64,000 nt of DNA from Parasitella parasitica (lineage: Eukaryota > Mucoromycota > Mucoromycetes > Mucorales > Mucoraceae): NCBI GenBank assembly GCA_025201805.1, contig MU619277.1:90507-154506 (forward strand), given 5' to 3'. Both the position numbers and the translations under genes were made by a program. The notes below the pieces were generated by a model that was given only the letters and a program-made list of their open reading frames with translations, was not told the origin of the DNA and made no database searches. How positions within the stretch are numbered: the first letter of the stretch is position 1; the number at the start of each line of letters is the position of its first letter. Positions 1 to 64,000 of this stretch are shown piece by piece.

Positions 1-155
1 TGCAACACTAAGCATTTGTACGATAATAAACCTCTTATTTTATGCCATAACCAACATTCAAAACACAAGTGTGTGACCGTACTAACAACCACTGACAGTA
101 ATAAACCCGGGATCCTTTGTTTTTTGTTTGACCCATACGCTCAACTCAAAAGAAG

Positions 156-1142
156 ATGAACAGCACAGCAATCAAAAGATGTATTCCCACTTGTGCTAGA
201 TCCATTAGGAGCTATTCCTCGAAGGCTGTGAATATATCCTTTGATAAATTCTCTTTAAAGCCCTCTCAGGAATCTCCCGTTTTGATTTGTCATGGATTAT
301 TTGGCTCCAAGCAAAATTGGTCATCACTTGCCAAAGCCATGAGCAATAGACTAACAAGAGATGTTTATACAATCGTAAATTTCCTTTATTAGATGTTTTT
401 TCTATATTTACCATACATGCATCTTTTTAAATTAGTTGCTTTAGGATCTTCGTAACCATGGTGACAGCCCGCATACAGCAGAACACACCTATAATGCTAT
501 GACTGAGGATCTCAAAACATTCATAGATAAACACAATATCAAGCAACCGATTTTGTTGGGTCATTCTATGGGAGGAAAAGCCGTGATGAATACGGCATTA
601 CAATATCCTGACCTAGTTTCCAAGTTGATTGTAGTCGACATGCCTCCATTGGCCATGAAACTCGCCCGTAGTTTCAGCAATTACGTTACTGCAATGAAAG
701 CCATTGAGACAGCTAATCCTTCCAAGCAGAGCGAAGCTGACAAGATCTTATCTCAATATGAATCCAATGTAGGGGTGCGCATGTTTTTATTGACAAACCT
801 CAAGCGCATGCCGGATGGTGCTTTACGTTTCCGCATCCCTTATGATATTTTAGGAAATTCATTGGATAACATTGGCGGCTTTCAGATTCCTGAAAATGCA
901 TTTTATAAAGGTGAAACTTTGTTTATCGCAGGAGGTGAAAGTCCTTATCTACCTCCTTTTCATGAGAAAGAAAAGCAGATCAAGCATTTGTTTCCAAATT
1001 CAAGATTAGAAGTAGTTGCTGGTGCTGGGCATTGGGGTAAGTTTTGTTTTTCGTTCGGTGATTTTCACTAAATCAAACGGATATAATAGTTCATGCGGAG
1101 AAGCCAGACGCTGTATTGAATCTGATCACATCATTTGTATGA
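156..1142 (+). CDS. ABHD11-like alpha/beta hydrolase, mitochondrial
   Basis: Three exons fit in phase: 156-374, 445-1036 and 1090-1142, giving about 287 residues. The N-terminus is Arg/Ser-rich with few acids, like a mitochondrial presequence. The body has the alpha/beta-hydrolase landmarks: an HGLFGSKQNW oxyanion-loop segment, DLRNHGDS directly after the first splice, the nucleophile elbow GHSMGG (Ser near residue 114) and the catalytic His in GHWVHAEKP near residue 269, completed only after the second splice. This order and length match the ABHD11 / yeast Imo32 family, mitochondrial serine hydrolases; human ABHD11 supports the oxoglutarate dehydrogenase complex. The substrate here is not readable. 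The ATG at 156 is the first one giving the targeting peptide. The gene stands alone, with a repeat-rich region downstream. Confidence 0.9.
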
Positions 1143-2198
1143 TATTGTTGTGTGGTGGCATGTGCCATATAGTCTCATTGCCCCATATATTAGTCAGACA
1201 GTCAAAACACTCCCCCCCCCCCACTATCCAAATATTATATAATTTATATTTTATCCAAAAAAATTAACAATGGTCTTTATCCCATTAACCATTAGTTTTG
1301 GTAACTTTGCTTATATCTCTGTTGCGTGTTATAAATATTCGTTATTGAATAATCGCTTAGTTTAAATCCTATATCAGGTAAATATCGGTTCACGCAACAA
1401 TATAGAATAAAAATAAGAAAAATTGTTTCTTAATATTCGATTAAGAGCATCTCCAACGGAGATGGTAAACGAAAAGCCATTTAAAGCACCCTTTTTTTTT
1501 AACAACCCGAAAATTTTTTGTCTGCTTTTTTGGCAGTGCTAATTTGAGACGAAAAACGTTTATTGAGTTCATATGACATTATTAAGTTTCTCCACACCTT
1601 TTTTCTTAAAAAATCTTGCATGTTTTTGCATAATACCTTAATTTCAAGATTTAAGCTTTTTGCTATCAAAAATAACCTTATTCAAACCTAGTATAAATAT
1701 CCTCAATTACTTTTTTACTTATAAATCTTTTACTGGTGTAATTGTCTCTGCTTGCTTACTGTTGCTTTGCTTTTTTGTCTCTGAAGCTCTTTGAATTACT
1801 CCCTTGGCTCTTGCATCCATTGTATTCTCTTTTACTATTTTACTCTTCTCTTTTCTTCTTTATGCAAAGTCATTCTACTTACAAAACAGGAGCTGGTGCT
1901 CACTACTTTTATTCAACCCACATTTATATATTTCATACTATAAACCTCACAATTCTAATATTAATATGAGCATTCAGGACAGAAATACTGGCCATTTTAA
2001 AAAATGTTAATAAAGTTTGTATAGATAGTTAAACTTTATACACTATACCCTTTTTTTTTTCGAGTATCCACTGTGTTGATCGTAATGCACTTTGAGATTT
2101 TGCATTGAGCCTAATTTTTCAAATTCAACATAATACATCACTGAATGTTGTAAGTTCATCCCTTCTTTTTCTTTCCTGAATTTACTCCTCACACATAT
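1143..2198. other. Gene-free AT-rich spacer with a MITE-like palindrome
   Basis: No supported gene. Short open frames here are T-rich and code for low-complexity Leu/Phe runs. It contains a C10 tract near 1211 and the hairpin CATCTCC-AAC-GGAGATG at 1448-1464, which resembles termini of small inverted-repeat elements, but no partner end was found. The region leads directly into the Fanzor relic. Confidence 0.5.
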
Positions 2199-3480
2199 AT
2201 GAAGCGTAAACATAAAGACGATCCACCAGATAGGAAAGGAAAGAGAGCTATAAGAAGTAAATATCTAACACATACATTGTGAAAAGAATATATGCCTTAC
2301 TATGTTTTAGGTGCTGATTTGAATCACCAAAAAGAGGAGGCTGATTTGACAACACCAGGCATTCCCACCACCAACGATGCTTCAAGTTCAACAGCAAAGG
2401 CTTCTAGCTCAACAGAAAAGACTGCTAGCTCATTTAATGATATAGGTTCTTCTTCCAGCAAAACTCTTACTTTGTCTAAGAAAGTCCAACAGAAAGAAGA
2501 CAAAAAAGTAGCTTTAGAGGAGTTCAAGAAACAAAACAAATCCAACAAACCAATGCTGTGTCCTTCATGTAAACAGACAGATCATGCAAGGTCTACCAGT
2601 AAACTCTGTCCACATCGAAAAGAAAAGAAGGTGGTTCAATACAATGATGACGAAAAGATAGGAGCTTTCACCATCAAGTCTTCACTTAAAACCACATGCA
2701 CAAATACAACATTCATGAAATCAATTGACAACTTGGTGGAGTACGCTACCAAAATTACCTATATAGGCTCATTGTTTGCAAACTTTATCATTCTGAAATG
2801 TGCAGGTGCCAATGAAGATACGCCAATCATTAGTCAAGATTTTGTCTATGCTATATTTTCTACCTTAGCAGGTAATGGGAGTAGGGCTCCTGAGTTCATC
2901 CGTCAATATTTTGAAGAGTTCAAAAATGCGTGCGAGATTGACGAGCAAATTTTAAAATCATTGAAGTCTATTGGTTATGCGACTATTCTTTCCATTTCTG
3001 CCAAGCAGTATGAAACCCTTATCCGAAATCATGTTTCTGAAGACAACAACGAGAAACAACAATTCTTACCCTCACCCTCCACCACTTGATGGATCAGTTA
3101 AGGCAAATAAAACCATCATTGCCTATGGAGATGGAAGATTTTCACCTACCATGAGAAGCAAAAGATCTGGACCTACAAAGACTATCATAAAAGCTCTTCA
3201 AAAATGTAAAGAAAATCGTGGTGTTACAGTCCAAATGGTAGACGAATACCTCACCAGTCAAGTCTGCAACAACTGCAAAAAAAGAAATGTTGAAAACGTT
3301 GTGCAACGATCAGCAAAGCGAAGAGTACATTCTGTATTACAGTGTCAAGAAACCGCTTGTAATATTATATGGAATTGCGATATAATGACTGCAAAAAACA
3401 TCCTCAACATATTTTTACATGCAGCAAGAAACAATGACGCTCGTCTTTCACCATTCCAGCGTTCTGAATCAAAAGAATAA
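2199..3480 (+). pseudogene. Fanzor-like (eukaryotic TnpB homologue) relic, internally deleted
   Basis: An N-terminal part starts at ATG 2199 with a basic MKRKHKDDPPDRKGKR segment. A 54-nt intron at 2257-2310 (GTAAAT donor, CTAAC branch point, TTTTAG acceptor) bypasses an in-frame stop. The exon then runs to a stop at 3089 and contains a Cys/His knot, CPSCKQTDHARSTSKLCPH, and a helical domain. A second frame, from roughly 3090 to 3480, carries the C-terminal nuclease half: AYGDGRFSPTMRSKRSGPTK, a VDEYLTSQVCNNC zinc-ribbon half, a second Cys pair, and NCDIMTAKNIL, matching the WNRDxNAAxNI RuvC-III motif with its Asp kept but Arg changed to Cys. The stretch expected to hold RuvC-I is missing and the halves are out of frame. 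Fanzors are RNA-guided endonucleases carried on eukaryotic transposons (established). This copy is inferred to be inactive. Confidence 0.75.
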
Positions 3481-3600
3481 TTGCAAGCATTGCGTGTCAT
3501 TGATATTACTCTTTGATTCGCCATGGGTATTCGGTTTTTATTACGAAGATGGACTAGATAATGTCTTCAACGAGAACGGGGATAAAGTTTAAAGGGCAAA

Positions 3601-3747
3601 ATGAAACGCAAAAACCTGATGACTGAGGAGACTTTATCTCAAAGAATTGCTGATGCTTGCAACAATGTCCGCGTAAGCGACCTTCGTGCTTTTTGTAGCC
3701 ATTCTAAGCGTCATATTAGTTTCTGTCGAGATAAAATTCATTTTTAA
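3601..3747 (+). pseudogene. Tc1/mariner-like DDE transposase C-terminal relic
   Basis: A 48-residue frame reads MKRKNLMTEETLSQRIADA, then CNNVRVSDLRAFCSHSKRH and ends CRDK. It resembles, from memory, the last 45-50 residues of Tc1/mariner-type DDE transposases annotated in Mucorales: a basic segment, a helix with ETL...RI.EA, then a helix with DLR.F..HS and a Cys-Arg end. The catalytic DDE core is absent; upstream in this frame a stop lies at 3583. It lies 120 nt beyond the Fanzor relic on the same strand. Fanzors are known as passengers of Mariner-type elements, so the two may derive from one element (inference). Identification rests on pattern memory and is moderate. Confidence 0.45.
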
Positions 3748-5848
3748 TAAATTCGCCCAATTTACCAAGAGCCAAAGTAATTATCCAAATGAACCAATAT
3801 AAAGATTATATAATCAACCAATTATTTTTTAGTATTTCACCAATTTCTTTTTCAGTTGGCCCCATCTGAACCAGTGCCCAGCGCGTAAAACCGAGAAAGA
3901 CCAGGGCTTATTCAAAGATCTCTATCTTTGTTCTGCCAGGAGTGGGAAGTTGTTGGTCTCGGGTCTTCGTTGATCTTGGATTCAGCTGCGTTGGTCATGT
4001 CACTAACTATAGTTTTGCAGTTCCTTCATAGTTGGTATGTCCTTTTAAAATCATCTTCAAATGTTACTGAAGTAATTAATTTTTATCTATACGCAATTTA
4101 TCAACAAAATTCACCAATTTACCTTTTAATTCTAACATTTCTTATTGTGCTAAAAAGCAGCTCAAACATTCTGGACCACAAAACCTGGAAATAGTCATTT
4201 TCTGTGTACTTATCTTTCTTGCTTTCTTTCATCAAAAGATGAGGATAATCCTCCATTATGTCTAGACTACACGATGAAATCAAATGTCAAAAACAAGGAA
4301 GGGGAGAGGTCATCGTATTAAGTGTTTCTTACAAGTGTTTCATCATTTCAAGAATATTAATCTCCTCTTTTGTTAGCAATTCAGTAGCAAGTAACTTGCG
4401 CAGGTATCTTTGACCTGGTTCGACTGAGGATTTACTAACCTTTTTTTAAAAAAAAAAAAGTTTACTATGAAATATCAACAGAGTGTTTTATTATACCGCA
4501 AATACTTACATTACATACGATGATCCAAGTGTTCTCGAAAAATTTTGGCATCTTTTTCGAATTTGCCAAAAACGTTTGTCGAATTTGTCAAAAATATTTG
4601 ATCAAAATTGATAATTAATGAAAAATTTATTGCTCTGAAATTCAACATACGAGCATTTGGATACATCTACAACTTGAGAGAAGTCGAATAGTGCACTTTA
4701 AAGCGCTGATAACGATGCGTGTCACCTAAAACAAAGCTGGTCTGGTGTAACAATGGTACAAATTTGTTGTTTGCTCAGATGAAGACCTTTTTTTTGCATT
4801 AAGAAAATATGCTTAGTTGCCAGCCAAGCATATTAAAGAAACTCTTTATAGCACAAAGGGCAATTTTTTTTATCATGCTTAAACATGGTAAGGCGTTTAA
4901 TCTTTCGTTCAGGCATTAAAATGGTAAACGCCAGTCAGCTTCTTCGTTCACTGCAAATTCTGGTATTATTGCTTTGATTTCACGTACAATGAGGTATAAA
5001 GATTACATGAGCTCACCTAAAGTTGGTTGCTTAGATCCCATTTTGCGTATATATTTGCTCGGTCATGTTGAAATCAATGTGCCGAAAAGATTTGCTACAG
5101 CAGTTGTCAAGGACAATAGATTGATATAAGCGATGATGTTTCCAGAATATATAGAAATTGTTGCGCTTGTCAATAATCTCATAGTACCTTTAAGCCTGAG
5201 CATCATCCCACATAAAGTACTCTTTATGAAAACGTCTTTGATCACTTTGTTGTAGACCTTGGAGTTTCCGTTACGACACTAATAGCATTAGTTACATTAG
5301 CAACCGAAAAGACCCTACAACCAAATCGGGATAATGCGTATCTAAATGTTGTCAATGCTGCAATGGACATAAAATATGTGTTCACCTTCATGTAGCCTCA
5401 GTTTTGATAATTTTTTGATGCTAAAATAGCTCGTGCTTACAATTATATGAATGAACTAGCGATAGTTTTCCAAGCCATGGATTCGCTGGTAGCAGACTGC
5501 TGCCGACACCCCCACAGGATTCAAATACCTAATCAAGTACCATTCAACATCTTTTTAGCAAACATCTGGAGCGCCCATGAATTTAGCTGTATATATTATA
5601 CACTTATTTTAAGCTTTTTTTCTTCTTGACTGATTATATCAATTTAAATTATTAAATGAATTCAGGTTTCATTTATAATGAGGGACGCCAGAAAACTTTG
5701 CTGATTCAATTCTCTTCTGTGTATAATGAATCCACGGTAACGAAAGATCCTCCATAAAATGTAGCAGGTTTATATAAATCATATGATTGCTATCTTTTTC
5801 TTTTCTTTTTTTTTCTACTCTTTATCTTTTCCCTTACATATACCAAGC
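3748..5848. other. Gene-poor repeat-derived region
   Basis: No intact gene was found. Apart from the minus-strand relic at 4329-4436, there are only broken coding-like stretches. The most protein-like is on the plus strand at about 5255-5630, interrupted by several stops and with no family recognised. Flanks are AT-rich with homopolymer runs (for example 4441-4460). Confidence 0.45.
4329..4436 (-). pseudogene. Relic exon of an unidentified Mucorales-type protein
   Basis: On the minus strand, just after an AG that could be an acceptor, a 35-codon frame reads SKSSVEPGQRYLRKLL followed by TELLTKEEINILEMMKHL and a stop. The amphipathic, Lys/Glu/Leu-rich composition is far from what this AT-rich spacer gives by chance. 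After the stop the frame continues with a few coding-like residues and another stop. No start or partner exon could be joined. It is probably a decayed copy of a lineage-expanded family; I cannot name it. Confidence 0.35.
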
Positions 5849-8800
5849 ATGATCAAATCACTGAATCATGTTTTATTTATTTTCCAAAGCTTGATTATCT
5901 GTTGTACAGTTCTTTACGCCTTACAATACATCGATAAGAATCAGAAAGTTTATGGATTAGAGCTTGAAAAAGAGATGGAAACCTTTCACATTCCTCCATC
6001 ACTTTGTATGTTCTATAATAAACATTACAGAAAAGGTTTTTATAACTGTATCTAACATCCAAAGCGTTTTTCACCCATTAGTTAATCCTAAATGTAACCA
6101 TGGAAGTTTACAATCTGGACCAGCAGTGGGCACATTGACGTTTAAATCAAATACAACTGAAAGCTTTCAATTGAATTACTTTGATCTTAATAACATCGAC
6201 GGTATTTATCAAAAAAACCCAATCTGTAGGTTTATCATAATTTATCATTATTTGTCTAGTGAGCGACTGTCAGATTTCGACAATCAATTTTCAAGTATCA
6301 AGAAAAGATGCAATATTTTTTGATACCTGGATCTTGCCAAACAAACCTTTAGCTTATAGACTGCTGGTCGAGTTTGATGTGGTTAGAGAAAACTTGCTGC
6401 ATACACACGATACTCTGCTGAACAACAAATTTTACAAATTATACAAGCTTCTAAGCTTGGCTTTGCTGATTGCATTTATACAATCTATATTCGAGTCTTT
6501 ACAACTGCTCTTCAAGAATTCAATGATTTTTCTGTTTAAGCTGCTTAATTTTTTGGACGAAATTATGAACTCTACACTATATTGTTACAATTTCATGGAA
6601 ATCATTCGTATCTTCAAAAGCAGCCCATATCCATATAAGTACAATGGAACGAATAATGGGACGGACACTCATAATGACAGCAACAATGAAATCAATAATG
6701 AACGCAATCAAGAGATGGCTCAACACGTTGCTCAAGTAACATCTCCTTCGACCACTTCTCGGGAAGAGATAATTACCCGCGAACTTGCCTCTGATTTGAT
6801 ATCATCAGCCGAACAAAGAGAAATCAAGACGCAAAGTATGGCCAATATTAGTCATACTTCTGCTTCAAGACAAAGTCCAGGCTCCTGTGCAATTTCTGCC
6901 ATTTTAAATGCTTCAAACCCTGCAAAAGTAGCTACTCTCAATATTAAGTCTGATGATACGAATTCATCCCACAAAAAACTAAAAGGTTCTCAAGAAGCCT
7001 CGGTCACATCTGCTTTGTCAAGCGCTATTCCTGCGCGAATTATTAGACAACCCAAGTCCCTCAAAGCTAGAAAATCCCTAAAAAGCAACAATCCTGCTAT
7101 AAATGCTGCGAATAATACTATTTTTATTACAGCCCGTATGAGTTTATCCGCCCCACACCGTCAAATTTCCTCGCAGCTGTCTGCCACTACTCCCACATCT
7201 TCTCTGGAAGGTCGGAACGATGCAACTACAACTGCTTCTGCTTCCCAAGGTTTTTCACGTGAGATACCTCCTTCAAGTATACCAATGTCTAACTTTGTCC
7301 CCTCTCCACTGCCTACTTTCAGCTTTAATCAAACAAACCTCGCACAAAGTACTCTTTATGGGCTACCTAATCCCTCAAATATACAAAGCTCAAATGTGAT
7401 ATCTACTCTGCAAGATGTTCAGCCAATTGTCCCTCGTCATGACTTTTCTTTCGCAAATATTGCTGCGTTTAGCTTTAACTTTGGTGCACCACTACCTGCT
7501 GTTGGCTCGATGTCGCATAATTTTTCTCAGGATGTTCAAGGTATTATAAATGCACCAATACAGCAACCTACTCATGCAGCTGTCGATCCATTTCATAAAG
7601 AAATTGATGATTTACTTGCTGAAATATTCGCCCCTGATTATATTGACCCATCCGATAAGCCTGTCGATATATTCAATGACGCCTTTCCTTACAACCTTCA
7701 GCAATTCGATATTACTCAACCAAACACTACTCAATATGGGCACTCTCAACCTGCAATAATTCAACCTATAAATGTGGATATTGGCACGGAGAGCATCAAT
7801 CCCGTCTTGGACAACGTTTTAGCTGAATCTATGGCTAATGACATGACAAGCGCAATGGTTAATGTTGCAGCTCATACATTGATTGATACAAGGGACAATG
7901 CCATGGTAAGCAATATAACTCTTCCTATGGAAAATACTCTGGACAATTGGATAAATTACTATATGGCTAATCCATCCATGGCTGATCCCTTCATGGCTGC
8001 TTCAGCAATGTCTGATCCAATAATTCAGGGCCATATGCTTAATCCATTGTTTGATTCAATGATAAATGCTATGGCTAATTCAATGACTGATCCCATAATA
8101 CCTACAATGGAGTATTCAACGATGGTATATACAGGAGATTCCACGACTGAAAATAGCGTAAATTTCCAGTGTTTTCAAAAAAGCAAGCAAAGTAGGAAAC
8201 AAAACCAGAAATCACGTAAAAGCCTAGTCAAGAAGCATTTCAAACAGACTTTTAAGAAGACTCCTAGGAAGATGCTCAAGACTAAGCGTTCTCATTACTT
8301 GAAGGGACTCGTCAAAAATAACTTGAAGATAAAAGCTTTAAGACTCCCTACACTATGTTTATCGTCTGCGTACCAACTAGGTGTCAGTAATGAAACTAAC
8401 CATTGGGTATCATATGCTGGTGAAACTGATACTGATACCAAAAAATCCCTGGCTGATGAACTCTTTCCTAATGCCAGTGGTAGTGGTATTGATGGATACA
8501 GTCTGCATTTCAGCAATGTCATTACTAAAGAAACCAGCGCCAATGGTGTTATAACAGAAGAAACCAGCTCCAATGTCTACGACACTACAACTGACTTTTT
8601 TGAGGTGAAGCAGGAAGAATCTCCTGTTGATACAGATAGTAGAATTATTCAATCACCACTCACATACCAAGCAACTGTAAAATCTACTCAATCTACTTAC
8701 AAAGACCACCAGAACAACTATGCATATGCCGAAGAAGATTCTCGGACTGTTCATGAAGAAATAGAGCATCAAAGTGCTGCTGCTGAAACCGACGTGATGA

Positions 8801-9854
8801 GGACTCTGGTACGGCAGAATGCATTCTGGTATATTCCTGATAATCAAGACTCTGAGCAAGTTGTTTACGATGAGTCTGGTCATCCTAATTATACTTCACC
8901 TCAGGGAGCTCAAATTTACGCTCTAGATTACGAAACTGTAGCATCATCTTTAGCCGAATGGGCTTTCCTTGCTGAAGCATCAAGCCCTCCGCAGGAAAGC
9001 GATGCATATGGTTGTTCTCAAAAAGACATATCCTCTTGTAATCGCACAGCAGCTGTTTCTAGTATTGACGAAAATGACTCGCACAACGACTCTGGTTCTG
9101 ATACTCAAGACATCTATTCTACTGAGCCTGCTTCTAGTCTCCATGAAGATTTCTCGCTTGTTACAGCCTTAGACAGCGCCAATGACGATGGCAATGTAGA
9201 TCTCGAGTCTGATGCTATGGATAATCTAGTTAGGTTAGCAAACACAATATCTGTGGATGATGAAACTATTTCTACTCCCCCTTTCTTCCCAACACCTTCC
9301 AGAAGGCGGTCGTCAGAAGACATCAATACAAACTTTGGACAACAAATTTTTGAGGCTCACCTTCTAGTAGATTCGCTGATATCGGTCAAACGCTCAAGAG
9401 AATCAACTCCTGACAGTGGTGACGCAACTCAGAAACCTCACACTAAAGGCTTCAATTCATCAGTAAAACGTCAACGAAAGCAGCTTTCAGGATCCTTTAC
9501 AAATGCATATGCGACTAATGACTCTGATGGTGGCAATCTTGAGATCAGCAGTAGTGCTGTGATTCCATTAATTGATCCCGATGTTCCAAGAGGCACTTGC
9601 GCTATACAGCATAATCTTGTTTCCACACGTACCTATGATGATAATGACCCTTCTTCTCCTCTCATTGTAGATCAGCAAGTAGCAACAGAAGATATCAGCC
9701 CAGATCTGGTTAATACTGATCCCTTATGTGCTCAAGTAGCTGCCCTGCACGTTGATAGGCCTTTTGGTATGTGACCATGGGAGATACATTTACATATATG
9801 TATATTAGCTACTAATTAATTTAACAAATTAAAGACGCCAAAGAAGAAAATTAA
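5849..9854 (+). CDS. Very large disordered membrane-anchored protein, function unknown
   Basis: Four exons fit in phase: 5849-6005, 6082-6201, 6260-9766 and 9835-9854. The protein is about 1,170 residues from the largest exon plus about 90 from the first two exons. The last intron has GTATGT and TACTAAT signals and replaces an earlier stop. The start is hydrophobic (MIKSLNHVLFIFQSLIICC), a signal anchor. After an FFDTWILPNKPLAYRLLVEF block comes a second hydrophobic stretch around LLSLALLIAFIQSIFESLQL. The remaining thousand residues are Ser/Thr/Asn/Asp-rich and probably disordered, with loose repeats of the MANSMTDPI / MADPFM type (about 7850-8110), a Lys/Arg patch (about 8175-8330) and acidic runs. 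No domain was recognised. The first two introns are less certain than the large exon. A membrane-tethered scaffold or regulator is possible, but that is speculation. Confidence 0.6.
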
Positions 9855-10780
9855 TGCATTTTAAAAAAAGGTTAGTATCATTATGCCGTGAGAGAGATGA
9901 TAAGAAGGCGTAATATCCAGGATATATAGCGGGCTAGCATTACTAAATTTGCATATTTCCAGGATGCAGAATCGTATTCCCTAAAAGATATATAGCTGAT
10001 TAAATGAATAATGGCTTTTATAATGTAAATACTTCAAATTTTGTAAATATATACAGCTTAATACATGTAAAGATATCCCGAGTTATGAATAATATAATCA
10101 TACTATTAAATGATAATGCATTTATGTAGTCTATTTCGAGGCTAGCAGAACTATATTGTATCACTCGTGAACGCTGTATATCTTGGCGTTTCTTTTCAAT
10201 TCTCAGTATTGTAAGAAGCCTCTTAATGATTAAATGTTTATGAGAATGAGCTTGTGGCCGTCTTAACAAACTGTAGCGGATCAATGACAACTTTGGCATA
10301 TTGTGTTACATGAAAGTGTTTACATGTTTCATGATTCTATAAGCGCCATCAGGATAATACTGTTAACATCAGGCACAGCCGATTCAATCTTCGCATTTTG
10401 ACTATTATTATACTCTATTACGTAGAGTGTCCAAAAAAAAAGTCCAAGAATCATCTTGGCTATGTTACCACAATCAGATCAGTCGGCTATCTGAAGATTT
10501 ACCACTCAAAAGTATTTCAAAAAACATTTACATTTCTCTAAATAAAAAAATTACAAATTTGTGTCTCTATTCAAGGAACATGCATGAATCAACCCCTTAG
10601 TGAAGTTCTTATATTTAATGCAAACGAATACAAACATATAAACCGTAAGTATTTTTGCGTATAGTTCTGCTGTAATCACGTGTGCTACGAAAAACATCTA
10701 TTCCGTACTTCGAGTTAAAGAGAAAACTATTCCCCTTTTCCTTGGTTTTATATTTTTCGCCGCTATTTGAGCCATATAAT
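9855..10780. other. Spacer and upstream region of the ACBD-like gene
   Basis: AT-rich. The only candidate is the weak minus-strand frame at 10018-10299, listed separately. No promoter element could be assigned with confidence. Confidence 0.4.
10018..10299 (-). CDS. Possible small basic protein, unrecognised
   Basis: A 93-codon minus-strand frame begins with ATG at 10299 and MPKLSLIRYSLLRRPQAH. The first 60 residues are basic and amphipathic. The last 25 are hydrophobic and look like translated AT-rich DNA, so the true end could lie earlier behind an intron. No domain was recognised. It would be divergent from the ACBD-like gene. It could equally be a chance frame. Confidence 0.2.
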   Translation of the reverse strand: MPKLSLIRYSLLRRPQAHSHKHLIIKRLLTILRIEKKRQDIQRSRVIQYSSASLEIDYINALSFNSMIILFITRDIFTCIKLYIFTKFEVFTL

Positions 10781-11971
10781 ATGCCATTTGCCAATACTAC
10801 CTTGTCAGAATCCTTGTACGTAACTCAAGTGCGATTTTGCAGAGCATTGGCAGTCGTCCGCTCACTGCCAACAGAAAGCGGAAGTGGTTTTCAACCCTCA
10901 ATGGCGGACAAACTAAATTTCTATGGGCTTTATAAGCAAGTGCTGAATGGGGACTGTATGCTCATAAAACCTTCATCAAGAAAGGTTGTGGCCTATGCAA
11001 AATGGTATATATAATGTAACTGATATTATTTTTGAACTTTTATACTAAATACCATGTGTATCTATAGGAGAGCATGGGATAAAGTGAGAGGGAAAAGCCC
11101 AATCGATGCTCAAATAATGTATATTAATGCATTGGTCAAGTTATTAAAAGAGGTAAACATATTTTATAAAACCAAAGTAGGTTTCTTGAATTATTGACAT
11201 TGTTCAGTTTTTGTATATGTTTCCGAATTCAGAATTGACAGAAAGCCTGAACGAGTCTGTGAACTATTTACTAGAAGTAAACGACGATACAACTACCACT
11301 GATGGCGCAGAAGAAGGTACAGTATAAATCATCCCCACAAACAATCCCAGTCCTAAAATTTCTCTATATTCGTGACACTAGAAAACCTTATTCGATGGGA
11401 TACAAATGACCAAGAGAAAGATGAATATTATTTAGGCCAAATGGAGCAGGAGCAAATCTTACTTGAACAGCCGTTGTATTCACATTATTCTACCCCGATC
11501 GTCAGCGAATTCCCATTGACACCTGAGCTTTCTCCAAAACCAAGAATTTCGTACAACAATGGGCTTAATGTAGAATTTGACGAATATGATAATGAAGTCG
11601 CCACTGCCACATCCTCGCTCTATATATCCACACCTACACAACATCCATATACCAGTGTCAGAAAACACAGGAAGAGAAAGTCATCCGATGCAGCTATACA
11701 AACTTTGCAGACAGAAGTAGCTGCATTATGCGAAGAGATTGATTCTTTACGAAGACGAGACATGCTCAAGTCAAGATCACTGTATCAATGGCGCTCGCTA
11801 TGGTTACTGAAATTCGTTGCCAAGCAAGCATTTTTCAATCTTTTAATATTCGCCATCCTATTTATTGTGCTGTGGAGACGCAAATCCCCTATTGCTTATG
11901 CTGTGATTAGTTATACTGGATCAAGGTTGAGACATCTTGTGCAATGCGTGTTTTATCACACTGTGCAATAG
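10781..11971 (+). CDS. Tail-anchored acyl-CoA-binding protein (ACBD4/5-like)
   Basis: Four exons fit in phase: 10781-11004, 11068-11152, 11208-11316 and 11382-11971, giving 335 residues. Residues 1-105 form an acyl-CoA-binding domain: FCRALAVVRSLP, then DKLNFYGLYKQVLNGDC, then, across the first splice, KWRAWDKVRGKSPIDAQIMY, the helix-2 and helix-3 signature. An acidic linker follows, then a heptad-rich helix (IQTLQTEVAALCEEIDSLRR) and a hydrophobic helix FNLLIFAILFIVLW before a basic tail. That layout is typical of ACBD4/5 proteins, which tether peroxisomes or ER through a C-terminal anchor and bind long-chain acyl-CoA. A peroxisomal contact-site role here is inferred. The 36-residue tail after the anchor is longer than usual. 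Confidence 0.88.
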
Positions 11972-12483
11972 AAGTTTACTGTTTAGTTTTCTTTTATATA
12001 CGCATATTTATCATCATTAACTGTATCATATTTTCATGCCAATAACCAATGTCCTAAAATAAAGCTCACATTATATTCATTCCATGTTTTGCACTCTCTT
12101 CAACGCAGCGGGTCCACTTCGAATCTTAAAATTCATTTCTCAACTTTTCAAATTCGCTTCGGTCTCCTTCTTGCAACTCACTCTTCTGTCACTCAAAATT
12201 CGTTTTTGTCATCAGACGAGCAAGGCGATGAGGCAATATGTTTTGAGATGGAAGTCGAACCTACAATGTAGCTCCGTCGGCTCTTTATTGTTGAAACTAA
12301 CAAATAGCTTGATTCAAAAAAATGGTGATTAGCAGAAGTATAACCGTTTATTTTGACAGTAAACACCAAGAAAGTAACAGAATGATAATAACCGGAAAAA
12401 AAATTGCATCAAAACGGGATGCTTGTAAATGAAAAATTGTTTACCTTTAAAACAATATAGCAAAGATAGTTCTTCGGCTTGCC
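11972..12483. other. Downstream spacer of the ACBD-like gene
   Basis: Contains an AATAAA-like signal at about 12057-12062 (AAAATAAAGC), suitable for polyadenylation of the gene upstream, and the weak frame at 12089-12271. Nothing else was recognised. Confidence 0.4.
12089..12271 (+). CDS. Possible small ORF or orphan 3' exon
   Basis: A 60-codon frame begins MHSLQRSGSTSNLK and ends DEQGDEAICFEMEVEPTM. The acidic end is protein-like, while the middle is Ser/Thr/Leu-rich and could be intronic. There is no recognised family and no upstream exon to join. It may be a decayed fragment. Low confidence. Confidence 0.15.
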   Translation: MHSLQRSGSTSNLKIHFSTFQIRFGLLLATHSSVTQNSFLSSDEQGDEAICFEMEVEPTM

Positions 12484-12717
12484 TCATTTCAAATAATTAT
12501 TGTTGGCAAATAAACAATTGATTACAGCAACCGTAGTACGGAAAAACCTAAATAATGAATTATATTTTTTTCTTCTTCCTTTGCACTTGGTCTCTTTGAG
12601 AATTAGCTTGGCAACGTCTTTAAGCATTTTGACGCTTATATAATATATGTCATAACGCCTTTGAAGAGTCTCATGCTGGAGCTTAGACAAAGTGGCTGTA
12701 TTACTATTGTTAACCAT
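12484..12717 (-). CDS. Possible small helical ORF, unrecognised
   Basis: A 77-codon minus-strand frame starting at ATG 12717 has an amphipathic stretch (LSKLQHETLQRRYDIYYISV, then KMLKDVAKLILKETKCKGRR) that looks coding. The last 25 residues look like AT-rich noise. The region YDIYYISV could hide a short intron. No family could be assigned. Confidence 0.2.
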   Translation of the reverse strand: MVNNSNTATLSKLQHETLQRRYDIYYISVKMLKDVAKLILKETKCKGRRKKYNSLFRFFRTTVAVINCLFANNNYLK

Positions 12718-15700
12718 GTAGATTATAATTTGTTTATGCCCCTCCTTGAGTATGCTTCTTTGTCATTATTCATATGCTTGTTTGATGTTTTGGTAAAAGA
12801 ATTGACATAAAATACATTTTATTCAATAATCAAATTACGGGTTGCCTCAGAGTAGTTGATTTGACATTACTTTGGTATCTGCCCTTCTCAATGCTAATAA
12901 TTAAGTCGTTGAATATACCTAAAAGAGTTTATATTGTTCGACAATTAAAAATGTATTGCGTTGATCTGTGCTTTAAATTTCTATTTTCAAGTATTAAAAG
13001 CAATAACGGGCTGTTAAGCGCACGAAGGGGCTGAAAATTGACCTTCATTTTTTTGGGGGTCCACAGCTCGCACCTGCGGTACCAAGCAGGGTTCTTTATA
13101 TCTAGTTGCACGGTAGAACAGCTAGTCAAGCCTGTGCCATCTTTTCCATAATATTAGAATGTTTCAAAAGTGTGTGTCTTTGCAAAACCAGCTAATGTAG
13201 ATTTTAGGCGCACCTAATTTTTTTGGTCTAAATTTACGCAAATCTCAGTGCGCTATCGTCAGAAAAAGACAAAAACTGTAAGAAACAATTTTTAGCGACC
13301 TCAAATACAAAAACAAGTAATTCAAAGTAGTACATTACAATACAAGGCACCTTTTGATCACATATTTGCATAGCTTGGATCAAGTTTTTGGACTTTTTAA
13401 GTTGACATCAGATGAAGATAGCGACTTTTCTGACTTTTTTCGAAAAAGTATTTTTCTAAATCGGAGTGTGAGATCGTCAGGCCAGGTACAGACATGCAAG
13501 TACTACCATTAGAAAGCCAAAAAGCATACCATTTAGATAAACTAAACTGCAATTGTTTTTCTCTTGAATTGGGTAAGCTGTGGCCCCTTAAAGCTAATAC
13601 TTTCTTGAAAAAACCACCATTTATTTTCTTTGAAAGCGGAGATTGAACACATCCAAAATCAGGAAGGAAAAGTTCTTTCAAAAACTCCATTTGGACATTT
13701 CGAAAAAAAAATTACTCCTTTGAGGCAAAATATCATTCTTTGGTACTATGCATACCACGGCTATCCGTCTATGATAATAGCTGTATTTTTGGGCGCTCTA
13801 CATGATGGTACCATTTCATAATTCCCGTATGCTTATGGAAGGAATTCTGCCGAGAAAACCTCAAAAGCAGATTAAGAGGAAAAAGTCAACATTTTGCTTA
13901 ATCAGAGCGCATTTTTAGTCTTTGAGACCAAAGAACGGTCTTTTACGATCATTTTCCTCCAATATAAGCTATAGTAAAAAATTGCATTTTTGAGGTCTAA
14001 ATTGAGGATAATGCATAATCGTTGATTTTGGATGCATGGATACAAGAAAAAAATCGAAAAAAATCCGTCATTTTGCATCGAAAAAAAAATCATGCTCAAA
14101 TTGCACCAAAATCATATACAATATAGTTTTTTCCCAATGGATACTATTTTTCGTGTTTTCAAGGCACTTTTGATTATAAAAATTAATCAAAAAATGGCAC
14201 ACGAAGCTGAATTTCTTGCTTTTTAGCTGTAAAAATTATCTATCTGGAGATGATATCACGTCAATATCAATTCTAGTACATGACACAGCTTTATAAAGTA
14301 AGTATTTTTGATGCCACAAGTATACCTTTGTTCATAGTAATATGATCAAACAGGTGAGGCTCTTCGAGTTGGTAGCAGAAGAGAATAAATAATGAATACG
14401 ATGCTTTGCTGTGATAACCCCTTGTCATTTGTGAATAATTCAAAACTTGCTAATTGCTAGGGACACAGAAGCCCTACTACCATTGTTGCTTATAATAATG
14501 CTTAGTGACAATTCAAAAGTTCTGTTTTTTGTAATTCTAAAGCTAGACATGTAAAATGGAAAGTAAAATAGAGATTAGGATTGAGGTTGAGAGTAATTTT
14601 ATTAGCAAAAGTTAAGCTTTATAATAAGCTTCTGATAAATTCCAGGTTCCAGGTCTCAGGTACTGTAGAGTATCAAAGTCTGAATAGGGGATAACTCGCT
14701 ATACCAAACAAATTTGTGTACACCAACCCGTCCGTTATAACAAGTCCCGACTGTATATTCATTTCTTGATTTACTTAACTCAATAGATGTAATATGAAAT
14801 GAAAATGCAAAGTTATAAAATAGAGATTGCCATTTGCTTGAATATGCTACGATTTTTGAAAAGAAATATAATTGACTGAGAAAACAGAATAAAATGGTTG
14901 GTTCAAACTTTGATTTCACGGGTAAATTGCCATTGTTTAAATGCATTTAGACGGATACGTACAACTAAATGCCTTATTAGTATATGCAGCTTGGTACTTT
15001 GATGCTTTGATGGTTTTGTAATTCAGCCATTTTTTAGTTTGTATACCTATGCAATTCTATAGACTTGTCTAAATATTCGAGCTCATTTAGATGTTTAATA
15101 TCTATCGAATGTATCTGAAGTAATTTATCAACGTTTAAACTTTATGGAATTTAAACAATTTTAAATTGTGGTTCGTTGATGGTTGTTCAGTTTTAGGTTC
15201 TGAAGTACATGTCGATAGTGTTGATAAAGAATTTTTATTGTATGGAAAAATAACACCAATGTTTCGGTTGAAAACGCCTAGCAACGTTTTTCTTTCCTTA
15301 ATTTATTTTTAAATCAAAACCAAATGTAAGGTCGCCAACTATCAATACCAGAGGTTCATATAAACTGAACATAACAATAAAATGAGGTCTTCAAACCCCA
15401 TAAAAGAATATCTTAACGTACGCTATGAAGAGAAATTAGCTCTCATGATCTCTCTTTCTCAAAAAATAAGAAGACTCATTGAAGAAGCGGGATCCCCTTA
15501 TTTTCTGTCATTAATAAATGGTTAAAGAGTATGTGGCTTCGAGTGGCTATTGATGACCTTTCAAGACAAACAAGAATAATACCAAGATAATAACTCTAAT
15601 CATGTCTGAAACTTCACCTATCATATATAGTGAAGCTAATATCAAAAATGCATTGAGCATAATGCCTTCGAACCAATCAAGGGAAACTACCATTGGATGT

Positions 15701-15805
15701 AGTAATTTATGTTAAGACCTCAGTATGGGAAGCATGTTTATTAAAGATGAACGAATACTGCAGTATTAAATGGACAATACTAAGGAAATGGTAGAGTAGT
15801 GACAA
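12718..15805. other. Gene-poor region with degenerate repeat-like DNA
   Basis: About 3 kb without a supportable gene. Open frames at 12929-13129, 13397-13690 and 13630-13821 overlap on both strands and show no domain; they probably belong to an old repeat between about 12990 and 14230 that is rich in A-tracts. A 47-codon frame at 15382-15525 (starting MRSSNPIKEYLNVRYEEKLA) is coding-like but isolated, and may be part of the FAR1-like relic downstream. Confidence 0.35.
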
Positions 15806-16087
15806 GTGGTATTTGGAGAAACAAAACAATGCTATCGAAGTGGAGCATACGAATCCAAGCGATCTGTACGTAATGATCAAAAGGACAGTAAACGCTGTGG
15901 GTGTGTAGTGCAACTGAATACTGCTAGCTATCATGCAAATGTGCCAGCTCATTTAAGATCAGATGTTGTAGAGATCAAACTTTTGTAAGATCAGACAAAT
16001 CATGCTCCTGGTGATTTAAGAGGACTGGGCATGTTGCCTATCAACAGAGAAACTGCCCAAATTCATAGTTTAGGGACAATTGCTTGA
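15806..16087 (+). pseudogene. FAR1/MULE-type DNA-binding domain relic
   Basis: The frame reads CYRSGAYESKRS, then DSKRCGCVVQLN, meets a stop at 15986, and continues in the same frame with DQTNHAPGDLRGLGMLP to a second stop at 16085. The Cys...Cys...His...H.P...D pattern resembles the zinc-chelating FAR1/WRKY-like domain at the N-terminus of Mutator-like transposases and their relatives in Mucorales. The catalytic transposase core is absent, and frames to either side are broken. The stop and isolation indicate a relic. Family identity is from pattern memory. Confidence 0.4.
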
Positions 16088-16953
16088 GTGCCTTTTGCAG
16101 GTCTTGCTGTGAGGGGTCTCATGTTGATATCAAATGCCAACTTTTCCAAAATGACCTAATTGTTCAGATAATCCATATCTGTCCGAGACCAACTATTTCC
16201 TCTTGATGCGCGTTTTTTCACAGCTTCTAGCCACAAAATAACTAGTGATTCAGTTGACAGTCAAGTTGCATTGATCTTCTTCAGTAGACTCTTTCAAGCC
16301 AAGGCCCGTGAATGCTGTGCAAAGGCCATCATTGATATCCTTGCGAGTTGCTTGATTACTAAATGCTTACTTTCTTCCTGCAGTTGAGAGTCAGCACGAT
16401 TGGCTTTGTTCGTAAGCTTGCCGTATATGCCCCACTCGAAGACAGGCAAAATCTTCTTCTGCTGGATAAAAAGGATGTTTAAATTTGCTCATCCCCTCCT
16501 CTTTTTAATACGAATATGAAATAATATATAGCGCCTGAGCTGATGGGAACAAACTGTTTCCAACCATTTAGCGGTAGCAAAGACAGTTTTGGACTATTAA
16601 ACATATGGCTTGCAAGAAAACAGAAACACCACTTTTGTTACTAGATCATCAACAAAACATCAAAAAATATGGATAGATAACAAAAGCTTTCCATTAACCA
16701 TAGACTATTGAATTCGTCTGTAATGGAATGCATCGCTTGATCAGTCATTCTTTGGGTTTCATTTGACATTAGACAGACGTTTAGAGTGTCGAGCTGATGA
16801 ATAAAAGAAGAAGTAGTAGATGAATTCCAAATGTTGGGAACTCTCGATGCAGCCGTTTCAAAATCGAAATGGGTGAAACCCTTAAATGTAAAGGTGTAAT
16901 TGCCTAAATTTCTCTTTTTTTTTTTTGTGTTTAAAATAAATACATCCATACAA

Positions 16954-18632
16954 AATGCCATTTGGGTTTGCAGCAAAGTTTTGTAAAGAGTGGGCTCGCG
17001 TATCTTTGTGGTCATTTTTTTCAAAGGTTCTTATCGAAGGTTATGAAGATGCTACCACAGAAAATCAACCCTATATCTTGTAAGAGCTAAATAAACTAGA
17101 AATATAAAATAGCTAATACTCGCACAGTGCTGCAACACACCAAAACATGTTGCTGGATCCAGCTGTACTCTGCAAAGCATGTTCAAACGAATACCTCCAT
17201 TACTGGGCCAAACACTCAATATTTGTTAATAAATACGCCGCAAAGTTTTTAAACAGTGTTGGCTGTGTTCCTGTTGATCGAAAATCTAAAGACCATCATA
17301 GCCTCTACCAAGCAACGTTTGATGTAATGGATTTGAAAGAGTCCATTGCTATATTTCCAAAGGAACTAGCCATACTTTGTCCCACATGAGTAAATTGAAA
17401 GATGGCGCTGCTTTTGTAAGTATAATTTGAAGCTTATGCAAGTTTATCTAATTTAAGCTCCCATACACAGGTCGCATTAGAATATGCTAACTCATTAAAG
17501 GTCAAGCCTAGATACAATAAACACGGACAGTTGATAAAACCTGCTGCTATTGTCCCTGTTGGCATCGTTTACACAGATAAAACCAAGTATCGTAGTGAAG
17601 TCTTAGTGAGGTAAGCTATATGCAGATGCCCCCCTCCCTCCTTCTTTGACACTAAATACAGCAAAGCAGATTTGGCAAGCCAATTCAAATGGCATATTAT
17701 GTAGCAGATTTCGAGAAAACACCTAAAACAACTGCAAAAGCAGTTACCAAAGCATTAGAGGATGCACTATTGAGTTTAACCGTCAATTCGCCTGATTGGC
17801 TCAGTCGAAAAAGCGCTGCCATGGCCAGAGAAATGCTGTTTCCTGCTGAGTATGGCGATATGACCGATTTTGTTCAGGTATCGCAAAGGTAAATAGGACA
17901 ATATATACCCAGCCAAAAGTATGAAGTGATATTCATGGTAAATACTGCTACACCTATAGTCTGATCAACATTTTTGTTCAGCAACGGGGAATGAATCACC
18001 TAGCAGATAACTTATACGCCTACAGTTGCGAACTGAGCGATCTAAAGTTACGAGAAACTGATCTCACGTGTTACGACGACAAGCTCCTACCCAGAACCAT
18101 CACCAAGGATTTTTTAAACAAGTCTTTGCTATAATTAGCAGACTTGCCTTTGGCATTTCCTGTCATTGTGGCACATGTGCCTCTTTATATCATCAGTCAT
18201 CACTATGCCAAGCATGAAGTGCATGTCGAAGTCAAAGCACAAGACAAAATACTACATGCGACGTTGATAGTCCCTGTTGTCTACTTACTTCTCTTTGTTT
18301 GGGAGTGGTATTATCTCTATAGTCTCACATTTTATGGCTTTTTTCTTGCCATCATAACAGCCATCATCTTCTTTTGGCTGCATGTTGTATCCATTGATGC
18401 AAGATATGAACAAATCAAGCAATGGAAAGGCGCTTTTTACTTGTTTGATGCATTTGTCTTGAAGCGAGGTTTGGGCAATTGCGAAAAACGCATCATGGAG
18501 GTTGTCAAGCTTAGGAATATTATCCAAAATGATCTTGCACGGGTATTCAAGAGCAATGTTGAAGCTGATAGCGTCGATTTGGATGCAAAAGCAGTTATGC
18601 AAGCAATTAAATGTCGAGCTGTATTAGAATAA
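16954..18632 (+). pseudogene. Glycerol-3-phosphate acyltransferase (Gat1/Sct1-like), two lesions
   Basis: Five exons can be aligned: 16954-17079, 17128-17415, 17471-17610, 17670-17888 and 17960-18632. The first splice creates YIFAATHQNMLLDPAVL, acyltransferase block I (H-x5-D as in yeast Gat1/Sct1). Block II is GCVPVDRK. Block III should read FPEGTSH, but the frame reads FPK and shifts: one nucleotide appears missing near 17360, and the downstream frame resumes with GTSHTLSHMSKLKDGAA. A second lesion is an in-frame TAA at 18132-18134, between NKSLL and LADLPLAFP. The frame then continues through two membrane helices (VPVVYLLLFVWEWYYLYSL and FYGFFLAIITAIIFFWL) to the stop at 18632. Intact homologues acylate sn-glycerol 3-phosphate or dihydroxyacetone phosphate in the ER. 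Two independent lesions suggest a recent pseudogene; sequencing error is the alternative. Confidence 0.8.
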
Positions 18633-19461
18633 TCGTCAACAATACACACATAAAAACATTGCAAAATCCTTTAGATGTTTTATTTGATCTTACTGCGATT
18701 ATACAGTGGAAATACATCAGATAGTAACTAAAAAGTCTGGAAAACCAATTTGATGTGGTTATGAGCACTTGGTTCGACTGGCAAAAGATTGAATTTTAAG
18801 CTATTAAAATTCAAGTACGTCTGGTAAAAACCAAGTGCCCTCTCTTCAGTCAGCTCATCCCGGCATTCCGTTGATCTCTAAAGAGCGCTCATCAGATGTC
18901 ATATCGATAGAATATTAGTATGATTTATCAAGAAAGACATATTTTGAAAGACGGAATAGATTGATCACACCAATTGCCATACCATATACCAACGTTATCT
19001 GAAAATCTAGTAAGAGTAATAGCACATCAACCCGGGATTTTAAAGCGAAAAGGTTTGTTCCCTGTGACTGGGCGCTGCAACAATATCTTTGAAGCGTAAC
19101 TTGACAAAGATATAAACCTTCCCTTTTACCAAGCCTTCGACACAGTAATATGACTGTAAGTTATCATATATCACTGTAGCATGTAAATTATCAAAGCAAA
19201 AACATGAGACACAAGCATTATCCATGTCATATATACCACGCGCAATGTAGATGGATGGACTAGATGGATGGATGGATGGAGATGAGCTTTGACAGTGCTT
19301 CAAATTCAGATTTCAAAGTCTGTGTAAAAAAAATTAAAACCAGGCCTGATGAATTATCACCGTTATCATGGCAACCTAAAATATTGATAATTCGCATCAA
19401 TAAACGACATTGCTGTCTATTCAGCAAGAGGACAGCTTAGTGTTTTGGAGCTATTGTCAAC
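18633..19461. other. Spacer upstream of the eS27 gene
   Basis: No gene was recognised. Contains a short GGAT-type tetranucleotide run at about 19250-19280. The part adjoining 19462 must carry the eS27 promoter, but no conserved box is evident. Confidence 0.4.
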
Positions 19462-19919
19462 ATGGCATATCAATACTACAGTTTTACAAAGCTACTACAT
19501 GTGCGTGTGTATATAGACAATGCTGTTATACTGCGCCGTGATCACATGTTGCTGCTGCGGTAGTTTACATACCATTGCCAATATTTACTAATTTAATCTT
19601 ATGATCTGTTAGTTGGCCGTCGATCTTCTTAACCCTTCCGTTGAACACGAGAAGCGCTCTCACAAGCTCAAGAGACTTGTGCAGTCTCCCAACTCTTACT
19701 TTATGGATGTCAAGTGTCCTGGTAAGTTTATGAATATAGCTTGGAAAAGAAATGTCATCTCATTCGTTTTGCTTGTCAGGTTGTTTGAACATTAGCACCG
19801 TTTTTAGCCACGCTCAAACCGTTGTTTTGTGTTCTTCTTGCGCTACCGTTTTGTGCCAACCCACTGGTGGTCGTGCTCGTTTAACTGAAGGTTGTTCTTT
19901 CCGTAGAAAGGCCAACTAA
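19462..19919 (+). CDS. RPS27: 40S ribosomal protein eS27 (RPS27)
   Basis: The exons from 19613 to 19721 and from 19780 to 19919 encode [29 protein letters not shown], then [20 protein letters not shown] and [16 protein letters not shown]. This is the full eS27 core with its C-x2-C...C-x2-C zinc ribbon (first Cys pair across the splice). An acceptor (GTTAG) directly precedes 19613, so the initiator lies in an upstream exon. The ATG at 19462 in GTCAACATG is the best candidate. It can be joined either through a GTGCGT donor at 19501, adding 13 unusual residues, or through a GC-type donor right after ATG; neither is certain. eS27 sits on the small subunit head/platform and binds rRNA. The 58-nt second intron is typical of this genome. 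A T-tract and AATAAA signal follow the stop. Confidence 0.92.
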
Positions 19920-20921
19920 AGTGTTTCCTTACAACAAGTTATCGCTTTTTTTTTTTCAAACAAAAAAAAAAAAAATCAATAAAATTAACGAAACCTCTTT
20001 TCCTTCAACAAACGAAGGCTAAGCCTAAATAACATCTTGTTCTCCCTTGGTTTTCATTTGCATTTAAAATCATCAGTATTCGCTCGATGTATAAACTCGT
20101 ACAAATGTTAATGTTATGGTCATGTCAAGAGGCTTCCTAATGTTCTTGTCCAAGCATACCCAAATGTAAATGTTTCAAGTTATTCAACTTGTTCAACAAT
20201 AACCTTATGCTCAATACGAGGGAGTAGGTATAGGTTGCGATCAAACGCTTTTTGATCTGATGATATCCAATCTTCAACACCTTTTTTTCCTTGAAAAAAC
20301 TAGATTTAATGAAAATACTTACCTCGAATTTGAAGGTGTACACGTCGTTCACCCGTTCATATGGTCATATTTCCATTATAACGTTTCGTAGCAGCTTTAT
20401 TTAGATAAACTCCCGTCCTCTTTTATCCTCTCTATAGTTTGCACTGTATCGTTATCTAATCCATAAAAATCTGCTTTTTATATTCATGTCATTTACTGCG
20501 GAATGGGCGGAATAAGGGCTATACTACAATATTATAAAACCTTTTTACTATTCTTCATTTGCTTGGCTGTGAGGCAATTAGGAACCCTTTACCCCAAACA
20601 TCAGGCCTTGCTTTTGATTTCAACTATTTGTACAGGCACTAGAGACTATATTCCATCATATTATAATTAGTGACCATAATGAGTGCAAACCTACTTAATA
20701 TACTTCTTTAAGGCAGGTTTTGTCAGTGGTGAATGAGAAGGCAGTGACCTTTCAAGGATCATTGAGCAACCGTTTATGTAAGAAATGTTTGATATTGACA
20801 TTATCAGAAAAACGAGCTCTACATGCATGTATTATCATCCTCATATCCTTGAGAAAAATTTGCGATTCAAAACGTAAAACGATTTTCACCCTATAAATCA
20901 CATTATTTATCTGTCTAAAAT
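19920..20921. other. Spacer between eS27 and the GNAT gene
   Basis: Begins with a T10/A13 homopolymer pair and AATAAAA at about 19977, the eS27 3' end. A 71-codon minus-strand frame at 20137-20352 is noted but not accepted. Otherwise nothing was recognised. Confidence 0.4.
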
Positions 20922-21700
20922 CTAAGAATTTATTATTGCAGTAGTCGCTGTAGTAAAGTCGTAATAAAATATCAGAGCATCAACGAGCTTGTCAGGGCTA
21001 TTTTTTAATCTACCAGCATTGGGAACACGGCCTATTTGCTGGAAACCTAATTTTCTCCAAATGGCAATTGAGGCAGGATTGTTTTCAAAGACAAGATTAA
21101 ACATCGAAGCTTTGTAACCAATAGCAGGAACCAATACTTTAAATGCTTCGCCCATTACAACGCCAGCACCTTTACCACGATGACTATCCATGACGAAAAA
21201 TCCACCGTTACATATATGAGAACATCTTCCTGGATAATTTGGCTTGATGTAAAACATGCCTACCACTTTCTTGTCCCAGTTGTAGGCTGTGTTGGGGTCA
21301 ATTAAGCCATCCAAAGACATCACAAAAGCGTCAGACCTATTTAACTGATTAGTGACATTGCTCTTGAATATTTACCAATCCAAGCTGTTATTTACCCTAA
21401 AAAATAATCTCTAAATTGCTTCTCATCAAGTAAATTCTCTTGCGGATATGTAGAACTATTTTTACAAAAGTGGTTTAGTGCGTCCTGTCATCTAAACAAA
21501 GAGGGATACATATATACACACCCATCCTCGATCTCTTGATTAAAGCGAGCATGCAAATGGTCAACTAAAGGCTTATTACTAGAATCTACTTTTTGAATCA
21601 GGCCTTCAGTGCCATTACGCAATATCTTAGAAATAGGTAAAATGGCTTCCAAGTCTACAGTCGTTACTGGTTTTGGGATTTTGCCGTATGCCGTTGACAT
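20922..21700 (-). CDS. GNAT-family N-acetyltransferase (Mpr1-like)
   Basis: Three minus-strand exons fit in phase: 21700-21522, 21455-21396 and 21336-20922, giving 217 residues. The C-terminal half has the acetyl-CoA-binding GNAT core: VGMFYIKPNYPGRCSH (beta strands), GGFFVMDSHRGKGAG (motif A with R-x2-G-x-G/A), then MFNLVFENNPASIAIWRKLG (motif B, N...S...W...LGF). The end, GRVPNAGRLKN and VDALIFYYDF, is shared with yeast Mpr1-type acetyltransferases and their fission-yeast relatives, which acetylate toxic proline analogues or proline-catabolism intermediates and protect from oxidative stress. The substrate here cannot be read. The gene is in tandem with the Bem46-like gene, 536 bp away. Confidence 0.85.
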
Positions 21701-22010
21701 TATATTCTAAATGATAAGAAAGGGAGCAAAAATAAAAACCAAACAATTTATATACCCAGCGAATGGGTAAAACTTTTCCAACTTCTTTGGATAATCGATT
21801 TACAGGAAGCTTGCCCGTGTTGAAAGTGCCATTTGAAAATCAGATCTAACAAAAGCTGGATCAACGGTAGCTGTCTTTATAAAATGAGTGCAATTTGGTG
21901 ATATGCTGCGTCAAAAAAAAAAACCTCTATCCCAAACACATCATGTAACTTGATAAAATGCGAATGTGCATGAATTGAGAAAAAGGGCAATGGTAAAAAT
22001 CAATTTTAGT

Positions 22011-22013
<3 letters not shown>

Positions 22014-22053
<40 letters not shown>
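22014..22053. repeat. A40 homopolymer tract
   Basis: Forty consecutive A on the plus strand, about 180 nt beyond the stop of the minus-strand Bem46-like gene, so a T-tract in its 3' region. It may be the tail of an old retroposed insertion or a slippage-expanded tract. The length in the assembly may be unreliable. Confidence 0.9.
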
Positions 22054-22055
<2 letters not shown>

Positions 22056-22236
22056 AGAGAAATCAGAGTGCGCTGAAGAGGTATCGATGACAAAAGTAAA
22101 GTTAAAAGTTGATACGTTATTAAAAATGTTGATATGGTGTATGTATAATGTTGTGTAAATGTGTTGAAAAGTGGAGATGATTTGTATTGTATAGCGATTT
22201 TGTGATGTTCCAAATGGACCAGGGCCGATCGACACC

Positions 22237-23563
22237 CTAATCCAATTGCCATACATTGTCTTGAACAAATTCAGCAATTGATTCAAAGAAACCACTCTAA
22301 TGAAAAACAGTGTTGGTCGAAACAAACTACGACAAGTGCAAATAACAGCTTGATTCCTACCTGCATACATGTATCGTTGTGTGTTCCATTCTCAAAATCT
22401 CTCCAAACTTTGACTCCACTTGTTTGCGATATGCTGTATAACTTTGCCATGTGTCCGGGAGGAACTAGCTCGTCTTTCAGGCTGGATAGAAATAGTATAG
22501 GAACATGGTGAACGTATTTGATCGTCTTGTAAGATCTCCATGTTTGATGCACCAAATACACCAAATGTCTTAATGCTGGAAATATGTGTGGGACGAGTAG
22601 AGGCTGTTGCAAATTAGCCTTTGCCTGGTCTTTTCAAAAATATTATACTTACCACGCTCAAAAACGTATTTTCAATAATCAATGCGTCAAACTTATCCTC
22701 ATTTCTCGATACAAGACTGATCGCAACTGATCCCCCCAGAGATTGACCGTAAGCTATTAATTTGGTATGTTTAAGAATTGGATGCTGTTTAATGTATTCA
22801 AGCATAGTCTAAATATTTATGTGTTACAAAAAAAAATACCCCATTAATTTTTTGTAGTTACCTGCGCGTCAATTTTAAGCCCTTTTTCAGTAGCTCTTCC
22901 TTCGCTGAGACCATATCTTTTCCCTTCCATGTCAATGATAATTTGCAGTGAAAAACAAAAATAAAACTTACCCTCTATACGACAGCATAACCACATTGTA
23001 ACCTAATTTCTTGTAAAATACTTGGGCAATTGGCAATCGATGACCCTGTGAATATTTTGATTAATGATTGTCACTCATTTTTATGTTGAATTGTGGTAGC
23101 CTAGACACACACGATCCAATCCCCCCCCCCTTTTTTTTTTCATAAAATAAACCCCATTCATTTACCATATTTCCAGTATGTGCCTAGAAAAATTCTATTT
23201 GTTACTTCGTTGCAATTGGTGAGAAAACAAATCTACTTACATGAAAACATACTACAGTGGGCGATTGTATCGCAACTTCTTCGCCGCGCTGAATCATGAC
23301 ATAGGATCGTATTTTATATCCATCTTTAGTCACCAATATAACTTCTTTATCAGGCAAGCCATATTGTGATGGTCTTGCCACCTAATTTTTGATTTTGTGA
23401 ATATAAAACTACGATAAAGCACATCAATACTTACTACTGTTCTTGACCCGGTCGGGAAACCTGCTGCATACAATAATTCGCACTGGTAGGTATATAGTAG
23501 TAATGACAGTGCTACCGTCACAGCGATTGCAAAGTATAATAAATATAGCAAGTAAATGATCAT
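22237..23563 (-). CDS. Bem46/ABHD13-like alpha/beta hydrolase
   Basis: Eight minus-strand exons fit in phase: 23563-23435, 23381-23241, 23183-23166, 23045-22972, 22916-22862, 22808-22653, 22603-22361 and 22296-22237, giving 291 residues. One exon is only 18 nt and encodes AHTGNM. The N-terminal hydrophobic helix (MIIYLLYLLYFAIAVTVALS) is a signal anchor. Catalytic features are YGQSLGG (nucleophile Ser), KDELVPP (Asp) and NGTHNDT (His). YRGYGLSEGRATEKGLKID before the elbow is characteristic of Bem46/ABHD13. In fungi Bem46 proteins localise to ER and eisosome-like sites and affect polarity or ascospore germination; the substrate is unknown. The frame is open upstream of the chosen ATG but contains no other ATG. 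Confidence 0.92.
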
Positions 23564-24258
23564 TGGATCTTCTGTTGAAAAAATTCGAGCAAAGATAAAG
23601 TAAAGAGATAGAGAGAAAGAAAAAGAGATTGCTGCTGATCTCAAGGACGCTTCCTTTTTTTCTCTACACTAGAAATATTAAAAGAGGATGAAAAAGCAGT
23701 GAACGGTCGACAAACAACAAGCTCAAGAAAACCCCATTTCTCACGTGATACCCCCATCAAAAAACCTCAACAAGTCAATCTCTTGAAACTATCAAAGCCA
23801 ATATCGATTCAAAAACTATAAGAGAATATAAATTTGTGTCATTTCTGAACTTGCATCAATCATTAAGACGTTGACCAATCTTGGTCAATTCATATTCCCA
23901 AAGCATGAAAATATATTCAAACTAGGAAACCATGTCTTTCCAAAAAAAGGTTTGGGGGTGGAGATCAAGGAGATTCATTTTTTCACAGGCAATTCACTCA
24001 CTCAACCATGGCGTTTTAAACAACCGAAGTAGAACCATTATACATTTCCTACGCTATTGAAAATAAACAATGTGGGCCTTCGAGTATATAATGCTTACAC
24101 GACCAATTGAAGCCAAATGCAGCCATGTTTAGCTTTGTACCTATGTTGAAAATCCCTGAAAAGAATGTAATGTAAAATAGATTGAAAGACAAACAGTCTT
24201 GCTAAAACGATGATAAAGGATTATGCGCCCATATTTTATTAATTGAATATTCATTCCA
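23564..24258. other. Divergent intergenic region, Bem46-like / verprolin-like
   Basis: Shared upstream region of two divergently transcribed genes. Pyrimidine-rich tracts lie next to the minus-strand start. No gene or assignable regulatory site. Confidence 0.4.
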
Positions 24259-24690
24259 ATGTCTTATCCTTCTTCGCCTCGAGGAAAAGTGCCTCCGCCT
24301 CCCCCAATGAGGCAAAATACAGAGAGAAGAACCATGCCAGCTCCTCCTCCACCAGTCAGCAATAACACAAGACACAATCATTTGCAGGAAACTAGCATGC
24401 AATCACCACTAAATCGTTTATCGACAATTCCTGTGCAATCAGCTTATCATAGTGTCGATATTGAGTTTCCTGAACCACCACAAACGGAAGCTGGTCGTTG
24501 GACTTTTCGTTCTCAAAAGGAATTTCCTCCTCCACCACCTTTTGAAAAAAAGTTGAAAAGATATCCCACAGGTGCAGAAACTGGTAGCTGTAAGATGGTC
24601 ATATTGTCTTGTAAAGCAAACTGATTACTCAAATTTTACTTGATTGTAGCGATTCCTATCGATTTATCCCATCTCCAGGTATATCAGTAG
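24259..24690 (+). CDS. Small verprolin/WIP-like proline-rich protein
   Basis: Two exons, 24259-24589 and 24650-24690, give 123 residues. The N-terminus is poly-proline (GKVPPPPPMRQ, MPAPPPPVSNN). The C-terminus reads EAGRWTFRSQKEFPPPPPF and then YPTGAETGSSIPIDLSHL once spliced. This matches the C-terminal WASP-binding segment of verprolin (yeast Vrp1: R-W-x-F...D/E-F/L-P-P-P...YPSG...G-S-x-x-P-L/I-D-L). WIP proteins stabilise WASP/Las17 and promote Arp2/3-driven actin assembly at endocytic patches. At 123 residues it is far shorter than Vrp1 (about 800) and no N-terminal WH2 actin-binding motif is evident. It may be a minimal paralogue or miss upstream exons. Confidence 0.75.
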
Positions 24691-25439
24691 AACGACTCTT
24701 TTTTTTTTCTTGCAATAAAACAACCCATTTTGCGTAACAGTTTCGCACCTACTATTTTACAACAATACCCTTTTTATAATGCTCAGGGCAATCAGGAGCA
24801 CGCTAAATTTGGAGGAACCAATTGTACACGTCTCGAGTATCATACCTCAACGAATGCATATCTCAAAGATAGATTGATAATGAAGAAAGAATGAATGGTT
24901 TCGCAACAAAGCTTGTGGTTATGGATCACCAAGAAAGAATTTGCTTGTTAGATCTGAACCAGGATGACACTTTAAATATAGGTTGAAGTTTCTGCAAGTT
25001 GAGTTAGATTTAAATAAGCTGATATGCTGTAGAATATGGCTTCAAAGTCTTGAGATTACGTTTCTGTGGTCTGTGTTGGTGATACAATTTGGACTCTTGC
25101 GGTATCAGAAAAAACTGAATCTAAGGAGTCATGTTAACGACTCACTTTTTTCATCGAGACATTGGGAGTCTGTGTGTAAGTTTTTAGTCTATTGTAGAGT
25201 AGATTACTTTTTGTTTTTTAGCACATCCATTTCCATAAGCTCCTCTACTACTGCAGCGACCATTGATACATCCTATTCTACCCCTAGTTTGTTGGTAAAC
25301 TACAAAATCAATCATGTTTTTTTAAACTTCAAACCTTTGTATTGATAGAGTTCAGACAGTCACCAGCATTTGTTGGGCTGATGTGCTTTTCTATTTCAAC
25401 ATTTCTTTTTCTTTTTACAACAGTTATTTAAAAGCAATC
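24691..25439. other. Spacer between the verprolin-like and STE50-like genes
   Basis: No complete gene. Coding-like patches occur at about 24740-24890 and 24894-24982 (MNGFATKLVVMDHQERIC and LLDLNQDDTLNI) but they end in stops and could not be joined to either neighbour. They may be relics or unrecognised 5' exons. Confidence 0.35.
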
Positions 25440-27052
25440 ATGGAGCATGTATTAATGTGGGATGAAAGTAGAGTGACTAAATGGATGTCTGGTATTGGCT
25501 ATTCTTCATATGAAAAACTATTTAAAGGTAATATCATGATTTTCATCATGATGTTGGTTATTGATATTCCCTTTTCAGAACAAGGCATCACGGGAGATGT
25601 TCTCGTCAATCTTGATCATGAATCATTGCGAGATCTATCCATACTCACAGTAGGGCAGAGAATGGATTTGCTGAAGAATATTTACCAATTGAAAATGCAT
25701 TATCGAGTCCCTGTGAACGAATGGGACTACATACCACCAAGTATGTTGTGTTGTTTCTATTGGAATCGAATGATACTAATCCGATTTATAGGTGTTTTAT
25801 ATGAAACTGTAAAAAAAAAAACTGTGTCATTTATTCACACGACGATCCATATTTAAAGTTTTTATTGTTTATTGTAGGATTGGTTAGGACAAAATGGAAT
25901 GGCAGACTACAGAAAGATTGAAGCAGCATTTCAGGAACGAGGTGAGGCTGCTTGCATGCGGGACAAAAGTGGGTAACTTTATTCATATTTTTGTTAGATG
26001 CCCGTATAAAAAGATTGACCGAGGATTTGCAGAGAATGAACCTTGATATGACTATATTAAAAGAAGAAATTGGACATATAATAAAGCTAAAAGACAAAAA
26101 GGTTAGACATTCGTGATCAGGAACTAGGGAGAAGTTGACTTTTTTTTTTTAGTCACCCCTGGATGGCAATGGTATGAAATCATCCACGCCAACAAAAACA
26201 TCTTATCACAGCACCAGCAGTAAACATGTCAACTCACCCACAAAGATCAACAATAGCGATCATCATCACAACAATAAGCCTTCAACGGACGAGAAACTCA
26301 CGCCCAATGTAATGATCAACGATGGCGGAGCAATCAAGGTGTATGGAGACAAGATATCCAAAATTGAGCATGAGCCAGAGTCGTCTAAAAACGTTCGATT
26401 GTTGCTTGATGATCCCACATCCAAAGTGATTACATCTGCACTTAAAAAGTACAATGTTGTGAGCGATTGGCAACAATACGCTTTATGGATCCAGTACGGC
26501 CTACACGATAACATGCAAGGTAAATATTTGTAAACAAGCAAACAAATCATTAATACTAATCTAGCAACATCATTAGAACGCGCTTTAGGTTATGACGAAC
26601 GGCCTTTAAGAATCTCGCAAAAACTAAAAGAAGCTAAGCAGAACCCAGTTTTTGTACTAAAGCATGTTAAAGATAACAAACCGTTCATTCCACCAAGCTA
26701 CAGCAACCCCAGGCCTGCCCCACCCAAACCTTATGATAGCAATAGTAAATCGTACAATAATAACAATAAATCATCGTCGCCACTTACTAATACCAATACA
26801 ACAACATCGACTGCAACTATGGCAACGACAACGCCTCCTTTGTCTGGAAAGGGTGGGTTTGAAGTGACAATTCCCGCTGCGTCTTCTTTCGTTGCATCCC
26901 CCACTACCTTGTCACCTTCCTCTGCAAAAAAAACCCCTCCACTGCCAGCGCCAGCCCCTCCACCGCAGCCTTACACGAATGAACTTGGTCTAGACAATGC
27001 CATTGTCAATGCCATCTTCTCCATCAATAACGACACAACACAGAACCCATAG
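25440..27052 (+). CDS. STE50-like MAPK-pathway adaptor (SAM + RA domains)
   Basis: Seven exons fit in phase: 25440-25527, 25579-25740, 25792-25808, 25878-25941, 25998-26101, 26153-26519 and 26565-27052, giving 429 residues. The 17-nt third exon restores the frame. Residues 1-75 form a SAM domain (VTKWMSGIGYSSYEKLF, EQGITGDVLVNLDHESLRDL). A coiled coil follows (RIKRLTEDLQRMNLDMTILK). Residues of the sixth and seventh exons form a Ras-association domain (IKVYGDKISKIEHE through LERALGYDERPLRISQKLKE and NPVFVLKHV). The tail is Ser/Pro-rich. This is the domain order of Ste50/Ste4, adaptors linking Cdc42 and Ste20 to the MAPKKK Ste11 in mating, filamentation and osmostress signalling. That role in this organism is inferred. 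Confidence 0.9.
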
Positions 27053-27187
27053 GAAATAAAAGCCGGGTGAAACTATAAATTTTTTTTTGCATGAAACCAT
27101 CCAAATGGAGTTCCAATGAGCTGATTTATGTGGCCAGATATTGGAAGCGAATCAATCATGTAATAAAACAGAGAGTTCCCAGTGCCA

Positions 27188-27229
27188 AACACACACACAC
27201 ACACACGCACACACACTCTCACGCACGCC
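27188..27229. repeat. (CA)n microsatellite
   Basis: An imperfect CA repeat grading into CACGC/CTC units, about 100 nt upstream of the eEF3 start, within its probable promoter or 5' UTR. Likely length-variable. Confidence 0.85.
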
Positions 27230-27325
27230 CGCTTCCTTTTTTCTATTAGAATAATTGTCTCCTCCTTTTTCTTTTTTTCTTTTTCCTTCTTCTCTTTACC
27301 CTTTGACTGATAATTTCTTTTAACT

Positions 27326-30300
27326 ATGGATATTCCCAACTCCAGTACTGCTACTGGCGCCGCAAGAGCCGCCGATCGTAGTAAGCGTCGCTCGTTGACA
27401 GAGCTTCAAAAGCCTAAGCGTTTCCGTATTGGTGAAAAGGAATCTGAAGAGGCAAAGCAAGCTTTGAACAAATTACTGGCTGCCACTGATGAGGCTGAAC
27501 GAAAGCAATTGGCTGAACAATGTGCTGGTTTCGCCAACCATTATGGTGTCCTCGCTCTCAAAACTGGTCATATTTGGCCCGCTATCTCTACTGAGCTCTT
27601 TGCCAAGAAGATCCGCTCCCCTCAAGTCCTGGGTGCTCTTGCTTTGACTCAAGCGTTGATTACGTCCAATGCTCTTTTACGCGGCCAACTTGAACCTCAT
27701 TTGATTACCTTGTTGAATCCTCTTCTGGAACTGCAAGGCGGTAAGGACAAGGCCATTTCTGAAGTTTCTGCTGACGTTGCTCGTAATCTGGTCAAAGCCT
27801 TCAATCCCATTGCCACTCGTCATGTCATATCCTATTGTCTTGAAGGTCTCGAAAATTCCAAAAAATGGCTTACAAAGATGCTCTCTCTTGAGATCATTGA
27901 AATTCTGGCTACTATCAACCCCATGCAAGTTTTGGTGTGTTTGCCTGTTGTGATTCCTGTGGTTTCTGACTGTATGTGGGATACCAAGCCCGATGTCAAG
28001 AAGGCTGCCACAAATTGTATGACTACCATCACTGCTCTCTTGGATAACAAGGATATTGAACGTTTCATTCCTGCTGTTATTGAATGTATCAACAATCCTG
28101 AAAAAGTGCCAGAAACTATTCATCAGTTGGGTGCTACTACTTTTGTCCAAGAAGTCGATGCTGGAACTTTGGCGTTGATGGTCCCTCTTTTGAGCCGTGG
28201 CCTAAAGGAGCCTAAAACTCCTATCAAGCGTAAGTCTGCTTTGATTATCGACAACATGTGTAAGCTTGTCGACGACCCTGAGGTGGCCGCTCCTTTCCTG
28301 CCTCTTTTGCTGCCCGGCCTTGAGCATGTGCATGAAACTGTTGCCGACCCCGAATGTCGCGGTGTTGTCAAGAAGGCTATTGAGACTTTGAAGCGTATTG
28401 GTGGTGGCGCTGATACCGCTACTGTCTTGAGTAACGAACAGAAGCGTGAAAAGGTCGAGAGCACCTTGGACAAGCTTATGACTACAAAGCTTGAAGGTTT
28501 CTTTGCCCCTGTTCGCAAGTATATGGCTAAGCTTTCTTTGGCACTTGTTTTGGCCCGCGACTACGATCGTAATGCTTGGATTGCTTCTATGTCTCCTCAT
28601 GCTGCTACCTGGCTCTTGGTTACTGGTCGTGAAAAAGAAGACGGAAGCGAGGAACTTGACTCTTCTGCTGAAAAGCTTGCTTTGGCCATTCTCTCTTCTT
28701 GTGAAGAAGCCATTGCTCCCAAAGACACTGAAGAAGAGGAACTCGAAGAAGGAGAGGAACTCTGTAACTGTGAGTTCTCTCTTGCTTATGGTGCCAAGAT
28801 TTTGTTGAATCGTACTCATTTGCGTTTGATGCGTGGTCGTCGTTATGGTCTCTGTGGTGCTAATGGTTGTGGTAAATCCACTTTGATGCGTGCTATTGCC
28901 AACGAACAAGTCGAGGGCTTCCCTCCTCGCTCCGTTTTGAAGACTGTTTATGTCGAACATGATATCGATGGTTCTGAGGCAGATACTGGTCTTGTTGATT
29001 TCATTGATGCTTCTGAAGGTGTCGAGTGTCATGACAAAGCAGAAATTGCTCGTATCCTCAAGAATTACGGTTTTACCGATGAAATGGTCAACCATCAAGC
29101 TATTGGCTCTCTTTCTGGTGGCTGGAAGATGAAGCTTGCTCTTGCTCGTGCCATGTTGATGAATGCTGATATTCTTCTTCTCGATGAACCTACCAATCAC
29201 TTGGATGTTGTTAACGTTGCTTGGTTGGAGAACTATCTCTTGGGCCTCAAGACTGTCACGTCGATCATCGTATCTCACGATTCTGGTTTCCTCGATCACG
29301 TTTGTACTGATATTATCCACTATGAGGGCAACTACAAGTTGAAGCGTTATCGGGGTAATCTTTCAGAGTTTGTCAAGAAAGTTCCTCGTGCTGCTGCTTA
29401 CTATTCTCTGGGTGCTGCTCAAACCGTTTTCAAGTTCCCTGAACCAGGATATCTTGAGGGTATCAAGACTAAGGAACGTGCCATTTTGAAGATGAAGAAT
29501 GTTGATTTCCAATATCCTGGTTCTTCTAAGAAGCAATTAGTCGACATTTCTATGCAATGTTCTCTTGCCTCTCGTGTTGCTGTTATTGGTCCTAACGGCG
29601 CTGGTAAGTCCACTTTGATCAAGCTGTTGACTGGTGAGCTTGAGTCTGAAGTTGGCACTGTCTGGAAGCATCCCAATTTGCGTATTGCCTATGTCGCTCA
29701 GCACGCCTTTCACCATATTGAAAAGCATTTGGATATAACTCCTAATGAGTATATTCAATGGCGTTATGCTACTGGCGAAGATCGAGAAGAACTTGACAAG
29801 AATGATCGTATGAATGAAGGGGCTAACAAGAAGGCCTTGGAACAAGTCTTTATCATTGATGGCGAGAAGCGTACTATCGAGGAACTTGTTGGCCGAAGAA
29901 AGCTCAAACAATCTTATGAATATGAAGTCTCTTGGGTCGGTCGTTCTTCTGTCGATAATACTTGGATTTCTCGTCAAAAGCTTGAAGATATGGGTTTCGG
30001 TAAGAAGATTGCTGAGGTCGACTCTGCTGAAGCTGCCAAGATGGGTCTCAATCGTCCTTTAACTGCTAAGGAAATTGAAAACCATTTGGAAGAGGTTGGA
30101 CTTGAGCCTGAGTTTGCTTCTCACTCTCATATTCGTGGTCTTTCTGGCGGTCAAAAGGTCAAGCTCGTTATTGGTGCTGCCATGTGGAACAAGCCTCACA
30201 TGTTGGTTCTTGACGAACCTACGAATTACTTGGATCGTGAATCTCTCGGTGCTCTTGCAACTGCTATTCGTGAATATGGTGGTGGCGTCGTTATTGTTAC

Positions 30301-30577
30301 TCACAACCGTGAATTTTCTGAAGCTCTTTGTAACGAAGTATGGATGGTTGATGATGGTCATTTGACTCCTTCTGGTCACAATTGGGTTTCGGGCAATGGC
30401 GGTACCCAAATCAAGGAAGAAGAACAAGAAGATCAGGTTGATGCTCAGGGTAATACTGTCAAGGCTACTCAAAAGAAGAAGAAGTTGACTTCCAAGGAAC
30501 TTCGCAAAAAGAAGAAGGATCGTATGGAACGTCGCAAGCGTGGCGAGGAAGTTTATACAACAGACGAGGAATTGTAA
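27326..30577 (+). CDS. TEF3: Translation elongation factor 3 (eEF3)
   Basis: A single exon of 1,083 codons. Residues up to about 350 are HEAT repeats. Two ABC ATPase domains follow: the first with Walker A GANGCGKST (near residue 510), signature LSGGWKMKLALARA (near 595) and Walker B ILLLDEPTNHLD. The second has Walker A GPNGAGKST (near 754), signature LSGGQKVKLVIGAA (near 938) and Walker B LVLDEPTNYLD. Between ABC2 Walker A and signature lies the chromodomain-like insertion that contacts the ribosome, and the C-terminus is Lys-rich (QKKKKLTSKELRKKKKDR). eEF3 is an essential factor of fungi that promotes E-site tRNA release. Yeast Yef3 has 1,044 residues. Codon use is far more biased (GGT, GCT, AAG, CGT) than in neighbours, as expected for a highly expressed gene. 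The ATG has a pyrimidine-rich leader. Confidence 0.98.
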   Translation: MDIPNSSTATGAARAADRSKRRSLTELQKPKRFRIGEKESEEAKQALNKLLAATDEAERKQLAEQCAGFANHYGVLALKTGHIWPAISTELFAKKIRSPQVLGALALTQALITSNALLRGQLEPHLITLLNPLLELQGGKDKAISEVSADVARNLVKAFNPIATRHVISYCLEGLENSKKWLTKMLSLEIIEILATINPMQVLVCLPVVIPVVSDCMWDTKPDVKKAATNCMTTITALLDNKDIERFIPAVIECINNPEKVPETIHQLGATTFVQEVDAGTLALMVPLLSRGLKEPKTPIKRKSALIIDNMCKLVDDPEVAAPFLPLLLPGLEHVHETVADPECRGVVKKAIETLKRIGGGADTATVLSNEQKREKVESTLDKLMTTKLEGFFAPVRKYMAKLSLALVLARDYDRNAWIASMSPHAATWLLVTGREKEDGSEELDSSAEKLALAILSSCEEAIAPKDTEEEELEEGEELCNCEFSLAYGAKILLNRTHLRLMRGRRYGLCGANGCGKSTLMRAIANEQVEGFPPRSVLKTVYVEHDIDGSEADTGLVDFIDASEGVECHDKAEIARILKNYGFTDEMVNHQAIGSLSGGWKMKLALARAMLMNADILLLDEPTNHLDVVNVAWLENYLLGLKTVTSIIVSHDSGFLDHVCTDIIHYEGNYKLKRYRGNLSEFVKKVPRAAAYYSLGAAQTVFKFPEPGYLEGIKTKERAILKMKNVDFQYPGSSKKQLVDISMQCSLASRVAVIGPNGAGKSTLIKLLTGELESEVGTVWKHPNLRIAYVAQHAFHHIEKHLDITPNEYIQWRYATGEDREELDKNDRMNEGANKKALEQVFIIDGEKRTIEELVGRRKLKQSYEYEVSWVGRSSVDNTWISRQKLEDMGFGKKIAEVDSAEAAKMGLNRPLTAKEIENHLEEVGLEPEFASHSHIRGLSGGQKVKLVIGAAMWNKPHMLVLDEPTNYLDRESLGALATAIREYGGGVVIVTHNREFSEALCNEVWMVDDGHLTPSGHNWVSGNGGTQIKEEEQEDQVDAQGNTVKATQKKKKLTSKELRKKKKDRMERRKRGEEVYTTDEEL

Positions 30578-32537
30578 AGTCTTTTTTTGTAGATTATTTA
30601 TTTCGTTCTTCATATACATACTCTTGCTCCTCTTCTATTAAAGTTTATTTTAAGCTCTTATTATAGTGGCGTATTATTATCTATCAAGTGTTGCATCAAT
30701 CAGGAAAACGTGGGTATATACTTACCTACTGGTTTAAAGCAAAACAATTGAGAAAAGGGAGCTCAATAAAGAAAGAAATGGACGAAGTTGATGACTGATG
30801 TTATACTTGCTTGATACTAGAAGAATTTGATTTTCATAAAGGCCACTTCGTTTTGTCTTTCTAAGAGTGGCCAAACAGATTTTTTCAAGGTTAGTGAGAT
30901 TTAGTTGGGTAGTCTGTTTGATTCACCAAGAAAATGCGCTTCCTAGACTTTCTTTTTCTTTTTTCCCAAGTTGATATGAATACCGTTATGATACAGTAGT
31001 TATAATTTGAGTAGACCCTCATGCATATAATAGTTTTTTATGATTAAATGAGGTGCGAAAGTCAAGAGCACTGTCGATAGCTACATTTTTCTTGTCTTAC
31101 CGAATAGTATTATTGAAAATGATTCATTGGGAGCTTTAGTATTCTTCTTTCTTAAGAAATAAATTATTACAGACTTGTACAATATCTGCAATGCTATAGA
31201 TTTGCTCATGACATGCTATAGACATGCTACATATACAGATATGTACCAAGACGAACACCAAGTGATATACACTCAGACATGCACTATTAATATAGACTAA
31301 GTAAGACTATACTAGACATTCTATACGCTTATGGATCGATATTAGTAAATTTCGTATGGAAAATTGATCAGCGTACCTCGGGTAAAGTCTATCTTCTCAT
31401 TCAGATAATAGATCCAAGATATCTTTAGTCTCCTGAGATGTCGTTTAGCTCGAAATTAAAGCTGCTAATGAATCAGAATTGTCGTGTACGTTAAATTATG
31501 ATGATGGAGCATTTATCCATAGCTTAACTATATAGAGGTTTATATACCTGGGCAGTAGATGAACTGGATCATTATGCACTTTTCGATTTGATAATAAAAC
31601 CTATGCATTTACCAACTTCACAATTATATTTTTTTATTTTCATTTATTCCAGTGAATCTATATGACATCTTATATCGAATCCACAATCTTTGCCGCAATA
31701 TAAGCATTTAATGATCAGATATTGAATTCCTCAGCTATATGTGTGTTGATTTAAAATCTGGTTTTATGATCGATAAGTATAAACAATGATAAATAACACA
31801 TTATAGCGATAGTATCTTCAAACAGGAGACGGAAAACAAAAACACGTGATTATATTTCAACCTCCAACACAGAAATCCGAAAAACGTTTGATAGGGACAT
31901 TGCCCAGTAGAAACCAAGGTATGCTCAGATAGCGATGATTATGCCTGATCTTAAGGCTCATAAGACAGTGTTTATTTTGCTATTTATGGTAGCCCATCAG
32001 CATTTATATGCGATTTTGGTATGGTTTCTGCAGATAACTTTCTAGATAATCAAGTAATGTTTAAAAAAAATTTAGATCAAATCTTATCGATAATTTATTA
32101 TAATTGGTATAATACGTCATAAGTGAGCATGAACAGAACGTGGTATGAAGGGACTACTTCATTAAGACATGGCAAAGAGACGTGAATGGCGCCGTTGAGT
32201 GGCTGTAGATCTTAATCCTGGGAAGATTGGTACTAGCCTATGACACTTTGATCCTGAAAATGGGGTTAAATCCTGATGGTGTTCTTACACTATAATTTTA
32301 TTATAAAGAACAATCTATCATTTTTTACGCATTTGGGCTCTTGTCTTACTGGGACAGATACAAATAGCCAAATCTTAGGAAATTCTATGTCACGGCTACG
32401 GTGATTCGCTCAAACTCTTATTGATATAGTGAATCTAACTTGGAACCGCCTGTATAAAGATGGTCAATAACTCTCTTTATTTAAAAGTTGATTGTTTGCA
32501 AGTAAGAGAGAGAGGGTACTTTTTTTTTTGTTTCTAA
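30578..32537. other. Long AT-rich spacer after eEF3
   Basis: About 2 kb with no supported gene on either strand. The eEF3 3' region has T-runs and a TATTAAAG signal near 30637. Beyond this no ORF, tRNA or clear repeat was recognised. Confidence 0.5.
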
Positions 32538-34143
32538 TTAGTCTATCAAAATAGTTTGCCCAAATGCAGTTGTTATAAATTTAGTAGATGTAATATTCAC
32601 TCCTTTGCTATTGACAGCAACGGTCGGTGAAATAGATGAAGCAATCGAATCGTCGTCTTGATCCACCACTTGTGTCTGATTCTTCAAGTCATTTGTATAT
32701 TTTTGCCAAATACTGTCTAATGTTTGTCTAGGAGCTAAATAGTGCTCATCCGACATCATAAATGTACCCCAGTGAATGCCAACTGACACGCGAGGACAGC
32801 CCAAGTCGAAATGTGCTTTGATAGCATCTTCAGGACCCATGTGAAGATGCTTCATTAACTGTGTAGGCATGAAACTACCAATTGGAATAGCTGCTAGAGT
32901 GATAGGAGCATACAGGTTACCAATAGCCTTGAATAGCTCAGGAGAATAGCCAGTGTCACCACTAATTTTTTATTAGTTGATTCATGCACTTCTGTATAGA
33001 TGGCGAGCTTACCAAAAGAAGATCTTGTCGTTTTTTGCTTTAATAACATAGCTGCACCAAAGCGTGTTATTTTTTTCAAAAGGTGTTCGTGATCCACTCC
33101 AATGCTATGAAAAGTAATCAATACTTCTGCGTCAATGTTTGTATAACTGATTTTACCATTGCAGGCACACAAGCAATCATTAAGTCAGAGTTTTTATGAC
33201 AAACCTCCTGCCACCAGTCCAATTCTACGATGTTGGTTACACCTCTAGTTACGAACCAGTTTTTCAAACCAAGGGGGATATACCAAACAACAGAATTTCC
33301 CAGCTTTTTCACGGCAGATTCATCCAAATGGTCAAAATGATCATGAGAAACTACAACTATATCCACATTATCGACAAAATCCTCTAATGGACAAGGTATA
33401 GGCCTTAATCTTTTGGGCCCAAAATAATCGTTAATCGAGCATTTGCTAAACACAGGATCAGACAAGATAGTCAAACCGTCAATTGTCATAAGACAGGTGG
33501 ATTGACTGGAGTAGTACAGAAAAAGCCCCATCAATACAGTGTCAAATAAAAATATTTTTATACCTTACCCAAACCAGGTGAATGTTACCGATTTGCTTGC
33601 GTTTTTAATTTGATTCAAGTTTGGTTTCATCACGGGTAGTGTTCTTTCGAGTTCCTACAGTGCAATTCATCATTTATACGTCTTTCAAGATAAAACATAA
33701 GCAAAGCTTACCTTTTCACATTTAGGTATGCCATTGCCTTTCCATCTGCCCATCCAGAACAATACAGTCTTGTAAAATGGAATTTCTGTCCATTCATCGA
33801 AAGGGTTTACAAAGCGCTTTTCAATGCGCAAACTGGCATATTTCTCTTCTGGCCGTTTAAGTGATTTCCTTTTATTTATACCTTTTTGACGGAGTATTTC
33901 GATGTCATGATGATGTTGAGTGCTTGATTTGTGATACCAGTAGTAGGCAATAGCTGTAGCAGCAGCAGTTACAGTAACTAAAACTGCTGTTTGGTGATGG
34001 CAGTAGAATTTATAGGCAAGGTTGCTGCTTTTCACTCGTTTCAATACTTGAGGCATCGTATAAGAGCAAAACAGGGAAAGAGAAGAACCTGCAAATAGCT
34101 TTTTTCTAGAGGTACTTGATATTTTCTTTATCCTTTCCGCCAT
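32538..34143 (-). CDS. NAPE-PLD-like metallo-beta-lactamase-fold hydrolase
   Basis: Five minus-strand exons fit in phase: 34143-33712, 33654-33569, 33505-33157, 33104-33013 and 32961-32538, giving 460 residues. The N-terminus is basic, followed by a hydrophobic helix (TAVLVTVTAAATAIAYYW). The beta-lactamase fold carries the zinc motif SHDHFDHLD (H-x-H-x-D-H, residues 227-232). Splicing restores PAMHWSGSRTPFEKNNTLW (a later metal-binding His) and FCGDTGYSPELF (the bridging Asp). GPEDAIKAHFDLG and VGIHWGTFMMSDEHYL complete the family pattern. NAPE-PLD hydrolyses N-acyl-phosphatidylethanolamines to N-acylethanolamines; yeast Fmp30 is the mitochondrial inner-membrane counterpart that affects cardiolipin. 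The presequence and helix fit that location (inferred). Start to the upstream neighbour's stop is 173 bp. Confidence 0.92.
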
Positions 34144-34316
34144 TGTTTGTTGTTTTTTCTTTTAATTTAAGAAAAAAAAGGGGGTAGGGTACGGAGAGGA
34201 GAGTCTCTTTTTATACAAATGTAGAAAAAACAGTGCAATTGTTTGTCTATATTACCAATTGGCGAACATGAAACTTTATTCCACACTGAAAACTGGAATG
34301 AAACAAGACATTATCA

Positions 34317-36160
34317 TTAAAGGTATTGTTTAAGTTGTGTAGGCAATGGTGTTACCATGGCAATTGATTTGTTTGAGAGCATGTTAGCAAAAGATTTTAA
34401 TAAATGTTGATGTTCCTACAAAACAGCTGTTTGAGACCCTTATCAGATTGTAATCAATAACACAGCGCCTTACCTGATTGATAAATGTGATTGCCCACCC
34501 CCTTTGCTGCTTTGCATTCTCTGGTAATGGTTTTTGCAAGATGGCACGGCCAATACGATGCACATAATCATCTAACGTGGCGGCCATATCATAATTGATG
34601 ACAAGCCGCACAGATGGTAAATCGATGCCCCGTGCCAACACGTCTGTTGAAACAATGACATCCCATAATGGTTCTGTTTGATTGATCCCCGCGATAATTA
34701 TCGCCCTTTCCTCCTGCGTTTTATCTCCATGCATGGCAACCACTCGTAGATGAGGATTTCGTTTTTTTATAGCTCTGCTTAAAAACTCTGCTCCAAGTCG
34801 ACTGGCAACAAACACCAGAATAGGTATCACAAAATACTTGGGATCTCTTAAAATAGAGTATAGACGTTTTGCTTTACTTTTGTTTTCCACCCAAAGAATT
34901 GTTTGTCGTACTTGGTCACTTGGTTCAGGCAATCTCACCATCTTTTTCTGCTGCTCTACTTTGACTTCAATGGGCAATACAAGTTGATCGTACAGTTTCT
35001 TGAGCATTTTGTCATTGCTCATAGTAGCTGAAAAATATGATGTCTGTCTAGGAGTTTTGTCCTCCAATTTACCCAAAATTTGCTTCACCTGAGTACCAAA
35101 CCCTAAACTAAACATGGCATCCGCTTCATCCAAGACAATCATACGAATTTTCCATAAACGTAGCAGTTTTGGATGGTGAGTGACCACATCTAAAATACGA
35201 CCAGGAGTTCCAATGATAACTTGAACCCCTTTTTTCAATCTATGCAACTGATTTGGCAAAGGTTCTCCTCCGATCAATAAACCTGTACGCATATTACGAA
35301 GTCTCATTGCCAGCTTTTTCATTACATTTTCGATTTGGCAACATAGTTCTCGGGTAGGTGCCATGATCATGGCGTAGGGCCCAGACCGACGCTTATAATC
35401 ATCCATCACAGAAAGAGATACACAATGAACTAGCATAGGAATACAGAAAGCTGCCGTTTTTCCACTGTGGGTGGGTGCAATGACCATTGCATCTCGCCCT
35501 GCAAGTCCAATGGTTACGGCTTGCCGTTGCACACCTGTAGCCGTAGACCATCCCATGGATTCAATATTGTGGAGAATAGTATCGCCTAATATGGTTGCAA
35601 GCTGATCATAGGTGCTAAATGGTTTCGGTATATTGCTTCCTATTATTTGTACTTCATGTGCTTTTAGCATTTGATTGACTTGCTGTGTACTCATGCTTGC
35701 AATTGAAGGCGGTTCTCGGTAGTTCGTTAGTTTGGCGTGTACATTAGCTGCAACATAATCTCGAATATGTGTGACAATCATTGGCTTTTTGGCCTTTTTC
35801 TTCACTAGTTTGTGTTGGCTTAAATCCGTATTAATTGCTTTGCATTGCAAACTATTTTCGTAGATGAATAATCTTATCATAGTTAGCTTTATCTGCTAGT
35901 CACCTGCATATGTCATGATTGGTATCATTATTGATATATTCGCCGTACTTTCCACACACAACACAAATTGGTTCATCTGGTAAAGCCAATCGCTGATCTG
36001 AAGAAAATTGCTTCACGTATTCTTCTTCCTCGTCATCTATCCCATCACTCTCTAAGCTAGGGCCATTTTGTGTAGAACCTGAATAAATTCTTTTGTTGTT
36101 TGAATAGTATTCGCTATTGTCATCTTGGCTATATTTTCGTTTTGCAACAAAAGAGTTCAT
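34317..36160 (-). CDS. DEAD-box RNA helicase, DDX59-like, with zf-HIT
   Basis: Three minus-strand exons fit in phase: 36160-35904, 35851-34474 and 34415-34317, giving 577 residues. A zf-HIT-type zinc finger ([11 protein letters not shown]...HDICSLQC) is formed across the first splice. Helicase motifs follow: Q motif region ([13 protein letters not shown]), motif I APTHSGKT (residues 211-218), APTRELCCQ (Ia), TPGRILD (Ib), VLDEADAMF (II), FSATM (III), [12 protein letters not shown] (V) and YVHRIGRA (VI). The zf-HIT plus DEAD combination is diagnostic of DDX59. Motif I is unusual: the usual TGSGKT reads THSGKT. After motif VI the usual GRxGR-like continuation is replaced by a longer insert before [11 protein letters not shown]59 binds RNA; its precise role is poorly defined. 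Confidence 0.92.
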
Positions 36161-36818
36161 AAGGGTAAAAAAAAAAAGATATTGCAGGGAGAACTTGAAA
36201 TTTTACACTTTGTTTACGTCTGATGTTTAGAGACACCACAGAGTGTTTTCTCAAGATTACCGTTATACAGTGCTTCACCGTGAGATCCATGTATCTTTCA
36301 AGATATAGGATCACAGTATCATTATTGACCAATGCTGAAGTTCCCAAGCTCATAATGTAGATAGCAGATCTTGGATTTGTTATCATGAAAAATGTTCTCA
36401 CTTTACAAAAAATAACTTGAATGATCACAAAATCTTGAATCCTATTTTTGAACGCAAATCGCTGAAGTTGCAGCTTTCTTTCCTCTACTGTAATGTGGCT
36501 ATATTGATTTTATTTTTTGTATCATGATTTTGCTTTTTTTGATATCACAATGACAGTAAACGACATGTTTCAATTGGTATATACCAAGTTTTAAATACTT
36601 GAAACTCTCACGAAAGAGCCATAGAATCTTAATGATAGGATACTAGCTGTGTTTAACTGTAAACTGGTATACTGTATCCAATGTGTACCTTGATCACAGT
36701 CAACAGAATACGATGCATAAAGAGTAAAAAAGGTCACAGCTATTCTAAAAAAAAAAAAAAAAAAAAATGTCAATTAGTTTTACTTGCACCGTCTGTTTCC
36801 TTTGATTTAAACTTCACC
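36161..36818. other. Divergent intergenic region, DDX59-like / NOC2
   Basis: Shared upstream region of two divergent genes. It holds an A-tract of about 20 nt at 36749-36768 and no supported gene. Confidence 0.45.
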
Positions 36819-39183
36819 ATGGCACCTGCGCTTCAAAAGAATACCAAAAAATCTGGCACTATGAAAACTAAAAGCAGAAAGGTGCAAAAGATTGTCCAGA
36901 GTTTGGTTGAAAAGAAAAAGAAGAAAGGTATGTTTCTCAATCAATTTTGTAGTGACGTAAATGTCTAAATCGTGTTTTTTTGTTGTAGACATCGGAAAGA
37001 AGCCTGTCTTTAAGGAAATGTAAGTAAAGTCTGAACTAGACTAGCTGTATTAGTGCTAATGAATACATCTAAGTGAATCAAAGTCTGAGGATGAAGTCAT
37101 GGAAGACACTCCCGATTCTGATGAAGATGATGTATTCAAGGTAAAAATAATTTGTATTCTTGCATAAGATAATGATTGACCAGCTCGAATATTTTACAGA
37201 AATTGCAGCGTGTTATGGATGAGGATTCTGACAATTCCGATAAACAAGTACCTGAAGCCGAAAACGAAGATAGTGGTAGTGATAGTGATCTCCCATCTGA
37301 CTATGAAAAAGAAATGGCAGTTGATGAGGATGATGAGAACGAGGGAGAAGAGGTTGATGAAGGTGACGAAGATGAAGAGGATCTGAAAAAAGACATTGAG
37401 CAACATAAGAAAGATATGAAAGCATTAAAGGAGCGTGATCCCGAATTCTATAACTTTTTGCAAAAGGAAGATGATGGACTTTTAGGTTTTGGTGAATCTG
37501 GCGATGAAGACGAAGCAGAGCAGGTTGGAGGTTCTGATGATGACGATGGCCTTTACAGTGATATGGAAGAACCTGAAGAAGATGACGATGACCAAAAACA
37601 AGCGGCAGTTCATGTGTTGACCAAGACTGAATTATATGAATGGATTGATTCCATTAAATCGAACAAAGATTTCAAAGCCTTTAAGAAGTTATTGTCAGCT
37701 TTTAAGACTGCTGCAAGAATGTCCGAAGAAGATGATAATATTACCTTTGTTTTTAAGATTGAAGATCCTGCCGGTAATATTTCCTATCAATTGTACATTG
37801 CATATCAACTGATTTATGAGATGTAGTTTTCTCCAAAGTAATTACATCGACGCTTCGGCTTGCACCCATTGTATTCGCGCATCACTTGAAGCCCAAGAAA
37901 GAAAATGGATCGCCAATGACCTCTGGTCGATGGTCATTCTTCAAATCATATGTTAGATCCTATCTCAACAATTTGCTCCACCTTTTGCGCAACTTGACTG
38001 ATGCTGATATGCTTCGTTTGACTATCCGTGAAGCTGAAAAATGCACTAATCTCTACGTTTGTTTTGATCGTCTTGCTAAAGAATACCTGAAAACTCTTTT
38101 AAACTCATGGTCCAACCTTGTTTCCACTGATATTGTGCGTGTACAGGCATTTTTGAGTATCAAATCCTTGGCCACCATCCCTGTGCCTCTCAACAAAGAT
38201 ACCAATCTCCAAGGCTATCTTGATCTCTGTCTTAAAAATGTCTATTTGACATTCGTCAAGAACTGCAAAAACACAAACTTGCACACTTTACCTGCTATCA
38301 ACATGATGCGTAACTTGGCTGTTCAATTATACGGCGTTAACCCTGTCCTCAGTTATCAACAAGGCTTTGTCTATATTCGTCAATTGGCAATTCATCTAAG
38401 ACAAGCCATGAAGGTTCGTTCCACTAAAAATCACAATATGGTCTACAATTGGCAATACATTCATTGCATTGATTTCTGGTCTGATGTCTTGAACGCCTAT
38501 GCTGGTAGTATGATAAATGAAGAAGAGGAGGTTGTGGAATCTCCTCTAAGCGCTTTGGTTTATCCCTTGACACAAGTCGCTGTTGGTGTGATTCAACTGA
38601 TTCCTACTGCACAGTTTTATCCTCTTCGTTTCCACGTACTGCGCTCTCTCAACTCACTCATTCACAATACTAATGTTTTTGTTCCTCTTGCTACTTATGT
38701 CTTGGAGGTGTTAGAAGGTACAGTTGCTATGGAAAAAGCAAAGCAATCCAATAGTGGCTTACCTACTGATTGGGATTTGGTGTTGAAGGTGAATAAGAAG
38801 AGCATTCATGGTCGCATGTACCAAGATGAAGTTTTGGATCAATGCGCCAAGGCTTTAAGGAATTACTACAAGGAATATTCTCATCATATTGCTTTTCCTG
38901 AAATGGTGGATGCTGATATCATTGCTATCAAGCGGTTTGTTAAACTATCAAAAAGTATAAAGGGTAAAGAAAAGTTAGCTAAATTGGCAAAGGATGTAAG
39001 TCTTATTCTTTTATTTATATTTTTCTCTTTCGGCATCTGGTTTATGAACTAACGTTTATTTTGTTGTAGCTTGAGAGCAAAGCCAAGTTTGTTCGTCAAC
39101 AACGTAGCAAAATTAGTTTCAGCCCGGAAAATATTACTGAAATTGAAAAGTTTAATAGTGATTTGAAGGCAAAGATGACCTAA
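36819..39183 (+). CDS. NOC2: Nucleolar complex protein 2 (NOC2 family)
   Basis: Six exons fit in phase: 36819-36927, 36989-37019, 37074-37140, 37200-37773, 37827-38995 and 39070-39183, giving 687 residues. The start is highly basic (nuclear/nucleolar signals), followed by a long acidic region typical of the family. The conserved domain begins LKERDPEFYNFLQKED and continues through LTKTELYEWIDSIKSN, then, restored by splicing, EDPAVFSKVITSTLRLAPIV, LGVNP-like LYGVNPVLSYQQGFVYIRQ and YPLTQVAVGVIQLIPTAQFY. Noc2 pairs with Noc1 or Noc3 and escorts pre-60S particles from nucleolus to nucleoplasm. The 31-nt second exon is the shortest in this gene. Yeast Noc2 has 710 residues, so this is full length. 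Confidence 0.95.
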
Positions 39184-41210
39184 GAAGCGAGTATACTTAC
39201 TCACTTAGAACCTACATACTACTCGCGGGTACTTTTTTTTTTTTTCGAATCAGATTATGTAATAAAAATAAACTAGAATTGTATAAATAATCATGTTACT
39301 GCTCACCGTGTGCATATGAATTGATCTGTTTGAACACTTGCCATATCCTAAGATGTTTAAATGTAATTTGAATCATCCAATTTTTTGCTAGTTGACACGG
39401 AAAACAGGTAATGTTATGTGTATCAGACTTGATGACTTTTATACACTGATTTTTTCTTTCATGTTGAGTGCACAAGATAACTGTATTTGAAAGAAGTTTT
39501 TGAATGTATAAAAGCAGTAAATAATCTAGACACAAAGCTAATTATAATTGTTATACATATGATGATTGTTTGACTAAGCGTTTAGTATAATAAACCATAA
39601 CACAACTAAGAATTGCACTGATGCGTGCACTTAGTCGCCTTACACATTTTGGTTATACACATATGTTAAAAGTTGATCCTTACTGCAGTTGCGTATACGT
39701 TGTATATGTCAATATCTATCATAAAACTACTTTTACTCTCGTAAACTTAGCTTTACGTTATTTTACATACATTCCTTTCTAGAGAATAATTATTTATTTA
39801 GAAGAGAGCAAGTACCTAATACAAGACTGTAATTATATTAATTGAATAATTTACTACACATTTATTCCCGGATCAATGCTTAGTTAAAGAGGACTGATAA
39901 ACAATGATTCTAATTAATATAAAAACCTAGAAGTTTTTGAAGTTAGTATAATTGTAATCCTAAAGTTTTTTATTATTTTTGTATTTCCTAAATCTTTCCA
40001 AATTTATTGCAATAATAGAATTGAACGTGTATGCAAATCAATTGATCTACCAGGGAAATATTTTGTGTACAATTATATAAAATATTGATCTAAAAGCTAA
40101 TTTAGGAGGATGATGAATTGCGCTGTAAAGTGATCAATATACTGAAAACGGCAAACATTGCTATTTTTTGCGTTTATAAAATATGTGGTATAAAGGATAG
40201 ATAATAACACAATATTTTTTTTTTTTTTTTTACTCAGATTGAAAGTTTATCAAGGATCTGATAGTGATAAAACATGTAATATTTACCAAACACTCTAATC
40301 ATTCCGTAAATGAATAGTTTTTTTTCTTCTACAAAGATAGTCAAGGAAGAACCTTTTATGAAAAAGGACTCCTAACAAAGAAGGCTTCCAAACTATAACT
40401 TGTATAATCAAATAGATTTGAAGATATTTCGCTTGAGAATGGTGGGATTCAACTGGTTATGGTTATAAAGAATATTTCATTCATTAATACAATGTGAAAC
40501 TTTACAAATGCAATTTTATTGATAGCTTGAGGGCAGCGTGTATTTTGATAACAGCGGTGGGACTATGACAGAATTTAATATACCAGATTGCAAAATATAA
40601 ATGAAGTGAAAAGTTCACATTATGCTAACTAACTCTAGCATAATGACATTATGTTCAAAATTATAATCGCAATAAAGTGCAATTCTTTGGCAGATTTATC
40701 TACGTTGATTTTCGACATTTCAGAATACGGTATTAAACCTGGCCATATTCTATACTTGCCTGATACCGCCATGATCCGGGCCAAGTAATATAAGTCTGTA
40801 AGATATTTATACAAGATGTCATTATGCTATAATTAGCAAAACGTGGACCATAGCAAATAAGGGCTTTTATATCTAAGACTCGTCGAGAAGTGCAGATCAG
40901 GATTCCTATGATTCATTTCAAATACTAACACTAGAATGAGACGTTGTGTGAGCACTACCCCTTGTTTTTTTTCAATGAATAAGGCTCAAGTTTTTTTTCC
41001 CATAAAATTCAGGTTATAGAATTGAAAACCAAACACATTCGATATTGTTAGCGTAATGGTTTTGATGATGCTTGAAACCATTCTGTTTTTGGTTTTGTCA
41101 GGCGAGATACAAGACATTCATGGTTGCGAAATGCTGATAGAGAACGTCAGCCACCCATAAAACTCCAATTTAATTTTTGACACTTTTTTTTTCTTAATGC
41201 CCTACACAAA
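39184..41210. other. AT-rich spacer with inverted repeats
   Basis: About 2 kb with no supported gene. A T17 tract lies near 40214-40232. A 10-bp hairpin is at 40618-40645, and a 14-bp inverted pair joins 40636-40649 with 40816-40829, possibly a small non-autonomous element. Confidence 0.45.
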
Positions 41211-42987
<1,777 letters not shown>

Positions 42988-43723
42988 TCTACTGTGAATA
43001 TGGTGCACTATGCGATTTTACAAGATCCACCAGTAAAAGATCAATGCTAAATATCACTAGCGATAGCCAACAATTGAAAGCAATAATTACCTAGCCCAAG
43101 TCACTTATAAACATTATTTCATAACTGATAGGCAACTGCACACAAATAGCACTATAATCAACTCAATATACGTTATTTTGCATGCATCATGAATATTAAG
43201 AATCATTGTAATAATTCAAGAATTTAAATCATCAGAGATCACCGTGAACGATTATTCTAGCCATTTTACCTTAGTATAGGAATAGTTTTGGAGAGCGAGA
43301 AAAGTCTAATCCGAATGAATAAGGTTTTACCATCGTATTATTAATGACTTTTTCGTAACAAGATAATCTCACTGAAAGAATTTGAGGCATATTTAGTATT
43401 CATTGGTGTTATACATACTTGTTTTTTAAGGTTTCCCCAGGACACAATACAATGCTTGCTAGACACCGGTATCTGATTTAGGTTACTTAGGTGAACTTCA
43501 TTTATAGTTTGCTTCGCCCCTGATGGGTTTGCAGCATGGTATCGCGCCATTTAACCCAGTAGATCAGTAGTTGCAAGCGACATGGATCACTCCTGCTATA
43601 TTTTCCCATTCATATTATTTGCAGTATGCCATCTTGTGCTACGGTAAATGTAATGTGCATAAAAAATGTTCAGCATGCAAGGAAACCGGTTTGCTCTTCT
43701 TTTCTTCTTTCTTTTTAACTAAA
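42988..43723. other. Spacer upstream of the UDP-glycosyltransferase gene
   Basis: No supported gene; AT-rich with no recognised repeat. Confidence 0.4.
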
Positions 43724-45509
43724 ATGATCCTATATACTGCATTTCTCGTTGTCTGGCTATATATCCAGCAAATATTAGCAAGCGGAGACCATTTCCAAAC
43801 AATGCAGAATTTTAGAGAGCCAAAGAATATTGCATTTGGTGCTTTATTAGGAGGAGCATCTCATATCAATTGGGTTCTGTCTATTCTCGATAAATTGACT
43901 GAAAGAAATCACACAGCTTGCTTTATTACTAGGGTAATTCATATATAGATATATATATTGATCTTCTGGGGGGGGGGGGTTAATCATTTTCTTTGTTGTA
44001 TCTAGGATGATCAAGCTAAGTTTGGCCAGAATTTTCCTTCTATTGAAACGATTTCTATTGCTAAGCCCTACGAAATATCCAAACAATCTCACTTGATGGA
44101 AAACATAAGGACTATCTCGGTGATTGATTTTTACGCTACATTAGCAGTTGGCTTAGACGTAGACTATGCAGATGGTAATTGCAAGAAGCAAAATCAAAAT
44201 CGCTGCATGTGAGATACTCATTTTTATGCTAGATTATCGCGAACAGCTGAAACTGTTCAATTCAAAGAAGATTGATCTGATATTCTGTGATTTTATTAAT
44301 ACAGCGTGCCATGAAGCTGCTCATACACTGAATATTCCATTCATCATCACCTCTAGTGGTATGTCAGGCGAGGGTACTACGGCACCTTATATCAATAACA
44401 ACCCAATTAGCATGAATAACCCTACAACGGAAGACGAGACTCTGGGCGAAAGATTGTATAATACTTGGGTAAAGCCTATTCAATTATTGATCAAATTACG
44501 CCCATTTCTGTATCAGCAACATGAAAAACTTAAGTCGTTGGGTATCGACCCTGTGTTTCCTGGCGATCTTCGTTACAAAAATTGCATCAAAATGTTCAAC
44601 AGTGCTTGGGGCTTTGAATTTGGTAGACCTTTGGGACCCCTGATCGAGTTAGTAGGACCTATTGTGCCTGGGAAGGCGGCGGCAAAGTTATCAACAGACC
44701 TCGACGAATTTTTAAGAACCCACCAAAAAGTAGCTTACGTGGCATTTGGACAAATTGCTCAAGCAACCAAAGCAGACATCATTCTCATTTTAACAGGCTT
44801 AATCGAATCATATGAAGCAAAGGAACTAGATGGCATTATCTGGGCTACACGGGGCATTGACAAACGCCTATTTCCTGAAACTATCGTATCTCAAAGCAAT
44901 ACTACCTACGAGGTTCACAGCTTCTTCAATAATCACCAAACGAGCGATATCAAGTTCCTAGCGTGGGCTGCTCAGTTAGCCATCTTAAGCCATCCATCAA
45001 CCAAAGTGTTTGTCACGCATGGAGGTACAGGTTCTATCCAAGAGGCTTATTTCAGCGGTGTGCGTTTGATTGTGTTTCCGTTTTTTGTAGATCAAATTCC
45101 AAATGCGGTTACAGTCGAGAAATTTGGAACAGGTGTTCGCTTGGATTACAGATCTACACAGGAGGAAGCAAATGTGTTGATCAGAAAAGTCATAGTGGAT
45201 GAATCTGGACACTTTCAAAGAAATATAAACAAGTTTAGAGCATTGACACAGATCAAGAGCCAGCATGGCCCTACACGTGGTGCAGACATAGCTGAAGAGG
45301 TTTTGTTTATGCATGAAAATGGTGTATTGAATCATCGAATGGATGCAAAATTAAGAGTGTCTTGGATCAAGGCACATAATCTGGACATGTACGCTGTAGT
45401 CACTGGTGTCTTGATTGTAGTTTTGTCGTCAGTTTTGTATTTAGTCTTTGGCTTGGCTAACTGGATACTCAAATCACTCAGAACTCGAACCAAGTTGAAG
45501 TCTGCTTGA
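43724..45509 (+). CDS. UDP-glycosyltransferase, GT1 family, membrane-anchored
   Basis: Three exons fit in phase: 43724-43933, 44006-44174 and 44233-45509, giving 551 residues. A signal peptide (MILYTAFLVVWLYIQQILAS) precedes the donor-independent N-terminal half (IAFGALLGGASHINWVLSIL). The C-terminal half carries the UGT signature region: VAYVAFGQIAQATKADI, FLAWAAQLAILSHPSTKVFV, THGGTGSIQEAYFSGVRLIV and FPFFVDQ, where HGG and the DQ pair contact the UDP-sugar. A C-terminal membrane helix (TGVLIVVLSSVLYLVFGLAN) and a basic tail follow, as in ER-anchored UGTs. Sterol, lipid or xenobiotic substrates are all possible. The normal (D/E)Q end of the signature is kept, but the usual W-x-P-Q stretch is modified to WAAQ. 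A G10 run lies in intron 1. Confidence 0.88.
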
Positions 45510-46099
45510 TATGTGTATAAATAAAGCTTATTGCAGAAGTACATCACACCTTGTTTACTTTTGGATGTATAGATCCATAAATAATTCAGGTTTATGAATA
45601 TCTTTAACCGATAGAATTCTCTAGAATTGCGCTACTGTGAAAACCTGACTTTATATAAGCATAGGCAGCATAACAGATCATATATGTGCTGCATCGCTGT
45701 GTTCCAAGAGTATGTAAAAGAAGGTTGTTGGCACGTGTAATGCATATAATATTTCACAACCAATCTGCAAGAGATCCACCAAAGAATGCTCTATTTAGCA
45801 GCTGATATTGTAGAAATAACATCAAGAGTATCCGAATTACAATCCATGGTGGTCTTCATGTCCATTTCTTCAAGCTTGAACATGTTGTTTGGCTTTGTTG
45901 CGTCAGTGTTTAGACATCCCATATTTAGGAGTCAGTCCCCCTCTTTCTTTTTTGAGCGCAGAAGCAAGACAAACATAGGTGCTTCTTCCACTTCAACAAT
46001 TTATTCTCTCTCTCTTTCTATTTTTTCTTTCCTTGATTGAAAACTAGTCGATAGGAAAAAAAAGAAAAGAAAAAAAAGGGAAACATAGGATAGAGTAAA
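45510..46099. other. Spacer between UGT and B56 genes
   Basis: No convincing gene. An 84-codon frame at 45786-46040 is hydrophobic and Ser-rich and could be chance. The stretch just before 46100 is purine-rich (A/G) and presumably the B56 leader. Confidence 0.35.
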
Positions 46100-48344
46100 A
46101 TGATGAAAGGTTTAAAGGGAGTCGTAAGTTTTGGTTCAGTCTTTTGCACGTCCACAGGTTTAATATCATGTCTACAGCTTACACGGAGAGGATCGCAAAA
46201 GGATAGCAAGTCTTCTTCAACCAAACATGTAGCCAATAAATCTCGTTTTTCAACATCGTCTTCGACTCTTACTCGATCATCGTCCTCCTCTAGCAATAAT
46301 TCGACAAAACAGACACCAATATCTGACAATACTATTAATAACCCTCATATCCAAGTAATCTCGCCATCATCATCGTCTACAGCAATAGCAAATACCGTAT
46401 CTGTATCAGGACAACACAACAATAATGTAAGTTTTTTTTTGTTTTGTTTTTTTTTGTTTATGGTGCTACAAAATAATAAAAACTTAATAATAGCAACAGC
46501 AGCATAATATTAAAGTCAATCCTACTATACCGGGTCGTTCAGCAGAAGTTACCAAGCAAATTTTAAAAGACACTCCTAAAGATACCATACCTGCTGTACG
46601 TACTCCTCGCCGTCAACGCTCTTCCAGAATCTATGCTACTAGAGAAAAAGTAGATCTCGAAAAGAGCCCATACTTTAATGGTAAGTTACCTTCATTGTGT
46701 GTGAACTTCTCGTGTTGACCATTTTACTATTCCAGATGTTCCTCCTTCAAAACGTCAAGATTTATTCAAATTAAAATTACAGCAATGCCAAATTTTATTC
46801 GATTTCAATGATCCCTCGTCAGAATTAAGAAACAAAGAAATCAAACGTCAGGAACTGCAGGAGATGTTGGAGTTTGTTGCGACTTCGAGAGGTGCTATCT
46901 CGGATCTCATTTACCCTGATGTTATTCGCATGTTCTCAGTCAATACATTTCGAACCATTTCACCTCAAACAACAGCTGTAAACGAAGGTTTTGATCCAGA
47001 AGAAGACGAACCTGCCTTGGAGACTGCTTGGCCCCATCTTCAGTTGGTTTATGAGTTCTTTCTAAGATTTGTCGAATCTCAAGACTTCAATCCTCAAATT
47101 GCAAGAAAGTACATTGATCAAAAGTTTATTCTTCAGGTATTGCATGTGTAGAACTACACTTGAAAATCAAAGCGGAAATTAATTCGCTGTATTTACAAAA
47201 TAGTTGCTGGAACTATTCGATAGTGAAGATCCTCGAGAAAGAGATTTTTTGAAAACAACATTGCACAGAATTTATGGCAAATTTTTGAACCTACGAGCAT
47301 TTATTAGAAGATCCATCAACAATATTTTTTTTCAATTCATATACGAAACTGAGCATTTCAACGGTGTAGCCGAACTCCTCGAGATTCTCGGCAGGTATGA
47401 TGTTTTTTCGTTTTTTGATTTGCAAAAGTATTCACAACAAAACAAAACAAAAAAAAAATAGCATCATCAATGGGTTTGCATTGCCTTTAAAAAAGGAACA
47501 CAAGACGTTCCTTTACAAAGTTCTCATACCTCTCCACAAACCAGCCCATTTAGCAACTTACAGTCCTCAGTTAACTTACTGTGTCGTCCAATTTTTAGAA
47601 AAAGATCCTGATCTTGTACCTGGAGTCATTCAAGGATTAATGCGATATTGGCCCAAAGTAAACAGTGCCAAGGAAGTAATATTCTTGACAGAATTCGAAG
47701 AGATTTTGGATGTTACTGAAAATGGCTTTGATGATACTGTTATGATCCTCTTTTTTCAAAAACTAGCTCAGTGTGTAGCAAGCCCTCATTTTCAGGTGGC
47801 AGAGCGGGCTCTGTACTTTTATACTTATGAGGATGTTATCCGTATCATGGATGATAATATCGAGGTGCTTATGCCAATCATCTTTCCTTCCGTATACAAA
47901 CATTCAAATCAGCATTGGAATAGAACCATTCATCAATTGGTTTATAACACACTTCAACTGCTGATGAAATTAGATCAGGATTTGTTTGAAAAACTAGTGG
48001 AAGATTACCAGCGGGAACAAGCAGAGCAAGTTTTAGTTTTTCTTTTATTATTGTCGTATTGTATTTTTAATAGTAACAAGAATAGGAATGTCGGATTGAA
48101 ACTAAATCAAAATAGAATGTTGGCTTGGAAAAAGTTAGAAGCAAGAGCTGCTGAATTAAAGCAAAAATCATCATCCCTATCAACATCATCTACAGAAGAG
48201 ACTGAATCAATTGATTCTGCCCTGATTTTGGCAGCGATCGAAGAGAACCAGGTGGAGAGTAAAGTAATAACTGCTATAAATACCAATATGGAAAAGCTGA
48301 CCACCAAAGAAGATTCAGATAATGACTCTTGGCATAGCGTCTAA
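46100..48344 (+). CDS. PP2A regulatory subunit B56 (Rts1/Par1-like)
   Basis: Exons: 46100-46123, 46178-46426, about 46500-46680, 46736-47136, 47204-47394 and 47462-48344, the last probably containing one more intron. After a Ser/Thr-rich head, the B56 fold runs from [20 protein letters not shown] through [100 protein letters not shown] and [20 protein letters not shown]. It directs protein phosphatase 2A to substrates carrying LxxIxE motifs; yeast Rts1 acts in the cell cycle and stress response. The acceptor of exon 3 is ambiguous among three in-phase AGs (46493, 46499, 46502). A 51-nt in-frame segment from about 48030 to 48080 codes for a hydrophobic run unlike B56 and is best read as an intron. 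Confidence 0.93.
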
Positions 48345-49804
48345 GTTAAAGATAAAAAAAAACTCAATAAAATAATATTACAAAGTCAAAGGTATATGTA
48401 AAAAACCTTGATTTTCATACCATTAATGCTTGAGTCGCCACATTATGGATCATGTAAAAGTCTTGAAAAATCTAGATAAGATGAGTGGGTGAAAATGCCA
48501 GTATTTTGATCAAAAAAGAGTCTATGGATATTTCGAAAATAAGTTGCTAGTAATTCTAGAGATATCTATATAAAATGCGGCCAAGACGAGATTTTCTTTG
48601 ATAATGAAAATGACTTTACGGCATCTCAACATTTTGAGGCAGGTCAAACAGTGAATTGAGGTATTATTTTTGAAAGCTATATAGTCGACATGTAACTTAT
48701 TCTCTTTTTCTTATTCTTGCACATTATTGTGATATACCTTGAACGCAAGCAATTTTAATGGAATGCTATCTTTTTCATCTGACGAACCAAGGAAGAGACG
48801 AATTAGAAATAGTGCAGCAAGTTTAATCTTGAGGATATGAAGTATATTTTGTAATGCTCTCAAAAGATATCTCTGTGACGAGACGCATAAAGCTTTGTGA
48901 ATCTAGGACAAGACTCTAGATCAAGAAATTAGCATTCGACTTTCTAGAGCTATTTTGGTAACGACGACTGCGGCAACACCCTGTCAACTTGTTTGGCGAG
49001 GTACTGCATGGTGTTTCATAAGGAGAAGCAATTTAGAGGGCGAGCTTGACAGTTCCATTCGTTTCCCTTGGTTCATTGACGGGAAAGTAATTATTATAAT
49101 AAAAATATGTATAATAGTCTACTTCTACATAGTAATCCCAGACTGCTACAAGCAAAGAGGTTAACTTTCTATTTACTCATGATGAATTAATAGCGGATAT
49201 GATTAGTTTTTCAATTCACCAAGTACTGATAATGGTGTTACTGCGGTGTGATATTTTGCAGCAGATCAGCGTTATCAGACGTCTCCAGACCTGAGGTAAT
49301 TTAATAGAGTCTAGAATTGATCTTACAATGCACGTTTAGTCTACTTTATCTGTCATAAGGTCTAAACGTAAAAAAAATATATTTCACTGAATGTCAGTAT
49401 TCGATCTAGTATATTGTAAAACCCTATGAGTCTGTAGACCATCAATCTACACCAACAAGTGCCACAACACCTACCGCAGCTCTTTTTTGTATAATAATGC
49501 CTGCTTTAAGGCAAAATTGCCGAACATTGATCTTGGTCAGGTCTCTTTGTCTCCCTAACAACGAGCAGCAAGCAATAACAGCTGCGGGCCATGCTAGTGC
49601 ATGTATGACTTTCACAAACTTCAAAAAACAAAAAATAAACAACAAACAAGATCATGTTATGTTCTACTGTATGAAAGGATGTGGCACTGTAAATTATACT
49701 TTTTATGTAACATCCGAGAGCGATATCCAAAAATTATAAAATGTCCAAATTGTGCTGGTTTCCCCCCCTTTTTTTTTTATTTTCTTCACATCACCACCAA
49801 TATC
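48345..49804. other. Spacer between B56 and BCS1-like genes
   Basis: No supported gene. Overlapping short frames on both strands near 49440-49740 show no domain. The stretch just upstream of 49805 has a C/T-rich run, probably the leader of the next gene. Confidence 0.4.
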
Positions 49805-51857
49805 ATGTTTGCATCGTATTTTTGGAATCGGTTTTTAGATATATTTGAAATCATCAGTAACGAACACTTTTGGATCAACTTTTTGGGTGAACGAACGCTT
49901 ATGATCTTGAAGAGATATGCTGGAAACGACACTATTTTAGTGTGTGTGTTCTTGTCGTTTATCCCAGCTATTTCTCAAGCAACCAAGGGGCTGTATTTGT
50001 ATTGCAAACGGCTCAAGGATGAAATGTTCTATGTTTCTGTGGTGATTGCTGATAATGAACTTATTTTTACTCCTGTCGATGAATACGTGACCAAGAATTT
50101 TAGAGGCATTGATAGATTGAGACATGTGCGTGGAAAAACAGGCTATGCTGATCCGGTCAATCAAAACCAAAGACCACGTTTTTCATACTTTGGTAGACGC
50201 AGACCAAGCAGTGAAGAAAATACACCCATTATTGAACTGATCCCGGAAAAATATCGCGAGTTTGCACTCAAACACAAAGGGTACATCATTTATGTCAATC
50301 GCAAGGATGAGGCTCCCTCGAGTGAAAATGTAAGAAATCCGTTTTTAAGCATTGCTAGCATGAGAACCGATACCATAGAAATCAAGTAAGTAAATTCAGT
50401 GGACAAGTGCTTAGTTGGCTATCTACTTTTTTTTTTGATACTGATGCATGTATGCATGTAGAATGCGATCTCGAGACCTGCCGAAATTAAGGTCCTTTAT
50501 TCAAGATTGGGTCGATGAGTATTACAATTCGAGAAAAAACAAGGTAAGCAAAAAAATATCATGAAGTTATTGGGCGCTAACGAAACACATTCTTCCTAGC
50601 TTATTATTTACAAATGCAATTTTAACAAGTATGGATGGGATGATGACAATCAATGGAAAGAGCACGGATTTAGAAAGATTCGATCATTCAATTCGGTTGT
50701 TTTGAAAAAGGGAGAGCAAGAAAGAATCTTGAACGGTAAATACTAGTAATGGAGGGTCCTGAGATGGCTGTTAAAAATAACATACCGAATGTAGATATTT
50801 TAACATTTAAAGAGTCAAAAGAATGGTACGAGGACCGCGGAATACCTTATCGTCGAGGATACCTCTTACATGGACCACCTGGCACAGGCAAGACTTCGTT
50901 TATTCAGTCATTAGCCAGCCGAGTCAAGATGAATGTGGCTATATTAAACCTTTCCGCTGCAGCAGATGATGATAGTTTGTCCTCTGCATTAGCCCAAGTA
51001 CCCAAGAACTGTATCTTGGTCATTGAAGACATAGATCATTATAAATTTGATGAGGGGCTATCAGAGAAAAAGAGTGACGACAAGGACTCTAAAAAGGATA
51101 ATTCTGTTTCTGTTTCAGGGATATTGAACGCGATTGATGGCATCGCAAGTTTGGAAGAATCGAGTAAGTCGAACTATGGGCTTGTCACATGAATAATTAA
51201 CTTATCGTCCACATTATAGTTATTTTCATGACTTGTAATGACATGAATACCATTCCACCCGCCTTGATTCGTCCGGGAAGAGTCGATCTGAAGCTCCACA
51301 TGGGCTATATCGACAATTATCAAGCAGAACTCATCTTTTGGCGATTCTTCTGTATGGGAGAAAAGGAAACTGAGCTAGAGAAGATACCCAAAGAAAAGTA
51401 TCCAGTACTGGCCAATACTGTAAATGAGCTCATACAACGTATTAGAGATACTGCAAACAACGTATCAAAACAGAGAAACATTGAATTAGAAATTAGTCCT
51501 GCAGAATTAATCAGTTACTTGCTATTTCATGCCCTCAAGTACAAGCTGTCCACTTCGCCTCAGCATCTTGATTCATGTTGTCAGTCTATTTTAGATCATA
51601 TTCCTGACTTTATTGAATCCATTGCTTCAGATAGAAAGCAAGCTATAGAACATGCGAAAAAGAAGGCTGTATTTCAACAAATGCAACAACCTGTTGCTGA
51701 TGCAGCATCCCAAAGTAGTGCAGAGAATACCAATGCTAAAGAGACTAAAATTATACCTACACCACCCACTTCACCTGCAGCGGAGAAGAAGACCGCATCA
51801 GATGTTGATGATGATGTGGAGGATGTTGAACAAGAACAAAAGACTATAGAGGATTAA
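49805..51857 (+). CDS. BCS1-like AAA ATPase
   Basis: Five exons fit in phase: 49805-50385, 50462-50543, 50600-50735, 50795-51163 and 51220-51857, giving 601 residues. An N-terminal hydrophobic helix (TILVCVFLSFIPAISQATKG) is followed by the BCS1-specific middle region (LKHKGYIIYVNRKDE, DLPKLRSFIQDWVDEYYNS, WKEHGFRKIRSFNSVVLKKG). The AAA module then begins: WYEDRGIPYRRGYLLHGPPG with Walker A GPPGTGKT (residues 293-300), Walker B ILVIEDID (about 340-347), IIFMTCNDMNTIPPALIRPG (sensor 1 and arginine region) and a helical lid. Bcs1 translocates the Rieske protein across the inner membrane for complex III assembly. This protein is longer than Bcs1 (about 450 residues), with an extended N-terminal half and an acidic disordered tail, so it may be one of the divergent fungal paralogues of unknown substrate. 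Confidence 0.88.
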
Positions 51858-53330
51858 GGAGTTTTTATCAAATAAATGCTGTCAAACTATATATGTCTGA
51901 AGAATTCATTACTACGCACTATTTGAAAATCGCTGATACAGCATGCCAAGGAGATTAATATTAAAAGAACAAGTTGCTCATGTACATACATTGAGATGTA
52001 AAGTAAATCAAGGGCCCTTTCTTGAGCTACTATATATATACTATATAGCGTGTCATCAATTTTCACACAATAAATCAATCAAACTTGCATAAATAAACTA
52101 CAAAAGAAATGCGCATAATTTATATAGGAGAAAGTAAGAGTAATTTACGTGCATTTTTTGCACTCAATGTAATAATCTATCATATAAACCCTACACACTA
52201 ATGTGTAAATACACTAAGGCTGTCAAATACTATATATATTATGCTTTGTAACTGTTGTTGTGCTCTTTATTATTTTTTCTGTACACTTCCACAATCAAGT
52301 CCTAGCCCTAGCCCTTACCCTAACCCTGCATCATATGTCTGTACAACTTTTTTTCATTGAATGCACAGACATAAATTCATCCATATAAGTCTAGATCTCC
52401 CTTGATTTTTTGCTCGATAATAATGATATCCGATTATAATTTCAAGGAGTGAATGAAAAAAAGAAGACTCAATTGACATCTGGACCAGCTATCCGGCTGA
52501 TGGATTAGTAAATAAATTATCATGTGTAATGAAGATTTCGGTATTACATGTCGGCTCAGATACATGAAATCTCAATAATCATACTACTGTCCCACTGCAT
52601 AATGCGTTTAGCCATGAGAAAAAAAAAAAAAAAAAAAAAAGAGTAATTGAAGAATGGGAAGAGGCAACACATCATCTGTAGCTCCTAATGCCAACAAAAA
52701 GAGAGAACATGAAGAAGTCAGATGGAAAGGAGCTCTTTCTGTTTTTTGAAGCCAATGTCATAAATAGAAGGAAATGTCCTTGAAATCGATAATCAAGGAG
52801 AAGCATGTTTTTGGTAATAAATGCTACTGTTTATTGAATCATGCCTTCAAACCTGCCGCTGCTTTGATAGAGTCACTCCTTTCGTCATGCCGTGTCAATA
52901 ATATCAATAACGTTATCCAGTACCTATCCATTTGTTGGATCGACTTATTAAAAAAAAAAGTAAGATCTGACTTGGTCGCATGCAAAGAAATAACACTGTT
53001 AATTACATTATCTATAAAAACTGTTTGTTTTTAGAAAAAAAAAAAAAAAGAACCTAGTATAAGGGATTTCTGATCTCTCCCTGTTTATCTTGCTGAAAGT
53101 ACTTAATACACTGTTAATTGATCTTGTATAAATAATCTCTATCTGCATACCCTTCCCTTTATTTCTTCTTTCTATTTTTTTTCATCTTTTCTTAACACCT
53201 CCCTTCTTGCAGAGTATATAATTCTACTTTTTTTTATATAATTATATACACATTCAGCAAGTCTTTTACATCAATCAATATATCTATCTATCAACCGTAC
53301 ATATATAAATATATATAGCTTATTATTTAA
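51858..53330. other. Spacer and long upstream region of the H2C2-domain gene
   Basis: No supported gene. Contains the telomere-like run at 52301-52327, an A20 tract at 52620-52640, another A-tract near 53034-53049 and a TATATAA-rich stretch just before 53331. An 86-codon frame at 52774-53034 has no recognised domain. The region is unusually long and low-complexity, consistent with a regulated gene downstream. Confidence 0.45.
52301..52327. repeat. Degenerate telomere-type (CCCTAA)n run
   Basis: CCTAGCCCTAGCCCTTACCC followed by TAACCCTG: four degenerate units of the CCCTAA/TTAGGG type inside an AT-rich spacer between two genes. It could be an interstitial telomeric sequence at an old break repair or fusion site, or a telo-box-like binding site for a Tbf1/Myb factor in the promoter of the gene at 53331. 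Confidence 0.7.
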
Positions 53331-54941
53331 ATGTCTATCAATTTGATGCAACAACAACAACAACAACAAGATGAATTGCGTGGAATTATGCCTCCATTGA
53401 TGCATACAAGCTATGAACAACATCACTCATCTATTTCAAATGATGATTACAGCTATCCTTTGGATCAGACGGCAGCCAACAGCTTCTTGTCTTATTCTTC
53501 TTCCACAGTTCATAAAAGGCAATGTCATCAGAGTACAGAAGCATCACATCATTACAACGATCATGATCAATATCCTTCTTACGAGGAGTTTGATGCTATT
53601 GTGCAAGATTATCTTCAAAACCTATCTTCAAAGAAAAGAGACAAGGCTTTAATTGACCAAGCTCGTTATGCAATGATACTGCAAGTTTTGAAAGATCCAC
53701 GCAATACTGCCGTATCCACTGCTCAATTCAGATTTTGGGTTAAGAAAATGTTTCAACTGACTTCAAGACAAATTGTTTGCCACGATGGTAAACCCGTTGC
53801 TATGCGGGAGCATATTTACAGCATTTTAGTTCGTGCCCATCGTGAAGCTCACCATGGAGGTCGAGACAAGACATCAGCATTGGTAACTAGAGAGGTTGTT
53901 AAACAAAGAAATAACATGTACTAACTCGAAATAAAGGTTCGCAGAAGATATTCTTGGATTCCCAAGGAACTCATCGCCCGATTTGTCCGTCATTGTCCTT
54001 TCTGCATCTCCCGTCGAAACGGTAGCCAGCAGAGTCCTTTATCTCTCGGTATCCTTTTGCCTGTTACTCCACCTACTTATTCAATGGTTTCAAGCGCTTC
54101 CATGTCAGCTGAAGATAGTCGCCAAAGGGCTCCTTCTATGATCACATCCAACTCATCAGCTTCTTCAAACGCTTCTTATCCCGAAGAAATGATGATGATG
54201 GCAGCAGCTGCATCTCACCATCAAAGTCAACAAGATCATCGTCAACAGCAGTCGATGTCTCCCTTTGGTACAGGTACAGCCCTTGATATGTCATGGCAGA
54301 CGTCAACATCAGCCTCTCAGCAGCATAATTATTATACAGCAGAAGCAGCCGCTGCAGCCGCCGCAGTCTCTCTATCAAATAGTAGTTCCATCTTTGACAA
54401 TCACAACCAGCACAGTGCCCATTCTGGATACTACGCCAACAGCAACAGCACAAGACAGCAACCCTACATGCTATCGAATAGTCATAGTTCGCCCGATGTA
54501 CAGGACTCTCAACAACCCATGACTATGCAGCCTGCTTTATCGGTCTACTATGCACAGGAGTATGGATTGAAACAAAGCCCAGCCTATTCCTTAATTGAAC
54601 CTACAAACAATATGACATTTGTACCTCCTATTTCCTCATCCCGTAACCATCACAATTTACTTTATTCTTCGTCCAATGCCACTGCAAATAGCAGTGCTGC
54701 TACGACGACAGCAAATGCAACGCCTATAGTCAGTAGTCATTGCGCTGGTTCACCGTCCCTATCACCATCCTCATCATCCACTTCAGCCAATTCATCACCT
54801 GTGCATCCTGTTTATCATGAGACAACAAGCGATAATAAGTATATTCAACGTCAGCAAGCATCAAATACTTCACTTCCTACATCCACCGGTGCACCAACTA
54901 ATGCTTTAAGCTTACTTTCCCATCATCAGTCATTATTTTAG
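53331..54941 (+). CDS. Integrase-type H2C2 zinc-domain protein, Gln/Ser-rich
   Basis: Two exons, 53331-53882 and 53937-54941, give 518 residues. The intron (GTAACT donor, TACTAAC branch point) rejoins DKTSAL to VRRRYSWIPKELIARFVRHC. Residues around 90-215 hold a retroviral/Ty3-integrase-like H2C2 zinc-binding domain: an H-x3-L-x-x-AH-x-x-x-HHGGRDKT helix pair and HCPFC. A helical segment precedes it (YPSYEEFDAIVQDYLQNLSS, FRFWVKKMFQLTSRQI). There is no integrase catalytic core or reverse transcriptase. The rest is low complexity: a Q7 run at the start and a 300-residue Ser/Ala/Gln/Asn-rich tail, as in transcriptional activators. The pattern fits a domesticated integrase-derived regulator, a type that recurs in fungi and animals (for example GIN-1). 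DNA-binding and a regulatory role are inferred. Confidence 0.8.
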
Positions 54942-57014
54942 GGGAGCAGCACGGCACTAATACAAAAAATCGCACACAAATACACTAAACACACATATAC
55001 ATACACATCCTTATGACCAGAAAAGAAGCCGTTCTTTTAAACAACAAACTGCAATGTAATTTGATTGAGTTCTACAAAAAGCAACGAAAAACAACAACAA
55101 AAAATATGCGACTCCGGATATTTACATTTTCCTTGCTTGCTGTTTAAAACTTTTCTTTTCTCTTCCTACAATTAAGCTACTCCAAAAACAAATCAAAAAA
55201 ATACTATACTGCTTCTTGCTTCATCTTTCTTTTCATGCAATCCCCTTTATTATTATCTTATTCAATTTAACAATGATAATTTTACTTTATATTGTTATAT
55301 GATTTAAACCATTATTATTTTGCTTGTAATTTTTTTTCTTTATACATAACTTCTTTCTTATTATATGCGAAAAAAAAGAATGTGCCTTTTTTTCTACTTT
55401 TTTTTCTTAAAACTGATTGATTGTATATTACAAATTTAATTAAATACATATACATAATTTTACCATGAATAAAATCAACTAGTTGGTTTTTATCATGAAA
55501 AAAAAACTATAATGGTTCATATTAGGACATCCTTTCGCAGATTGTGGCATGGGATATTTACCCCTGGAACACTCCTTATGTCAGCAAAGCTCTTTGACAG
55601 GTTACACATTCAGGGGCTAGTCTCTAATAGTCATTACAATATCAAATACACAAGTGCGGCCTATACGACATTGCAATAAATGCACGTTTGGTCTTGAAAA
55701 AATATGTTTAGATAATCAGTTTTCAAAGAAAATAATATTGTTGATAATAACGTCTGAATTTGATTTGGGCTTCACTGCGATGAACTGCTATCTGAAATAT
55801 CATGTTATAATTCTATGAAGATCAATGAAAGAGATATATTACGTTTTCTGATAGCGCCAAAGTTAGATCTATCATTATGATTTAGAGGTTCGAGGCTTGA
55901 CAATGAAATTCTTTCCACATTGCAGTTGGCTTTCTGTTATCGAAGCAATTATCGTAAGCAGGCAAGACAAGAGGTATTCACATTAAGATACGTAATTTTT
56001 TTTTGAGATGAGATAATTGCCTTTTCACTACCTCATCTTGATCAATCAAAACTATTTCAATGTAAAATAGTTAAATTTTCAGTGAAAAAAAAAATTTCAT
56101 AAAGGACCTTACCAACCATTTTTATTTCCTAGCTTTCATATAATACTTTGAAAAGAGATGCAAATTATTCACAACATATGGCTTATTATTATACATGCAA
56201 ACAAGCAATATTCAGGTAATGTACCAAAAAAAAATCAGTACAACGCCTATTTCTAGTGTCGATTGCAGCAAGATGACAACAAGGCTTAGACTAACACTAA
56301 GGCCAGTGTGTCCAAGTCAACAACTCGACTGAAGTATGGTATCTGAATTAACTATTAAGCTTAGATTGACAGGAGGCCAATGTGTTCGTTGGTCTACAGC
56401 CTGGCACACCTATCTATCAACCGTTTTCCTGAGCAAGTTAAGCACTTATTTTAATCGACATTTGAGACAAAAAACCAAGTATATGGGCGACTTGGCTTGG
56501 CTTTAATTATCTTTTTGAGATCTTTTGAAATCACATCATCATGTAATACTGAAGCATTTACTAGATTTTCACTCAGTTTGAGGCACTTGTTTAGCATCAC
56601 TTTCAATCTTTTGACTTGATTTCCCTTCTTGGACGTGTCTTTATTAACAAAGCAAAAAGTTCATGATTGCCACCTAGTATTGATATATATTTTCAAGATG
56701 CGTGCCAAGCGTCTTGGTTTCATGAAACATGCGGTGAATTTCTCGTGTAGTTTGACGATGCAAATGTGGAATCTTTTAAGTGCCACATTATGCCATCAAT
56801 GTTATAGAAATACGGCCCCACAGGTCTCTATTCCTTGGAGCGTTGGTAATTCCCTCGAGAACACGTTTGTAATGGCTCGCATATGGTGAAATTGTCTGTG
56901 GCGGAAGTGTGTACAAGTGGCTTATGGCCCTTTGCATCTAGTTTGAAGGTACTTTTTCTTTTTTTTCTTTTTTTTTCAGTCCCTTTATTCAAAATTCTTA
57001 CAGTAATATTAAAG
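54942..57014. other. AT-rich spacer between H2C2 and MYG1 genes
   Basis: The first 500 nt after the stop are A/T homopolymer-rich, likely the long 3' UTR of the H2C2 gene. A degenerate repeated motif, GCTTAGACTAACA...AGGCCAGTGTGT and GCTTAGATTGACA...AGGCCAATGTGT, occurs at about 56284 and 56359. An 86-codon frame at 56629-56889 is not convincing. Confidence 0.4.
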
Positions 57015-58175
57015 ATGGTCAAGGTAAAAACAGAAGCAAATCAATGAGTTTGGTATACGTCAGAGTATTTACTGTATAGTATAGACTATTGGCACTCACA
57101 GCGGCCATTTTCACTGGTAAGCATTTGTGTGAACAAGGTTATGCCAGCTATTTTGACCCAATATCCTTTTTCATAGCGATGAAGCGTTGGCTGTTTCCTT
57201 ATTAAAAAAGACCAAGGAATTTGCTGGAGCAAACTTGATCCGTACTCGTGACTCTAATAAACTAGCTGAATGCGACATTGTTGTCGATGTTGGAGGTGTC
57301 TATGATCCGGCCACTCATAGATACGATCACCATCAAGTAAGTTGCATTTGTTGTACTTGATAACAGGCTTTTGATGTCATGTCCAATAGCGTGGATTCAC
57401 AGAGGTATTTGACGATAAACACGCCACCAAATTAAGTTCTGCTGGCTTGGTTTACAAGCATTTCGGTAAGGAAGTTGTCATGCATCTGCTTGGTAAGACT
57501 GAATTTGATGACGATGTGGAGATGCTCTATCAAAAAACCTACCATGGATTTGTCGAAGCCTTGGATGCCAACGACAATGGAATCAGCGCATACCCTAGTA
57601 CAATCACACCTCTTTACAAAGAATCCCCCACTAGTCTTTATCATAGAGTAGCCAAAAAGAACCCCAATTGGAATGTACCCATGACAGATGCTGAAATCGA
57701 TGCTCGTTTTGTTGAAGCCTCTGATATGGCTGGTGCTGAATTGGCGGATTATGTAAAGGGTCTCCAAGAATCTTGGCTGCCTGCTCGTTCTCTTGTTGTA
57801 GATGCACTTGATAAGGCTACCGATGTTCATCAGTCTGGCCGTATCATTGCTCTCGAACGTTCTTGTCCTTGGAAGGAACATTTACTTGAGCTCGAAAAAG
57901 AACGTGGTTTGGTTGATGATAAGTCTATTTTGTACGTCCTTTATCCCGAATCTTCCCCTGAAGGCAATTGGCGTATCCAATGTGTCCCTCTTCGTCCTGA
58001 AGGCTTCGAAAATAGAAAGAGCCTGCCTGAAGCTTGGAGAGGCTTCCGTGACGATGAACTGAGTCGCATCTCAGGCGTCAATGGTTGTATCTTTACTCAT
58101 GCTGGTGGTTTTATTGGCGGCAATAAATCTCGCGATGGTGCTTGCGAGATGGCTAGACTTGCTTTTGAATTGTAA
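57015..58175 (+). CDS. MYG1: MYG1 exonuclease (UPF0160)
   Basis: Four exons fit in phase: 57015-57023 (only MVK), 57085-57116, 57177-57336 and 57390-58175, giving 328 residues. Splicing gives TIGTHSGHFHCDEALAVSLL, the DHH-type motif I in which His and Asp residues bind metal. DIVVDVGGVYDPATHRYDHH follows as motif II/III, then RGFTEVF and KLSSAGLVYKHFG. The C-terminal part has DANDNGISAY and the family end GVNGCIFTHAGGFIGGNKSR. MYG1 is a conserved 3'-5' RNA exonuclease acting in nucleolus and mitochondria, coordinating rRNA processing. Length and motifs are canonical. The 9-nt first exon is unusually short but preserves the MVK start and the phase. Confidence 0.95.
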
Positions 58176-58404
58176 ATATATTAAGTTATAGTTTAATTAA
58201 AAAAAACAGCAGGCAAAAGGTGTGTGCTCAAACCACGTTGATATGAGTTTGAAGAAACAAACGTTTGATGGCGTAATATCGAGCATATAGTACTTTTTTA
58301 TACTTTTACTAGGTGTTTAGGAGCAATTTTATTACTTGCAATGGTATAACCTGCATCGAAAAGGGTGATAAAAAGGATAGCGTTTTCCAGAAAACATTGA
58401 AAAA

Positions 58405-60204
58405 TTATTTAAAAGATATATGAGCTAGACTACCAGAGCCGCGCCTTAGAGATAGCGGTCTAGAAGATGATGCTATACTACAACTGCTTATAGAATGTCT
58501 TCTGGTGCCTTCCTCTTCTCGCTGCTGACGTTGCTGTTGCCGTTCAGCTTCAAGCGCTAGCCTAGATGTCGGTAGCATGTATAATGGAGGTGCACTGGGT
58601 GGAGCACTCGGCGTATAAGCAGGCGGTGGTGGCAAATCAGCACTTGAAGAGAATGATTCTTGTGACTCTTGTAAATGTTGTTTGTGTTCCAAATGAAATG
58701 GTCCACTGGCAGAGACAGAAGATGAAGAGGATGGAGAGCTGCCGGCATCAAGCACATTTGACGGTGATGATAATATTACTTGTAGTGATGATTCTTCATC
58801 AAATGTGATTGACGGTACGGCATTTAAAGTCGTTATGGAAGGATGTTGTAATTGTCCTAGTCTTTCAAGCTCTTCTTCATTTTCTTCAGTTATACCAGAA
58901 CCTTCATCCTCGAAAGGGTTGTCGTACGCGAAAGCATCCAATTCTTTCGCGCTAGGTGCAGACGGTAGGGCAGTTGCTGTTGTTTGAGATAGCATAGAAA
59001 GCGTTTGGTTTTGACGATAATTTGCGTAACGGTGAGAAGGTATGAGATTAACTGGCTGTGAGGGCGGTGCAGTAGGCGTCAAACTCATACGGTAATCTAA
59101 TGATCGTATCATATTTCGGCTATATGACAAATCGGCAGGGTCACTGAAAGGATCTTGGTTAAAGTTAATAATGGTATCGCCACCATCATTCGAAAAACGA
59201 GCATAATGGTTTGACGAGGGAGATGACGGTGGAGACGAATGAGGAGGAGTAGGTCGTGAGGGTGTCTGTGAGCCGCCACTGTTGTCATTTGCAGCCATTT
59301 CGAGGTCTGCTTCTTTTCTTTTTCTCTTGCGCATATTCATGCGAGTAAATACAAGGCCACCCGTGATAAGCGCTATGCCAGCAATGCCACCGACAATAGA
59401 AAGAGCAGTTACTAATTTTCGGTAGGCTGATTGACCATGTAAAAAGGCTGCTGCTGCTTCAGACTCTTCAGAATTTTCATTTGATGAAGAATCAGTAGAT
59501 TCAGTACTATCGCTTGAAGACGAGGATGATGATGTACCATCGTTAGGGTCGTTTACTTGAGGGCTCTTTGATGTATCACTTTTTTGCTTTGCTGAACCAC
59601 TAGATGAGTCGGAATAAATAGTAGTGGGAGTCTCGGTAGCCACAACAATAATAGTTGTAACAACTGTATTGGTAGGCTCTGTTGAGGTAACTGTGTTGCC
59701 ATCGTTTCCATCATTTTTACTGTTTTCGTGTGAACCTGTTTTTTTATCGCCTTCATCCTCGTCGTCGTCAGGTTTAGATTCATGATGTTTATATTGCTTT
59801 GATGTGGTCTTTGTACTACTACTGCTAATATCGCTCGTGCTACTGCCATTATCATCATCATTAGCATTTCCTTCTTGCTCTTTCCGCTCTCTAGCTCTTT
59901 CTTTGGCTTTTCGAGCCTTTTCCACAGCTTTTCTGACTCTTTCTTCGGCTTTCTTGATGGCTTTGATATCGTCAGCTATATTATTTTTGTCATTTTCATC
60001 TTCATCTCTTTCACTCAGCTCTTGAACAACAATTTTACTCGAAGTTTTAAAGTCGCTATTCTCTGTAAGTTCTGGGGTGATAGCTTTTGTTACTGCTGTC
60101 AATTGATTGGGATAGCATTGATGCAAATTCACTAGTGAGCATGAAATGAAAAATATGATTAAAATAAAGCGAGCTGTAGTTGTAGCCATGTTAAAAATGA
60201 ACAA
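58405..60204 (-). CDS. Single-pass cell-surface-like protein with coiled coil
   Basis: A single minus-strand exon of 599 codons. The N-terminus (MATTTARFILIIFFISCSLV) is a signal peptide, and the second Met may be the real start. A charged coiled coil follows (DDIKAIKKAEERVRKAVEKA and onward), then a Ser/Thr/Asp-rich mucin-like stretch that includes TEPTNTVVTTIIVVATETPT. One membrane helix (ALSIVGGIAGIALITGGLVF) ends in a basic stop-transfer run (MRKRKRK). The cytoplasmic tail of about 290 residues is Ser/Pro-rich with PPPPAYTPSAPPSAPP, possible SH3/WW or PPxY-like ligands. The layout resembles fungal wall-stress sensors of the Wsc/Mid2 type, but there is no WSC domain. Function is inferred only from topology. 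It converges with MYG1 (229 bp apart). Confidence 0.7.
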   Translation of the reverse strand: MFIFNMATTTARFILIIFFISCSLVNLHQCYPNQLTAVTKAITPELTENSDFKTSSKIVVQELSERDEDENDKNNIADDIKAIKKAEERVRKAVEKARKAKERARERKEQEGNANDDDNGSSTSDISSSSTKTTSKQYKHHESKPDDDEDEGDKKTGSHENSKNDGNDGNTVTSTEPTNTVVTTIIVVATETPTTIYSDSSSGSAKQKSDTSKSPQVNDPNDGTSSSSSSSDSTESTDSSSNENSEESEAAAAFLHGQSAYRKLVTALSIVGGIAGIALITGGLVFTRMNMRKRKRKEADLEMAANDNSGGSQTPSRPTPPHSSPPSSPSSNHYARFSNDGGDTIINFNQDPFSDPADLSYSRNMIRSLDYRMSLTPTAPPSQPVNLIPSHRYANYRQNQTLSMLSQTTATALPSAPSAKELDAFAYDNPFEDEGSGITEENEEELERLGQLQHPSITTLNAVPSITFDEESSLQVILSSPSNVLDAGSSPSSSSSVSASGPFHLEHKQHLQESQESFSSSADLPPPPAYTPSAPPSAPPLYMLPTSRLALEAERQQQRQQREEEGTRRHSISSCSIASSSRPLSLRRGSGSLAHISFK

Positions 60205-61312
60205 CTTGATTTGTTGAAAATGCTTAAACTGGTGAGAAAAGGAAAAGCTAAAACAATTTCTTTTTTTTTTTCATTTTTCTCTCGAATCTGACTTGAAAAG
60301 CAAGAGCTTACACCATGTCATGTACTCACTCTGACAACCAATGATTTTAGCATCAAAGCGGCGATAGCTGTGCATTTATAAATATATATTGATGAAAAAG
60401 CTCCTTTACAAGGCATTCAGTAGACGCAATGTAGGCATTTGATATTTGGTATCGAAATATTCATTTTAAAATGAATGAATCATCTATTCAACCCAGTTTC
60501 GGTTAAAAGCGAGTGAATTTGCAGCTGCTGACTTTTCCATATACAACCGCTCCTTCACTTTCCCGATCCAACAGTAGCTTATTATCAATGAATAGGCTCC
60601 GTTTTAACAAATAAAACGAAATAGTGCCAATTGAAATGTTTGTAAATTTGTTCATCCCCCTATTTGGAGAGCGCGTTTGAACATGTCATTTAAGCCAAAT
60701 AAAATATTGAAAAAATACAAATTACAGATGTATGTACTTCCATTCTCAATTTACTTGATACTTATGTTCACATTTTTGAAAAAAATTGCTCGCTTGTGTG
60801 TTAAATAAAAAGTGACCAACTGATTATTTTTGTTGACCAATTTATTTTCAAAAAGCTGATAAAATTGGCTTGATCATTTACCACAGCTCGCAAACTTAAA
60901 AAAAAAGTGACCAAGTTCAAATAATGTGGGTGAATTTTCAAAATTCACAAACACTCAAATCTTTTTTATTTTTTTATTTTTTTTTAAAAAAAAGGGGCTA
61001 TCTTGTTGGGTAATTGAACAAATTCGACTATAATAAGCCAAAGACTAAATCTAGCATTAAGCATCTAGAATGTTTACATTAATTTTTTTTTGAAATTCAC
61101 TACAGTGGGGCTGGTAAATTTTGTCCGTCCAGAAAAAATAAATGGCAGTTTCCGAAAAATAATTGGCAGTAACCTAAAAATAAATGGCGATACCTAGAAA
61201 ATGATTGGCCGTTTATTAGCGAATGATAGTCATTTTCGAAATTTTACTTTGTCTTTTTGGGCTAAGTCAAATTGGCGTCACTGAAAGTTATTGTCGTTAT
61301 CATATCAAGTGC
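60205..61312. other. Spacer with Tc1-like end and tandem repeat
   Basis: No gene. Contains T-tracts around 60961-60984, a CAGTGGGGCTGG sequence at 61103 resembling a Tc1/mariner terminus, and the tandem repeat at 61133-61218. It may be the remnant of a small transposon. Confidence 0.45.
61133..61218. repeat. Four degenerate 21-22 nt tandem units
   Basis: Consecutive units AAAATAAATGGCAGTTTCCG, AAAATAATTGGCAGTAACCT, AAAATAAATGGCGATACCTA and AAAATGATTGGCCGTTTATT. They lie directly inside the CAGTGGGGCTGG end at 61103, an arrangement seen in subterminal transposase-binding repeats. Confidence 0.75.
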
Positions 61313-63505
61313 TTATTTCTTTGGTGATTTTCCCTTTCCCCCTTTAGCAGGACTTACATTACGTAAAGGACGTAGACCATACTGTGACTGTGATGTAAAT
61401 GATAGTGAAGGTGAGTACTCTGGGCGAACACCTTCTGCTTTTTCCAAAGCAACCTTCTTCGCTTTGATGGCAGTCTTCTTGATAATGTTCTAATATATTT
61501 GCAAAATGTTTAATTGCTAATTTCAATCTTCATTGATTTGGCTTTTACCTTTAATTGTATCACACTTGATATGATGGATGGTAATGCTGAAATATCTTGT
61601 AGGTTGTCGAAGAGGCTGTGCGAGGCCAATTCAATCATTCTGTATGTTCTAGGATATTGAAGATCCATCTTGTATGTTGTCATTTGAAATCCTTCAAGTA
61701 AAATTCCACCAACAACAGGGTGAGACACACCTTGTCGTATGAGCATATTTAGCATCCAGGCCATTTGCTTTCCTATTTTTACAATATCTGACTCCACGGC
61801 ATTGCCGTTTGCATTAGATGGAGGCTTTACTTCTGATATCAACAAATCGTATCTCCCTTTACTATGATTGACAAATAGCAAAAAATCCGGTTTATATATG
61901 CTCGACTCGTTCAAGTACCCATTGGCCCTAAAACATTTGTATTTAGTAAGAGCGCAATAGTAGATATATCTAATATATCTAATATATGCTTCAAAAGTCA
62001 AGACTTACCATTGGTAAGACCATATCGGGTCTGGTTGAAAGACAGATTCAAGTATAATTGATATGATTGCATGAACATAGGAATCCTCGAGCTTGATGTT
62101 TGGAATTCTATTCGACATATTCAAGGTGCTAAAAAATGCATTAGTACACCACCATTTATGATATTAATAAGCAATAGTACAGAACTTACATTTTATATAT
62201 AATTGTTGAAGAAATCATTAGAAGGTTATCATTAAGTTCAATTGCTTCTGTGAGGAATGGGACAGTCAATCGTTGCATATCATACCAGTTTGTCGACAAT
62301 GTGCACTCCTATTTGGGTTTTACAGTTAAATTCATATATCTAATAGTAGTATTCAAGTATAATAAATACCTGACATAGCTTGGTTAGCCAAGTGTAAACT
62401 GTTTGAGGAAGGTTTACCTTCCCTTCTAATGTATTCAAATCATCATTTATTTTTTTCAGTTTCAATTCGGCAATATCGCTAAACGCATGAATTATACCAC
62501 TATCAATATAACATTTATACCATAATAAAATAAATTTGACGTACCCACTGAAGTCATTATTGTCATATACATCAAAGTATCGTGTCACTGAGTTGTTTGG
62601 GTTAAGCGTAAAAAGATAAATATGATTTATAGCTCTATGTATATCAGAGATAGATTAGTAACATTTTAGTTTTGCATTAATATGGTCACTCACAGCAATC
62701 TCAAGTCTGATAGGTTGGCTGGTGGTATTTGTTGTGATATTGCTCTGAAATAATTCAATGCATATAGAATGTCAAATCCATCTACAATCCATGTAACTCC
62801 ATCTTGGTCACGACTTTCAGTATCATCACCGGAGACCGAGGACTCTACGAGATCATAATTAAGGGTACGCAGTGGGTGGTAGTTTGTTGTTAATGTTGAC
62901 GATGAGCTCTCTTCGCTTGTAATTGTTTTTACACTTTAATATTATAAAAAGTACTCAATAAATGAATCAGAGACATATCTCTTTATTTTACTATCTTACC
63001 TTTCCTGGCTATCAGGAATGTCGCTGTCTCTTTCGTCTTCTGCCATTTGGCCACGCTTTTTTGCTTCTTTTGACATCATTTTGTTAGTCGCAATCTCTAC
63101 TTCGTCTTGTGCATTGGCATATGAGCGTTCCTTTCGTCTTTTTCTGTCTTCTTCTTTGAACACCTCCAGAAATTCCTTCTTCGCGTCAGTAGTGCTATAA
63201 TATTTGTAAACCTTTGCAGAATATTGCTGCAGTCCTACAGTACATTCCTTGAATGTGGATTGTTTAGACAAGCTGTTAAAGGCGTCTAATTGCGTGGTGT
63301 ATAGTTTTTCGAAGGTAAATAAGTTTGACTTCTCATGTGAGAAGCAGTTTTTCACCGTGTTTGCAATGTCGGCCCATTCTGAAGCTTTTAAGTTGAGCAA
63401 ATAGTCTGGAATATCAAGTTTTTCCTTAGTTTTATCAGATAAGATTATACTTGCAACCTTGGTGGGTGCTCTGGGCAATCGATAGGTTTTCAGGGTCTTT
63501 GGCAT
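61313..63505 (-). CDS. Unknown protein with PD-(D/E)XK nuclease-like motif
   Basis: Eight minus-strand exons fit in phase: 63505-63000, 62933-62694, 62634-62545, 62478-62370, 62308-62190, 62128-62009, 61927-61549 and 61489-61313, giving 579 residues. The N-terminal 170 residues are helical and charged. The middle is acidic at first, then contains WIVDGFDILYALNYFRAISQ. The seventh exon holds YKPDFLLFVNHSKGRYDLLI and SEVKPPSN: PD at 408-409, then E427-V-K429, the spacing of a PD-(D/E)XK metal site. DIVKIGKQMAWMLNMLIRQG and GGILLEGFQMTTYKMDLQYP follow. The tail is Lys/Gly/Pro-rich. I recall large families of such hypothetical proteins in Mucorales with a (K)PD...E(V/I)K core, but no assigned function. 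A nuclease or nuclease-derived protein is inferred. Confidence 0.7.
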
Positions 63506-63711
63506 TGGAAAAAGAAGATGATTTTCAAAAACCCAAAATTAAAATTCATTTTGAACCATTTGCGCTGAGTTGCTGATGTGACTGCTAGTAAGATTCATTA
63601 AGGTTGGTGGTTCACAATTTACCAATCTTATTGTTTTTTGTCCATTTGTGTGAATATGTATCATTACTCAACAAGATGATTTCTTTATACATATCTTAAG
63701 GACCAGGGATT

Positions 63712-64000
63712 ATGACGTCTTTGTATTTAAAATACGCGCCTCTCAATAATGATACAATCATAGACTGCTATTCAAGAATTTCTCTTGGGCAATTGAAATG
63801 GTAAATTTTATAACGTTTTCGAAAAAACAATAATAATGTTTTATTTCTTAGAAATCATTGCTGCAAAAAACCTTTAATTAATCCCGTTGATCCTCATCAC
63901 ATACTCATGTAAGCCTTCCCTTTGTAATCTGCAGAGTACGCGTCACCCGAAATGCAGCTCTTATATAAATGCATTGAGTGAGTATCTCTTGTTCTAAACA
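63712..64000 (+). CDS. Possible 5' end of a gene running off the window
   Basis: A frame starts at ATG 63712 (MTSLYLKYAPLNNDTIIDCY, then SRISLGQLK) and reaches a GTAAAT donor at 63801. A later frame reads HCCKKPLINPVDPHHIL, and after a possible intron TRHPKCSSYINALSEY up to the window edge. The exons look coding and Cys-containing, but joining the first to the second at the evident acceptor creates a stop, so the model is incomplete. It is divergent from the PD-(D/E)XK-like gene (206 bp between starts). Confidence 0.3.

Follow-up and report, generated by a model that had tools for sequence, protein, structure and literature searches.

Fanzor1 structures have been solved for GtFz1, SpuFz1 and the Parasitella protein PpFz1 (PMC11423790). 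Non-autonomous Fanzor1 families residing in DNA transposons with terminal inverted repeats (TIRs) were described by Bao and Jurka in 2013 (PMC3627910), e.g., the MuDr-type families ROr-4, PBl-3, and MCi-4 in Rhizopus, Phycomyces, and Mucor as well as TTAN-flanked viral families, and for the Helitron-type CRe families the same paper depicts internal deletion forms. PIF/Harbinger transposons are characterized by a TWA duplication at the target and by a short TIR that usually starts with A or G (PMC4482050). For the Fanzor1 reRNAs of a S. frugiperda ascovirus, an extension of about 15 nt past the target-site duplication (TSD) was reported, with TIR and TSD as predicted parts of the scaffold (PMC10711439).

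Here, we analysed a stretch of 64,000 nt from the genome of the mould Parasitella parasitica (contig MU619277.1, positions 90,507–154,506; hereafter "the window"), in which a Fanzor gene sits in a TIR transposon at about 1445–3537 (window coordinates on the forward strand, as for all features below). We read this locus, with a probability of roughly 85%, as a dead copy of a DNA transposon (non-autonomous, cut-and-paste) that carried a Fanzor1 gene between PIF/Harbinger-like ends, was internally deleted, and lost its right end. With the families of PMC3627910 it shares a transposase-free Fanzor gene, TIRs, and (here presumed) target-site duplications, but the duplications given for those families are of 9 bp or of the TTAN type, whereas TWA flanks and a palindromic TIR (GAGCATCTCCAAC) were found here. 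Family MCi-5 of the same paper is described with a Harbinger transposase, but without TIRs and with 6-bp duplications. The resemblance to PIF/Harbinger elements and their MITEs (PMC4482050) comprises the TWA flanks, a short TIR with G as its first letter, the occurrence of deletion derivatives, and about 640-bp elements consisting of TIR parts without a Fanzor gene (TIR-only elements, L051 and L052), but no transposase was found in the element described here. A literature search with the TIR string GAGCATCTCCAA gave no related paper as judged by titles, and no published Fanzor family with TWA-flanked TIRs was found among the titles and abstract openings of the papers listed. The ends are of a kind that we have not seen described for Fanzor elements; the element family is mildly unusual, and the window copy is an ordinary, dead one. 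A first-pass annotation, made from the letters alone, had proposed a Fanzor relic with an intron and a missing RuvC-I region; what goes beyond it are the ends of the transposon, the deletion classes common to several copies, and the loss of the right end.

The Fanzor1-type gene remnant and its missing middle

Window positions 2199–3480 hold a Fanzor1-type relic from which RuvC-I was removed by deletion, with both ends of the gene present. The two readable halves of the first-pass annotation were recovered where it had placed them: ORF 2283–3089 and ORF 2965–3480 each encode one half of the same gene, and the frame differs between them. In a Pfam search, the C-terminal ORF matched PF07282 (OrfB_Zn_ribbon/Cas12f1-like_TNB), the profile named there as a check, with 32.9 bits at a cut-off of 26.3 (E 7.2e-8; residues 79–146 of ORF 2965–3480, window 3199–3402), and a PDB sequence search with the same ORF revealed Guillardia theta Fanzor1 (E 6.5e-4). 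NCBIfam models for TnpB and Cas12f matched it weakly, far under their cut-offs. The N-terminal ORF resulted in nothing meaningful in Pfam (New_glue alone, E 0.02, under the cut-off), and a protein search showed it to be homologous to Fanzor-family proteins of Mucorales. Gene identity and deletion are both firm.

The gene begins with exon 1 at 2199–2256 (MKRKHKDDPPDRKGKRAIR), the start of which is conserved in a relative from Pilobolus umbonatus (P0015) that begins MKRKHKDDPPDRTGKKAIRS and contains WAVDPGISTVF. A 54-nt GT...AG stretch follows (2257–2310), which by its letters is probably an intron, as had been suggested: the same in-frame TGA lies inside it in seven of the nine copies covering the region. 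Splicing nevertheless falls short of proof, since 54 is divisible by three, the stop is lacking in the other two copies (L020 and L049), and the gene model of P0015 reads through. The N-terminal half of the gene, supported by the ORF and its homologues, extends from 2311 to 3041 and includes the Cys/His knot C-x2-C-x4-H-x7-C (2559–2609), which is retained in P0009, P0014, and P0015 and has one Cys changed in P0017, a P. parasitica protein (BD408DRAFT_101635). This motif, kept in three Mucorales-type Fanzor-family proteins, has no Pfam match in the window ORF.

The C-terminal half, identified by its ORF, PF07282, and alignment, covers 3103–3480 up to the stop codon. Besides the zinc ribbon, it retains the RuvC-III Asp in WNCD (codon 3379–3381), which was located by alignment with five relatives, four of which read NRD there. 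The Glu of VDEYLTS (codon 3244–3246; VDEYLTSQVCNNC) stands six residues ahead of CNNC, the spacing before CxxC being a pattern described for the Fanzor Glu (PMC10711439), and it aligned with a Glu of GtFz1 in a profile match; by these features, it fits the rearranged catalytic Glu (alternative RuvC-II Glu) for which it had been a candidate. The zinc-ribbon spacing is longer here than in the TnpB pattern given in PMC10711439.

When the window copy was aligned with five relatives, the DEY Glu appeared in all six rows and DPG in all three that extend to RuvC-I (P0002, P0003, and P0018). A profile of the relatives searched against the PDB matched GtFz1 (E 1.5e-9), over a span from DPG of RuvC-I to the Glu and the zinc ribbon, and SpuFz1 (E 7.8e-9) in the RuvC-I part; a second alignment used as profile again led to GtFz1 and SpuFz1. 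At E ≤ 0.01, these two were the only hits of the PDB profile search, with no TnpB chain among them. No PpFz1 chain occurred among the PDB matches of the family, which bears on the family only if the searched PDB set includes PpFz1. PDB sequence searches with the N-terminal part of L031 and with two pieces of L028 resulted in no match, those with P0015 in chance matches to fatty acid synthase only, and those with the zinc-ribbon stretch of L009 in weak matches with a designed protein and LaTranC on top; L012, which belongs to a different Fanzor family, matched SpuFz1 (E 9.8e-6). AlphaFold applied to the Mucor saturninus relative P0003 with an eight-row alignment gave a mean pLDDT of 37 and no usable model. 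Compared with Fanzor1 as described in PMC10432273 and PMC10711439, the family is alike in its sequence match to GtFz1 and SpuFz1, in DPG at RuvC-I, and in TDG, and the window copy in its Glu spacing and RuvC-III Asp, but the window copy differs in being frameshifted and in having neither TDG nor RuvC-I.

A DNA search of the P. parasitica genome with window 2150–3600 revealed at least 44 matches, which were grouped into 33 loci including the window, and 22 of these were examined. Matches on C158 and C25 (76% identical) represent a sister family. PF07282 has 36 matches in the genome, so that the relatives foreseen by the first-pass annotation do exist; the intact copies that it also expected were not found in this family, no full-length open gene being seen at the 22 of 33 loci examined, five of which (L013, L015, L016, L019, and L050) have runs of N within the element or next to it. 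The other PF07282 loci form at least five further DNA groups beside the window's family. The group L030–L033 is probably young, based on 96.6–99.3% identity between sites, and a comparison of its right edges revealed no common edge.

Among the examined copies, only L020 (3655 bp, N-free) extends from one end to the other with no large gap inside; it has WAVDSGISTVF at RuvC-I and several breaks in its reading frame. Alignment of the window to this reference defined the deletion and showed that the change of frame and the absence of the segment with the first catalytic Asp, both noticed before, are real: the window skips reference 1701 to about 3118 (about 1.4 kb) in one step at a TGTGAA microhomology (TCTGAA in the window, 3036–3041), a junction that it shares with L025, L046, and L015. 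Within the skipped segment lie the TDG motif, in a stretch starting at 2552, and RuvC-I, in one starting at 2668; the window copy has thereby lost TDG of the WED domain, a mark of Fanzor1 rather than Fanzor2, and the RuvC-I Asp of DPG. Sister copies covering these regions read TDG in 7/7 cases and, at RuvC-I, DPG in 7/10, with one each of DSG, DPE, and DPR.

Relatives in other moulds

The protein search resulted in 18 distinct proteins, and all named ones belong to Mucorales, namely Parasitella, Thamnidium, Mucor saturninus, Rhizopus microsporus, Cokeromyces, Radiomyces, and Pilobolus. Protein P0016 from Cokeromyces recurvatus (264 aa) revealed 91% identity over 23% of the 396-residue joined query (about 91 residues). 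Its tail corresponds to the 3' end of the element read in another frame, starting just after the Fanzor stop codon, and 20–23 letters of this 25-residue tail were matched in 16 of 21 P. parasitica copies, with 15–18 in the other five including the truncated window copy. As a host baseline, an ABHD11-like gene (window 448–1068), for which a P. parasitica protein was 100% identical over 95% of the query, showed 57% to Cokeromyces and 65% to Pilobolus. In a 39-residue comparison, nine copies from P. parasitica, those fitting the search pattern, had 29–33 matches with Cokeromyces and 23–27 with Pilobolus, and Cokeromyces and Pilobolus share 23 with each other.

Based on the 91% for the Fanzor protein versus 57% for the host gene, the 39-residue counts, and the conserved tail, these sequence comparisons point to a recent horizontal transfer between Parasitella and Cokeromyces, a lead with one host gene and one protein behind the comparison. 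Functional constraint together with vertical descent could produce the same likeness, and we give this explanation somewhat less than an even chance. In its favour, the Cokeromyces evidence consists of a single protein and the baseline of a single gene, and the shared tail falls in the candidate guide-RNA region discussed below; against it speak the gap between the two identities, the fact that the 39-residue stretch is closer to Cokeromyces than to Pilobolus, and the retention of an out-of-frame tail beyond the stop codon in 16 of 21 copies. In a laboratory model, P. parasitica passes nuclei and mitochondria to Absidia glauca (PMC4807231), and Fanzor- and transposon-mediated transfer in Parasitella has been a matter of speculation (PMC11423790).

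Transposon ends and target site

The Fanzor-carrying TIR element begins at about 1445 and ends, with its right end missing, at 3537, the positions where homology to sister copies starts and stops. Its left TIR is the near-palindrome GAGCATCTCCAACGGAGATGG (1445–1465), the reverse complement of which closes other copies on the right. This 21-mer occurs at 42 genome sites with up to one mismatch, versus 0 for a reversed control, and the TIR pattern preceded by TWA at 60 sites versus 1. The window copy is flanked on the left by TAA (1442–1444; C41:91948–91963 corresponds to window 1442–1457), presumably one half of the target-site duplication. TWA, i.e., TTA or TAA, stands outside 9/10 left and 12/14 right ends compared. 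Both ends are present in 11 of the 22 copies, the window having the left one only; the surplus of right over left ends is confounded, as most loci were picked via PF07282, which lies near the right end. Flanking triplets were equal in 10/15 elements (4/4 TIR-only and 6/11 Fanzor elements), the pairs being picked by hand and elements with an unpaired mutated end (e.g., L015 and L025) staying outside the count. With one mutated element (TTG) set aside, the one-sided p of this agreement against a TTA/TAA coin toss was 0.09. The preference for TWA as target is clear; that TWA is also duplicated falls short of proof.

The TIR-only elements of about 640 bp were identified at L051:158–797 and L052:121–760 and also on C116, C75, and C89, the one on C89 being enlarged by an insert; they share about 119 bp on the left and about 40 bp on the right with the Fanzor element and have a different interior. 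At L017:4417–4439, the right terminal palindrome is flipped, its loop side being CCAACAG rather than CCGTTGG, which is what an in-situ inversion of the TIR hairpin would produce.

A transposase with these ends was not found when the genome was searched for PF13359 (DDE_Tnp_4) and PF13358. In the longest copy, L020, the element contains no ORF of at least 170 aa besides the Fanzor pieces, and no PF13359 match lies at a TIR site, the genome holding three DDE_Tnp_4 matches with the nearest TIR site 6.8 kb away (C50). DDE_3 (Tc1/mariner), by comparison, has 163 matches. A 2.25-kb TIR-flanked element (L053, C89:127150–129600) was considered as an autonomous partner and rejected, as it turned out to be one of the TIR-only elements, within which a Tc1/mariner transposon (DDE_3, 93 bits) is nested.

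Since no DDE_Tnp_4-type transposase was found in the element or at the TIR sites, we describe the ends as PIF/Harbinger-like without filing the element as a member; the superfamily is probably PIF/Harbinger-like. The element might instead belong to another TIR superfamily, e.g., Tc1/mariner or an unclassified one, with TWA reflecting an AT-rich target preference only. The unequal triplets in 5/11 Fanzor elements would suit this, as would the abundance of DDE_3 and the rarity of DDE_Tnp_4. We consider it unlikely, though worth keeping in mind, because TWA recurs at most ends on both sides, short TIRs with an initial G agree with the description of PIF/Harbinger in PMC4482050, and the right flanks are at odds with a TA duplication.

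Deletion derivatives, the lost right end, and a candidate guide RNA

The junction of the window copy is not unique to it. Four deletion classes with identical junctions were identified, namely class A (window, L025, L046, and L015), class B (L013, L023, and L048), class C (L024 and L039), and class D (L011, L040, and L042), the last of which has lost the N-terminal part; a fifth junction, in L049, is single. The N runs of L013 and L015 lie elsewhere, and their junctions were read directly. Left flanks were available for 10 of the 12 copies of classes A–D and are all different, so that identical junctions occur at different sites and the deleted copies must have moved. A 274-bp deletion in the 5' part (reference 121–395) is found in L011, L013, L023, L025, L039, L046, L048, and L050, and thus in copies of classes A–D, while L020 and the window retain the segment (window 1534–1737). 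As L025 and the window both belong to class A and only the former has this deletion, either copies recombined or the 5' deletion arose repeatedly.

In the C-terminal coding part of 17 copies, minor alleles at codon positions 1/2/3 numbered 42/34/37, an even spread with no sign of coding constraint, as in drift. That the shortened gene is a useful RNA- or DNA-binding Fanzor remnant without nuclease activity, selected as a repressor or competitor of active Fanzors, is very improbable in view of these counts and of the two frames of the window copy, even though both the zinc ribbon and the N-terminal motif are retained in classes A, B, and C, and each of classes A–D is found at 2–4 sites. Distances per region were 0.053 for the 5' UTR, 0.057 for the N-terminal and 0.036 for the C-terminal coding part, and 0.035 and 0.056 for the 3' UTR; the copy sets differ between regions and four copies cover all of them, so that this hint of a quieter 3' side carries no conclusion.

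On the right, the window copy stops at 3537, with 3481–3537 as the remainder of the 3' UTR, while sister copies extend about 115 bp further, as far as the right TIR; this TIR, the right flank, and what else belongs to the candidate guide-RNA region are lost. No right TIR was detected anywhere in the 64-kb window with up to three substitutions allowed. Just past the break, 3590–3716 revealed 11 DNA matches elsewhere with 72–80% identity (part of one match reaching 3754), and since 10 of these 11 places adjoin a DDE_3 match, e.g., C10:178765–178891 beside 178851–179105, we read this segment as the C-terminal fragment of a Tc1/mariner transposase relic.

Complete right ends have the layout reported for Fanzor1 reRNAs, and by this analogy a guide RNA of the family would plausibly end in the palindromic TIR hairpin plus TWA. 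RNAalifold of 16 right ends predicted three helices, one with an inner extension, in addition to the TIR hairpin. No supporting covariation was detected in the predicted stems, with a double change in 1/34 pairs across the 16 copies, so that the recurring stems rest on conservation, and single-sequence folds of the right end vary between copies. Rfam gave no match for window 1400–4500 up to E 0.1. A guide RNA at a conserved 3' end, as expected earlier, is compatible with this layout but has no support from covariation.

The deletion derivatives might even serve as mobile guide-RNA donors. With the 3' UTR, the palindromic TIR hairpin, and TWA of its right end as guide-RNA scaffold, each insertion would guide a Fanzor made elsewhere to its own empty site, elements with a dead Fanzor would be spread and kept by a nuclease acting in trans, TWA would be both insertion target and part of the scaffold or target motif, and passage between moulds would occur at the fusion of Parasitella with its host. 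The whole 3' UTR and the right TIR are kept in at least one copy of each multi-copy deletion class A–D; right ends are damaged or lost in the window, L042, L046, and L048. The TIR-only elements have spread as well without a 3' UTR, a point against guide donation, which we regard as improbable.

Under our preferred reading of a dead, non-autonomous Fanzor1 transposon, a parent element of about 3.65 kb (cf. L020) with near-palindromic TIRs of about 21 bp would have inserted at TWA as PIF/Harbinger elements do, moved by a transposase acting in trans that may have been of the PIF/Harbinger type, and its Fanzor may have been an RNA-guided nuclease with the guide at the right end. The catalytic middle was removed by internal deletions between direct repeats only a few bases long, presumably by faulty gap repair after excision, and several of the derivatives, class A among them, then transposed further. 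The window copy has also lost its right end, beside the Tc1/mariner relic, and should as a consequence be unable to transpose or to supply a complete guide RNA.

The window copy as such is inert. P. parasitica is the source of PpFz1, a Fanzor with a solved structure (PMC11423790), and a family with clear ends, shared deletion classes, and a close relative in another genus offers a workable test bed in this organism, in which it can be addressed what service a Fanzor renders to its transposon and whether such an element crosses between fungi via mycoparasitic fusion.
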